Assembly: GCA_951394405.1 (NCBI GenBank)
Contig: OX596339.1
Location: 186,001-250,000, forward strand
DNA: 64,000 bases
Direction of reading: 5' to 3'
DNA from: Coprinellus micaceus
Taxonomy: Eukaryota; Basidiomycota; Agaricomycetes; Agaricales; Psathyrellaceae
The notes under the pieces: generated by a model
What the model saw: only the letters and a program-made list of their open reading frames with translations
Told to the model about the DNA's origin: nothing
The model's database searches: none
Position numbers and translations under genes: made by a program
Shown here: piece by piece, positions 1-64,000 of the stretch
How positions within the stretch are numbered: the stretch's first letter is position 1
Layout of the letters: every line of letters begins with the position of its first letter

Positions 1-661
1 AGTCGGCTCAACAGTAGTTCTGATTGTCCAGGGATGATGTATTGGCATGAAAGCTCGTGATAGCAGCCAAATGAACAGCATGCCTCGGAGTGGCCGATGC
101 TTGGACCCGTCTCCAAGGCCTTGGAATGGGCAGCAAAAGAATATCAATGGGGGTCTTCCTTGAGGATATTCAATGCCTGGGCGTGCACGGGAGAGCCACT
201 CCCGAACACTGATCGTCAATAGTCGCCATCCCTGTGGGATCACCTGCTCGTGATTAGCGCCCACTCCCAAACGGCATCGAGCTCGGCACTCACGAACACC
301 CACAAGATCGAAGTCCTCGGTGAAACCGGGGGTTGTGTAGTGCTACAACGTGGCTTAAGGTCTTTCAGAACGGCGATGAGCTTGTGACGGGTGGCCCCAG
401 ATAGACATGGGGAGTCCCCGAGCATTCAGAGAGTAAAGCGGTTGAAACTGGATACGTTCAAGTACCGTGACCACGTTCGGAGGTGGTCGGGGTCACAAAG
501 CCTAGATCCGAGCCTGAGCGCATATGAAATAACTGGAAAGAGGGTTTAATAGCCCAGGGCGGGCAGAAACGACTTTCCGGGGTTGGTAGAGATCGCTTGA
601 ATTTCAAGGAGGATGGCCGTCTGATTTTGGTGAACAAGAGGTCGAAATGTACAGACTAAGC
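1..661. other. No gene recognised
   Basis: Only short overlapping open frames are present, with no recognisable domain and no convincing splice pattern. The stretch lies downstream of the xylanase stop codon and may hold its 3' UTR. Confidence 0.4.
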
Positions 662-1820
662 CTAGTTCAACGCAGCATCCGCACCGTTATACGCGCTCTT
701 CCTGGTGTAGTTATCATCCCACAACAAGGGAGAATCGTAGCTGGGGAACGTGCTGTCGACCCACGAGTTCCTGTCGCTGACCCCCCAGATCGTGATTCCA
801 ACGCACTTCGGCACGTTCAAGCAAGCCTTGGTGACGAGTTCATAGTCCCTCTGCTGCTGAGCGAGCTTGTTGCTATCGACGGGTTTAGCAATGCGGATAT
901 CGAGTTCGGTGATGGCGACATCGAGGCCAGTCTGGCCGAGGCGGACCAGCTGCTCCTCGAAGCCTGCGAGGTTACCGACGATGAGGTGGGATTGGGTCCC
1001 AATACCGTCGATGGGGGTTCCACGGGAACGAAGGCGTTCTACGAGGGCGAGCTAAAGGATCGCGTTCAGACTCTGGAGGTCGAGATTAGAGTCTAAATAC
1101 TCACAGTCGCGTTGATCTTGGGACCAGCGTAGTCCAAGTTGTAGTCGTTGATATAGAGCTTAGCGTTTGGATCGATAGCACGAGTTGCACGGAAGGCGAT
1201 GTCAATGAACTCTTCGCCGAGAACGCGGTAGAAGACGCTGTTCCGGAACTGGCCATTATCCTCGAACACCTCGTTCACGACATCCTGCAGGTCGGATCGT
1301 TAGAATTGGTGCTAAATTCAATGGGGAGATCCAAACTAACCCAAGCGTAAACCTTGCCCTTGAACCTTCCAGCGAGTTGGTTGATGTGGTTTTGGATGAC
1401 CTGGGTGAGGGTATTCTTGTCGTTGATGCCCGACACCCAACCTGGAAGCTGAGAGTGCCAGACGAGGGTGTGTCCTCGAAGGAGCTTGCCACGGCTGGTA
1501 GCCCAGTTCGCGACCTGGTCGGCGTTGCCGAAGTTAAACTGACCCCTGTTTGCTATTCAATTTGAAGGTCGTGAGTTGAAGACGTCGAGAGGGTGGGCAC
1601 GGTACTCACGTTCGGTTGCATCCCACTTCATGGCATTCTCAGCGGTGATGGCACCGAACTCAGAGTTGAGGATGTTCGTGACTTGGCCAGTGTTGATGGT
1701 GTTGGTATCGATGATATTGCCGTAGTACGCCCTCCCCTTGGCCTTCAACTTCGCGTCGAGTGCTGCCTGGACTGATGATACAGCGAGCACAGCGCTAACG
1801 ACGAGAGTGGAGAACTTCAT
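662..1820 (-). CDS. Secreted GH10 endo-1,4-beta-xylanase
   Basis: Four exons (1820-1610, 1552-1341, 1284-1105, 1051-662) join to 330 residues. The protein starts with a signal peptide ([19 protein letters not shown]) and the rest is one GH10 barrel; there is no carbohydrate-binding module. GH10 landmarks are visible: [24 protein letters not shown], the acid/base in DVVNE (Glu146), the nucleophile in AITELDIRI (Glu250) and a C-terminal WGVSD-type tryptophan motif. Family knowledge: GH10 enzymes cut internal beta-1,4-xylosidic bonds of plant xylan outside the cell. All three introns (57, 56 and 53 nt) have GT..AG ends and two of them interrupt conserved motifs, so the splicing is well supported. 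It has no related neighbour and looks intact. Confidence 0.95.
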
Positions 1821-1881
1821 GGCGGTTTCGTTTCAGGGGGTGGGATTGAGCGGGCGTGCCCAGCGTTGAGGATGGCGAGTG

Positions 1882-1888
1882 CTTTTAT
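1882..1888 (-). promoter_or_regulatory. TATA box of the xylanase gene
   Basis: TATAAAA on the minus strand lies about 60 bp upstream of the xylanase start codon, a normal distance for a fungal core promoter. Confidence 0.5.
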
Positions 1889-1889
1889 A

Positions 1890-3257
1890 CGTGGTCCGAA
1901 CATCGTGTTGGGTCTGACACGACGTGGTCAAGTGTCCTCGTCCAGCGCTTGGCTTGTGAAAGGATGAAGGCCAAGGATGGCGCTGGTGCGTGGTATGAAT
2001 GCGCAATGACGAGTTCGGATTCTCCGAGAGCTACGAAACGCGTGCTCATTCCGAACTTTCGACGAGGCTCGAACTGCTGTGGGGGATGTCGCATGACTAC
2101 CCGGCCCGTTGGAGCGCACCCTCGTGGGCGTTGACGAAGACCCGGTTCTGACCAGGAACACAGAATCTTGGAGGACTGGGCGCCAGAGATGGCTGTGGGG
2201 GCGGGGTACGGAAGGTTTTCGGCGGTAGCGCGTCCAAGAGAGAACCGGCAGCAGTTTATCCATGGATCCACTTCTCGGTCGACAAGACGACGAATACGGA
2301 GATGCTTCGATTCACACCTCGAGCGGATGGAGCAAGGTAAAATCTGGTTAGAAGTTCTTCGGGGACGGTGGAACGCTAGAGCGCCGTTTTCCTCACCAAT
2401 TTCAGGTAGAACCAAGTGTATTACCGTTCGACGGAGCCGAACCTGGCCCAGTGAACTCCGGGTAAGGCGAAACGAAGAGGGCCGCAGGATGGTTCGAGAA
2501 GTCCTTAACGAAGCCAGGGGAAACTCGAGCGAGGGGATCCGGGAAAACCATAAGATGCTTGGGAGCTCCATGGCGCGGTCATGGGTCGTTGCAGAAGGCC
2601 ATTCTCCTCGGCGCACGTAAAGGTTAAGCAGCACGGTTGAATGGCCCGGATAATCAAACTCGAAGTATTCGAGAACCACCCACCCGAGACATGCGCCTTC
2701 ACAGATCCTAGAACGGTTGAAAGCGCAATAACACCGTCAATTGGTCCTCCCTTCCAGCGCAGGGCGAAGAGGGGTACAACTATGGTGGCTTGCGTGTCGG
2801 GATATGGAACATTGAACTCGGAGCGAAACCGTCAGACCAACGCGGACCCAGAACCCTCTTGCCTGCGCATCGGTGGAGTCGACGGGAGATTTGGAAAGGC
2901 AAGATGCATCATTCTAGGTCACGACAGACGTACACCGTCGCAGTTCAATGGACGACGGAGAGACAGGGCCAAGTAATGGAGGCAGACCCGAATACGCCAT
3001 CGTTGAAAAGCAACGCGGTATGATTGGGATAGCACTCCATTACTTGTCCCCCCCTCTGAGGGGTCGACGAAGTGACCAAGACATGTGCAAGGGTACTCGA
3101 GGTCAGAGTCGCATTGGGCGTGGTCCAATAGATTTTATACGCTGGGCGGGTCAGGAAATTTGACAGGTGGTGGTCATGGGGAAAGGATCGAGGATCGCGG
3201 TGCTGCCAGCTGGTCAGGGCGTCAGGTTAGGGTTATCCCCATCACGGCAGTTGCCGC
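1890..3257. other. Intergenic, no gene recognised
   Basis: A 264-codon minus-strand open frame covers 1885-2679, but it has low-complexity basic composition, no domain, and overlaps the xylanase promoter. I see no gene here. The stretch ends in a (GATAA)3 tail at 3258 and may be the body of a decayed retroelement. Confidence 0.35.
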
Positions 3258-3272
3258 GATAAGATAAGATAA
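3258..3272 (+). repeat. (GATAA)3 tail
   Basis: Three tandem GATAA units. The same pentamer array recurs at 31106 (+) and, inverted, at 34739, 42194, 53145 and 58236, often next to an ATCTCCGC-like motif. It resembles the short tandem 3' tail of a non-LTR retroelement. Confidence 0.55.
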
Positions 3273-3426
3273 AGCTGCCAATGAGCGCTTGGCTTGACGG
3301 ATTCCTGCAGGCCTTTTCTTCGTCTGTTCCTGTTCATCCTCACATCTGGGACCACCCTAATACTGAATCCGCACGTCGAGCCGCCCAAATTCCCTGCCTC
3401 ACCATTCTCAGATGTGGTTGGTATCT

Positions 3427-3455
3427 TATGGTGTACCGGAGTGTCACGCTACGTT
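3427..3455 (+). repeat. Left terminal inverted repeat of the 10.6-kb element
   Basis: 29 bp identical to the reverse complement of 13983-14011, preceded by the target duplication GTATCT at 3421-3426. Confidence 0.9.
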
Positions 3456-3801
3456 TGCGCGATGGCCGAGGCTCGCATCAATGCCGGTGCCTCTGCCATG
3501 GGGTAGGACCTCTGATACCCTTCCCCATCACGCCTCGAAATGATATTGCCTGGTTACATTTCGATACGCCTGCCAGGGTTCCAGTGACTCGGAGGGGCGG
3601 GAGGCAGAGCGCCTGAGTTAGGCGCCCATGACCTCTGACGTGGTTCATTGTCACTTCAGTGCAATTGAATGAGAGTGCAAATGCGGTAGGAAGTGTTGTG
3701 TTGATTGCCAGTGCCACCCTTCGTAGTAAGATACAGGCAATTACTCTGTACATGAAGAAAGGAAAGGTTGGGGTACGAGGCCCGCCATTAAGATGTGTGC
3801 C

Positions 3802-5528
3802 CTAGGTATCTCCCTGGCCGCCTCCTTCGGAAACCGGCCGACCTGGGGCCCTCTCGAGGAGCTCCTCCACCGTAGGCCACATCCCTATACCCATCTCCCA
3901 GCGAGTCTCTTTATCCTTCAAAATTTTGTTGTATAGGGCCTTGCTCTTCTTCTTGAGCTGAGCTTCTGTACGGAAGCCATTGTCCACATATCTGAACAGT
4001 GCGCCGGCGGTGTACTGAGTAAAAGACACTCGTTTTTCCCCTTCCCGAACAGGAGTGTTGCCGTGGGTAATCGTTGCTGAAGGGAGGAGTATCAGGCACC
4101 CAGGAGGAAACTGGATGATCAGCTTCGGCTCCTTCAAGACCAGGTGCCCGCCTTTGGTGAAGTCGTACTTTCCCAGTGCATGGATCGCACATGGCCCGAA
4201 TGCGAGGTTCCTGCCATCACGATGGAAGTAGGTAGCGACTTCGGGACCAAGGTTGACTGCTGCTGCGGAGAAAATTGACAAGCTCCAATTTGCGACGAGT
4301 TCTTGGTGCTTCTGGCGCACGGAAATTGTGTGCTTGTGGTAATAATCGTACAGCTCGGGGAAATAGAATTTGAAAGACCCTTGAAGGCACGGTTTAAATG
4401 AGGCTCGGAGATCTGGAATATAAAGTAAAGCTTAGCACTTACCGCTCTGGTGGAGGGCCAGCCGTTTGAGCGCACTGCTTGCTCTCAGTTGGTCGACTAC
4501 ATCTTGATGCTTGTTGTTGCGCAAATTGTAGGGCTTCGGCGGGCCATGGCCTGCCCCAATACCGAAGTTAAGCGCCATGAAGTTTGGGCCTCGCAGGTTT
4601 TCCTCGATCTCCTCTTGCGTAAATCCGCCGCTCACGCCAAGTTCCAGAAGTAATTCCGCTGCGGCGTTGCAAGCCTCGTTGTAGGTCGCGCTCTCTGGCT
4701 TTCCGACGCCGACTACAAAAATCCGATCATCCTCAGCCTCTGTTATAACAAGAGGCTTCCTGGAATAAAAACGTACGCCAAGGCCGGGTCAGCATGTTAC
4801 ATATTTTTCGCTGGATGACGCACTACTCACGTTCCATCCCACTCGATGAGCTCGTACCCGTCGGCAATCAGGTCGTCGAATTTTAAGACTTCATCCCCCA
4901 TAGCGTCTTTGAACGTCCCGTCATATCCACTTGAGTTCGCCGGCAGCTCGTCCGTATCGATTTCCACAGAAATAGTGTCAGCTAAGCCTACAAATTTGGT
5001 AACATCGTCGGGGCGAGGGTTGTTCGTGTTGTTTACAAAGTCCTGGCGCCGTTTCTCCTCGCGTTTGAGCCTCTTCCGTTCCTTCTTGTGCTCCTTGCGC
5101 GTTTTCTTCTGGATAAGGTCGGATGGCTGCGGGACTTTCAAGCCGTGCGTATGGTCCCCTTCCGAGCGCCCATGAAACGAAGGCTCAGGCTGTGGCGCCA
5201 GTTCTGGGCGCCTAAACTGGCTGCCAGCCCCAGGCTGACCATGGCCGTCGGGGCATGCGAGGAGATCTTCCTCTGAGTCCCCAGCAGAGCCTTCGCGTTT
5301 TCGTTTGACGCCGTGCGTTTCGTTGGTGTAGTCGAAGTCGCCGAAGCGTTCATCAGCGACGGCAGCCTGCATTGCAGCGGCCAGCGAGAATTCAGGAGCG
5401 CATTTGAGAACCGAATAGGCCATGCCTGGGTGCGTCTTGAGCTGCAAATTATTTTTAATGCCCAGTCATCGGATATTGGGATGTGCTACAGCGCCTACCT
5501 CAGTGTGAGTACAGCGCTTGGTGGCCAT
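3802..5528 (-). CDS. TET/JBP-family 2-oxoglutarate/Fe(II) dioxygenase
   Basis: Four exons (5528-5499, 5441-4831, 4759-4443, 4412-3802) join to 522 residues. The first ~200 residues are charged and probably disordered, with a lysine/arginine-rich stretch (KKERKRLKREEKRR) that could act as a nuclear signal. The C-terminal half matches the basidiomycete TET/JBP dioxygenase domain: GPNF..LNFG near the middle, FSAAAVNLGP, the Fe-binding HxD (His383, Asp385), NLAFGPCAI, KGGHLVL, FPPGCLILLPSA, the distal Fe ligand His436 (THGN) and the 2-oxoglutarate-binding Arg447 (EKRVSFTQY). All expected catalytic residues are present. Family members oxidise 5-methylpyrimidines in DNA. The last intron is only 30 nt (4413-4442) but contains an in-frame stop, so it must be spliced out. 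The gene lies inside the 10.6-kb element. Confidence 0.9.
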
Positions 5529-6457
5529 ATGCGCAGATTGCTTTGACTCAGCTGAATGTAAGGAGGGGAAGGCGGAGAAAGGTCAACTTCAAAGAGCCAT
5601 ACACAGCCTGCGGTATATCCAAATTTCCGAGGGCTGTGTAGTGGTTCTTATTCCCAATTTGAATCAAATGTTTGTAAATGAGGGACTTAGGCGCCTGGAA
5701 TATCTCCTTCCTTATGCGGGGATCAAAGCACACGTTGCATCAGATCACCATAACAGGATAGATGTGGATTTTGCTGGAGGCCGTTGCCCCTTGCTTACCA
5801 CCACCACGGCACTCGACCCACTCGATGCGCGACTCGACGCTTCGTCTGCACCTCAGCTCGTGCCCCAAGCCCGGGGCGCCGTGCGTGTAGGCGGAGCTTA
5901 GTGTGCCCGCTCGATTTGCGCGTCCTGCACCTCGTCGCGTCCAAGTCGCGTCTTCTCTGGCCTCTGGGAGCAGGAGGCTGCGCCAACGCAAACCACACCG
6001 CCCTAATCTCGCCTGCAGATGGTCCCGGCGCCTTGCGCTCGTTTGCTCTGCTGCCCACGCCGCCGCTCACTGCCGCTCAATGCAGGCCAAGCCAAAGCTG
6101 GCTGCTGCACTGCCAAAAGCAGGCCCTCAGTGGCCAGCACGCTTGGGGCCAGGGTAAAGGAGTCTGGGGACAGAGAAAGGGGCGTTGGAGGGAAAAGAGG
6201 GCTGATCAACACCAGGAAGTTGAGCAGACAGGGCCAGGGGTGCGGTTGGGCCTGTGCCAGGTTTGGATATGGCGCCGTCGCTTTTGCTTCAGTGCTGCCG
6301 GCTATGTGATGGTGCGCTCTCAGCCCTCGTTTGCTTTTACTTCTCAGCCTCTCCCCTCCTGGCTCCTTGCTATCTTTCTCCCGGGCCTCGCTGTAGGCAG
6401 CTCCCTGCATAACGTGTATATAGATATCAGTGGAAATAATAATAATAATGATTTTTA
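5529..6457. other. Spacer between the dioxygenase and integrase genes
   Basis: About 930 bp upstream of the dioxygenase and downstream of the integrase stop. It must hold the dioxygenase promoter. A short (AAT)n run lies at about 6434-6450. The open frames here look like noise. Confidence 0.4.
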
Positions 6458-8264
6458 CTACCCAAGATACAACGGCTGGCCCCACTCTGCCCCTTCCTCC
6501 ATCTCATCTTCAGAAAGGTCAACGTACACGACATCCTCATCAATGTCATCGTAGTGGTCCTCCGGAATGGTTCCCACTGCATATGCATCTCCCGCCTCCT
6601 CCTCCTTATCTTCCTCCTGGCTCACCTTTGCCACGCTGATCCAGGACACATTTACGTCAGGGGGAATGAGCCCTCTGTCTCGCCGATCGGTCACCTCCTG
6701 CAACAGTGCGCTGTACACGTCCCAGCATGAGTAGCGAGTCACTGCAGGCCGGCCGATGGCTATGTATGCCTCAGCAGCTACGTCGTTGAAGCTCGGTGGC
6801 ACAAGTTTGAGCACAGGGTGATCCTGTGGTATAAACATGGTCCTGGCATCCCTTAATGCTTCCTCGGGAACATCGATCTATGTCTCTCACCTCAGCGCCA
6901 TGGAGTAGCCAAGGCGGGCTGAGTACTCACCGAATAGTCCCTTGCGAGGAAGCGCTCTGGGTGGGTAAAGATGTCGAGAGGTCGTCCGTGAGGGGTGAGC
7001 TTGAACTTGTTCTTGCGCTTGAGCTTGTTATTGATGCGGATGCGATAGCTGTCAAGTTCTTGCTGCATCCACGGGATAAACACCCAGCGGAAAACAAGGC
7101 TAGGGAAAGATGAGCGGCAGGAAACCCCGGAAAAGGTAGCGGGCTCACATGTGTAGGTAGTTGAGCATGTCGTATATGTCCTTACCCGCTTCAAGAATCG
7201 TCTCAAAGCCTGGAGAAAATCGACGTCGCAGATTGCTCCATTCGATTTCGGGCTTGATGTTGCTGTGCTTTCGCTTCCACTTGTGCGATATGCACCCAAC
7301 AGGGAGCTGGGGGTCGAGCCAATGGCGTAGCCAGGTGGTGGAATTAGCGACACCATTATTCTCTGTTCCTGGGTCGCTTTGGGTCATGAGAGGCATCTCT
7401 GCAAATGGTAAGAGCTACGAAAGAGCAAACATAGAGGGTGACGTACTTCCCAAAGCCTGAACTGTGTCAAGATAGTACTTGCAAATAAGAACAGGGTTCG
7501 AGTTATTCCACCACACTCGAAGCCAGAGAATCATGCCTGAGAACGGCTCAACTCCAATGTGAAGGCAAAGTCCATGCTTGTACTTCCACTTATCATGCTG
7601 ATCTAACGCCCAGAAATGGCCGACCCCGCCTGAGATAAAGTTCTTTTTCTTGAAGACCACGCCCTTCCTCTGCTCCAGAAGCTCAGGCTCATAGAGGTGG
7701 AAATATTCATACACGGTGCCCCTACCGTTGAGCGTGATCAACAACATAGTCGTGACATAATTGTGGCGGTTACTCACCTTCGCACTTTCTTCTTCTCTTC
7801 CGTCAAGTACAAATTCACCATTTCACGCGCACCTGCCCATGGATAGATCTCTCTGAGTATCTCCATGTTATCTTTAATGTCTTCAACACGAAGACCCTCT
7901 TTCCGAGCTCCCAAGCACCCAATCGTCTCCTTATACTCTCGGAACTTCGTCTTGCTGTCAGCAGGCAGGGGGAGCAAGACGATTTTGAGGGATGTCGTCA
8001 GCATGCAGAAGCACCATGGAGCGGCAAGTGTATGCGTACCCAATTCCGTACTGAGCTGTGTCGAAGTATGTGCCGTCGCACAGCTCGTTGAGTATCTGAT
8101 TGTCTGTTTTACCTTGATAAAACAAGCGGGCGATTCCAAGCTCGAGCTCTGCATCGAGTGGTGCTACGACATGCATGGTGAGCAACTCAGTTGGATCTCG
8201 AACCCTGGAGGGCCTTACGATTTGGTAGGTACTGGTTCCTTCCTTGGCCTTTCCTTGCGGGCAT
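6458..8264 (-). CDS. Integrase-core (DDE) protein, probable transposase
   Basis: Seven exons (8264-8219, 8163-8040, 7954-7778, 7721-7447, 7398-7149, 7099-6931, 6877-6458) join to 486 residues. The N-terminus has a helix-turn-helix-like segment (YQGKTDNQIL ... YGIGKTKF). The core carries retroviral-integrase-type acidic residues: Asp156 in WALDQHDKW, Asp216 in TQSDPGTEN and Glu258 in KPEIEW. After this come FRWVFIPWMQQELD, NNKLKRKNKF and DHPVLKLVPPSF, all typical of the basidiomycete integrase-core family (PF24764-like). The C-terminal ~50 residues are very acidic. Six introns of 48-85 nt fit the frame exactly. The protein lies mid-element on the same strand as the dioxygenase. The 6-bp target duplication fits an integrase-type enzyme, as in Polintons. 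No key residue is missing. Confidence 0.88.
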
Positions 8265-8663
8265 TGCGAATTGCGACGCTTGACTCGGCTTGAGGGCAGT
8301 GGTCAACTCAAGAGCTAAGGCGGTGGGCAGAGGGGGAAACCCGAAAGACCCAGAGGACCTGAGGGAGGGAGGGAAGGCTGGCATTACAAAGCCTTATCGC
8401 CTTTGCCTTTTGGGCACCTGATATCCTCCGGTGCATGGCTCGCTGACCTGGAGCCCCTGAGCTATCCACGCATGCAGTCCCGATTATTCATGGCAACCGA
8501 CGGAGTCAGATAACTCGCCGGTACTGAGCGTCGCCGTCGAACAGGCTACGCCATCTTTTTCTGTCCCTCTATTCTTTGTCCGCTTCTCCCCCCATTTCAC
8601 TTCCTTTTTTATTCTACCAAAATTTCTCTGCTCTAAAGTCGCTCTTTCATCCAACTTTCATCG
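8265..8663. promoter_or_regulatory. Divergent promoter, integrase (-) / alpha-kinase (+)
   Basis: 399 bp separate the two start codons. The kinase side is pyrimidine-rich just upstream of its ATG, as is common in fungal leaders. The shared spacer suggests co-regulation (inference). Confidence 0.5.
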
Positions 8664-11600
8664 ATGGAGGGCGAGGAGGTTTTTGCGAGCATTACAGCCC
8701 CTGACCCACAAGGCACCCTGTGCGATTTCTTTGCCACACGAGGCTGCAAGAATATTGTTCCACCTGGCGCGAAGACAAGGGTTACCGACAAGAGAACGCA
8801 AGTGAGCTATCGCTTGTGTGGTGACTGCTACAGGCATCAGACTGGCAAGCTGTCTTCAGTCCGCGGTGCGTTCACGGTTTGGGCGATGCAGTTGAGGTCG
8901 TTGCCGATTTGAAAATTTGTGCTCCAGTTTCGGTCTCTCATGCCGACAATCCGGAGAATGCTGCTGCTTCCGCCCAAGTAGCGCACCCTGCTGGCCTTTC
9001 TGCCCGTGGCCGACAGGTAGATACTTTGGCCCTTCGACACCAAGTCATCTCTGCTCAGCGCCCTGGTCCGTCATGACAGCTTCGCCAATCCCTCTATTTT
9101 AAAGTGCTGACTGCAGAACTCAGACTATGGACGCCCCATTCCTAGAGTCGTCGATTTCCCCGCAACTGGTCACCTTGCTCCTCCCCACAACTTAGCAGGG
9201 CCCGCCGTTGTAACTCCAGCAATGAGGACAGCGTCCGACGCCCCTGTTCATCCTTCAGGCCCATACAATGCAAACCACGTGCATTTGAAGGATGACGTCG
9301 CACGGTGGGCCTCAGGGAAGCCAGGCTCAGGCTCTTCAACGCCCAACACAGGCTATCGAGCCTCCGTCCTCGTCAGTCACTATGCTGCACTGCCCAGAGT
9401 GAAGCATAACCAGCGCGAAACTGACATTGCCGTACGCTGACTTGATCCTGCTGGTGGGCGTCGAATTTTGCTTACTTACGAATTTCTAGAACGTCTACAC
9501 TACAATTAAAGTTCACCCAGAGGCGAGTGGGGAAGAGATCGCACGCAGCGCCAAAAATGCCATCATTGAGGAGTGGAAGCGCCGCGGCTGCTCCTTCTCA
9601 TGGAAGATGACTGACGCAGATGTTCGGGATCCCAGAAACCACGCCAACGTCGAGCATGAGAAGGCAGGTGGTTATTTCAAGGCACAGCTCCTCATCATAC
9701 CAACTGGCAAGAGTGCGAAGGGGAAGCGCGCTGAATACAAGGATCCAGCAAAGCAACTATCCATCCGTGTTGTCTCGAAAGCAGAAGAGCATGAAAGGTA
9801 CCAAGCCTACATGGAGAATCTTGGAACGGTAATCTCCCTCTTATCAAATATCTCCTTTTACGAGTCTTGTAATGCTAATGATGGGGTTAGGAAAGCGACG
9901 GGGAAAGCATGACAGCCATTCAACCGCACCCCACAAAGCCAGTGCTCTCCAAGTCTCAGCAGAAGAGGCCAGCACCCACCAATCCTATGTCTTCCTCTGC
10001 CCGGCCTGGCGCGTCTGCCTTGGCTGGACCTTCCAAGCGGCCAAGAACTCAGGTAAGCTGCTCGCCCGCTTTCAATGCAAATCCTTCTGACAGACGCTGA
10101 CCATACTTACCCCAGAGCAAGCCTTTCATCATGCCGACATTTACGAACTTGGAGGCATCGGCATCATTGCAGATTACGAAGCGCCCCCCAACCCCCACAC
10201 TCTCAGGTAGTGACGGCGACTTGCCAACTATAGGCGAGATAATAAAGGCCCCTGTGAGTGCCTGCGTACTAGTATGCTGCTCACGGGCACTGGCGCTGAT
10301 GCAGGGTAAACACCTAGACAACCGATCCTAAGAAGATGCCGCCTTCCAATGCCACAGGATCAAACCCGAGCAAGGCTCCTTCGCTCAATCCAACTAAGTC
10401 AGTAAATCCTGGGCCTATCCCTGCAGGGCCGCATCCACGAATGGCCATTTCTGGGCTTGTTTCCGATCCGACAGCCATACGCTCAGCGCCACAACCTTTC
10501 CCAGGATCCTCTCTTGCCGCCAGAACCTCCCCATCTGTTCTAGATGCCACAGCGTTTAAACGGGCGCTAGAGGCGGGCGGCGCGGGGACAATGACAAGCC
10601 GGAAGCTCATTGGCTGTAAGTACCCCTTTTTCATATCACAGATATGTGCCTGTGCGGCGGCGGCCTCAGCTAACACTGTCAATTTTTAGTCCAGGATGTC
10701 GTTGAGCAAGCAACCATCCACACAATATCACGTGTTAGCCTCGATGCACTCATTGACGATGCAGGCGGCCCCACGAGCCTGATAGACCTGTTTCACCAGG
10801 CGCGGGAGACACGGCCGCTCGAGACTGCTGATATTTGTGTTTCGCTCAGGCAATTTCGCAGAGGCTCGTTCAAGACGTCTCATGAAACGAAGCACCTCGC
10901 TATGCGTGGCCCAGGTCCATGGCCGCCTGGCCATATCTCCCAGTTCAAAGTTGTTGCCAAGCGGATGTACCGGAGGACGAAAGAAGGTGCATTGGAGCGC
11001 CTCCCTGTGGAGAGGGAGCTGGCGGGCCTTTTGACGGAGGGAAACTTGCTCATGTGGTCCGACTCAATGCATACTGAGTGTGATGCAAGGGTAGAGGCCA
11101 AGGTACGGGAGTCTGGCTCTCCTCCATTTCCCCTCCCTAAACTCCGCTTCGTGACTGCCGCCATTGCGACGGTAGTGGGCAAGGCGGAAAGGGAAAGGGG
11201 TATCTTTGTTCCTGCTATGACTGGTTCATACCTCTTGGAGGAGCGCATTGAGGGAAGGTTTGTCAAGTACATCAACAACTGCGACTGCCAACCTGCCGAC
11301 AACCTCTCCCCCAACGATGGCGTCTACTATGAGAACGCACTTTACTTGTGCTTCTCACAGCATCTCCAGTACAACATGACGGAAGGCCTGGCCTATGTTT
11401 CCGACTATCAAGGTGAGTGAATGCTACACTATTCAAGGGCCTGTGCTAAAAATGATGCTTCACTAAAATCCTCTTAGGCAACGACAAGGTCCTCACTGAT
11501 ACACAGATCATTACGAACCCAAAGTGAGTGGTCCTTGCCAATTCTCGCGTAATAAACCTGTGGGTGCTTACCTTGATACACCAGGCGCTTCAAGACCAGG

Positions 11601-11708
11601 CTCTTCGGTGACGGGAATATAACATCGGCATTTGCGTCGTTTCCTCTGAAGCACGAGTGCAACAAGTTCTGCCAGTGGTATGGCCTCGCTCCCTTTTCAA
11701 AGACGTAG
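8664..11708 (+). CDS. Alpha-kinase-domain protein
   Basis: Ten exons (8664-8865, 8928-9016, 9117-9431, 9490-9828, 9891-10052, 10116-10253, 10318-10615, 10690-11412, 11478-11523, 11585-11708) join to 811 residues. The N-terminus has four cysteines in zinc-ribbon-like spacing (Cys20, 28, 52, 55). A long Ser/Pro-rich linker follows (to ~residue 510). The C-terminal ~290 residues resemble the MHCK/EF2K alpha-kinase domain: FKVVAKRMY with Lys605 as candidate ATP contact, FVPAMTGSYLLEERIEG, NDGVYYENALYLCFSQHLQY, the GDGN loop (779-782) and the zinc-binding HECNKFC (794-800). Alpha-kinases phosphorylate Ser/Thr in helical or coiled substrates. The usual fourth zinc ligand is hard to place. The gene sits inside the mobile element, divergent from the integrase gene, and appears intact. 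Confidence 0.85.
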
Positions 11709-13982
11709 CCTACCCCCGCTTGATTTTACCCGCTTCATCCCATCTATTTTTCTCTCTCGTTCTTTGGAGCGCAACGCCCCTGCCTGTCTTTACTGCTGTT
11801 GATACCCTCCCCCTCTCCTTGTCCCTCACCCTCGTCTGTCATTACCCCCCACCTTTCGCCTAACTCCAGCCTGTCCTTACCCGTACTGTTGCTTCCTCGT
11901 AAATATATATATCTTCAGATTAGCGCAGTACCCTCAGCCAGCTCTCAGCACTCGATTAGGTCTTCAAACGTATCTGCTGATCATCCAATTATGTGTGGAT
12001 CCCGGCACGTAGAGGACCCCTCCACGGCTGTACTGGCTCTCGTGCACCATCCAAGGATCTCAAGCAGATTGCGGATTGGGCTCTGGTCTGATTTTATGGG
12101 GTTAGCAGGACACCAAGGGCGCGCAGTGCAGGTGTCCGTTTGGCCGAATATTCAAAACCCATCTTCTAATTATTCGAATACGCCCGAGCCCCAGCGTGCG
12201 GTGGATCCTTTCGTGGTTGCGCCGGCTTCCACCCAGCACCCGATGATCTCAGGCAAATTGTGGGTGGTCCAATTTTCTGGGGGTAGCGAGACGCCGATGG
12301 CCCAGGCGCACGCTCAGGCAGGCGACTGTGTGTCCACACCGCCAAAACTCAGTATCTAATTTCATGCACCACCAGAAAACAGCGCATTGACGGCACGTAG
12401 GACCTGCAGGAACTCCTCACAGTCTTACTCGCTCCTGCACGTCGCCCAATTGCCTTGGGCAACTTGTATTGAGCGTCGTCCACTGGCGGGGGCAACTGTC
12501 ACGGCTGCATGAGGTCCTCAGATATGTAGTGAGCACCAAATGGGCTTTCAATGGTGTGCTCACAACTGAGAGGCCTCAATATCACGAAATTGATCTTCGT
12601 GTTTGGGGCCTTCGTTGTTCAACATTGCTATTGACGAGCCAGGGCAAATTTGCGAGCCTACGACCTTGTGAATCGTCGTGCTCGCAAACGCCCCTTAGAG
12701 ACTCAGGGATTACGGCTTGGCCAGCATACAAGGCCTTCACAAGGCCCCGACATTGACCGTCGTGCTTGCGGCTTGCGAGAAACTAGGGAACTGATTGACC
12801 ACAGACTCGGACGCATTGGCCTTTGAGACGGTGCCATCTGGGACTTACCAATTTTATGCTGTATTTTGCAAATTATATCACAACCCCAGCTCTTCGCAAA
12901 GCGATGGCTCGAAAACCCAGCTCTCCGCCGGCACAGCAGGCGAATTGCGTACAGGTTGGGTCGCTCAACTTGCAACTTCAGCTTTCCGCCGGCACAGCGA
13001 GCCTGCGCATCGCGTGCACTGTCACGGATGCTGGAAAGTATTCCACAACGCGCCTACGAGCGCCCTCTGTATCAGTCCCTCGCTGGGGCAAGAAACATTG
13101 GACGCCCGTGCCATAATGCGGCGAGAGGCGGGTTGGACGGGGCAGGTGTATGTCATGGACTGGATGAAAGAAGCTCAGGTAAGAAGACCCAATCGCATTC
13201 ACTCTTCGAACTCAGTTCAAAACACTAAACTCCTCCTTTCCCCAATGGTCTACATGGGTTCCATAATACCCTCCACTTCATGAAACACACGAGGCCCACG
13301 CCTAGTGCCATTTGGGGACAAGCCTCTATTTCGGGAGGGCTAATGAGTTTAGCCGCCGATCGAGGTGTGTAGATGGAAGGCCTTGACGTAGAGAATCGGA
13401 TTTGTTTGTGCCAGGAACTCGAACCCCATTTCTATCATAGCACTGCCGAGATACCTCGAACGACCCAGGCTTTGTCCAAAGCCATAAATGTGGTCGCTGT
13501 TGAGTTGGCGCCCTACTAAGCGCCCGTTGCCATATAGGAGTGGCATCCAGGTAAGAACCCCGCAGACGGGGTTTCCGAATAGAGTCGTTCGGCGTTCAGC
13601 GATGCATAACATGTGTGCACTGGCGAGCTAAGTGGAGGAAAGAGAGAGGTTGAGAAGTACCATGATATTTAAGCGCCCATCACTGGACCTCGTTCGCTTC
13701 CTTGTACCTACCCAGCTGCTGGGGCCGCTCCTCAGCCCTACCTACATTAACCGGCTCCCCAATAGCCCGTTTTGGAAGGCTCGGATCGAAAACATATGCC
13801 CTGCCGTCTCAGACCCCCCACATCTTCTGCGCCCCTCCCATCCAACCGTGCGGGCCATCCAGGGGCTGAGAGAAGCAAAAAGCGCGTTCATAATTGAAGA
13901 ATTGAAATACGGATGGTGCCTAGTATGTTGCGGTTCTGGGGTCCTCACTCCCAACGCCTGGCCGAGCCTGCCGATGGTGCCG
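11709..13982. other. Right arm of the element, no clear gene
   Basis: 2.3 kb between the kinase stop and the right TIR. Several open frames of 60-160 codons exist, but none shows a domain or closes with plausible introns, apart from the weak candidate at 13349-13612. A GCCGGCACAGC motif occurs twice near 12930-12990. Confidence 0.4.
13349..13612 (-). CDS. Hypothetical small open frame in the element
   Basis: An open frame of 87 codons with protein-like composition (HIYGFGQSLGRSRYLGSAMI ..). An upstream in-frame stretch could encode a hydrophobic leader, but a stop codon separates the two, so an intron or decay would have to be assumed. I do not recognise the family and it may not be a gene. 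Confidence 0.25.
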   Translation of the reverse strand: MLCIAERRTTLFGNPVCGVLTWMPLLYGNGRLVGRQLNSDHIYGFGQSLGRSRYLGSAMIEMGFEFLAQTNPILYVKAFHLHTSIGG

Positions 13983-14011
13983 AACGTAGCGTGACACTCC
14001 GGTACACCATA
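13983..14011 (-). repeat. Right terminal inverted repeat of the 10.6-kb element
   Basis: 29 bp, the exact reverse complement of 3427-3455. The target duplication GTATCT follows at 14012-14017. Confidence 0.9.
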
Positions 14012-14392
14012 GTATCTTGATGGTCTGGACGTGTGTCGACGTGCATCTCAGCCTTATCGACGGTTTGACGCTCCCGGAGAATCTCAGCACCGACCAGGTT
14101 GCCATCAGCGCTCATCTCCACGTGCCGGAGTCCTCGGGTTTCCCCTTTCTATCAGGAGAGAGAGATGACAGCGAGCATAGGGGACTACAAAGATCTAAAG
14201 GGACATTGAAGATTTGACGGCCCCCCATGCATAGTTGATTTCCTTGACACCGGAGATCCACATCAACGGACGCATTCTAGTTATATCGCTCGGGGAAGCT
14301 AGAGTCCAGAAGCCGTGAACGTATAAAGGAGGCACTATTGAATGGTATAATGTGTGCCTCGTACTTGGGCCATCTTGATCTCCCGGCGGTCG

Positions 14393-16053
14393 ATGGACAT
14401 CGAAACCACCGAATTGGCGATTCCCCAACACGAATCGGCGCACGTATGGAATATGTTAATCCGTGTGTGCTTTCTCTGTCTTGCCTTTACCCCACCGATT
14501 GACTCTACGTACATATAGTGGCCAGAGACACGGCGTTGGTAAGTACGCATTTCCTGATAGCGCCGCCGATCTCCCAACCTCCTGGATAGCTTTACTATTA
14601 CGCGACCACGTTCGACGAGGAGGTCGAGAAAATCTGGCCCCAACCCAAATTCAGGCTTGGAAAGGTGTTGTTTCTTACAACGAGATACACCTCAATGATA
14701 GGTGTCGCTGTAACCATTTATCGTGAGTCTCTCTGTCCTTCTGCATACCATCCCATTCTTATAAGCTGGCAGGGAGCGTACCAAGTTACGCAAACATCGG
14801 TGCCAAGGTGCGGAGCGTCGGATAGGGATAACATTCGCCCTGGATTGACCGAGCGTCTCGCGAAAGGGATGCACCCTGTTGTCGCGGGTCGACGATGGTG
14901 CGTGATTGGAGCCCATACCTCATGTTCCCCTCAAGAGTCACTCCTGAGACCTGTATGCTTTAGTCACTAGGCCTATCTCGGGAACATGCGCTGAAGGTGA
15001 CTTGACTCGAGCTTCGCCGTTCGCACCACCAATTTATGCTCTTCACCCCGAATACTAGCCATGCTATGGTTGTGCTTGTACGCACTACTACAGGGAAAGA
15101 AGAAGTCTTTCTACCTCTTGATGGCGACATTTATGGTGAGCACCTTAATCTCCTACCTAAGCTACTTCTGTTCGACCGACCCTACTGCCACTCCCAGGGG
15201 TTAACCATACCCACCCAAATCCTAGTGTGGGTCGATAGTGCAAGGAGGCTCAGTATGTGGATCCTCCCTGCCGAAGCTTGGATCACTCACCCCGTACAGG
15301 CGTGCCTCCAGATCCACTTGGAATGTACCTGGGGTACCGGTGTAGCTGGGACGTGTCCCAGACCAATCCAAAGCTTGGACTCGCGTCCGCGTACCTCACA
15401 CTTGCACGGGCTATTTGTACGTCCCATTTCACCGACAAGTCGCACTCAGAGCTACGGGATCCCGGGGAAACGCTTGCTGAGATACCCTTAGTCGGGTTCA
15501 TTGTAGGGGCGGTCACCCTAGCAAGGCGCTTTCGGAAACACAACAACTTGATCACCGTCATCATACGCGAGGGCGGGATATACTACTTTACCACATGTGG
15601 CACGTCCCTGTCCACATGGTCTCGTGAACCCTGTATTAACTTTTGAATCCAGTCCTACTACTTTTCAACGCGCTACTGGCCTCCCCCAATTTTCCGGTAA
15701 GCTCTCCGGCCACTCTCGTGCCCACTGTCCCTAATGAGTAACCCTATAATAGGTAAAGGACAAATACAAGGTCGTCTCAATGTACGTATATCCTCCAACT
15801 TCGAACTAAGGATCTAGACTAGACAACCCATAGACTCGCATGGCTATTCATGCTCATCTTCGCGGATCGCCTGTTGCTGAAGTTACAATGTGTTCCGAGT
15901 ACGGAGACGCGAGGAACCGTCTCCGAATTGATCTTCGCCTCAAATAAACCTGGAGGGGCAGAGGCAGAGCTGGCCATACCGTGGTCTGGGACAAATAGTG
16001 AAGGCCACGAGAGCATACAGTTGCACGCAATTGTCACAGCCTCAGAGGGATGA
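14393..16053 (+). CDS. DUF6533-type membrane protein, middle unresolved
   Basis: The DUF6533 signature is clear in exon 14590-14722 (YYYATTFDEEVEKIWPQP, then GKVLFLTTRYTSMIG). Likely exons: 14393-14462, 14519-14538 (a 20-nt microexon), 14590-14722, 15059-15135 (LCLYALLQGKKKSF, matching the family RVYALYNRSK region), 15254-15596 (VGFIVGAVTLARRF, then TVIIREGGIYYF), 15653-15696, 15753-15781 and 15834-16053. These join in frame to 311 residues. However, the cysteine-containing transmembrane segment normally found after the first hydrophobic block is not seen in 14723-15058, so an exon may be missed or decayed. Several hydrophobic segments indicate an integral membrane protein; the family's function is unknown. 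The gene starts about 380 bp beyond the transposon's right end. Confidence 0.6.
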
Positions 16054-16875
16054 AGAGCGGCGAGGGAGCATGAGGGTCGCTGTCCTTCGGCTGCGGTATG
16101 ATCTAAGCGTCGAAATACCTCTGCTTGCGTAGCCACAGTACTTCTGTACCTGAGTCGAGTAATAGACGAAAGGCGTCATGTCGCCTTACCCTTACCCCTC
16201 CTCTCTGTCCCTCATTCGCCCCGTCAGACGTCCATCCGGGTATGCGTGAGGGAATTTGCTTATCTCCCGCACCCAGCGGCTTCTCGATCGCTGATGTCCT
16301 GGACCGCGCCTCAAGCTTAGCGCCCATGACGTCAATTAATCTCCTGGTCGAGCGGAAGCGCTCACCTTATTGCAAACGGAAACTTAAATGCAGGTAAGTG
16401 AATCTATTATTAGAGGCAGCTCAATTCAATAAGCTGTGGGCCTGCGTCCGTCGCATTGCGGTGAATTGCATTGTACCCGCCGCCCACTATACCATACGTA
16501 GGTCAAGGGAACTCGGCTGGCGTTGACATGGAATGAGAATGGCTGTGTATGGAGCTGAAACCACGGAAAGGGACATTTATTACCTGGCGGTCGCAGCAGA
16601 AGCCACAGGAGAACAAGTCTATTTCTGTCTTCCGTCCAGACACCAAGTCGTCTTCCTTGGACCTTCGACTCATATCTTCGGGTGGCGCCCAGGCATCCTT
16701 GAGCTGTGCATTTTCCCCTGAGTCCCTCGCACCTCCGCCTACAGCCGAAGGGGAGGGGGTCCGAGTCATTCACACTCGGTTAAATAGACACTCTGAGCCT
16801 CAGTAGCTACGTATCACATACCCTCCCCACCCGAAGAGTTTTCTAGACTATCCAGCTCCAGTCTCAGAAGAGAAT
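16054..16875. other. Intergenic, nothing recognised
   Basis: Overlapping short open frames on both strands show no domain or splice pattern. The last part must hold the promoter of the secreted protein at 16876. Confidence 0.35.
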
Positions 16876-17520
16876 ATGAAACTCCTAGGTGCCCTCGCTG
16901 TCTTGACTTGCTCACTTTCGACTCTCGTATCTGCTCTCGTCCCTCCAGGCGCATCAACGCCTCTCTTCTATCTGGTCGCTACAGCTCCTGACTCGACTGG
17001 AGTGAACTTTCTCGTATGTACCATCTGTCTTTCAACGTCACTTTACTGACACGCAGTAGCCCATCCGGCTTAGCGGAGGGGCGCCAGACCCATATTCCAT
17101 CCTAAATACCAACCAACCTCCAGCAAAGTTCTATTTCAGTCAAGGCCAGCTCCTGGCCCTCGACCCGAATCCCCAGTTCCACAACCGCGGGTTCATCAAC
17201 ACCAAACTCGCTGCGGGGACATGCTCGACGTACGGGGAGTTCGGCGCCATCGGAGGGACGAACTCCAACAAGTGCGCCAGTTACGCGACCTTTGGCCTGA
17301 GTTCGAACCAAGAGAGCTCCCAGTTGGGTGCAAAGTTGGTGTTTAACTGGACCGGTGGATTTTATGTCTGTGGGGCGACGAAGACCGTGAGTTGTCTATC
17401 CAGCGGCCATTGACCTGCGAGACTAATGACCGCGCTCAGGTTTTCTACAAGGTCAACGCCGCTGATGGACCTGGGGGTTGCGCTCCGATCGACCTTTATA
17501 CCGTCCCCGTCATTCCGTGA
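16876..17520 (+). CDS. Small secreted protein, unknown function
   Basis: Three exons (16876-17013, 17060-17386, 17440-17520) join to 181 residues. A signal peptide is evident (MKLLGALAVLTCSLSTLVSA). The mature part has an IRLSGG start, AKFYFSQGQLLALDP, CSTYGEFGAIGGTNSNKCA, QLGAKLVFNWTGGFYVCG and a terminal GCAPIDLYTVPV. I associate this pattern with a widespread but unnamed family of secreted basidiomycete proteins. Four cysteines could form two disulphides. At the second exon two adjacent AG acceptors exist; only the downstream one avoids a stop codon. Confidence 0.8.
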
Positions 17521-17924
17521 GCGCTGGCTCTCGTAGCAGGACCCTTCTAAACAGAGAGGCTACTTCAGAGTGGTCCCTTTGACACCTGTCGGACTTCTTC
17601 TATGTATCTTGGTTATGTGTTTAGATCTCAGGACCCTTGTCGTCAATTCTGTATAGCATTCTGTGTCGTCCGTCGAGAGCAGATTCGAAGTTCCACACTG
17701 CCAACTTCTGAGAGTAACGAAAGACAAGACTAGGTGTTGGGGAAAATAGATCGTCTTCCATGCAGTATAGGGATACATTCGATTTGAAGGGTATGCAAAT
17801 GAAAGGAGATTAACTAACGAAAGTGGATATATGTAAGAGAACCAAGAGTCAATACTTTCGCCCGATGAAAACGGGGAAAGTGCGAAGTAAAATAGCTACA
17901 GTAGATCAATCAAGTACAATTTGG
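17521..17924. other. Convergent 3' spacer
   Basis: Region between the stop codons of the secreted protein (+) and membrane-span copy 1 (-). It should contain both 3' UTRs. No other feature seen. Confidence 0.4.
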
Positions 17925-19202
17925 TTACTTAAATTCAATGGGACGGTCCGAGTAGGTGTTCAACTCTATCCCTACCTCGATACCCCCCCTCGGTACCTTC
18001 ACCTGTCTCGCTGTGGACGAGGTCTCCGAGAAGGTCTCATGGCCCTTCCCTCCACCAGGCCGTGATCGAGTAGAGAGCACTACGTTAACGCTCGCCGATG
18101 TTTCATGTGCCGTACTCGTGTCAGAGTGCCTCTTCTCGGCAACAACGACCATGATGAACGTGCAGCACAGTCCCTGTTACTCGAATCAGCCGGAGTCCTC
18201 GGCGATGGTCGGTTCGGAAACGAGACTCACGTAAAGATTGGTGACCGGAAGGACGATAACCATCCAAACCGGGCTGTCAAGCCAGTACAGCACAACGTAC
18301 ACCAGCTGGCCGACGAACAGGACGAGGGCACTCTCGATGAGCATGGAGGCAACCCATGACAAATCCAGGCGCCCAGACGAGAGGAGGAGACCCTTCGTCG
18401 ACCTATGAATCGCCCAAATCTTATAGATCATCAAGGCGGAGACCATGGTGTTGACGATGAGGGAGAGGATAACCCAGCTCGAGCCTGCATAGACCCACCA
18501 GGAGAGGCTCTTGTCGTCTCCCGGGTGCATTGCATAGGACAAGCTTACCGCGAGACCGGACACTGAGTGAAGGAAGAGGGAGGGAAGTACATGAATATGT
18601 GGTACGCGGTGCGTACGAAGAGAAAGACGTACCAGCGGACCCTACCGCGATGAGGAAAGGTGCGGCGGCGACCCAAAAGTTCTTATTCCAGACCACCCAG
18701 CATCGGTAGATCTACAGGGGGAAAGCGGGTCGGAATCGTATAGGGCTCTGAAGGGAAACGCGACGCCGCAGAGGTGAGGGACTCACAAGAACAAGTTGGG
18801 CGACCAAATCCAAGGCGACCATGGTGACAGACGTCGTTGAGTTCACCGCATTGATCCAGCGATCCGTACTGGTCGTTTTCCCTCGGCGCTAGGAAAGCAT
18901 AAACCCCTTTGTTCGACGGATATGTAGGTAATCACTTACAAGGTTCTGGAACTCTTGGATCGCGTCGAGGATGACCGTGACCCCGGTCACGACATACAAG
19001 AACCCAATCGCCCAATCCAAAGCTGTAAGCCCGCTAGACTTTCGGTTCTTCACGAGCTTGACGTAGAGACCGAAGACAACGGTATATAGACCTATGTGTG
19101 GGTAAGACTCTAGCGCGAACGGAGGAAGACAGTTGCTTTACCGAAGGAAAAAAACGACAGCATCGTGCCGACGAAGATGCAATCCTCTTCGGAGAGAGCC
19201 AT
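17925..19202 (-). CDS. Multi-span membrane protein, paralogue 1
   Basis: Six exons (19202-19142, 19091-18940, 18888-18787, 18711-18633, 18562-18231, 18173-17925) join to 324 residues. About seven hydrophobic segments occur: FVGTMLSFFSFGLYTVVFGL, WAIGFLYVVTGVTVIL, TMVALDLVAQLVLIYRCWVV, FWVAAAPFLIAVGSA, SSWVILSLIVNTMVSALMIY, SALVLFVGQLVYVVLYWL and MVIVLPVTNLYGLCCTFIMV. A polar Ser/Thr-rich tail of ~70 residues ends the protein. This layout resembles the expanded seven-span proteins of Agaricomycetes, whose function is unknown. Three other copies in the window have identical intron positions. No frame damage is seen. Confidence 0.88.
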
Positions 19203-19330
19203 CGTGCGATGAGCTACGACTAGCAGTCAGCGAGCAGGAAGGCCTCAAGCGGTCACTGCACACACAGTGAGCGGCAGAGGGAACGCAGAAAAGAACTGGC
19301 GATGGGTCTCCATATTGCGTTTATATGTTC
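19203..19330 (-). promoter_or_regulatory. Promoter and conserved leader of paralogue 1
   Basis: A TATAAACGC box lies near 19313-19325. The leader shares a GCTCACTGTGTGTGCAG-like block and a GAGCTCATCGC-like block before the ATG with the leaders of copies 2 and 3. Confidence 0.5.
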
Positions 19331-20380
19331 CTCTATCGCATCCATCCCCAATGCCGCCTTACGAGCTTCGGGGCCATTGATCGGAGGCAGATGCTTGCAG
19401 ATTCTCGCCAGGAACTACCTGGAACTACCATAAAGGTTTCCGCTACAAATTGGGTCCCGGTTGCTGGAGCGTGCTAGTCGGGGATTGTCGGCCCTATACA
19501 GAATATTCGGAGATATCTAATCCACGACTGGAGATTGTGGCAAGGGTGTGGAAGGTGGTGGGAGAGGTTGGGAGCAGATCGGCGAGCGACAGGGCGATCG
19601 GTTGATAGCCACGTGGGGTGAGAGAGCGATAGGGAGTGGTCATGGTGCATTCGGTGCACACGAGCGTTGCAACTAGCATGACCGTTTTCATTTCGATCCC
19701 ACAGTCGTGATAGGACCCTGTGCGATTTTCAAAGTGCCTGAGCATTGAATGGAAGCGATAGGGTATGCAGGCAAGTCGATACCCGTACAAGGACCCTGTA
19801 AATGGACGGCGGGTCTCCATACTCGGAAAGTTGAGTGCGTCCAGCAGCGTCTAACGTTCCCTCGGCCTAAACACATGGAAAGCGGTGGTTTGCTGCGGTC
19901 CCGATCGTCAAATAATTTAAAAACCGGTGGATATACGGCGATAATAGTGGCGGTCGCGACAGTCCCAGGGGATTTCAAGACAATCGTTTCGCTCGGGCGC
20001 CTTGTGACTCTTGAACTGCTCAGGGTTCAGATTGATGAGAGGCACATACCAGAGACCCTTGAATCGTTTAAATGAGCCAGCTTATACTGTGCTTAACGAG
20101 GAATCAACCCCGGGATTTAGATGAGCCTTGCCAGTCCGTTTCGGGAAATTATCGGCTTTAAGTGAACACCGGTGCCGAACCCATCCAGAGCGCCTAAGTG
20201 ATCTTCGGCATGAGCACAGCGTTCGTCAACGGCGTTCGTCAAGCTCTTGGGGAGCCCTGAATATAAGCACTCGCGATCGTCCGATCTGGTCGAATTCGCC
20301 ACAGCGCCCCCAAGTGAGAAAGCCGCCGTCGTAGCCCGAGCTTGGAGAGAGCATCAAAAGTTTTCGGGGGTCACCTTCTA

Positions 20381-20919
20381 GGGCTCCGACCGTACAATAT
20401 AGGATACCGTGTATATATGGTATATACCGTATCCCTATACGTATACGTATACCCCTGCTCCGAAAATCTGGGTTAGAGGGTAAATATACGGTATACAGTT
20501 GTGTATATGGCTGGGTTCAGGAAGCAGAGAGAGATCACATCAACACTATTGTGGGGACCGCCGCACACCTCTACGGCGACTGAAACATCGACTCCGAGCC
20601 CCTGCGGTTCTCTACTTCAGCACTTGCTATCCCCGCACCTTCCCAAGTGCCATCTGCACTGAGTTCTGAACCTTGGTGGGATACTCTTAATAGCCATTTC
20701 CCTGTGGTTCCCGGTGCTCTAAGTCGAGGGATAGGGTGGCCCAGCTTTCTGAGATTTTCAATTGGTCGGATCTTTGAAATTTCCTGCTCGGAGGGCACAA
20801 TGTGGGGAAATGTATACGACTTACTGTATATCCCTATATATACGGTAATTACCCTATACTAACCGTAACCGTACAGTATACACCCCAGGGCGTATACGTA
20901 TACTGTACGGTTGGAGCCC
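20381..20919. mobile_element. 539-bp MITE with TA target duplication
   Basis: The termini are inverted repeats (GGGCTCCGACCGTACAATATA on the left; the right end reads GGGCTCCAACCGTACAGTATA on the other strand; 19 of 21 positions match). TA flanks both ends (20379-20380 and 20920-20921). The interior is AT-rich near both ends, with many GTATAC/TATACGTATA palindromes. No open frame is present. TA duplication and small size suggest a Tc1/mariner-type non-autonomous element. Confidence 0.8.
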
Positions 20920-21075
20920 TATCACCTTCGCAGCTCGAATGCCTTCCGAAATCACGTTCCTGTCAAGTTATTTCCAGGTTACCCTATTGCCTCCCGGCGG
21001 TTACCTGAATTTACCAGGGTATTCACCGACGTGCAGGGCCCCGGACGCCTCGCACGTGGGTTCGGACCCAGGGCC

Positions 21076-21836
21076 TTAATTTCGTCGGTATTGGCGTACG
21101 CTCGTAGGCGCGAGAGCGTTCGTTATCCAGAGTTTTCGCAAGAAAAATGCAAGTACACGAGCTTCTGCCGTCTCAAAATTCGAACACAGATCCCCAAGCC
21201 AGGCCGAAGATTCGACGCGTCCGGCCATGTCGTTTAGCGGATGCGACACGAATTGGCGACACATTCCAATGTTCAAGGTCCCGTCGTATCTAGATTTATC
21301 AGTGGCATTGTTTTGCGGATTACACTGTTGAACGAGATACTCCCCCATACAGAAGGCGACAGTAAAGGACACGGGCATTTTGTCCAGGGTTGTCTGTGAG
21401 GGAGCGAACAGGAGTCGTGTCGAGTACCGAGCGAGGGCAAGGTACGTAAAACGCAAAGTGCACCTTCCGGGAGGTAGCGACGCCGTAGAGCTCAGAGGGG
21501 AGGCTACTATGCGCTATGTTCATAGAGGAGACCTGGGTCCGTGACCCAGCGTAAGAACACCACCTCGTCGGGCCGTCCAGCTCGCTGTACGTGACGGTCT
21601 CGTTATTCCAGACGACTTGCCCTCGCTGACGCGTATCTAGGGACAGGTGGGAGGGAATTAAGCTGGAGGACAAGTAGGGGAGGATCGGTGGTGGTGGTAA
21701 GGAGCCAAGAAGTCGTTAGTCCCGTCACACGAGGCGCCGAGCCTATGATATGATTGTGTATGTTTGGGTTAGAGGGTGCTCGGAGCCCTTGACCTCTCAG
21801 CGGCCTAGTTTTAAAAGAGTTGATAACGCTTTTCAA
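21076..21836 (-). pseudogene. Possible decayed coding stretch
   Basis: Two overlapping minus-strand frames (21320-21673 with VVWNNETVTYSELDG..CSYAG; 21076-21456 with CMGEYLVQQCNPQNNATDKS) look protein-like but lie in different frames, and I find no clean intron joining them. Family not recognised; it could be a relic or chance. Confidence 0.25.
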
Positions 21837-22424
21837 GAGAGAATAATCGTCTAATGAATTGACTTAGGCACCGAGCCAAATGTGGACGCTTCCCAAGGAC
21901 GCTGAGCCAAATTAAACACTGGCCTGAGGCTTCATGTAGCTGGGACCTCCGAGTCACAGTCCGTAACGCAGTTTAGTCTACTTCGTCAATTCAGTCCTCC
22001 CTGGATTGATATCGTCCCTCTCCCGAAGCCGGAATAGCCACAATTCGCGCTCAGCCTACAAATAAGCGCCCATACTTACCTCCGGCATACAAACGCATGG
22101 CCGGTCGCGCTTCGACCACACGATCCCCTTGCCCCCGCTCATCTGCTTCCCCATGCTTCGCCCATGCCACAATGCCAAAAGCAGCAGTATCCATTACCTC
22201 GTGGAAGCCTGTGGAACCCTACCGACCAGGTCTCCAGGACTGACAGTGCCCGACGGGCATAGGATTGGGATGGCGCGTTGTGGAGCACACTCGTGGGCGC
22301 TAAAAATAGCGCCGCATCAGGCCTCTCTGGGTTCCCGATGAATGATATCTGCAGAGGATCGTTTGCCTCCGATCAGTGTCCCTGTTCTGCGCAAGGAAAC
22401 CTGGGAGTGGGTGCGATAGAACCC

Positions 22425-22573
22425 AAGTATATATAAATTTGTACGCACCCTGGATATGCACCCGTCGCGATCCCTCTTTCCCTCGATCCCATTCCCTGCT
22501 GCTCACTGCGCGTGCAGCGACCCACTGTTCGTGGCGTCCCGTTCATCGACTGCTTGAACGAGCTCATCGCGCG
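22425..22573 (+). promoter_or_regulatory. Promoter and conserved leader of paralogue 2
   Basis: A TATATATAAA box lies at about 22428-22437. It is followed by the conserved leader block GCTGCTCACTGCGCGTGCAG at about 22498 and GAGCTCATCGCGCG just before the start codon. Confidence 0.55.
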
Positions 22574-23901
22574 ATGGCTTGGACGGAGGATGATTCCATC
22601 TTCATCGGGACGATGATGTCCTTCTTCTTCTTTGGTACGTTCCCCCCGGTCGTCACACTGTCGACCAACTGAACCACCCATCCAGGTCTATACACCGCCG
22701 TCTTCGGCCTATATATTAAGCTCGTGAAGAATAGAAAATCAACACAGCTTACCGTTATGGACTATACTATTGGGTTCTTATACATTCTGACGGGGGCGAC
22801 GGTCATCATCGACGCCATTCAAGAGTTCGAGATTATCGTGAGTGCTTGCCTGTGCCGAAGACAGGGTGGGGCCCAATACAACCCCTTTTCTAGCGCCGAG
22901 GAAGGACGACCTCCTCGGACCCATGGGTGAACCGGATAAACTCGACGACATCAGTTACGATGGTGCTGTTGGACTACGTCGCCCAGGTCGTCCTTGTGAG
23001 TCGTTGATTCGACCCCTCCCGGTTTTCTGTCCGGCTCTGACCTTCGCTCTCCTCCAGATCTACCGGTCCTGGATCGTCTGGAATAAGAACTTGTGGGTTG
23101 CGGCCCCTCCCTTCATTATCGCTTTTGGTTCTGCAGGCACGTCCCGCTTCTTATATCGCCCATGTGCCGCGCACTCATACATCTACCCTTTCACCGAAAC
23201 CTTCGTTCGAACTCCCTTCTCGGCTCCGTTCTTACTTTCCACGCACCCTTCCCTCCCCACCCAGCTTCTGGCCTCGCCGTCAGCTTGTCCTACGCCATGC
23301 ACCCAGGCGACAACAAGAGCCTCCCCTGGTGGGTCTACGCCGGCTCAAGCTGGGTCATCCTCTCCCTCATCGTCAACGCCATGGTCTCCACCTTGATGAT
23401 CTTCAAGATTTGGACCATCCACATGCGGACGAAGGGCCTTCTCCTCTCTTCTGGGCGCCTCGACCTCTCGTGGATCGTGTCCATGCTCGTCGAGAGTGCG
23501 CTAGTCCTATTCATCGGCCAGCTGGTGTACGTGATTCTTTACTGGATCGATAGCCCTGAGTGGATGCTCGTCGTGCTTCCGGTGACCAACCTTTACGTGA
23601 GCCCTCGTTCTAGCCTTCGTTGAGAACGGAGAGTTGACGCGGTGAAATCAAATAGGGATTGTGCTGCACCTTCATCATGGTCGTTGTCGCCGAGAAGAGG
23701 CACTCGGATAATAGCACGTCGCACGAGACCTCCGCTAGCGTCGTCGTTCTCTCGACTCGATCGCGTGGTGGGAGGACTGCGCACGAGACATCCTACTCGG
23801 AAACCTCTTCCACGGCGAGACCTATGAAGGGACCCATGGGAGGCATCGAGGTGGGAATCGAATTCAACACATACTCGGATCGCCCACTCGAGCTCAAGTG
23901 A
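22574..23901 (+). CDS. Multi-span membrane protein, paralogue 2
   Basis: Six exons (22574-22634, 22686-22837, 22894-22995, 23058-23136, 23265-23596, 23656-23901) join to 323 residues. Exon lengths 1-5 are the same as in copy 1 (61, 152, 102, 79, 332). The hydrophobic segments and the SGLAVSLSYAMHPGD and GLCCTFIMVVVAEKRHSD motifs are nearly identical to copy 1, so this is its closest relative. The fourth intron begins with GC (GCACGT) instead of GT; the paralogues have GTACGT or GTGCGT there. The C-terminal tail ends NTYSDRPLELK, like copy 1's NTYSDRPIEFK. Cellular role unknown. Confidence 0.88.
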
Positions 23902-24839
23902 CCCACATCTCCAAGTCGACCCTATGTTTTCACTGGTTAACGCTCGCCCTTCACGCCGCACCCTGTTTGTGAAGGACTCACCTTTTCGTTCACTCCCACA
24001 TCCCCACTTTCGCTAGACAATCTCCTTTCGTTTCTATACCCTTCCCAATTGCTGTATCTCTGTACCTACTTACATGGAAAGACTTCGCTTATGTACACCG
24101 CATCGGGGTTCCTTGTCCTGTCCTGTGACGACCGTTTGAGTAAGGAGGAGGGGAACCGGGCGTTCCAACTCACCACCTTGCAACTACCTTGGGTCGTTCC
24201 GTCTTACCTTTCTGGAGACTGCCCGCCTCTCTGAAAGGCATCCCGACCTCGCACGACGCCGATGCGAGGAATGGGTGAGCCCCGGGCGCCGTGGATGGAA
24301 AGGTATTTGGGAGCACCTAGTGGGCCTTGAGAGTTCCTTGTCGTCCGGGGATGGGATGAAACGAATATGGAGGAACACGCCAACCGCTACGAGACCGAAT
24401 AAAGCGCGAAGGGAACCCCACCTGACGCGGGGGCTGAAGTCCTGAGTCGTTGTTGGGATCGGGAGGGAAGCGGAGTCACGACCCCGCGAATCACAGCGCT
24501 TCAAGTTCCAGCTCCCCGATAACAGAGCAGGCGAACGGATGGGTGGTGCCGAGTTCTCAAGGCGAACGAAGCCATAGGTACAGACCCCGATGGTGGGACA
24601 AGTCGTCGCGGAGATGAGGATTCCTACCTTTCCCTCACTCAGTCGAGAGAACAGCAGGAAGTCTCACAATTGTGACGGGCCTCCCCATTACTAAGGTCTA
24701 TAGCGGCGTCAGGACTCAAGGCTCGAGAGAGGATACCAGGCTCCAAAGCATAGGTCCTGAAGCAGCGAGTCAACCGTATGTTACCCTCGATGCCACAGCA
24801 GGCGCAGCACATCTTCCTATGGACAAAAGCCCAAGAACG
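23902..24839. other. Spacer before the repeat block
   Basis: Downstream of paralogue 2. The first part is probably its 3' UTR. No gene seen. Confidence 0.35.
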
Positions 24840-26290
24840 CCACCCTCAATGTGAGCATGGGATCTCTAGATCTGCGGCCAAGTCGATCTGGATGTCCTAC
24901 CCCTCCCTCGTACTCGAGCTTTGTACATATGGGAAGTCTGTCGGAAGTGAGGTAGGCTGCCATATGGCAGTGAGCGTAGCCGGTCTTTGCTAGACGTGTC
25001 GGGTCTTGCGCAGGGCGAGATCTGGACCTCTGGACCGAAGCAAATTGAGCGGAGAACCAAGGGGTGAGTTGAAGATATACAGCAAGCATGGCGTAAAGAT
25101 CATCTTCAACACACAAAAGCCCCAGAGCAGCCGTGGATTCTTGCGTGGTCCGGTACAGATGTAGAGAGAATGGCCGGCAGCGGCTACAGCAGGACGGACC
25201 GAAGGCAGATGCGAGCGTAGATCTTGAAGTAGAATAGCAAGCGTAAATTCCTCTCGATGCAACGTAGCAGGGATGATTCCTTCCGTTAGAGGGACAAAGA
25301 CTCTAGGACACCACCCTCAATGGGAGCATGGCATCTCTAGATCTGCGACCAGGTGAATCGAGAGGTCCCACCCCTGCCCGACGCTCGAGTACGCCTAGGC
25401 TTTGGTATGAGCGGCACGTTGAAACAGAATCACGACCGTACAGCGGAGAGGACGCCTGGGTAGTATATGAGTTCCTTGATGGACACGTTGGGCCCTTGCA
25501 CGGAACGAGAGTGGAGGAATTGTTGACCTTGAAGCATCTCAAGTGCCGGATTATTAGCTTTCCGAGTGTATGGGGAGGATCCTCTAACCGTGGGGATGAC
25601 GGAACACAGCCAGAGATACAGGCAGGAGAGCTCGACCAGCACAGCCGATGCGACTCAAGGTACCACTCGACTCGACGAGGGAAGGATCGATAAGATTGTC
25701 GTCACGGTTTACGTCCCAGAGGAGCCGTCTTCGCGATGTGACAAAAGGGGTGCTGGAATGAAGGGCCGTGTAGAACGAAGTGACAGTGGTGGCCAGAAGG
25801 CAAGAGAGGTCCGAGTCGTGATTCATGTCACACACGAGGCGCTGCGTTTGGCTTTGTTTCAGCACGAGTGTGGATGTTTGGTTCATAGTCAGGGGGCCTA
25901 CTGGCCAAAAGCCCGACGGAGGGATTACTTGGCAGATTCTACAATCTAAAAAATACCTAAGGTTCCTGTAACTGCCCTCGGACATATCGATAAAATCGGT
26001 GACCTCGAAAAAGGGGACTGTAGTTTTCTTTAAACGCTAAACACCATGGCGTCGAGTCGAAAATGACGGGTTTCCCCATCGTCGGATTTACAAGTCATCG
26101 TGCAATGCGATTCAAGAGAGCCCAATGTCCAAATGTCCCAGCAGGGGAGACCTGGTCTAAGTAATACAGCAGGGATGGCGTGGTCGTAACAATGAACAAA
26201 GAAGAATCCCAGCCTCAACCTGAGGATGGAACCTCTAGGTCCCCGCTCCATTCGTCCGAATAACCCCTCCCCCGCACGTATCTCAGAAGT
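24840..26290 (+). repeat. Dispersed repeat module, several copies
   Basis: A module with GCATGGSATCTCTAGATCTGCG followed by GACGCTCGAGTAC-like sequence occurs at about 24840-24920 and 25311-25390, in weaker form at 26220-26285, and again at 32065-32154. A second motif (GTCACACACGAG..CTGCGTTTGGCTTTG) lies at about 25827-25870 and recurs at 28536, 32381 and, inverted, near 44990 and 45390. No coding capacity is recognised. Confidence 0.6.
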
Positions 26291-26329
26291 CGGATGGACG
26301 ATCGTGTTTCCGACACCGGGTTTAACCAT

Positions 26330-26630
26330 CGAACCTCACATCCCGTCGTTTAGGGCCTAGGCATCGGGGGTACGTGAGCTCTGGATCAAAGAACAGAAGA
26401 GAACGTAGCTGGGAAACAAAAGAACCAAGTAATGATCGTGGTTGTGGCCTCGGTAAGAACTTGAAGACTCGCTTACTTCGCGGCTTGCCTTCAAGTTCCG
26501 CGACGCGAGGATCCATGGTCACGACTCACGACGTGAAAGGATTAATGCGCTTTACGATCGCCTCAAATCGAGCTACGGGCGCAAGGCCAGGGAATACACT
26601 CGATATATTTCAGTACCAATACATAGCACC
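26330..26630 (+). repeat. Repeat copy with inverted partner at 42.8-44.1 kb
   Basis: Contains GTGAAAGGATTAATGC and CGCCTCAAATCGAGCTA-like sequence. The reverse complement of the same order of motifs is found at 42850-43030, and the leading part (GGATGTGAGGTTCGATGG on the other strand) recurs around 43950-44020. Confidence 0.65.
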
Positions 26631-27169
26631 CTTCAGAGTCTAATGTAGACGTCGCACTCCCGCATTGAGAGTCGAAACCCTCGAATCCGACGCAATAACA
26701 CAAATACGGGTTACAACTGGTGCAGGTGGGCGGTGCTACGCCGTCTTGCATCTGGATAAATGGGACACTCACAATAAAAGCGTGAACGATGGGGAAGCTG
26801 ACTCATGCTTCGCTAGACTTCCACGCGTTCTCTCAACGCGATTGAGAGAATAAGAGGAAGGCTCGCAGCATTGAGGTTACCTCCCGTCCCCGTCGTCTTC
26901 TCCTGCGGTCTCGTTATGGGTGTATTCGCCTTCGTCGTCGTTGTACCTTGTCGCTTTTCGGGCCCCGGAACTGCAGATCGAACTGTGGTCAACGACCATT
27001 CCATGCAAAGTGAACCAGGACCAGAACATGGACAAAGACGTACTTCCGCAGGGACAGGCACCCCTCGCATCCTCCACTCATACGTACATAGAAGTAAACC
27101 GACCAGTCCTTGCTTCCTAAGAGAATTAACCCATCTGAAACGACGGCTAATAGTGGCTCAGTGGTACGA

Positions 27170-27620
27170 CCGACCCAACCCGCCCAGCAGATGGGCATGA
27201 CGCACATGCCTTTCTCCTCCGATACCACCGGGCTCCGGACCCTTCGCTCAACGTGAACGGGGGACACTGAGAGCCTTGGGACAAGGGGCGTGGGATGTGT
27301 GCGTCTCGTCTCATCGTAGCGGCCATGTTTGGTCGAGGTCAAGGTAGAACATAGACCTTCCACGAAGGCTTCGGGGAGATGGCGGTGTTGAAGGCGGAAA
27401 CGAGCCAACGCCCACGGAGTGTTGACAACAAGCCCAGCCAAACCAACCCAGCAGCTGTACGGGACACACATGCGACACGAAGAACGAGCCATAGAGCTCC
27501 AGTCCCGTCGGTCAGTGAACCGGGGCACCGAGAGCACTGGGATGCGGGCCTGTGAGCGTGTGCGTCTCGTCTCGCCATTATGGGTGGTGGGTGGTCTGCG
27601 GTCCTGGGCCGATCCAAAAA
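27170..27620. repeat. Tandem degenerate ~290-bp units
   Basis: Two diverged units with a common order: CGCTCAACGTGAACG, GAGAGC..TGGGA, GTGTGCGTCTCGTCTC, TTTGGTCGAGG, CATAGACCTTC, CAGCCAAACC. Further units lie at 29100-29890 and, inverted, at 35590-36010. The long open frame across them (26989-27912) reflects lack of stops in GC-rich repeat DNA, not a gene. Confidence 0.6.
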
Positions 27621-27839
27621 AGTGACATCGAGTAAGACGATGGGTGGCGGTCGATACGACCAATCCTGAGACAGCTACACCTATCCGGTGGAGGAGACAC
27701 AACTCCGTTAGAGGCGCACAACGCCCCTGCCGCCGGCACGTTTTAACTTTAGCATAAAGCACTAGGACACTGGTGGGCGGGTCGTACGTGGAGTCCTGCG
27801 TCTCGTCTCGTCTCGTCGCGGTCGTGTGGTTCAGTGGTT

Positions 27840-28610
27840 GTTGGTGTGGCACAGGTAGACGTCGTCGAGATCGAGATCTGAAGATCCAGTCCATCGTCGA
27901 TCCGTCGAACATCCCATGGACGAAGGAGTGGTACGTCCCGTCAACTCGAACGGATTAACGGCAGTACCTGACAAACATGGATGAAATCTACGTTCGCCTA
28001 CACCCCATCCGACGAGGATAATGGGTGAACGGGGAGCGTGAGTCCATCCGCCGCTGGAGTACCGCCGTATCGCGCTCAAGAGGGAGGGAGATCGGGATTG
28101 TAACAAGCCAGAAGGTGCAAGTTCCCACTAAGCCCCTCTCCTCGTCCGAGTCATGGGACCGTGAATTTGGGAAGGCGCATTTAATCGTTACACACCTCGA
28201 GTCATACCAGACCCAACATGGGCGTGGGGGACGAGGGGGCTGAGTAAAAAGCGCTCACGCAGGATTCACGGGCCGTCACTCCCCAGAGAGATGGAGGGGT
28301 ATCGAGTCCGGTCGTGGAGAGGCCACTAAGCAAGGGTTGCAGTAACTTGAATATTGGATCGATGGGCCAATAAGGCGACGATCGCCGAGGTCGTGGCGCG
28401 ATGTTGGACTCCGTCCACAGCGTCAGTCCTCGACTCCTCGTCAGGGATGGCGGTGGGTATCGATCGATGTGAGCGACGGTATGAAGAAAGGAAGCAGGAT
28501 TCATGGTGGTGGTAAGAAGGCAAGAGGTGATTCTTGTCACACACGAGTCACTGCGTTTGGCTTTGTATCAGTACGAGTGTCGATGTTTGGTTCAAATGGT
28601 CGAAGGTTCT
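27840..28610 (+). repeat. Left arm of a ~0.8-kb inverted repeat
   Basis: Nearly colinear with the reverse complement of 45340-46200. Shared landmarks in order are ACACCCCATCC, GTCATGGGACCGTGAA, GGGGGACGAGGGGGCTGAG, GCGCTCACGCAGGATTCACG, GATCGATGGGCCAATAAGGC and GGTATGAAGAAAGGAAGCAG. Confidence 0.75.
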
Positions 28611-29099
28611 GGTACATGCCCTGGGATATACCAATGAAAACCGGCGAATGCGGAACGAGGACTGGAGCTTCCTTCCAATGCTAAACATTAGCAAGTCGGT
28701 CGAGAATGCTCAGAAGAAGCGATGGACACACGAACGGTGGGGAAAACATTTGCAGCCATCCGAGACTTCCAGGCGTTCTGTCAACCCCATTGAAAGAGTA
28801 GCAGGAAGTCTAGAGTTGGGAGAAGACAATGAAATCTCAGGAGATGGCGAAGGCTCCCCATTGCCGTCGCCGCAGTGAGATCATACTGACACGAAGAGAA
28901 GGTAAAGCGGACCTTCAAAGTGAAGGAGACTGCGAATGCTGATGCGAAAGCGTATATACCTTCTCCCCGTAGCCTGTGTGGTGCGTCCAGGCTTTACAAT
29001 GTGAGGCCGGGCGACTACGCGCTCTGGACGGGACGGGAACGTGAGGATGAGGATGGGGTGTTCCGACGAATGTGCCTGCCAGTGGTCGTGGAAGAGTGA

Positions 29100-29890
29100 A
29101 AGCGCTACATACTCACCGGCGAAATGACCACCCCCCGACCGACCCAGCAAATCGAAGTCGGCGGGTAATTGATCATGAGCTCCACGCAGAACTCTGTGTC
29201 CATACGTGAACGGGGATTCTGAGAGCGCTGGAAGGGTGCCGAGTGCGTGCGTCTCGTCTCGTCTCGCCTCGTACTGAGTCGTGGGTGGGCGAGCGTGTTT
29301 GGTGCGTGTGTGCGTCAAGGCACAGTGTGGGTCGTAGGTCGAACGTGACGGCTGGGTTGAAGAAGAAATAGAGAAATAGGAAACAAGCCAAGAGCGAAGG
29401 GGTATGGCGACCGACTCGGGCTGGCCAGCTCAGCGCGTGAGAGTGAGTGAGACGCACAAATATCACCGGTGAACGTACCACAGAGCTCCTGTCCCTTCGC
29501 TCAACGTGAACGGCGGACACAGAGAGCCCTGGGATGCGGGACGGGGAGAGTGTGCGCCTCGTCTTGTCTTGGCGTAGCGGGCGTGTTTGGTCGAGGTGGG
29601 CGTAGAACATAGACCTTCGATCCAGGCTGTGGGCTGAGGACAGCACCCAAGGAGTAAACCGGCCAACACCGCAGGGGTATGAGCACAGGCCCAGCCAGAC
29701 CAAGGCGGCGGATGGGCGAGTGAGACGCATACCGGCAGATGTACGAGACCAAAGAGCCCCGCTTCCTGACGTTCGACGTGAACGTGGAAGGCGGGGGCCC
29801 TGGGATGTCCGACGTCGAGGGTGTGCGTCTCGCTTAAACAGCGCGCGGTGGGTGGTCTGCGGACCTGGACTGATCCAACAAGGTCGAGCA
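29100..29890. repeat. Further tandem ~290-bp units
   Basis: Units with the same order of motifs as 27170-27620 (CTCAACGTGAACGGCGG, GCGTGTTTGGTCGAGG, CATAGACCTTCGATCC, CAGGCCCAGCCAGACC). They lie upstream of the GATAA-tailed sequence that ends at 31123. Confidence 0.6.
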
Positions 29891-30119
29891 CGACGATCAT
29901 AGCTGTCGGCATGTGTCGATAGCGAGGCGATGGATATTTGCCGCCACAACCAAGGTCCAAGATAGGTCCACCGATCGGGTGGAGGAGACGCAGGCTACAT
30001 GGAGCAACACACAGGGTCCCGGTCGCCAGCGTACGTCCGATGGGAAAACGTGGGACGGGGACGCTGGTGGGCAGCGTGTAGGGTGTGCGACTCGCCTTTC
30101 CGCAGTCGTCTCGCTGGGT

Positions 30120-31123
30120 TGGCACAGGTGGTCGGCGAGGTCGAGGTAGAGGTCGAGGTCGAGACCGAGATGTGGAGAGAAGATCGGGTGCATCGGACGC
30201 CCCACAGAAGAAGAAGGGGAACAGCACAGCCCCACTTGGCGAGTATGTGAACGGCGGGACAGGAAAAGGTATGAGATCTACGTTAGCCTACACCCCATCC
30301 AACGAGGACAGTGGGTTACTGGGGAGCGTTGAGTCCATCCGCTCCTGGAGTACCGCCGTATCACGCTCGAACGAGGGGACGTACGCACCGCTCTGGCAGC
30401 GATGCTAGAGGAGGAGACTTCGAGTCGTGATGGACGTACTAAGTGCCTAGGTCGGTACCAGGATAGTTGGGCACCACCGATGGGCGGGTTGCACCCTCGC
30501 TCCCCGTCCGGAGCGGTGGGTGCATAGCGGGCAGGTTTTGACCCACGACCCGCCTCGAGGACCTCACCCAATGTGGACGTGGGGGACGAGGGGGGCGAGT
30601 CAAAAGTGCTCGTGCAGGACCCACGGCCCGGGGGAGAGGGAAGGAGGCGCTTTCGAGCTCGGCCACGGAGGGGAGGCTAAGGGGTACCAGTCAATCGATG
30701 GCGAGTGAAGTGACGATCGTTGGAGTCGTGGCTCGAGATTGAAGGCCACAGCGGCAGTCGTCGAGTCCTCGTCAGGGACGGCGGGTACACAGCACGGAAC
30801 ATTCGGCCCACAGGCACCTCGATCGCCGTCCCCGAACATGGGCGTGGGGGACGAGGAGGGCGAGTCGAAGTGGCGGTGGGCAACCCGCGACACTGTGAGA
30901 GGGACCTGACGAGGTGGTCTTGGAGATGCACCACGGTGGTTTAATTGGGGGTCATGAGGCCTTTCAGTGGGTGTTGGGTTTGAGAACAAAGGGGGGAGTG
31001 AGGATCGATGAGATGCGTTGTCGACGTCGTGGTTCGAAGCAACAAACACTTTGAAAGTGGCACAAGCCCCTGTCCAACTCAATTACATCTCCGCCAGCGA
31101 GAAGAGATAAGATAAGATAAGAT
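30120..31123 (+). repeat. 3' part of a GATAA-tailed element
   Basis: Contains a GAGGTCGAGGTAGAGG run, CATCGGACGCCCCACAGAAG, CACCCCATCCAACGAGGA and ATGTGGACGTGGGGGACGAG, and ends in (GATAA)3 at 31106-31120. The same series is found inverted at 34739-35360. It resembles the 3' end of a non-LTR retroelement, but no reverse transcriptase is visible. Confidence 0.6.
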
Positions 31124-32595
31124 CCCCCAACGAGCGTCGATGTTTGGTTCAGCTGGTCCTGCTACAAGGTTGGGAGCAGGCGCAATTCCTGACATGTCTA
31201 GAGCATTTCGGCAGGTATATTCTTATTCGACAATGCAAACAACGGCGAACGTTCCTGTAAACGCCCTTGGATGTACCCTTGAAAACCGGTTAACACGAAA
31301 AGACGACTGGAGCTGTCTTGGAGCTTGAGCTTGAAACGCTAAACGTTAGCAAATCGAAAATGTTCAGAAGACGGAACGCGAACAAACGGTGGACGCACAA
31401 AATATGGGAAACCAACCACAATACCCCAGACTTTCAGGTATTCTCCCAACCGTGTCGAATAAATAGCAGGAAGTCTGGAAGTGCTGACGAACCTCCCCAT
31501 CGTCGACGCGCACCGATGAATTGACACACAAGCGGTCCATGTCCAGAGGTCCCAGCAGAGTCCACCCACACCTCTCCAAAGAATTACACCACCTCTTCAA
31601 ATCAATACATCAGAGATAGCGCTTCGGACGAAAGACAAAGCCCATAGAATTCCACAAACTTGAGCGTGGAACCTCCAGACCCAGATCCAATTCGTCCGTG
31701 ACAGCCCATCCCTGGACAACACTCCAGAAGCCGGGCGGACGAGTATCGCGGCGAGCCGAAAGACCAGAGACCAAGCCCATCCGTCCGTCCGCCTCATGAT
31801 CACTAGACCCAGGGATGCAACCCACCGATCTTTGATCAGGGACCTACACTGACCCTCCGCCCAACAAACGCCACGAAGGACGCAACGACACTCCCACTTC
31901 AACCCACCAAACATCGCACCCCGTCATCCAGGACCTAGGCGCTGCACGGCGAGCTCTGGACCGATGTGAGCTGTGGAGACCTGGCGGCAGAATAGCGAGC
32001 TTAAATTCCTCTCGATACAACGTAGCAGGGATGAATACCTTTCATTCAACGGACAAAGACCCAAAGGTACCGCCCTCAACGCGAGCACGGCATCTCTAGA
32101 TCCGCGACCATATGAACAGAGAGGTCCCACCCTTGCCCGACGCTCGAGTACTCCCTAGCACGCCGTAGTACGCCGTAGGCAGGAGAGCTCGACCAACACA
32201 CCCATCCCTCTCAAGGTACTCACCAACCGACTCGACTCGACTCGAGAAGGATCGATAAGACAGTCTTCACATTTCGCGTCCCAGAAAAGTCGTCCTCACG
32301 AATAAACGTGACAAGGGGCTAGCCAGGACGAAGCGATGGTGGTGGTACGAAGCCAAGAAGACGCGATCAAGATGATTCTCGTCACACACGAGGTTCGTTG
32401 TCACTGCGTTTGGCTTTGTTTCAGCACGAGTGAGGTCCGAACACGGTGACAGATACTACGTTTTCTCTACCTGAAATAGAGAAAACCCCGAGCACGGTGA
32501 ACGATACGTTCAACAACAGCAAAAAGTAAAAACAGATATCTTATTGCAAGGAAATAAACGCGGAACGGGAAAAACGTCTATGGAGGGACAGGGAT
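31124..32595. repeat. Mosaic of dispersed repeats
   Basis: 31135-31430 resembles 28580-28790 (TCGATGTTTGGTTCA .. AAAACCGG .. ACGCTAAACGTTAGCAA). 31910-32160 resembles 25240-25390. 32340-32440 carries another copy of the GTCACACACGAG motif. No gene. Confidence 0.55.
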
Positions 32596-34497
32596 CTAGT
32601 GGTGCTGCGCAACAGGGACGTCGTACCCGATGAAGCTGCGACGGCCGATTATTTCGCCGATCTGCGGGAGGGGGTCGTCAGTTGGATTGTTCAGCAGGGA
32701 GACTAGGATGAGAAGGTTCGGTTTGAAGAGAGGGTGAAGGGTGAAGTGGGGAGAATGAAAGCAAATCGAAGGAAAAATCGAAGAACAAAGCGAAGGAGAA
32801 AAAGCGCAAAGATCCAGGAAAGGATAAAGACAAAGCCAAGCACGAAGGAAAGGAGAACGGAAAGACGAGGTAAGAAACGCATGGAGGGACAGGGATATAT
32901 AGGCAGGAGGGTAAGGGAGATATATATATGAGGGAAAGGGGGACATAGGCAGGTAGGGGAGAACGAAACAGGAAAGGAGAGGGTGCGCGTGAGGGCGCCC
33001 TCGGTCCAGAGTACCATGAACACACAACGTAAATGCACGGCGGGCAGACAGCAGAAGCCCCTCCAAAAACGAACGCATGCACGTCGGCAGAATGGGGCAC
33101 GAGGAAGACGGCCGATGGGCGGAAGATGAAGGATAAAGGCGTCAGGGAAGAAGGCACAAGGATACGATGACGGACCAAGCCGCAATGATATATGACGACA
33201 AAACAAGGAACGCGGATACGAAGAGAGAACGAGCAAAGATTGGACAGAGGATATGAAGAGGAAAGCAGCCACGAGGATATGAAGAAGATTCGAAACAAGC
33301 GAGCAAAGATCAAGCCAGACAGAGAGAGAAACACAAAAACTCACTTTAAACACCCCGTACGCCTGGAGCCCGTACACGCCCACTTGGGCGACCTGCCCGC
33401 CCGACGCGAAGGAGCGGAGTGCGGCGGGGGAGGAGACCTGCATTTGAGAGGGGAGTTAGCGAGAATTCGATTGTTGGAGAAGGGAATAGCGAGGAATTCG
33501 TTTCGGGAAACTGTGTCGAAAGGGGGTTCGAAGCGAACGCGGCGAGTGAACTCCAAAGCCAAGCCAAGGCGGAGGACGCCGAGGAACAGGGAGATATCGC
33601 AAGACCAAAGAAAGGTCTAGGGAAGACACGAAAAGAGACTCACCGAACTCCAAATCTGCGCATACGCCTCCCGCACGGCGGCGAGGTTAGGCGGGGCGAG
33701 CCGTTCGGCGTGGTAGATCTGCTTGAGGACTTCGCGCGCGACGGAGAAGTTGTAGACGAGGGGGGATTTGTATGCTGTGGGAGGGGATGGAGGTTAGCGG
33801 GGGTGTTATATGGGGAGGGGGGAGGATGAGAGGGGAGAGAAAGAAGAGGGGAAGAGAAGAGAAGAGAACGCGGGTCGTGGTAGCACACCCGGGTGGGATG
33901 AGACAGCCACATTGATACACCCATGGCGGGGCCCACGCGTTCTGAGGAGGGAAACACCAAAACCCAACGTGCCTCTGGACGACGGGAAGGTGAGGTTCCG
34001 CGTCGTCAAGACGCGATACGCGGAATCCACGTTGTGCATTGCAGGGAGGTATCGATTCCTCTCTTCGCAACGAACGACCGAACGTCGAACCAAACCCAAC
34101 ACGCCGAACGAACGCCAAGAAACAACCCCCACTCTCAACCCCAAATCTCAAACACCGAACAAATCCCAAATCCCAAAACGTAACCAACACCCAAATCTCA
34201 AACCCCGAACAAAACATTCCCAAATCCCAAATAAAAAAGGCCCAACTCACACCCCAACATCTCCCCAACCTTCTCCCCAACAGGCCCCAACGCCTTCTTC
34301 GCGCCCTTCCACAGCTTCTCCCCGGTCGCCTGCGCCTGCGCGAACGCATCGGCCGCTTTCTTCTGCGCTGCTTCAGCTGAAGCCGAGGCGGAGGGGTTGG
34401 TGCCGGTGCTTGCGTTGCGGCGGAACGCGGATGGTTGGCGGGTAGCCAGGCGCTGCCGGAGGGAGGAGGAGGTTTGGCGGAGGGCGGCGGAGAGCAT
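32596..34497 (-). CDS. ATP20: Mitochondrial ATP synthase subunit g
   Basis: Four exons (34497-34251, 33774-33644, 33437-33345, 32661-32596) join to 178 residues. The first ~35 residues are Arg/Ser/Ala-rich without acidic residues, fitting a mitochondrial targeting sequence. The subunit g core follows: YNFSVAREVLKQIYHAERLA, PPNLAAVREAYAQIW, a glycine-rich membrane segment (VGVYGLQAYGVFK) and the family ending IGEIIGRRSFIGYDV. Subunit g is a small inner-membrane component of the F1Fo ATP synthase Fo sector needed for enzyme dimerisation and cristae shape. Introns are 476, 206 and 683 nt, far longer than the ~55-nt introns elsewhere in the window. All donors and acceptors are canonical and the frame is intact. 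It is the only clear housekeeping gene in the repeat block. Confidence 0.92.
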
Positions 34498-34738
34498 CGT
34501 GGTTCTCGCTTGTCTCTTCTGGTGGTGAATGTGTAAGGGAGGAGAGAGAAGGACTGAAGGAAGCGGAGGGAGGCAAGGAAGGAAGGAAGGAGAGAAGGCG
34601 AGGAGCACCGACGACTGACGACGATGACGGCGAGGGGAGGGTGATGACCGTTTCGATGTGTGATGAGCGGGACAGCGAAAAGGAGGGGGTCGTGGGAATG
34701 AAGCGCGGGGTGTCGAATCCGGATTGGTCCGTGGGGCA

Positions 34739-35360
34739 ATCTTATCTTATCTTATCGTTTCCCTTCTCATGTGGTGATGGATTGAGGTGAACAGGGGCTA
34801 AACCGCCTTCAAGCGTTTGTTGCTCCGAACCACGATCTCCCCGATCTCGATTCACATCTCAGCGGTTCTCTCCACCCCCTCGCTCGAACGTACCCCTTCT
34901 CCACGGGTCGTGGGCCCCGCATTGCGAATCTGACTCGCCCCCCTCGTCCCCACGTCCACATTGGGCGAGGTCTCCGAGGCGGGTCGTGGGTCAATCATTG
35001 CGCGCAGAGCACCCACCGCTCCGGACGAAGGGCGTAGGCTGAGACTTAGTACGTCCATCACACTCCCTCGACCAGGACAGAGCGATGTGTACGTCCCTCT
35101 CGAGCGCGATACGGCGGTACCCCACTAGGGGATAGAATCACGCTCCCCTCGCCCCTCGTCCTCGTTGGATGGGGTGTAGGCTAATGCAGATTCATTCTTC
35201 TGACCAAGTACCGCCGTTAATCCGTTTGCGTTAACGGGGTGTACACCTCCCAGGCTTCTTCTGTGGGGCGTCTGATGGACTGGATCTTCTCTCCCAATCG
35301 ATCTCGATCTCGACCGCGACGTCCGCCTTTGCCACACCAATAACCCAGCAAAGCGACCAC
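34739..35360 (-). repeat. Inverted copy of the GATAA-tailed element
   Basis: Starts with (TTATC)3, then carries the reverse complement of landmarks from 30120-31123 (CCCTCGTCCCCACGTCCACA, TCCTCGTTGGATGGGGTGTA, CTTCTTCTGTGGGGCGTC, ATCGATCTCGATCTCGACC). Its tail lies about 240 bp upstream of the ATP20 start codon. Confidence 0.65.
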
Positions 35361-35589
35361 GGCAAGACGAGACGCACACCCTGCACGCTGCCCGCCAGCG
35401 TCCCCGCCCCTCCCTTCCCTTCAGATACGATAGCTACCAGGAACCTGTAAGCCAGTGCATGTAACCTGCGTCTCCTCCATCCGATCGGTGCACCTATCTT
35501 GGTTGTGTCGGCCACCACCCATCGATGGTCCTCCTCGCCATCACTTTGCTAGGCCAACCCAAGTCCACAGACCACCCACCCCCCACGCA

Positions 35590-36010
35590 TAATGGCGAGA
35601 CGCAACACACTCGCCTCCCCACTCCCAAAGTCCCCGACTCCACTTCGCATTGAACGGGGCGAACCGGGCCTCTGGTAAGGCAATCCGAATGCCTTGCGTC
35701 TCACCCGGCTGGTGTGGGTGAGCCCTGTGGTCATACCCCTACGGTGTTGGCTGGTTCAATCTTTCAACACCGACCTCAGCCCGCACCCTGGATGGAAGGT
35801 CTATGTGCCACACTCACCTCGACCAACCACGCCCGCTACGCCGAGACGAGACGAGGCGCACACTCCCCGACCCGCATCCCAGGGCTCCCAGTATCCCCCG
35901 TTCACGTTGAGCGAAGGGACCGGAACTCCGTGGTACGTCCACCTGTATGGCTGTGTGCCTCACACACCGGCTATCGGGTCTGTGCGTCTTGCCCATACAT
36001 ATTACATACG
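35590..36010 (-). repeat. Inverted copy of the tandem ~290-bp unit
   Basis: Carries CTGGATGGAAGGTCTATG, CTCGACCAACCACGCCCGCT and CGTTCACGTTGAGCGAAGGG, the reverse complement of the units at 27170-27620 and 29460-29720. Confidence 0.6.
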
Positions 36011-36329
36011 CTGGACGGGTCTGTCGTGCAGATTCGCTATTTCAAGTACTGTTCAAGTCAGTTCGTCAGGAAACCTGCATACTTCACGTCAATTCGTCAG
36101 GAACACTGCATATTATGCATGCTCAATGAACAGTCCCAGCTCACAGTTCCCCGGTTCCCCTCAACTTCGGGCTGCTGGTCGCCACGCGAAACACGCGATG
36201 TGCCGGTCGCTTTAAGGTACTTACGCTCTCTACATGTGAGGCGAGGAGGCGAGGAGGTGTTTGCTATACAGAAATACGTGCGGTCCATCCTTTCGTTCGC
36301 CGTACATGGAACGGTCGTTGACTACAGTT

Positions 36330-37149
36330 TAACCCGCAGTGCCGCATGGCGACGAGGTGCGGCGATAATGAGGGAGATGGAGGCGAGGCCGATGGGGGCG
36401 AAGGCGGCGAGGGCGAGGGCGAGGGCGAGGGCACGTAACGAGCCCCGAAGAGACGATGACGGGGTGCAACGACGGCCAGCAGACCGCCTCTCCATCTCTG
36501 ACCGGCCCACCAAGACGCGCAAACTCAGCACCGAGGGCGAGGCGGACGATACCACCCCGCGCAAACGCGACGAGAACTCCCAGCCGAGGGATCTGTTGCC
36601 CAGGACTGACCCTGGACAGGCGACGAAGCGGCACAGCGATCCAGCGGGGCCCTCCGTGCACCGGGCACGACGGTCGACTACTACTCTATCTTCAACGGGA
36701 AGGGGACGCTACGGCAGGAAGTCGGAAGCTGGGCCGAGCACGTCGGTCGATGCGGGGTTCGTAATCGACCCAGAGAAGAATGGGGGGGGGAGGGATTACA
36801 GGTTTGACGAAGTTGTGCAGGGGAGGGAGGAGCGCGAGAAGATGCGTGCGGGGACTTGTGAATGCTGTACCGATTACTCCGAAGCGGTTGGCCCCGCTTT
36901 CCCCCTCGACTCCAGCCCCCGCTCTGGCGTTCGCCTCCGAAGAAGAAATCCCAGTCCTTGGACGAGTTCGCCGATACGCCTTTCGTCGTCCAGGCGACAA
37001 CACGAAATTGAGTCGCATAAGAAGAACATTTCGCGGCACAAGGCATAACGGGGAGCGTGTGAAGACGCCGCCGGATTATTGGGATATTGGGTTCCCCGTC
37101 CACGCAGGAGGCCGGTGAGATCAACGAACGTGCGGAGAAGATGCACTAG
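36330..37149 (+). pseudogene. SAE2/CtIP-like DNA end-resection relic
   Basis: Pieces of the SAE2/CtIP C-terminus appear in order but in different frames: DYYSIFNGKG, then DYRFDEVVQGREEREKM and the zinc-hook-like CECCTDYSEAVGP, then KKNISRHK, then KTPPDYWDIGF, then PSTQEAGEINERAEKMH ending at the TAG of 37147-37149. At least three frame changes are needed, one near a run of nine G's at 36782. Upstream the sequence passes into repeat DNA, and no N-terminal coiled coil is seen. Functional SAE2/CtIP promotes MRX/MRN-dependent resection of double-strand breaks, so a working copy should exist elsewhere in the genome (inference). Sequencing errors could cause some of the shifts, but not the lost N-terminus. 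Confidence 0.7.
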
Positions 37150-37404
37150 GGGAAGTTGGACGAGGTTGAGAGGGAGGCTGCGAGTGGGGCGGGTAGGTAT
37201 AAGCGGAGATCCTAGTGCGTTGACGCCCTCTTTGGCCGCATCTCGATTTTTGCTGACATACCTGTGCTTGAATAGACGACTCTGCGGGTGGTGTCACGGA
37301 ACGGTTATCCGTGTACCTGCCTTGTCTGGTCTGCTGGTTCAGATCACCCTCTTCCATGGACTCGAATCTCCCTCGTACTCAGCCGGCCGGCCTTATCTGC
37401 AGCC
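37150..37404. other. Spacer between two pseudogenes
   Basis: No feature seen. Confidence 0.3.
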
Positions 37405-38670
37405 ATGATTAAAATGGCCAAACGACATACCGATGCTTTTTCCTCTTCACTCCTGGATATTTATTGGACTATGGACAGGGACACCCAGCCTTTTCGTGAT
37501 ACCTCTACCTCCCCGTTGAAGAAGCGGACTCCAAGTACCGCAACCCACTTCATGACACCCGTTCACCGCATCTTCTTCCGCTTGGAATAGTCCAAGTTGT
37601 CGAAGAAGCGTAAAGGAACGACGGTGAAGCAGCACAAGCAATCGACATCGCAGGCAGCCCTCGGTTCCATCTCGGAGCGGTCACCCCCAGATGCGATGAT
37701 GACCTCCCCACCCCGCACACCTGAACGCAGCAACTCGCTCAGGACCGCCCTTGGGTTTGAAGCCCAACGCGACGCCTTCGCCTCGTCAGGTGACCGCGTT
37801 TATCCCCCTATCTTAGCTCGTATCGCCACTACAACGGCAACCCCACTTAGGCGCCCAGCCCGTCTGGCCATCCAACAAGAAGACCCCTCCTTCGACGCCG
37901 TCGTCGTCACGACGCTACCCAACTATCCCTTTTGCTGCCACAGGGACCTCCTCAGCATGTCAAAGGAGGAGCTGTTCAGCGTTGCGAGGACCCTGAATGG
38001 CAGGCTGAGCGTGGCTATGGATGTGGACGTGGAGGACAGTGAGGGCGGAGATGACTCGCGGGAAGGTATTTTGCCCAGTCTGGCTTCGAGTCCGTTGGCG
38101 TTGAGAGAGAATAGGAGGGGCTCTGCGAGACTCGCAGCGCTCCCCAGTAGGGTTCCTAGACGCCGGGGTCACGCCCAGTCGACCGACGTGGAGCAGACGA
38201 TGAACGCGCCTGAGGACATGTGTATCAGTCCTTGACGAATCCTTGAGCCGTTGGACGAGGAATCCGAACCCAGCTCTGAAGGAGGAGTAACAGCTCGAAT
38301 TTACGAAGATAGCGACACGGACCCCAGCCTCGCGTCCTCCGGTCTGCTGGACGAACAATCTGCGAAACGAAGAAAGGTATCAGACGACGGTCGGTACACG
38401 AAGGTCTTCTCCGGGCGCGCATCTTTCAACCCACATTCGCCTAGAACCCTTGGATCCCCTTCCAAGTCACCCCTCCACCAACATCAGTCCCCCCAGCCTC
38501 CCCTTCAGTTCAAGTTCAGCGTTCGCCGCAAACCGGTCATGAATGCGCTCGATGGGCTGGGCGTGAAAGCCGCGCCATCGCCTTCTGCTATAGTGTCCCC
38601 GTCTGACTCTATTGACACGCTTTTCAATGGAGGACTAATGCCGCCTTCCGCTGGCCTCCTCGCCAATTGA
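37405..38670 (+). pseudogene. Open frame with two in-frame stops, unknown family
   Basis: One reading frame of 422 codons is open from the ATG at 37405 to the stop at 38668-38670, except for TAG at 37588-37590 and TGA at 38233-38235. The predicted protein is Ser/Pro-rich with a KKRKG basic patch, SPPRTPERSNS, CCHRDLLSMSKEELFSVART and a KFSVRRKPVMNALDGLG segment near the end. I do not recognise the family. Both stops could come from single C-to-T changes (CAG to TAG, CGA to TGA). No GT..AG intron removes either stop. I therefore call it a recent pseudogene; stop readthrough is the less likely alternative. Confidence 0.55.
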
Positions 38671-39522
38671 TTCATTTTCGCCAGCTCCTCGCACGGCTGC
38701 ACTGCGTCTCCAAGTTCTGTCGCCCGTTGCCATCGCCTTCCTTGGTTGTCTCTGATATTCCACTGTAACGTTTGCATACCCTCACACCCTTCCATGGAAA
38801 ATGGATTCTTCGGATAGTGTACATTTGCATTTCCCCTCCGTTTTCTTGTCTGTTTGCATGCTCAATTCGTACTCTACATGGGATTATGGACCCTCGGTTC
38901 CCTCTGGCTTCTTTCAATTGCTAATGACTACATCATATACATGTCCGTGCTTCTCTCCCGGCCTCTGCTGCTTCGACTCCCTGGAATGGTGAGTAAAGTC
39001 GACGTCCTTTCTGATCTCACCTTATTGAGTCCTCCATTCAATTGTTTACGTTGGGTCGACTATGTATAGCTTTTCACTAACGGAACCCACAGACTGGCAG
39101 ATTAACGACCCCCCGGATCCGGGCCCCGACCAGTGTCCCTGTCGTCGCCCCTTGGTACGAATACATCCATTCTTCTCCTCGTCGAGTAACTGACCTGTAG
39201 TGTGAACTACCCCATGATCAGAACCGAGGTATGAGTATAGGCGGGTTTCTGCGACTTGGCTCACCAAGAGACCCAGGTGACGAGCGGCAATCAAAAATGT
39301 GCTTGTCCCAACTGCCATCAATGAATTCGTTGACAGGGAAAAGGCAGCCGGCTCAGCTCGGTTCCCATTGGCCATCGGTGTTGCTGGCCAACGCATTGAG
39401 CGTGTCCTCCCTTGACTTCATACGACCACCACCGCCCAAATCAACGAAGCTAGCACCGGCCACTGGATTGGCTGGCGGGCACCTAGTCTTGGATGTGGAC
39501 AGGTGCTGTAGACCATGGTTCG
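38671..39522. other. Intergenic
   Basis: No gene recognised. The last part should contain the promoter of the DUF6533 gene at 39523. Confidence 0.35.
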
Positions 39523-40950
39523 ATGGATATCGCTGGAGCAGCGTTCATGAGGAACGCGTCCTGTTGTGAGTGATGCGGGGTTTTCCAGGAGTGGTGTCAG
39601 CCTGGGGGCTAATTTTTGGGGGTACAAGTGGCGGCGTTGGTTCTGGTGTTCCTCGAGCTCTTCGCTAATCTAAAGAACGAGGTTCGCTTTATATGGCGGT
39701 GAGTCGTACGGGGACGTCACGAGCTCAAGGGCTGATACATCGACGAGCAGCCGTCCATTCAACCGAGTGAAGATCATATACCTTTTGTCCAGATATACAG
39801 GACTCCTCAGCCTGGTGTTAGTGTTTCTTTGAGCCTCATTTCCGTTAATCCATATCACCTCTCAGGGCTAACGCGTTCATACTCTTCGTCGGCCCTCTGT
39901 CTGAAATACCGGTCGATATTAGGCACTGTCGCAGATGGTTCACTGGATTCGCAGTGATTTCATCTGCCGTCATGTTCGCCGTCGACGCTGTAGCAATGCT
40001 ACGAGGTGAGTCTGCCACCTACGTATTTTGCAACGACTAACTGCTCGAGTGTAGTCTATGTTCTGTATAATCGCAACCCAAAGATTGGAGCTTTCTTTGC
40101 CTCTCTTCTCATGACGGAAGCCACACTGGTAACAACATTCTCAGCTCAAATTATCGGCAAAGTACCTTTCAATGCAGTATGTAATGTTGAGGGGACGCCT
40201 TTCACAGCGGTTTACTTCACGTATGTACCTCCCGCTTCCTCTCCGAGGCCGAATCATTGACTGTGGCTGCAGAGGCGGGATCATCATCACGCAGCTATCG
40301 CTTCTACTCTCCACATATATGAAACGGCGGCAAATGGTGGGGCAGAGACAAGGGCCGATCATCAAGCTGGTCTTTAGAGAAGGCACCTGGATATCGGGTC
40401 TTGTGTGTTGTAAGTGGCGCTCTACCACCTTTCCGGTCGTATTCACGGTCTGTTTCTTAGGCATACCCCTTTTCACCGTCCCCTACACTCTCATTACTGG
40501 TCATGCGAAACCCCACGTTGTTCTCATGTAAGTAGCACTGGCCTACCTCACAACCCACCAGCTCACCGCGAAGCCGTTAGCTGGCCAACGGCCATCCTCT
40601 CTCCTGCCGCATGCCGGGTCATCCTCAACATGTACCTCCTTTCCTTTCGAACACAATCAGCAGAGGGACGGCGCGTCAACCGCAACGACTCGTCGTTTAC
40701 GGACACAGACATCCAGTTCACTAGTTTCTTCGATTTATCAGGGTTCGACGACCAGAGCATGGCCAACTGGCCTTCGGAGTCAACCGGGAACAAGAGACCG
40801 CAAGACAGCGCGAACCCCGCGTCGGATAGTTACCTTTCTTCGCTATCCGATTTATCTCTGTGCCAGCCTTACTCAGCTACCCAAAAACTACCCCAAGCCC
40901 CCGCCAGCCTCTTACTCATGGATGATACGATGTACCGCCAAGCCAGTTAA
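39523..40950 (+). CDS. DUF6533-domain membrane protein
   Basis: Eight exons (39523-39565, 39629-39698, 39751-39816, 39866-40005, 40055-40220, 40273-40409, 40461-40527, 40581-40950) join to 352 residues. The N-terminal DUF6533 domain reads LAALVLVFLELFANLKNEVR, FIWRRPFNRVKIIYLLSRYT. Further hydrophobic segments and the hallmark MLRVYVLYNRNPKI follow, then FREGTWISGLVC and a final ACRVILNMYL. The last ~100 residues are polar and Ser/Asp-rich, probably cytosolic. The family is abundant in Agaricomycetes and its function is unknown. The first exon is short and its ATG is chosen by frame and splice fit only. It is the second DUF6533 gene of the window, more complete than the one at 14393. Confidence 0.82.
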
Positions 40951-42193
40951 CACGGTTCCGTCGTTGAACCACCTTGGGCGTTCGGTGTAGCCTGTGAGTC
41001 GTGCATGACGGAGTGGTAGAGGGTGGAAGCGTTGCGCTGCGAGAAACAGTACATTAGAGTTGAAGGCAAAATAGGCGTGGAAAGAACGCACCTTATGTTC
41101 GACGCGCCAATTGTGGACAACCTGTACCATTGAGCGGTGAAGGGAAGAGAAGAAGGTGCACTGGTCCGTTTGATCGTTGTTTGAACTCTCTGCCGGAGAA
41201 TGAAACTGCGCTCTCACCCGTGCCGCCACTCGGCTCAGGCTACGGCCTCAGACGACGAGAATATTCATCCAAGTCTCGCTTCCCCTTGAGTAGCCCTTCA
41301 CTGGAGAAGGAGGGTACATCCTCAAATTGTGGGATAGGTAGTAAATAGACCTTGGATGCATTATTTCAAGTTAGCAAAGCCAAGCATCCCGATGGTCCTA
41401 GGTTAAGGACCTTTCAAATAAATTGGTGCAGGGATGTGCCTCCACATCTCGCAAAACGTGGAAGGAACGTTCCTTGCAATCTCTGGTCCAGCTGTGTGCC
41501 CCCACAGTGCTCTCACACTGGTGAAAGGCGGTAGGCAGGTGAAAGGCACCGCGCGTCCAGATTGAATTCCCACACCAAATCAACCTTTCGTCCATTTGGC
41601 GGTGTACGGCCATTTACAGCACTCGATTACTTCCAAGAACACAGGTCAATTTTGGCGGTGCTTGCGTTTACCGAATCGGGGTTGCACATGGCAACACGTG
41701 CTTCGACTCTTTGAGCGCCACCAGCATCGCGTTCTACCTCTTCCGACAAACCTCATACCACCTCACAACACCTCGCAAAGGCCATGTTTCACAGTTCATA
41801 TTCAATTTCTGGGCCACGCAAGTGTTATCCACGCACTCTTCCAATTCAGTAAGTGATGTCTTGGTGATGTCACATTTGGTTGCCGGTTGGGTCTCGCGGT
41901 ACGCGAGATTCACCAGTGGTGGCCTCGGTAGCACCAATACACCCTATATTACATTCACTATTGATATCTATGTACCCTTCGATAAATATTTTGAGTCTGA
42001 CCAACACCACCCACACGGAAACCAGGCGGAATCCAAGCTGGGTCCGTACGGACTCCGCATGAAATCCGGGTGGTCATTCATGATTCCGGTGGCTCCGAGT
42101 GTACGACTGGAATTCACGTGGAATCCGTGCGGACACCGCATGGATGTGTGGGGGAGAGGAAAGTACAGCGAGGCACCGGCTCTAGCGAGGTAG
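40951..42193. other. Intergenic
   Basis: No gene recognised. Short imperfect GGAATCC-type repeats lie around 42020-42130. Confidence 0.35.
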
Positions 42194-42206
42194 ATCTTAT
42201 CTTATC
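42194..42206 (-). repeat. (TTATC)2 tail of an inverted element copy
   Basis: Two TTATC units, followed by a GAGGCGGAGATTTATTTAG-like segment as at 53145. Repeat-like sequence continues to about 42480 (CCTCGTCCTCCACGCCCAC). Confidence 0.5.
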
Positions 42207-42849
42207 TCACCCGTTGAGATTGAGGCGGAGATTTATTTAGTTGGACAGAAGAGGCCAGTGGCGATTTGGTCTTTGCCTCAAACCACAAAGTCGTCGGCAC
42301 ACCTCATGAACGTCCATTGCGTTCGATCCCTCGCTGGCTCAGAAAGATTGCCGAGATCGTCGATCCCATTGCCCCTCTCTCGCACTGGGTCGTGGATCCC
42401 GCATCGGCACTTCGACTCCCGCCCTCGTCCTCCACGCCCACTTTGGGTGCAGTGGTGAGGTGACCGTGGGTCGAAAATCGCCCGTTGTGCGTCCACCACC
42501 CCTAATGAGTACGATGGACATCAACTCGCCAACTACTCGGTTGAGCTCGACTCTGATTCCCCCGAGTATCCTGCCCACCTGCAAGTGCACTTCTTATCGC
42601 TGCCTGCTCTCAGCCTACGCTGAACTCAGCGTTCCAACGGTCCTGAATAAGGTGGTACGTCGACCTCATCGGTGGCCGATAAGACACCAAGCGTTGTTCC
42701 TGTGACGAGACGTACTCCGGCACTCGTCATTGTAGCACCGCCCCCTGTACCGGAGAAGGGTGGAGTTGTTGTCCGTATTATTCTGTAATTGCGCCGGATG
42801 GGGTAATTCGTGGCGGGAGTTCGGGGACGTCTACATTAGTCTCTGGAGG

Positions 42850-44060
42850 GTGGTAGGTATTGGTACTGAAATATAATGAATGCATTCGCGCCTTGCGCCC
42901 ATAGCTCGATTTGGGGCCATCCTAAAATGCATTAATCCTTTCACGTTGTGTCGCGTGACCATGGACCATCGCTTCGCGTCTTGCCTCGGTCTTGCCTTCA
43001 AGTTCTTACCAAGACCACAACCACGGTCATCACTTCCCCCGAATATCTTGAACGTCTTCGTTCGAGATCGGCAGGACTGGTGACCCTCATTCAACGAACT
43101 CCTCCTAAACCAAAAAGACATAGAGCATACTTGCCGGCGCGATTGGAGCAACGAGTTTAAACTCACCCGGGCACTCACCATCTCGGCGCCTTGTCTATGA
43201 TGGTGCGGGTGGTCACTACCCGGGTACCCTGACCGCCCTTGCTTGAGTTCATACCGCTGCTGTGGACGTCCTCCCTCGTACTCTTCCTCGTAGGAACGTG
43301 ATACTCTCTTTCGCCTCGCGGGTTGGGTTCTACTCGTACTCGTATTATGATGGAGGGGTGTCCGAGGGATTTTGACGGAAGGAGTTGGCGATGTTATTTG
43401 AGGTTAATAACTTATTCATATGGTGCCCAAACGTTTAATGTGCTCCACACGGTGACGAAGGAAGCCAATGCCTCGTCTCTCCGGCGTGGGGTCGATGAAT
43501 GGTGAAGAGAGATCCACCCTCTGAACAAACAACGACAAGCACCGTGCCACAAGCTTCGATCGTGTGTGAAGGGAACAGTGAATCGTGATTCATCCCTTCT
43601 TGACTTCTTACCACCACCATCGATTCGCTCTATACGCTCTATTCTATCCTCTGCCTCTCGCCAGCTGGTGTCGGTGGCGCTCCGAGCCCTGAGGAACTAC
43701 GGTGTATGTGTACAGGCGACCCGTGGAGGCTATGGCTCTGGATTCGCTCTCAGAGAGGGGATATGCTCTCTTTTAGAGCGGACTTGGCCTTACCATGTTG
43801 TCTTGGGCGTTGCCTGTACACTCTCCGCGGATGCCGAGTGGAACCCTTCCTGCCTCTGGCGCCGATTAGATCTCCCTCGGATAACGCTACATGCAACTCA
43901 CGGCTGCTCTGGGGTTCTTGTTGTTTCCCCGCTACGTTCTCTTCTATTCTTTGGTTCAGGGTTCACGTACCCCGCGACGCCTAGGTCCTGGACGACGGGA
44001 TGCGAGGTTCGGTGGTTTAAATCGGGAGTGTCGTTGGGTCCTCTGCGGCGTTTGTCGATC
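42850..44060 (-). repeat. Inverted partner of the 26.3-kb repeat
   Basis: 42850-43030 is the reverse complement of the 26450-26620 motifs (TGGTACTGAAATATA, ATTAATCCTTTCACG, GACCATGGACC). 43910-44020 matches 26320-26400 inverted (CGTTCTCTTCTATTCTTTG, CGACGCCTAGG, GGGATGCGAGGTTCG). The open frames here are repeat noise. Confidence 0.6.
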
Positions 44061-44939
44061 GGAGGCTCGGTGAAGTTCCCTTATTAAAGCCCGGTAAATC
44101 GCATCCCTCAGCTGGGCCCAACGAACTGGGCAGACGGGCTTGGTCTCTAGTCGTCTAGCTCAGCACTTCGAGCTGCTTGGGGGTGACGCGCGATACTCCT
44201 CCACCAGGTCCCTGGAGTACGCGCGGGGATGTGGCGTTATGGACGAATTGGACGCAGACCTAGACGTTCTATCCTCACGTTGAGGGTGGAATTCTACGGT
44301 CTTTGTCTTCCGTGGCGAAACCTCTGAATCCATCTCTGCTATATTGCTTCGACGAGGTGAGTAACCTTTTTACTTTGACCGCTGATGAGTGACAGGGACG
44401 GGGATGGGGAGGTTTCGTCGAGGTCTTGCGACTTCCGCTTATTCTCTCGACAAAGTCGAGAGGACGCCTGGAAGTCTCAGGTGTTTGTACTGCTCCCTCC
44501 CCACCTGAGTCCGTGCCTTCCTTGCTAATATGCCGTTGCAGCGTCCAATGGTTCGCTCTCTGGAGTTTATACCATGTCAATGCGTGAGGGGGGTGGGAGT
44601 GCTGAGGTCGCTGCCATTAGTGGTTGCCAAATTTCTTCAACTCCAGCCCAGTGCCCGGAGCAGCAGCTCGGGTTCGAAACTTCGGATCCTTTAGCTCTAC
44701 CTCGAAAGGGATTTCCGTCTCGGTTATGGTTTGTTGCTTCGGGAGGGGTCTTCCTGCTACTGGAGGGCCTGGGTCTGACCTACCGGGATGGATTCCCCTG
44801 TTGTTCCTGCACTCTGCTGCCGGTGACGTTGAGCGTATGCTAGTGAGTTTTCGTCCACTTACCTATCGTCGAATAGGTAAATAACCATCGGAGGTCCCGG
44901 GGTACGCCGAGACACCTCTCCAAACGCCTCTCAGCAGCC

Positions 44940-45339
44940 ACCGAGGCAAACATCGACACTCGTGCTGAAGCAACGACAAACCTCGTGTGTGACAAGAATC
45001 ATCTTGGGTACCTCTTCTTGTCTTCTTACCACTACGATCGCTCCGTTCTCCATAGCCCCTTCACGCTAGCACCTCCCTCTTCACACGTGTATTCGCGAAA
45101 ACGACTTCTCTCTGGCGTCCACCGTTTGTTCGCTTTCCGTCTTCTAAACATTCTGGACTTGGCGACCTTTAGCGTTTGAAGACATCTTCAGTCCTCTTTC
45201 GCGTTCACCGGTTTTCATTGGTAGGTCCAAGAGTATTTACCGGGACCTAAGCTCTTGTTTATATTGTTGAACAAGAATATAACTGTCGAAACGCTCTCGA
45301 CGTGTCAGGAATTGCGCCCTCTGCCTATCTCTTCTAACG
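44940..45339 (-). repeat. Inverted copies of the GTCACACACGAG module
   Basis: 44950-44995 is the reverse complement of the 32381 motif. 45110-45310 matches 28610-28760 and 31200-31400 inverted (GTCCACCGTTTGTTCG, CGTTCACCGGTTTTCATTGG). Confidence 0.6.
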
Positions 45340-46200
45340 GCCAAACATCGACACTCGTACTGATACAAAGCCAAACGCAGTGCCTCGTGTGTGACAAGAA
45401 TCACCTCTTGCCTTCTTACCACCGCCACGAACCCTGCTTCCTTTCTTCATACCGTCACTCACATCGATCGATACCCACCCGCCATCCCTGACGAGGGGTC
45501 GGGGACTGACGCTGTGGACGGAGTCCAACATCGCGCCACGACCTCGGCGATCGTCGCCTTATTGGCCCATCGATCCAATATTCAAGTTAATGCAACCCTG
45601 GCTTAGTGGCCTCTCCACGACCGGACTCGATACCCCTCCATCTCTCTGGGGAGTGACGGCCCGTGAATCCTGCGTGAGCGCTTTTGGCTCGGCCCCCTCG
45701 TCCCCCACGCCCACGTTGGGTCTGGTATGACTCGAGGTGTGTAACGATTCAAAGCTGCATACCAGTTTCACAGTCCCATGACTCGGACGAGGAGAGGGCC
45801 CTAGTGGGAACTTGCACCTTCTAGCTTTAATTTGTTACAACCCCTTAGTCACCCCTGATCTATCTTCAAGTTCTACTGGCACTCGATCAACGCCCATCAC
45901 ACTCCCTCGACCAGGACGGAGTGTTGCGTACGTCTCCCTCTTGAGCGCGATATGGCGGTACTGGAACGGCGGATGGACTCACGCTCCCGTTCACCGATCG
46001 TCCCCGTCGGATGGAGTGTAGGCGAACGTAGATTGGACATGTCCGTTAAGTACCGCCGTTCATCAGTTTGGGCTACGGGGGTGTACCGCTCCTTCATCCA
46101 CTGGACGTTCGACGCATCGATGATGGGGCTGAAACTTGTCCGCCATTGCCAATCGATCTCGACCTCGATCTCGACGACTTCTACCTATGCCATCCGCGTC
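45340..46200 (-). repeat. Right arm of the ~0.8-kb inverted repeat
   Basis: Reverse complement of 27840-28610 with few differences, including CTGCTTCCTTTCTTCATACC, GCCTTATTGGCCCATCGATC and CTCCCCAGAG-type motifs in mirrored order. Confidence 0.75.
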
Positions 46201-46232
46201 AATCCAACCACACGACCACGACAAAGCGAGAC

Positions 46233-46610
46233 GCATAACCTACGCATCGGCGCCGACTACATCAAGTGTGAGCTCGAAGACATCGAAGCATTCGTAGACA
46301 CTCGACTCTCCTTCTCCAAGGCACTAAACACCACCGCCACACCCACGATCCCAAGCCTTAATTACATCCAAATGTACGCCACCTGCAAGCGCTCTCAGGC
46401 TCAGAGTGATGAAGAAAACACGACACCTACCGGGCCCTTCGGAACGAGGCCAGACCCCCTTGCTCTAAAGATGAAGAGTGCGGAGGAGCCGTTGGGTGCA
46501 CTTGGAGTCCGGGCTGACTTGGATTTACCAGTCCGTCTTCGTGGCTTGATACGGTGTCGGTGTTCAGGAGGAAAGCGCCCAAGAAGTTTAATCCGTGGCA
46601 GGGGCTCGTA
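46233..46610 (+). pseudogene. F-box/LRR gene fragment
   Basis: The peptide LRIGADYIKCELEDIEAFVD is clearly related to LRLDCIKCEIEDVTSFVNGR in the F-box protein at the right edge. The fragment has no F-box, starts directly out of repeat DNA, and lacks neighbouring gene sequence, so it is a displaced piece. Confidence 0.5.
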
Positions 46611-46834
46611 GATAAGAGGGACGAGGAGAGGCGGTTTCCCGAGCACGATTGGAGTTGATACCCGTTGTGAATAATTACCCTCGGAATGTAATCGCTTGGG
46701 AAATGTCTCTACCCAAGAGCTCAATCGCCGGCGTGAAGAAGGTAAATTGTGTATACGTGTTCAATTATCGATTTGGGCCACTACTCGGCTCATACTTGTA
46801 GGGCTGCATACAATGCGAAAGGACAACGTGTCTT

Positions 46835-48525
46835 CTACTCTTTGTCTTCCTCGGGGCCATCCACTTCTTCTCCCTCATCTTCATCTTCTTCATCTTCTTC
46901 GCCCCTATTATCCAATCCAGAGTCGCTGCGCTCTTCCTTCACCTCGTTCCTTCTCTTTTCTAGCCGGATCTGCTTCTGACTCTTGCGTTCTTCGATTTCC
47001 TTCCAAGACTCCTCGTCTATCTCGTTCGCAACCTCCAAGAGTAACTCTATCCGACCTTCCCGACCAAGCCTTCTCAACCCATTGAAATTGGTATCGAACA
47101 TCTTCTGCATGACTGGGCGATGGCGCTGGGCGTCCTCCTCATCACATATTCCATCAATCCCGACCCAGAGTTGGACCTTCCGTAGGTTCTGGTATGGGGA
47201 TTCCTTTCCTTTAGGTACCAGCGCTTCATCCAACTTGCCCCATTGAGGCCCAAAATTTCCGTGAACCATGCTCCTCCATTTTGAACCCTCAATCAGAACC
47301 CGCACCTTCAGCTCCTCGAGGTTGACTAGCTTTGCGAACCAGCCGTCCAACAACAGCCCATGGTATGGGTCGTTAATCTTCTCGTCCTCCTGCCCGTACC
47401 TGACGTCGTACCCAATATCGAACCGGATCCTTGTGAGCGTAAGCCAGGAGTCCCGGTGCAGTCCGCGAATCGGAGAGAGGTGTGGGATGGTGCCAGCGCT
47501 GTCACCTTGCCCAGGAGGGAATGGCGACATGGTGTGCATGTTGAGCTCCCGCAGGCACGGGGTCGCAGACATAATGGCACTTGGCAGATAGGAGTGGTCC
47601 CAGTGCCGAGCTTCGATGGGTAGGGAGAGCGTTTCGAGGACGTTCCACTGAACGTTGAGGTAATGGTCGTTCCGGTATTTGTCGCCCGGGAAGTTGAGCC
47701 TGTGCTCATTGAGCCCATAGCGACCTTGGTAGGAAAAGTTCTTGAGATATACGGGGGCATCCTTGCCGACTTTGTTATTCGGCCGCCTTGAGTTAAATTA
47801 GGATATCATCGTCAGTGGATCCTTGAAAACGAATCTACATACCGGTTGGTGGTAAGGGGGCGCCCGATTATTACGTTGTTGAGTTGGAGTTTCTCAACGC
47901 CACGGCATCTCACTATCTGCTCAGCAAATATTTCGATGTTGTGCAACCCCAACACCTTCATCGTAGGCCGCTCCATGATTTTCCAGAGCTGCGCATCCAC
48001 CCCGCCTAGACCCCGACGGCGCTTCGGAGTGGATTCGAATACCATCCAGTGCCCAATCTTGCGCCCACCCCATGGCGACTTGTCCCCTTCGGATACCTCA
48101 AGGTGAACCTCGGTGGCATTCGTCAACTTGGAAAGGGCAGAAGCAAGTTTGGGGTAGGCGATATCTGCCCGTTGCTCGTGTGGACCAGCCGGGAATCGGT
48201 ACACTAGCTTTTTAACGAAAGCACCGAGGTGGGGGCTTTCGCCAATGACAGCGGCGAAGCGAAACTGCGTGTCTGGTCCGGTTTGCTCCTGGTCGTCGCG
48301 GACGAACTTCGCGGGTTGGAGGGTGACAGCCTTGAAAAGGACCCTTTGACAGGCGGGGGTAAAGCACTTGGAGAATAGAGATAGACACTTGAGCCCGTCC
48401 TGATCGACGATGTCGTCGGCGCAGACGTGCCCGATAATGAGGTCGACGAGCTCGACAGGGAGGTTAAGTCGCGTGGGAGGACGGGTGACACTTCGCTGCG
48501 CATCGAGTGGGATAGGAGTGGACAT
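46835..48525 (-). CDS. F-box-like protein of unknown target
   Basis: Two exons (48525-47843, 47786-46835) join to 544 residues. The N-terminus contains an F-box-like segment (RLNLPVELVDLIIGHVCADD, then LKCLSLFSKCFTPACQRVLF). The middle has leucine-spaced stretches such as MKVLGLHNIEIF..VEKLQLNNV and LVNLEELKVRVLIEG, suggesting irregular leucine-rich repeats. The C-terminus is a lysine/arginine-rich helix (EEKKS-type, SWKEIEERKSQKQIRLEKRR) followed by a strongly acidic tail (EEDEEDEDEGEEVDGPEEDK). Such proteins usually serve as SCF ubiquitin-ligase substrate receptors; the substrate cannot be guessed. The single 56-nt intron has a GTATGT donor and fits the frame. It borders the repeat block and seems intact. 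Confidence 0.75.
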
Positions 48526-50559
48526 GATGGCAGTCGTGGTTGAAGATGTTGATTTGTTTTCACGCTGGCTTTATATGATGCGGTTATTTGTTGATGATTG
48601 GGTGTCGAAGCCCATTCTCTCTCGATTTGGAAGGTCGGATTGGTTCACGTGTTCCTGCCCAAAACAGGCCCGCAACGTTTCGAGTACGCAAGCTAGAACC
48701 CAGAGCAGGGTAGTAGTCAACCTGACAAATCGCTCCCGTCCTAATAGTCAGGATTTCCCTCACTGCAGGTGTCCCCGTCCAACGACGGCAAACTTGGACA
48801 ATCCATTTTCGTGCCTACCTAGCCCAGCTAGAAGGTCTCGGCGGATACCACCGGACATGGGACCACATATCGCAGGGCCCCACCCCTTTCAGGCGTGGTG
48901 TGCTGCCGTCCGTGTCCCAGAGAATGTGTTGCACCCATCGAACCTCTTGCCTACGCTGATGCAGTCGTGAAACCGACGCTGCCATCGACTTGCGCTTCAT
49001 CACTGGATTCAGGAGGTGTTTGGCTGCCTGACTACCACTCAGGGGTGTGCTCTCTCATTCTTACTTTGTGCTGTCGCCACGTTTGCTCACTCCTTGGCGA
49101 AGATGGAATGCATTCGCCAGTGAAATGCGATGAGGGCCTACCGAAGGAGCGGATGGGGTGCGCCTATATCAAAATCTCATCGGGAGGGGACTGAGGGTCA
49201 GCGCCTTTCCAGAGAGTCCTCCATAATGACAAAGGGGGCTCCATCCGCGCCGTCTGCACTCTGGCACGATTATGGTCTCACGACATGCTCCGAGCTGCTA
49301 CAACTCCTTAACTCCTCCTATATTTCAGTTCAAGTGTCTCGACGGGCGCCTGGGTGTATAGAACGGTAGATACAAAGCGAGCGAATCCATTTGAGCTGGT
49401 GCCTGATTAGAGGGCGGAAATAACTTCGATTCATGTTGCCTCTTCCCTCATTGTCGCTTAGCAACTAAGAATGCGAAGTCCGGTTGGTGGGCATTTCGTT
49501 GCTTGTTACTCGCTTTCTACCCTTTCACACTGAACTCACATTTCTAGCGGGAATAATCCTGCAACTATTCGGCCGTGAGGAGGCTACGATGCCCCTCAGA
49601 CTTACTACACAACTAGGCCGCCGCTTTACGTTTTATAATCCGGATGTCCCAGGGGGTATGTAACTACGACCTGAAGGATCCTGAGGGAAGCATCTGATAG
49701 ACCTCAATCTAAGAATAGAGTAAGTAATTATGCAGGCTATTTGTGTCTCTAGCATCCGCTTGCAGCGACCAATCGGAGATACTCAGCTACGGGCGCTTAT
49801 TTCACGTATGCGCTTCTCGGAGTTCCGTTCAGCAGGGAATTTGTAATGCATTTGCTGAAAACTATGAGTAATGAGTATGCCCCTCTCTTGCGGAATATTG
49901 AGTAGGAGGAGATAGGGGTGCGCGTAGTTGCGCACGATACCCCTGACCTCTTGAGAGAGATGCGGGAGGCCTGGGCCCAACGACGGGACGCGAGCGAACG
50001 GACTGGCGCCGCTCCTTGAACAAGTCCGACGCTTGGGACCGAACTCAGTGGTACTACATGTTCTGTCCAGTTGTGACGGCATATTTCGCGGAGGATAATC
50101 TCATAGTGACGATCATTGGTGCGACAGATTGAGTGGCTTCCTTGGCGATCCAGGTCCTGGTTCAGCGTCTGCGGAGGAAATTTTCTATCGCGGGCTCGGA
50201 CCGAGCTTCATATTCTCATTCCGAAGGATATGTACGAAGGGCGCATCGGTTTCCTTCAGCCTCTTCGTGGATTACGGTCGATTTGTTGGCTTAGATTAGG
50301 AGCGAGAGCGTCGAGCGAGGAAACCTTTGTGGCCTTCACCGGAAGCTCGCCTATTTCTGTCCCTCCTCAGACTATATATTGCGGGACCGCAAGTGTTTAC
50401 CATGTGTTTAGAGCGAGGGAACATTGGACGCACCCAATGCCCCCTCATTTAGGTGGCCGGCCACTTTGAACGCCGTAAAGGATCCTATCACTACTGCGGC
50501 CCTTCACGGTTCTCAAAATGGGCGTCATAAACGCACCCGTTCGCGTTCATCGAGGTACC
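48526..50559. other. Intergenic
   Basis: No gene recognised. Open frames are short and overlap on both strands. Confidence 0.35.
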
Positions 50560-51025
50560 GTTCGATCTGTAATTACAGATCACCAGTCACAGTCACATCA
50601 GCGAGCGGGAGCAGTGCGGGACGCGAGGACGCGCTCGTGTTACTGCCTCATTTGGGAGGAGAGCGCAGGTCGGTGGCGGGGAGATGTCCCATATTGCCTG
50701 TGTTCCCGCCCTCCTGTACCCCGTACCCATCCGTCTGTCAATTCCGAGGCCCTTGGGCCGAGCAAAAAGATGAGTGGCAGCAAGGAACGGGGGCCCCACA
50801 TATGTGACTGACGGTCTCATATCGGGGGCCCTGGGACCCTCCCCGAAGCATTGCGGGGCCCCCGCCGAAGGCGAGGGGTGCGATGCGGAGCGGGAGGGAG
50901 CTACCCATATGAGAATGTGGGGACTGCCGCGAATGAGGAGGACGAGTATTCCCGCGCACCCCATCACCCGCCCCGGGACAGAGTCCGGGTGACCGTGACT
51001 GATGATCTGTAATTACAGATCGAAC
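50560..51025. mobile_element. 466-bp inverted-repeat element (MITE-like)
   Basis: The ends are ~37-bp inverted repeats containing a palindrome (ATCTGTAATTACAGAT at both ends) extended by CACCAGTCACAGTCAC on the left and CATCAGTCACGGTCAC on the opposite strand of the right end. No open frame of note. A clean short target duplication is not visible, but similar CCCGTT..CGCGTTCATCG sequence flanks both ends as a direct repeat. Confidence 0.7.
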
Positions 51026-51311
51026 CCGTTCTCGCGTTCATCGTGAGGCATGTGCGCTCCTGGGTATTTTAGGCGCCACGGCCTCTCTCTCCCTCTCTAT
51101 CGGTTGCATGTCCCACGTGGGGTCAAACCTTGGACCAACCAACCGCCCTGAGGTCGTGAACGGATGCGCTCCCACTTGCTTCCACACCTTCGCCACATCC
51201 TTCCACTAACGGAATGGATATCTCAGCACATCCTGTACGACTATCGTAGGCCGCCTCAGCCGCCTGCTAGCCGGCCCACCCTGGCATCGGGATAACTTTG
51301 CGGTCCCGCTC

Positions 51312-51523
51312 TCGTTATAAACCTTGGATAGAGGATCTGCTTCCGGTGGAAATGACGCCGTAGCGTGTGGGGATGGATGCGATACAGGGATGTGGATGAT
51401 ACATAAACGCAATGTGGAGAGCGGTTGTTATCTCATTTGTTGCTTCCCTCTGCTGCTTACTGTGTGTGCAGCGACCGTCTGAGGCCTCCTGCCTGTTGAC
51501 CGCTCGTACGAGCTCGTCACGCG
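51312..51523 (+). promoter_or_regulatory. Promoter and conserved leader of paralogue 3
   Basis: A TTATAAA box lies at about 51315-51321. The conserved leader block GCTGCTTACTGTGTGTGCAG and GAGCTCGTCACGCG precede the ATG, as in copies 1 and 2. Confidence 0.5.
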
Positions 51524-52828
51524 ATGGCTCTCGAGGAGGAGGATGCTATCTTCCTCGGTCTGTTTATGTCTTTCTATTCATACGGTGCGCCCATTCGCTT
51601 CATCCGATCCCTCTGCGATGCACTTAACCTAAGATACTCCTGTAGGTCTATATACCGTCATCTTCGGCCTATACGTCAAGCTTGTGAGGAATCGGAAGTC
51701 GAGGGGGCTTACGGGTCTCGATTGGGCGATTGGATGGTTGTATCTGGTAACAGGGGTAACGGTAATTCTTGATGCGATCCAAGAGTTCCATCATCTGGTG
51801 AGTGGCGTACGAATTTCCAGTGCAGATGGATAGGCTGAGCGTAGCCTTAGCGCCGAGGCAGGACATCTGAGACCTCCCGATGGATCAACGCTATAAACAC
51901 GACAACATCAGTCACCATGGTCTCGCTAGACTTTGTCGCCCAGCTCGTCCTGGTAAGTTATGCAAGGCAATCGTACCCTTAACCCACTAAATCCGGCGCA
52001 GATATATCGGTGCTGGATCGTCTGGAACAAGAACCTATGGATCGCGCTTCCACCGTTCGCCATTGCGCTGGGGTCTGCCGGTACGTCTCGGCCCTCGTTT
52101 ACTATACGGCATTCTCACGAATACCACCTTGAATCTCCCTCCTCCCCCCCTCCCGTCTTCCCTACTTGACGCCTGTTCCAAACCTCCTCTCGTACCCAGC
52201 TGCCGGCCTCGCAGTCAGTCTCTCCCTCGGAATTAACCCTGGGGCTAAGCTCTCCTGGTGGGTTTACGCGGGGTCGAGCTGGACCATTCTGTCGCTCATC
52301 GTAAACGCTCTCGTCTCGGGCTTGATGATCTACAAGATTTGGACCGTCCACAACGCTACGAAGGGCATTGTGCTCTCTTCGACCCGCCTAGACCTCTCGT
52401 GGGTTGCGTCGATGCTCGTTGAGAGTGCCCTCGTTCTTTTCGTGGGGCAGCTGGTTTATGTGGTGCTGTATTGGCTCGACAATAACGGGTGGTTTATTAT
52501 CGTTCTTCCAGTGACCAATCTCTACGTGAGCCCTTCACTCGAACTTGGGAGAGTAGAGCATCCCGCTAACTGGCGTTCTATAAAATAGGGACTCTGCTGC
52601 ACGATCATCATGGTCTGCGTCGCGGAGAAGAGGTACACCGATACCACGGCCCACGAGACCTCTCCAAGCGTCGTCGTTCTCTCTAGCCGATCACATAGCG
52701 GAAAGTCCGGCAATGATACCTTCGTAGAAACCCCTTCAGCGGCAAGACCTATGAAATCGTCGAGGGGAGGTTACGAGATGGATATTGAATTGAATACGTA
52801 CTCGGATCGTCCCTATCAGGATAAGTGA
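51524..52828 (+). CDS. Multi-span membrane protein, paralogue 3
   Basis: Six exons (51524-51584, 51646-51797, 51851-51952, 52002-52080, 52200-52525, 52589-52828) join to 319 residues. Exons 1-4 are the same length as in copies 1 and 2; exon 5 is two codons shorter. Hydrophobic segments are conserved (TVIFGLYVKL, WAIGWLYLVTGVTVIL, TMVSLDFVAQLVLIYRCWIV, LIVNALVSGLMIYKIW, LVFVGQ-like LFVGQLVYVVLYWL, IIVLPVTNLY). The tail again is Ser/Thr-rich and ends NTYSDRPYQDK. All splice sites are canonical. It lies 2.7 kb upstream of copy 4 on the same strand. Confidence 0.88.
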
Positions 52829-53144
52829 CCCAATCGAACTTGATATGATAATTTAGCGTAGTGGCCTTACTGAAATTCCTTACGGCTGAGGTATGTACTG
52901 AGTCCTGACTGTAGTTCCTTGTTCCCATCTCCACTTTCGTTAGATTTACTTCCATTTTTGGATACCCTTCGAATCTCCTGTATTTGTATACTTGCACGAA
53001 CATGCTCTATGCTCACATGAACATGGCGCGCGCGAGGTCGTGCTAGCACTTAGATCGCGGCTGTTGAAAGGGACTATTTGAGGTCAATTCGAGGGTAAGA
53101 GAGTCGGTTTGTTGTCTGTGATAGCTCAGCGGCAGCTGGGCCCA
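52829..53144. other. 3' spacer of paralogue 3
   Basis: No gene seen. It ends at the (TTATC)2 tail at 53145. Confidence 0.35.
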
Positions 53145-53157
53145 ATCTTATCTTATC
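53145..53157 (-). repeat. (TTATC)2 tail of an inverted element copy
   Basis: Two TTATC units followed by AAGCGGAGATTCAATTTAG, matching the sequence next to the tails at 42194 and (inverted) 31106. Confidence 0.5.
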
Positions 53158-53471
53158 TTCAAGCGGAGATTCAATTTAGGCTGTGGCTTTGGCGCCAGCA
53201 CGACTTGCCTTTGGTCCTTTGGTCCACCACGTTCGATGGGTCGCCTCGTCATCCACGCTCTGGCCTCTGTGTGTTCCATTCCATCACCCGCACGCGCAGG
53301 GCGCGGAAGGTGACCATTCTTTTCACTGCGGCGTCCGAGTCCGACCTCCCTTCACACTCAACTCAATGGAACACTCCAGCTCTTCTTCTCCCGAAATCGA
53401 CCTGCTTTCGCTCACCTGGTTTCTGTCACACTCTTCTATTCTTCTATGGACGCACTTAATTCAATCAGACA

Positions 53472-53717
53472 ATGGGGCCCCTTCGGCGGCGACTAAACCC
53501 CTTCATCCCAAACGTCGATGTAAAATCTCCTTCCTTGGTCGGACCAAGACACGGGTTCTACTATAGCCCAACCATATCATTGGACGCCCCGTTCGGCTCG
53601 AAGGCCCTCTTCTGTGACTTCTGTGCTTCTGGCGGGGTCCTAAATGACCCCGAAACGGTCATCGATTCAAGTAGTGGGAAACAGTACACGGGATATGAAT
53701 GCATGTGTGCGAAGTGA
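53472..53717 (+). CDS. Hypothetical cysteine-containing open frame
   Basis: 81 codons with two CxC/CxxC-like pairs (LFCDFCASGG and YECMC) that could bind zinc. No family recognised. A GTGAAC donor near the end could extend it into another exon, but the continuation is unconvincing. It may be a gene fragment. Confidence 0.3.
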   Translation: MGPLRRRLNPFIPNVDVKSPSLVGPRHGFYYSPTISLDAPFGSKALFCDFCASGGVLNDPETVIDSSSGKQYTGYECMCAK

Positions 53718-55571
53718 ACAGAACCCCTTGTCTTCTTCCTCCCCCACCCCGCCCTGGCGTCCCTCCTGGCCTCCGCTCTCCTGGGTAGCCTCATCTTCCG
53801 GCACCCTTTCTATCTCTGGTGATCGTTGCCCGAGCTGAGTATGATGGAACCCCCGTCATGGCGTAGCAGGTAAGTGCGGAGCCACCGAGGAGTGTGTCAA
53901 AGGCTCACGCCGTTCCTTTCGAACCTGAAGTGGATAATCTTGTATCCTCCTCACTCTGCTGGCGAGCATTCGTCGCTCCCCAGCTCAACCCTCGATATCG
54001 ATCTCCCGATCTTGGTCTCAAGGAGGCCCTCTGCGTCGATCCAGGTCATCGCCGTCGATCGTCTTTTTTCGATTCTCGACCTCATGCACCGTCACTCCCT
54101 CGGCATTTCTCAGTCTTTGCCTCCATCAATCCCCCATCCGAGGTACGTCGCAAGAAATGTAGCCTCTAGTTTATGTGTTGGGGACTTCCGGGAGAGTTTG
54201 ACGACCTCGTATTATTCATCCAGCTCATGTGAGTTGAATGAATGATACTAGGCCGTGTCCCGACCACGGCCAACTCCCCAACGGAAAGGACGCGTCGAGA
54301 ATTACACACATCCTGTGTTGTTCATCCAGCTCGTACACCCAGCTGTACGAACGCCACAGGATGTGGCGGAGCAGACTTGAGGAAGAATCCGGGTTTTTTC
54401 CTCGCTCGATTTTTGATCCAGGAATGAAAAAAGGATATAAAAACTAGGGAAACCTTGTGCTCCAGTTTACGTGGTGGCATTCCAAAGTCACGGGTCTGGA
54501 TGGAGAAGGTCTGTAGAAGTTACGCATGCCCTGCGTCCCTTCGTACGGACACTGAATCCCTTGGTCGCCCGATACTGGTGAGGCGGAAGGTACCCATCCC
54601 TATCTCTGATTCATTGCTTGGTGAGACATCTTCCTCCTCGGACTTCGATCGTGACCCTTCCTTCCCTGACCACATTGGAATCTTTGTTCCCCCACTGATG
54701 TAGCCGTGACTCCTGGTAGGTTGTTCCTACTATCATAGTTCAGGTTACATTTGACCCCGGATCCGCGAAGATTCAGAGGGATTTTGTAGGCGATGAGAGT
54801 TCGGAAAAGACGGCCTGGTCGCATATGTGGTACCCATCTCAGCAAGGAAGCCTGCACCAGACTGCTGGCCCACAGAAGCCCGCAGGAAGACGCCGCCGTG
54901 TGGCTTGACAGCGTCATACGTATGTCTTCTCGTGTCTATCCTGATTTCCATTTCGACCTGATAGGTACCTAGACTCCCAGGATGCGGCGATCCAGATAGC
55001 CTCCACCTGTCGTCACAGGTGCTCACCTCTTCAACGCTCGCCCAAGTGCGAAGACGATATCTGCCATGGCTGGGGGTCGAACCCTCTCCTCGTGGTACCT
55101 TCCCGATCAGGCTCCGCTTGAGATCATCCATATGTGCTCCGGCACCAGGGGTAAGACTGGGCCGGACAGGAACGGACACTTTTGGCTCCACTCCATATGC
55201 ACATGTTCCCCCTCTCGCATGGAGGGAACCTCTCCGCATGCTCCCCCGACCCGCAAGCGCCGGGTTCCATATACTCAACGGCAGCACACGGTGCACATGC
55301 ATACCTTTGTGCTTCTGTGCCTCCCAATGCCGTAACCCACTCATCGGCGCTTGAGGTGACTGGCTAAAATGAGCAGCAGATCTGCCTCCGATCACCAGCT
55401 CCTTGAGGTGTCCACTTCGATGGGGGTACGACGACGAACAACGACGAAGGCTACATATGCTCGCAATGTGGGGCGTTGCCGCCTCCCTTTCCCTTCTCCC
55501 CGTTGCTCCCTGACCGCGATTGCGGGTCGAGGCTCGCTGTTCGTCAAGTGCTCTTTCGAGCTCGTCCCAAA
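53718..55571. other. Intergenic
   Basis: A 277-codon minus-strand frame (54745-55578) overlaps the start of paralogue 4 and has no domain. Nothing else seen. Confidence 0.35.
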
Positions 55572-56909
55572 ATGGCACCTCAGGTCAAGGACTGCATCTT
55601 CATTGGTCTACTCATGTCGTTCTTTTCCTTCGGTATGCATAGAATCTCCACTACCTCGGTCGCGCTCCAGGAGCTGATTGACGAATCTCTGCCAATCGCT
55701 AGGTCTCTACACCGTCGTCTTTGGCCTATATGTCAAGCTTGCGATGAATCGAAAGTCGAGTGGGCTCAAGGGCTTGGATTGGGCAATTGGATCTCTATTC
55801 CTGGTAACGGGCGTTACGGTTATTCTTGACTCGGTTCAAGAGTTCCATAATCTGGTGAGTCGCGTACGAGACCGCAGCTGCGACGAACCCTCTCAAAGCC
55901 ACTCTTAGCGCCGCGGAGAGAGCAGTAAAACGGTCCCCTGGATCTCCGGTATCAACACGACCACGTCGGTCACGATGGTCACCCTGGATTTCGTCGCTCA
56001 GCTCGTTTTGGTGCGTCCTTCAGTCAAATAGCCTTATCTCATGGGGTCCCCTCGTCCTGACACGAATTTAACGTAGATCTATCGGTGTTGGATCGTCTGG
56101 AACAAAAATCTGTGGGTCGCGATCCCCCCTGTACTCATCGCGTTAGCATCTGCTGGTGCGTCTCGCCCACTACTGCACACGACCAACCTCCTCACCGCTT
56201 GTCCCAACTATCCTCACACGACCTTGTATCCCCTCCTTAAAACCACCGTACCCCTCCATCGTATCCAGCTTGCGGCCTCGCAGCGAGCATCTCTATCGGA
56301 GTCACCACGGGTGACGATCTCGCCTGGTGGGTCTCCGCCGGTTCAAGCTGGACGATTCTTTCCCTCATCGCCAACGGAGTCGTCTCAGGCCTGATGATAA
56401 AGAGGATCTACTCCGTCCACCGGGCGACGAAGGGGGTGCTGGTTTATTCCGGACGCCTCGATCTCGCTTGGATAACTACCATGCTCATCGAGTCCGCCAT
56501 CGTCCTCTTTGTGGGACAACTCGTCTTTGTGGTGTTGTACCGGATGAACCACCCTGGGTGGTTCATCATTGCGCTTCCGGTTACGTGCCTCTATGTGAGT
56601 CCTTGTTTCGATGGACGAGAAAGCTGTTTACTGACATGCGGACGCTTGGACGAACAGGGAATGTGTTGCACCGTCATCATGGTCTGCGTTTCCGAGAAGC
56701 AGTCGGTCGACACGAGCACGACGCACGAAGCCATGCCAAGTGTTGTCGTGCATGTACTCTCCACCAGGTCGCAAGGAGGAGAGTCGGTACACGACGAACC
56801 TTATACGGAGGGTTCAGCAAGCTCGACGAGGCGACTGAAAGGGCCGAACCGAGATAAGAATGTGGGCTTCGAATTCAACTCGATGTATTCGCATCGTTCC
56901 CAGCAGTAA
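55572..56909 (+). CDS. Multi-span membrane protein, paralogue 4
   Basis: Six exons (55572-55632, 55703-55854, 55909-56010, 56077-56155, 56269-56594, 56658-56909) join to 323 residues. It is the most diverged copy: it starts MAPQVKDCIFIGLLMSFFSF instead of MALxEED, and has CGLAASISIGVTTGDDLAWW in place of SGLAVSLSYAM. Intron positions are the same as in the other copies. The tail ends FEFNSMYSHRSQQ rather than NTYSDRP. Its upstream leader does not carry the GTGTGTGCAG block. The stop codon lies only 4 bp before the inverted-repeat element at 56914, so the normal 3' UTR has probably been displaced. Confidence 0.87.
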
Positions 56910-56913
56910 GAAT

Positions 56914-57938
56914 CCAGACCGTGTTTTTTTAAAACATTTGCTATCCGATAGTTAAGTACTACTTAATGTTAAATACTGTGTTTAAATACAGTGGTAGAGA
57001 ATGCTTCGGATAGCTATCTGGCATTTTCAGACAGGGAGAAAAGTGTGTTTAAACATGATTTCGGCCCATGGCACGTGAGTCGAGTGGGGTGGCGAGGGAT
57101 GGTGGTGGATGGACGGGCGCTTAACATGGTCCGCGCCGTAAAACATGAGATACGTGTATCTAAATACCTTGTACATATTTAAATACCGTTGGTAGACCAT
57201 TAAACGCTAATAATTAAATACAGGGTCCCTGGACGGGGCCCAGTAAGGCGGTCGAGGTAGACACCCGCCCGGCCAGTGGGTGCCTGGTCGAACGGGGCTT
57301 TAAACACCGGCTATGGAGAAGCCGGCACCCCTGTCTCCTTTTGCCTTTCGGCAAAAGGGGTTGAACACCTCTCAGTCACTCCTCACCAACCCGTGTGGTG
57401 GAAGGGGGAAGAGAGGCGTTGGGGCATTTTTGCAAAGAGGTGCGGCTTATATAGCCAGCACTTGTTTGCTTGCCAAACAACGCGGTCGCGGCGGTCACGC
57501 GTTGATCGTTTAGCAGAACCAAACAGAGCCAAAGGCCCAGGGCTATATAACCCGAGGGCCAACGGAGCAAATCCCCCCACTTCTCTTTGCCTCTCTCCAC
57601 CACTTTCGAGGTGATGGGGATGGGACTTCGAGGTATTTGACGCTGTCGCCCATTAGGGGCGGCTGCATTCATCAATTTGATGGGGAGTGCGTGTTTAAAC
57701 ACCGGCTTGAATACCGGTGTTTAAACACCCCGACCCAACGTACCTAACTGACTTAAACACACCCGACCGAATTGGTGCTTAACCACCTTCAAGTCATGTT
57801 TAAATACGTCACCTAGTCTTCTCTGAATGCATTGCCGTCGTCGGTCAAAATGTCGTGGATCGATGTTTAAACACAGTATTTAACATTAAGTAGTACTTAA
57901 CTATCGGATAGCAAATGTTTTAAAAAAGAACGGTCTGG
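56914..57938. mobile_element. 1.0-kb inverted-repeat element with GTTTAAACA motifs
   Basis: Terminal inverted repeats of about 70 bp start CCAGACCG and include AAAACATTTGCTATCCGATA and GTTAAGTACTACTTAATG; left and right differ only slightly at the outer T-run. Inside, GTTTAAACA/GTTTAAATA-type 9-mers recur at about 56978, 57046, 57297, 57691, 57715, 57795 and 57863, with ACCGGC/GCCGGT palindromes nearby. No protein is encoded, so it is non-autonomous. No target duplication is visible. Confidence 0.75.
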
Positions 57939-59639
57939 TTGTAGCAGCAGTATAAGACTGCTTGATTCTGCCGAACATCGATACTACTTGCTGTGATTCA
58001 TACGATTCCGCTAGCACTTTATGACTTACGACGGATTGACTCGCTTTCGCCGCTCCACTCTGCTCTCATTCATTCAATTAATCACACTGTATCCCGCACT
58101 TGCTACTTGCTTGACCTCGCCTATCGTAAAATCCAAGTAAAATCATTTCTGTTAGGAAGCTAAGACATAAAGTTGCTTTCGGTTTTCATGCAGCTGACCT
58201 TCCCCTTCCCGAGCCCTTCGCAAGGGTCTCCAATGTTATCTTATCTGATGTACATGTATCTTCCAATGGCCGCGATCCGAGATCCTCGGACCGAGCATTC
58301 CAAGCGGTGACAGCACAGGGACTCCTGTCTGAGCCTCATCCTGTACCATGAGCCTGGACAGGTAGAGTGCAGCTAAGCCCCTGCCTCTATCCTCCGCCCA
58401 CTCCCTAGAAACCCTTCCTACCTCCAGATGATGAACACCGTCCCATGACGCGCCAAACCGGGTCACCAGGAATGGAGGTCGGACCCGGAAGAGGAGGAAT
58501 GCGGTTGACTTTGGAAATCTCGCCCCTAGCGGACTGCAACGGGAGGCAGTTCTCTTTAATGTCCTATTCCGTTTATACGAGTCCTTCTCCACCGGATTCA
58601 CGGGAGTGGGCGAGGCTCTGGCTCGGTGGGTAGATCGATCGCGAGCGAACGTTTGATATAGCTGATACTTTCCAGAATAGTGAGGGAGAAACCCAGGGGT
58701 TCCACCACAAGAAATAATCCACCGGAATCGCGCCATGAAGGGGCGCGAGGCTGTTTGTGTTGAACAGCGAACGGCCTAAGTGGAGCCCGAAGTCACTAAG
58801 TCGCTTTGATAGAGTGGATCTTGCCGTATACTATTTCTAGGTCGAACCTTGTCTAGGTATTGGCTGGTCGCACACCCGACCCGAGTCCCGAACTTCGGCA
58901 CCAACCTCTGCGCTTGGCCTAGTGAGCCGGTTCGTTCGTGACGCCCCTTTCTAGCTTCCGCCGTCGTCTATTCATTGCGACATTGTGGTTCTGGATGGGA
59001 GCGATCGCCGATGACTGTGTTTCAGGAGGTTGCAGACCGATGTTCGCCCCGAACATCGTACTGCTATCTCCTGGGTTTGGATATTCCCCCATCTGAGCCT
59101 ACCCACGTCCACGCATCCTCTTCACTAGCTTGAATGCCCTGGCTTCAGGTGTGCTCGACGCACCGTCCGATACCCAAAGAACACACCCCTTCCCTGGTTA
59201 TCCCGGCCAACCATTCAGTTTTGTGATGATTTTTTACCTGACCTTCGAAACTTCCGGCGCTGTTTGGGCGCTCGGGGATCTCCCCGAGGCCTGATTCAGC
59301 ATTGACTTCACGAATGCCTTCGAATGTCGCCCTTTACCTTGGTCCTGGCTTGGCCTGCCGTAGGTGTTCTCATTTCGAAGTGTTCCGGATGAATGAGGTA
59401 GTATGGCCAGCATTGAGCCACCCAGCGAAGCATGGGATCCAGTGCGCTTATCCTACTTTGATCGTAGCTCGGTGAGTGCGGAATCACTAGCACAACAGCA
59501 TCCGGATAATCTACGATAGTTTCCCGGTCTTCATGTAGGCCGTGACGTGTATAAAAAGGGGCTGTCAACCCAGTGGCCCAAATTCGGAACACCCTTCGAC
59601 GCGACCCTACTACCACTCCTACCCAAGGCATCATCCACG
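57939..59639. other. Intergenic with a weak (TTATC)2 tail
   Basis: TTATC occurs twice at 58236-58245. A 166-codon minus-strand frame (58236-58736) has no domain and is left out. No gene recognised before the start at 59640. Confidence 0.35.
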
Positions 59640-60232
59640 ATGGCGAGCGACCTAGGATCTGGGAAGAAGACTGTCAGAACCGGATCATGCCTATGCAAGG
59701 AGGTACAGTACGAGGTAGTCGGAGACCCGCTGGCATTTCGCATTTGTCATTGCGTCAACTGCAGGAAGGCGACAGGCTCAGCTTTCATGGCGAACGCCTT
59801 CTTCTCTGTGAAAGTACGTCCACTCTGAGTTCTTGCAACTCCACAAACCAGCACCGACCCTTGTGCCTGCACCACAGGGATTCAACATCACGCGGGGGAA
59901 GGAGAATCTGCGAGCGTTCGTGGACACGAACACGGCTAGCGGTATACCAATCAATAGATGGTTTTGTGCTGGTTGTGGGGCGAGCATGTACATGCAATCG
60001 ACAGACGCGACCCGCGCGAAGGCCATCGTCGTTCAATCGGGTGGCATCGACGGGGAAGGAGTCTCCGAGTGGGGTGAGTTAGGATTTACCGCTAGCTGGG
60101 ACTGAAGTCAGGCACTAATAACCCTTTCATCACGGTTCAGTTCCAGATGAGGAGATGTTCCCGGAGCAGAGACGGAAATGGGTACAGTGTACATCCGATC
60201 CCACCCTTAGGGTAGGGTTCCCGAAGCTTTGA
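59640..60232 (+). CDS. GFA/CENP-V-type zinc protein
   Basis: Three exons (59640-59813, 59878-60073, 60141-60232) join to 153 residues. The protein is one GFA domain with all zinc-site cysteines: CLC (17, 19), CHCVNC (36, 38, 41) and CAGC (88, 91), plus the RKATGSAFMAN and FNITRGKENLRAF motifs and a terminal PDEEMFPEQRRKWV. The family was named after glutathione-dependent formaldehyde-activating enzyme; many fungal members have no proven substrate. The second exon is entered at CAG|GGATTC, since the direct read runs into a stop five codons after the donor. It appears intact. Confidence 0.88.
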
Positions 60233-60535
60233 ACCTATTGGCCACCCTCAGTTAGGACCTTGGCATGGCGACGATCTTCTCTCTGGCCGACGTCATCGCG
60301 CCGGCTGGTAAGCGCCCATAGCCAACATCGCCTAGTAACCCTCGTAATTCTCGCGTCCAACGCGGTTGCAGCTCAGCTGCGTCATTGAAAGGACACTGTA
60401 TATGACAATCGAGGTCAATATCGGTACGGAATCCACAGGGTCGATCCAATCACTGATGGACAGAGGTAAATATACAACGAAGGCGGGGGCAGCAGAGCAA
60501 GGTGCACAACACTTGGCTGTCGGGTGACGAGCTAT
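60233..60535. other. Convergent 3' spacer
   Basis: Between the stop codons of the GFA protein (+) and the CFEM-like protein (-). Nothing else seen. Confidence 0.4.
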
Positions 60536-61208
60536 TTAGCAAGAGACGCATGGGGTTTGACAGGTGCAAGTCAGTCCCAAGAATCCGGCGCATATTCCCT
60601 CCGAGCAGTCCTTGCATCCGCTAAGACCAGCGACGTGGCACCTACGGCAGTACGTGTTGCACCTGGAGGCAGACAGGAGGCATAGGTTGTCTCCGGAGTT
60701 GCAGGCTCGTTCGGTCAAGCTGGAGCGGGGGAAAACACGACTGAGGACGACGCTCTCCTCGTTGTCGACCATGCCGTCGTACTCGGACTCTGGGAGGAGG
60801 GCAGTTCGGAGAGCGACGGTGTCCGCAGCGGCACTGAACTCGGCTTGGGTACCCTCAGGCACTGTGAGGTTCAATGGGCATATTGTGAGTGATTGGTTAT
60901 CAGCACTATGGAAAGGGGTACGAACGAGAGGTGCAGACGTCGACCTCGAGGCAGGCTTGAACACTAGCCCGGAACGCGGTTTTCGCCTCCTTGACACACA
61001 CGACGTCAGACCTATGGACGGGGTATGAAGTTAGTATAAGTAGAAGGCTGCCCGTCCCAGCAGAAACTCACGCAGCACACCCGACAAACGCGGCAGCAGC
61101 TTTGAAGCAGTTACTGATGCAAGTTGTCGTGGTCTTCGCAGCGACGATTCCAGTAGACGCGAGGAGCAATGTGAAGACCGGAGCAAGGATGGCGAGTTGG
61201 AACTTCAT
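60536..61208 (-). CDS. Secreted cysteine-rich CFEM-like protein
   Basis: Three exons (61208-61072, 61011-60926, 60861-60536) join to 182 residues. A signal peptide is present (MKFQLAILAPVFTLLLASTG). The mature N-terminal part resembles a CFEM domain: CISNCFKAAAAFVGCAASD, VVCVKEAKTAFRASVQACLE and VDVC, with a spaced Cys pattern and the Asp that binds haem iron in characterised CFEM proteins. The second cysteine of the usual CxC pair is Val-Lys here, so one disulphide may be missing. A ~60-residue polar linker leads to a second cysteine-rich cluster (CNSGDNLCLLSASRCNTYC .. CRRC .. CKDC .. CTCQTPCVSC) of unknown fold. CFEM proteins act in iron/haem uptake or as effectors; either role is inference here. 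Confidence 0.72.
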
Positions 61209-62250
61209 TGTTGGAGCTAAATTCGTTCTTCTTTGAGAGTCGGTATAGCTGCTGTTGGTGATACTTGGAGGACACCATAGTCGAGCCCTTTTATCCCTTG
61301 TTTTCAGTGGTTGTCAAGACATGCTTCCCCCCAGATCTGGCTGGTCCACGACAGCTCACTTGTCCACCTCTTGGCAGCGCTGATGAGAGCACTCCGAGAA
61401 GTGCAAGCCATGATAACTATCTAGAACTCAGCTCATTGGGGCTGCAGGCGGTTCATCGGGTATTTCTTTATAGTCACGGTTTCAACAGGGTGCACCCCAA
61501 TTCGCCCAACCTTCGATGTCAAGCCACCTGGAGATTGATTTTCGAAATCAAGCATCAGACAGCAGAAGCTAGAAATGGACAGGCTGTAGACAAAACAGGG
61601 AAACCATCATTTCGCAGGGAGCAGGGACCTGTTGGGATGCGTCATGGCGGTGGATTCGAAGGGTAGCCTTTGACTGTCGAGGTCAGCCTCGGTTGATCCT
61701 AAGCACAAGGAAGCCGCCTGGGGTCATCGAAAAAAAACCCCCATTACCAGTTCGATATTTACAGGTGTTCTCCCTCCCATTTCATCGCCCCCAGTCTCAA
61801 TGACCCCGAACACCTGTCACCCAGAGCTCGCAGTGGTTTCAACGAAGTTGGTACCGATCTACGCTTCGAAAAGGCGCGAAGTGAGGCAGTGGCTCCTCGC
61901 CCGGCGGCTTAGGGCCTTGGAATAACTCGCAAAGTTGCTCATGGCGTACCGGCCCATCTTAAATGTCAAAGTTTACACTGGGTCCTAGAGCCTGGGGAAG
62001 CTAAAGGGAAAATAGCGGAGGCGCCATGTGTTTAGCTGGCCTTTTCATTGTTAATCCTGAGGCTCAAAAGAGCATTCTCGGAGATTGCGCACGATATGTT
62101 CATCCCGTTCAACTGGCCTTGCTGGTTTGCGACTCGGGCGGAGATGGCGGGTAGCGCTCAGGAACCTCAGGCCCTGGGGTCAAGCTTCCCATTTCCTCAG
62201 AGTTGATATTTAGTCTCCGCGTAAGGATAGCAATATAGACAACATATTCC
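61209..62250. other. Intergenic
   Basis: A 133-codon frame at 61265-61666 lacks any domain. The left part should hold the promoter of the CFEM-like gene. Confidence 0.35.
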
Positions 62251-64000
62251 TCAAACCCAGGAAAAGTCGTGCATAAATAGGGATGGAGTGGTGAGCTCCA
62301 AGCGGAGGTCTCTGACCCCTCCGTACGGATCGTACCGTCTGGTTGATACCCCCATCGACCCTTCATCTTCATTGGGACCATGACTGCCAATCACCCGAAT
62401 ATTCGCAGAGATGTCACGCTCAGCGAATTCTTTCTTCCATTTGGCGTACATTTTTTCCGGCTGCACGAAACGGTAGGGCACTATACCCAGAGAAATTCGC
62501 CGAATAGGCATTGCGGTGATGACGGTTGCTTCGAGGGGGTTGAATTCTGGGGCGTGCCGCGCAGGTTGCATCGAGAGTTGAACTGGCTGCTTCGTCGACC
62601 TTCCATTGACGAACGATGTGACGTCTTCGATTTCGCATTTGATGCAATCCAGTCGTAGGCTGGCGAGACAAGGACATAATAGTACCCCTGCCCTTTCCGC
62701 CCCCGGCCTACTATCCGGTGAAAGCTCTGCTAAGAACGTTTCATCGAGGGTGGTTCCGCGATAAGCAGAGAGCAGAGTGATACCGGCAACATCGTCCGTA
62801 TTCTGCACCCAAAGGCGTTCTAAGAGGCTCATCATCTTGAGGCATTCTATGAGGCCCTGGCGCGTGATGGACCTGGTATGAATCTTGAACGCCCTGATGA
62901 GTATCGGGCTCTTCTGCTCGCGAAGGAAGTGAACGAGAGGGTGAGCATCGTGAGTTGGGAGTGGGGAAATGGCGTCCTCAGGGTCTTGCTCTTCCTCGTC
63001 GGAATGAACGAGAGAGTATCGAAGGATGGTGAGTGCTGGAAGCTGCAAGTCGTGAAGAAAGACGACCGGAGTGAAAGCAGGGTTGAGGGCGACGTCTATG
63101 AGATCCAGGGTGGTCAGGTGAGATAGGACCAATGGCGCCTGTGGTATCACCGCCGGTCCGCCGGGACCAACGGGCGGGGGGCTCTCATCGGGATAATCTG
63201 AGAGTGGTATTCGCAGAGTTCGCAAATTCGGCGTGGCGTGGAGCGTAGCGCGCGCATCCGAGGAACTAAGCGCGATCCAATCTGTTCCTTCCAGGCGTGG
63301 AACCCGTTCGTCGCGACCGACCGAAATCTGGATTTCTTCCAGCTCACCCCACTTGAGGGGCAAATCCCAGAGGTTCCCCTCGACTGACGTCCATTCGACG
63401 GATTTAAGAAGCGGAGCCTCCCAAACTGGAAGCTTGTGTAACGATGTTTCTCCATCCCAAACTACCGTGTCTACCTCCTCAGCGATAGCCAGCCTCTCGA
63501 GCCGCGGCCACGATGTGGAAGGGAGAGCGTCAAGAAGTCGCATGAAGATGTCTTCCGATACGGTCAGGTCGAGGGACCGAATCCGCGATGCGTATGGGAG
63601 AATGGCTTGCACGACCCTCTGCGCCTCGGACTCCAACGAGGCTCTCATATCGTACAAAGCCACAGTCAGAGAACGATCCCCAGCTGTGGCAAACCACCGT
63701 TGCATTTGTTCCATGCAGAAGTCAAGGAAACGCGCAGAACCGTGTGGGGGTACGATACGAAGACGATCCCAGAGTTGAGGAGTATTCAAAGCCACCATAC
63801 GCCAGCCCTGGCAAACCTGCGCCAGGGAGAGCGGGGCATCGTGCGCGTCTAGCCCAGGCCACCGGGGAGGTTGATCAAGGCACTGCAGAAATATTTCTTG
63901 GAGTATTTCGTTTGGGAGGCGGCGATGGGGGTGGAGAATTGCTCGGTGCTGCTCCTCCTCTTCCACCAGCTCCTTCCGGCGCTCAGTAAGTTCTTCAAGG
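62251..64000 (-). CDS. F-box/LRR protein, 5' end outside the window
   Basis: The frame is open without introns from the right edge to the stop at 62251. The N-terminal part visible is a short helix (EELTERRKELVEEEEQHRAI) leading straight into the F-box LHPHRRLPNEILQEIFLQCL, the layout typical of the large Agaricomycete F-box family. SLAQVCQGWRMVALNTPQLW completes the F-box. About 480 residues of irregular leucine-rich sequence follow (IRSLDLTVSE, WPRLERLAI, LTTLDLIDVAL, LPALTILRYSLV, ASLRLDCIKCEIEDV). The protein probably selects substrates for SCF ubiquitination. The start codon lies beyond the window. A related fragment lies at 46233. Confidence 0.85.
   Translation of the reverse strand, partial: LEELTERRKELVEEEEQHRAILHPHRRLPNEILQEIFLQCLDQPPRWPGLDAHDAPLSLAQVCQGWRMVALNTPQLWDRLRIVPPHGSARFLDFCMEQMQRWFATAGDRSLTVALYDMRASLESEAQRVVQAILPYASRIRSLDLTVSEDIFMRLLDALPSTSWPRLERLAIAEEVDTVVWDGETSLHKLPVWEAPLLKSVEWTSVEGNLWDLPLKWGELEEIQISVGRDERVPRLEGTDWIALSSSDARATLHATPNLRTLRIPLSDYPDESPPPVGPGGPAVIPQAPLVLSHLTTLDLIDVALNPAFTPVVFLHDLQLPALTILRYSLVHSDEEEQDPEDAISPLPTHDAHPLVHFLREQKSPILIRAFKIHTRSITRQGLIECLKMMSLLERLWVQNTDDVAGITLLSAYRGTTLDETFLAELSPDSRPGAERAGVLLCPCLASLRLDCIKCEIEDVTSFVNGRSTKQPVQLSMQPARHAPEFNPLEATVITAMPIRRISLGIVPYRFVQPEKMYAKWKKEFAERDISANIRVIGSHGPNEDEGSMGVSTRRYDPYGGVRDLRLELTTPSLFMHDFSWV

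Follow-up and report, generated by a model that had tools for sequence, protein, structure and literature searches.

A 64,000-nucleotide stretch of the Coprinellus micaceus genome (hereafter the window) was found to contain a bounded DNA transposon, which is in all likelihood a complete IS3EU-type element with a DDE transposase and an alpha-kinase as its core and a captured TET/JBP dioxygenase gene as cargo, as judged against the published descriptions of IS3EU rather than Repbase sequences. The ends are 29-nucleotide terminal inverted repeats (TIRs) with 100% complementarity, the left one (3427-3455, plus strand) beginning with TATGG and the right one (13983-14011, minus strand) finishing with CCATA. 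Comparison of the flanks identified GTATCT on both sides (3421-3426 and 14012-14017), a perfect 6-bp target site duplication (TSD), and the span between the duplications was 10,585 bp. By hand calculation, the chance expectation for a perfect 29-bp inverted match in 64 kb was approximately 7e-9, the TSD not yet being counted. The whole 64-kb window was also scanned for pairs of TAYGG and CCRTA with 1-20 kb spacing, a 6-bp repeat with at most one mismatch and a TIR match of at least 12/20. The scan detected two pairs. One was the GTATCT element, with a perfect repeat and a TIR match of 20/20; the other, at 12/20 with one mismatch, was at chance level. A sequence-only reading of the window had proposed a transposon with these ends and this duplication, and both the boundaries and the bounded nature of the element were borne out. 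The further copies that were to be sought through the TIR did not appear; the terminal repeat was absent elsewhere in the genome at up to three mismatches, only the two partner copies being detected, and the element is single-copy in the genome.

The three intron-bearing genes with open frames described in that reading were confirmed by spliced models lacking internal stops, which are sequence-based predictions with introns set by hand from GT..AG and frame. The TET/JBP gene (3802-5423, minus strand, 506 aa) is composed of three exons (5423-4831, 4759-4443 and 4412-3802), and is followed by the gene for the DDE transposase with an integrase core (8176-6458, minus strand, 475 aa, six exons) and that for the alpha-kinase (8664-11708, plus strand, 782 aa, ten exons, kinase domain C-terminal), the latter two being divergently transcribed. 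No gene was assigned in the stretch 11709-13982, where frames were only listed. Within this stretch, 12862-13367 showed 75% identity to C6:375981-376479; this homology was considered as an element end and then dropped, as no TIR was visible at the C6 site.

The assignment of the TET/JBP gene rested on homologues and fold, because the Pfam Tet_JBP match was below the cut-off (0.013, 15.2 bits vs 34.9). Tet_JBP matched 19 of the 36 aligned relatives at E ≤0.1 (best 5.3e-6), and the TET/JBP fold was found in the window protein. The predicted iron ligands H367, D369 and H420 constitute the HxD...H arrangement, H420 being conserved throughout the 36 aligned sequences and H367 and D369 in at least 90% of them, and R431 is presumably the 2OG ligand. 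The comparison of exon 3 with the nearest copy in the genome showed a pattern of purifying selection at the sequence level (pN 0.17 and pS 0.74 over 188 codons, synonymous sites near saturation). CcTET of Coprinopsis cinerea (7vpn, 7w5p and 8jkk) shared the fold and the HxD...H arrangement with the window TET, but the identity in the structural alignment was 14-15% without any sequence-level match, and CcTET was unmatched by the profile of the window TET family at E up to 10. The positions of Gly331 and Asp337 in CcTET were occupied by N and C in the window TET in a gapless register. Both G and D were kept in all three PF12851 TETs examined (from 30 loci in the genome), one of which found CcTET at 1.1e-30; the profile match of these three to the window TET (A1) was weak (probability 12%) and supports the motif register only. 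When compared with the TET-positive IS3EU set (PMC12730594), the window TET also lacked the PE-type HxE, the residues at 367-369 being HRD. Judged from these diagnostic residues, the predicted protein is neither AG-type nor PE-type, which sets it apart from those two types only. Capture of an AG-type TET from Kyakuja was dropped as an origin, since the diagnostic residues and the similarity to CcTET were missing.

Within the genome, members of the window TET's family sit in the IS3EU element, in both of two almost identical copies of an 11.2-kb Crypton-like tyrosine-recombinase unit and at a few loci associated with KDZ, and one copy is apparently solo. For three TET copies (L023, L027 and L028), a KDZ match was located no more than 5 kb away. 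In the tree, L023 and L027 fell in a supported clade other than that of the window TET and L028 joined at an open fork, while L038, with a weak KDZ fragment 7.5 kb away, was in the sister group of the window TET's clade; the donor of the window TET was not settled by this tree. The nearest copy (C1:3677860-3679415) was set aside as the donor element, as no more than two inverted matches, each of 12 bases, spanned it and no transposase was recognised by eye among its frames. We tentatively consider that agarics might hold a further TET/JBP type beside PU, AG and PE (the PU-type being known by description), untied to one transposon lineage as seen from the IS3EU, Crypton-like and few KDZ-associated loci, with the AG-type staying with KDZ. 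If so, no earlier TET would be known from a tyrosine-recombinase carrier, and agarics would offer one more example of TET passing from one transposon lineage to another; the family would possibly lie outside the published three-type scheme. No report of such a carrier was found in the titles and abstract beginnings of the literature on Crypton and TET dioxygenases in fungi.

As expected from its family, the transposase would bind to both TIRs observed here, mobilise the element through a cut-and-paste mechanism and join it to the target with a 6-bp stagger, which would generate the GTATCT duplication. The TET/JBP gene lies next to the transposase gene, flanking the pair that the latter forms with the kinase gene, and was probably acquired there by capture. 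The fold, the conserved metal ligands and the purifying-selection pattern suggest that TET may act on methylated bases of the element or its surroundings by oxidising them, which would weaken methylation-based silencing by the host, to the presumed benefit of the element. Four matches to C5 DNA methyltransferases were detected in the genome. In this lineage, the kinase is a companion of the transposase; phosphorylation regulating the transposase, host repair or chromatin is a guess. A less probable view, to which we still give appreciable weight, is that TET is carried along passively or functions for the host instead of the element. The other carriers and the apparently solo copy of the family agree with it, as does the fact that the TET activity is a prediction, and the author of PMC12730594 leaves room for other base modifications; however, the open frame, the low pN/pS across copies and the parallel capture of TET by many transposon lineages (PMC12730594) argue against it.

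The transposase matched PF24764 (rva_4 integrase core) in Pfam at 1.3e-7 (32 bits vs the cut-off of 26). D145 (or D148), D205 and E247 were invariant in 25 aligned sequences, consisting of 24 of the 267 homologues and the window transposase, and no HHCC motif was present in the N-terminus. The role of the mobility enzyme given to this integrase-core protein in the sequence-only reading is supported as likely. Iyer et al. (2014) reportedly described KDZ-linked TETs; none of the 107 PF18758 matches in the genome fell in the window, in agreement with the earlier statement that no KDZ transposase is seen. The PF24764 search of the genome gave at least 15 matches, corresponding by eye to seven loci, none with a nearby kinase match; this search had limited sensitivity and overlooked the window's own gene, so that the counts are lower bounds. 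An integrase fragment at C9:560708-561107 was dropped as another element, as no TIR/TSD pair was found.

IS3EU is defined by TA..TA termini and a TSD of usually 6 bp (PMC10045372). TET-positive IS3EU elements were published in December 2025 from Pucciniales (rusts) and Tuber indicum (truffle) (Kojima 2025, PMC12730594); their gene set is a transposase, TET/JBP and an alpha-kinase, with the transposase and kinase oppositely oriented, and the rust elements have TAYGG..CCRTA ends, a 6-bp TSD and TIRs longer than 30 bp. The window element bears the marks of IS3EU (TATGG at 3427, CCATA ending at 14011, the 6-bp TSD and an integrase-core DDE without HHCC), and shares the TSD length, the ends, the three-gene set and the opposite transposase and kinase with the published TET-positive elements. 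It differs from them in gene order, which is TET, transposase, kinase in place of a TET flanked by the other two genes, and in its host, an agaric; its TIR is perfect over 29 bp, against the lengths above 30 bp described for the rusts. Kyakuja (KDZ) elements of mushroom-forming fungi are likewise mobile and carry a TET/JBP gene, but they have 7-bp TSDs, CA..TG ends and no TIRs (PMC12730594), another transposase, and an AG-type TET with the Gly331/Asp337 equivalents absent from the window TET. The element is not a new class, because TET-positive IS3EU with the same three genes has already been published (PMC12730594). What sets it apart is the gene order and a TET without the marks of the AG and PE types published for mushrooms, and TET capture by IS3EU is extended to an agaric. 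In the portions of the literature accessible to our searches, PMC12730594 was the only paper found that paired IS3EU with an alpha-kinase, or that joined a TET dioxygenase, an alpha-kinase and a transposase.

The undescribed class claimed in the sequence-only reading, apart from IS3EU and with both TET and kinase as cargo of an integrase-like element, is consequently refuted in its novelty and very improbable as a whole. The seven other PF24764 loci without a kinase match and the TET being neither AG- nor PE-type would fit it, as would the comparison of the transposase with IS3EU by description instead of a Repbase tree. Against it, published IS3EU agrees with the element in its termini, the length of its TSD, the type of DDE enzyme, the kinase partner and the relative orientation of transposase and kinase, and bounded elements that hold these two genes but no TET match occur elsewhere in the genome, as follows.

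The kinase gene matched Alpha_kinase PF02816 at 4.1e-14 in Pfam and the structure chain 1ia9, which we take to be TRPM7, at E 8.4e-6. Its kinase region had at least two homologues among the matches listed (Mycena and Favolaschia). The PF02816 search of the genome overlooked the window's own kinase, and its counts are lower bounds. The C7 transposase as a query matched four loci besides the window, which were C7 itself, C11, C1:662712 and C1:4289303, and a kinase match adjoined all of these except C1:4289303. The three paired loci lie in IS3EU-like elements at C7:2828343-2834187 (TACGG..CCGTA, TSD CCCCTG, TIR perfect for 229 bp and then with scattered mismatches), C11:134160-139641 (TSD CCAGCAG) and C1:658434-663961 (TSD CCCCCCG). 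They resemble the window element in the TA..TA termini, the transposase and alpha-kinase and the flanking duplications, but have no TET match inside, are 5.5-5.8 kb in size (about half the length) and possess other TIR sequences. As three other bounded elements have a transposase and an alpha-kinase with no TET match, the kinase probably belongs to the core, and its earlier designation as cargo is probably wrong, while that of TET is supported. These sister elements with no TET match separate core from cargo in one genome, and provide a comparison for whether a transposon-borne TET lowers methylation of its own element. Several observations count against our explanation. The C11 and C1 elements have 7-bp, not 6-bp, repeats with transposase and kinase on the same strand; the window and C7 transposases can be aligned only towards the C-terminus (126 columns at 36%), and the DDE part of C7 matched no Pfam family, its D, D and E being read by eye; the seven PF24764 loci have no kinase match; and joint movement of the three genes is without second-copy support, the element being single-copy. 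A non-autonomous or composite element, with ends moved by a transposase encoded elsewhere and three host genes trapped, would suit the single copy and the 2.3-kb internal stretch without assigned genes, but is highly improbable given the right-family transposase gene with an open frame inside, the lack of any further copy of the terminal repeat in the genome with three mismatches or fewer, and the recurrence of the transposase-kinase pair in bounded elements. In the accessible portions of the literature, IS3EU and Agaricomycetes were mentioned together, genome papers included.

The 29-bp terminal inverted repeat (TIR) arms of the window element, located at window 3427-3455 and 13983-14011, were fully complementary and directly flanked on their outer sides by GTATCT, confirming that the sequence-only reading had placed both the arms and the duplications exactly (3421-14017). 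A window-wide scan for pairs of TIRs and duplications of such shape detected this pair and one pair at chance level. A recent insertion is suggested by the identity of the TIRs, the perfect target site duplication (TSD) and the frames being open. The same reading had proposed looking for other copies of the TIR; the search of the assembly (50.3 Mb, 17 contigs, up to three mismatches), in which the window occupies C6:186001-250000, found none beyond the window element, and the reversed TIR used as a control pattern gave no match in the same genome. The single copy may reflect a recent arrival or a naturally low copy number.

The three gene models were spliced by hand and contained no internal stops. 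They encoded a predicted TET/JBP dioxygenase (TET; 506 aa, minus strand), an integrase-core protein that is the likely transposase (475 aa, minus strand) and an alpha-kinase (782 aa, plus strand). The transposase matched PF24764 with an E-value of 1.3e-7 and 32 bits, where the cut-off is 26, and D145 (or D148), D205 and E247 were invariant in 25 of 25 aligned sequences, while no HHCC motif was present upstream of these residues. It had 267 homologues at E ≤0.001, and among the best 120 of them the top one was an unnamed protein with 74% identity on a 1.5-kb metagenome contig; we take the named ones among these 120 to be from Agaricomycotina throughout. The kinase matched PF02816 (4.1e-14) as well as the sequences of the solved alpha-kinase chains 1ia9 (8.4e-6) and eEF2 kinase (1.2e-4). 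The named homologues nearest to the window TET and transposase were from Coprinellus, Coprinopsis and Mycena. They point to an agaric, probably close to Coprinellus, although genes that move are a weak guide to their host. A part of the element with no assigned gene (window 12862-13367) shared 75% identity with another stretch of its own contig, C6:375981-376479, which showed no element end.

IS3EU elements have TA..TA termini and a TSD of usually 6 bp (PMC10045372). Those carrying TET have been described from Tuber indicum and from seven species of rusts, whose families have TAYGG..CCRTA ends and 6-bp TSDs; in all the families described, TET sits between the transposase and alpha-kinase genes, which point in opposite ways (PMC12730594). 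The window element is like them in termini, TSD, gene set and transposase/kinase orientation, but differs in gene order, with TET outside the transposase-kinase pair. The proposal of a new transposon class was thus not borne out; the element is a real, complete transposon of a known kind, and its insertion was probably recent. What is new is the likely agaric host, the different position of TET, and a TET without the marks of the published AG and PE types. For Agaricomycotina TETs, PMC12730594 names the lineages Kyakuja, Zisupton, EnSpm, Plavaka and Helitron2 but not IS3EU, and Coprinellus, Psathyrellaceae and Crypton are absent from its main text.

Three bounded elements in the same assembly contained transposase and kinase genes and overlapped none of the 44 window-family or 31 PF12851 TET matches. 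The element at C7:2828343-2834187 (5845 bp) had TACGG..CCGTA termini flanked by a perfectly duplicated CCCCTG, with the alpha-kinase on the minus strand and the transposase on the plus strand. The C-terminal part of this transposase, whose D, D and E were identified by eye, matched that of the window at 1.6e-15. Searches with these transposase and kinase proteins found two further elements, C11:134160-139641 (7-bp duplication CCAGCAG) and C1:658434-663961 (CCCCCCG, also 7 bp), both with TA..TA terminal repeats matching at 23 of 25 bases. These two form one family with TARSGTTGGCG ends. As the three bounded elements lack a TET match, the transposase and kinase are probably the recurrent core and TET an addition. 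Of the two genes formerly regarded as cargo, TET therefore retains that role, whereas the kinase probably does not. Against such a core, the C1 and C11 elements have both genes on one strand and a 7-bp TSD, a weak fourth transposase fragment (C1:4289303) had no kinase match, and none of the seven loci grouped by eye from 15 PF24764 matches in the genome (C7:3578739, C8:2040421, C1:4288966, C2:2043994, C10:960472, C9:2923105 and C9:2806059) was near a kinase match. Separately, some of these seven loci match the PF24764 family more strongly than the window transposase does. We consider it very likely that the window element is a complete IS3EU-type transposon with a transposase-kinase core and a captured TET, the family being set by the published description.

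The genome contained two sets of TETs with no locus in common, namely the window family, whose 44 matches form 19 loci as judged by eye, and the PF12851 TETs (31 matches, 30 loci). The Gly and Asp marking the AG type were kept in all three PF12851 TETs examined among the 30 loci, and the single one tested matched the Coprinopsis cinerea TET (CcTET) at 1.1e-30. Both residues are absent from the window TET, and a search with the profile of its family missed CcTET at an E threshold of 10. It is not PE-type, as HxD is present. A match to KDZ, the transposase family of Kyakuja-type elements, lay within 10 kb of 25 of the 30 PF12851 loci versus 4 of the 19 window-family loci.

Two window-family copies (C7:132343 and C11:2439901) lay within an 11.2-kb unit (C7:129197-140375 and C11:2436755-2447937); the two copies of the unit share 99.6% identity and have differing flanks. 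An ORF in it (C7:130633-131268) may be XPG-like, with no Pfam match. The unit also contained frames for GCR1_C (6.4e-10) and NDC10_II (2.4e-7), which we take to be a signature of fungal Crypton tyrosine recombinases, making it a candidate TET-carrying Crypton. The carriers listed in the published account include no Crypton (PMC12730594). A further agaric TET type, spread over IS3EU, Crypton-like and KDZ-associated lineages, is conceivable at somewhat below even chances.

The TET tree had 39 rows, consisting of the window TET, 16 of the 18 other window-family loci (one being too short and one further locus left out) and 22 of 98 homologues. The window TET shared a group (support 100/99) with two proteins of Coprinellus micaceus and the copy at C1:3678846. 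Three copies lie within 5 kb of KDZ; two of them fell in another supported group alongside copies without nearby KDZ, and the third joined at an open fork. A fourth copy, with a weak KDZ fragment 7.5 kb away, was in the sister group of the window clade. Because the KDZ-near copies split among groups, the tree names no TET donor. The placement of the fourth copy, together with the PF24764 loci lacking a kinase match, makes both the IS3EU reading and that of a TET type spread over several lineages slightly less likely. For TET exon 3, comparison against copies at 11 of the other 18 window-family loci gave pN of 0.17-0.34 and pS of 0.68-0.85, consistent with purifying selection, although synonymous sites are close to saturation. 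Four C5-methyltransferase matches were found, so the presumed TET substrate can probably be made in this genome. Within the genome, the nearest copy to the window TET is an apparently solo one at C1:3677860-3679415, and the two also share 74% DNA similarity approximately 370-470 bp ahead of the start codon.
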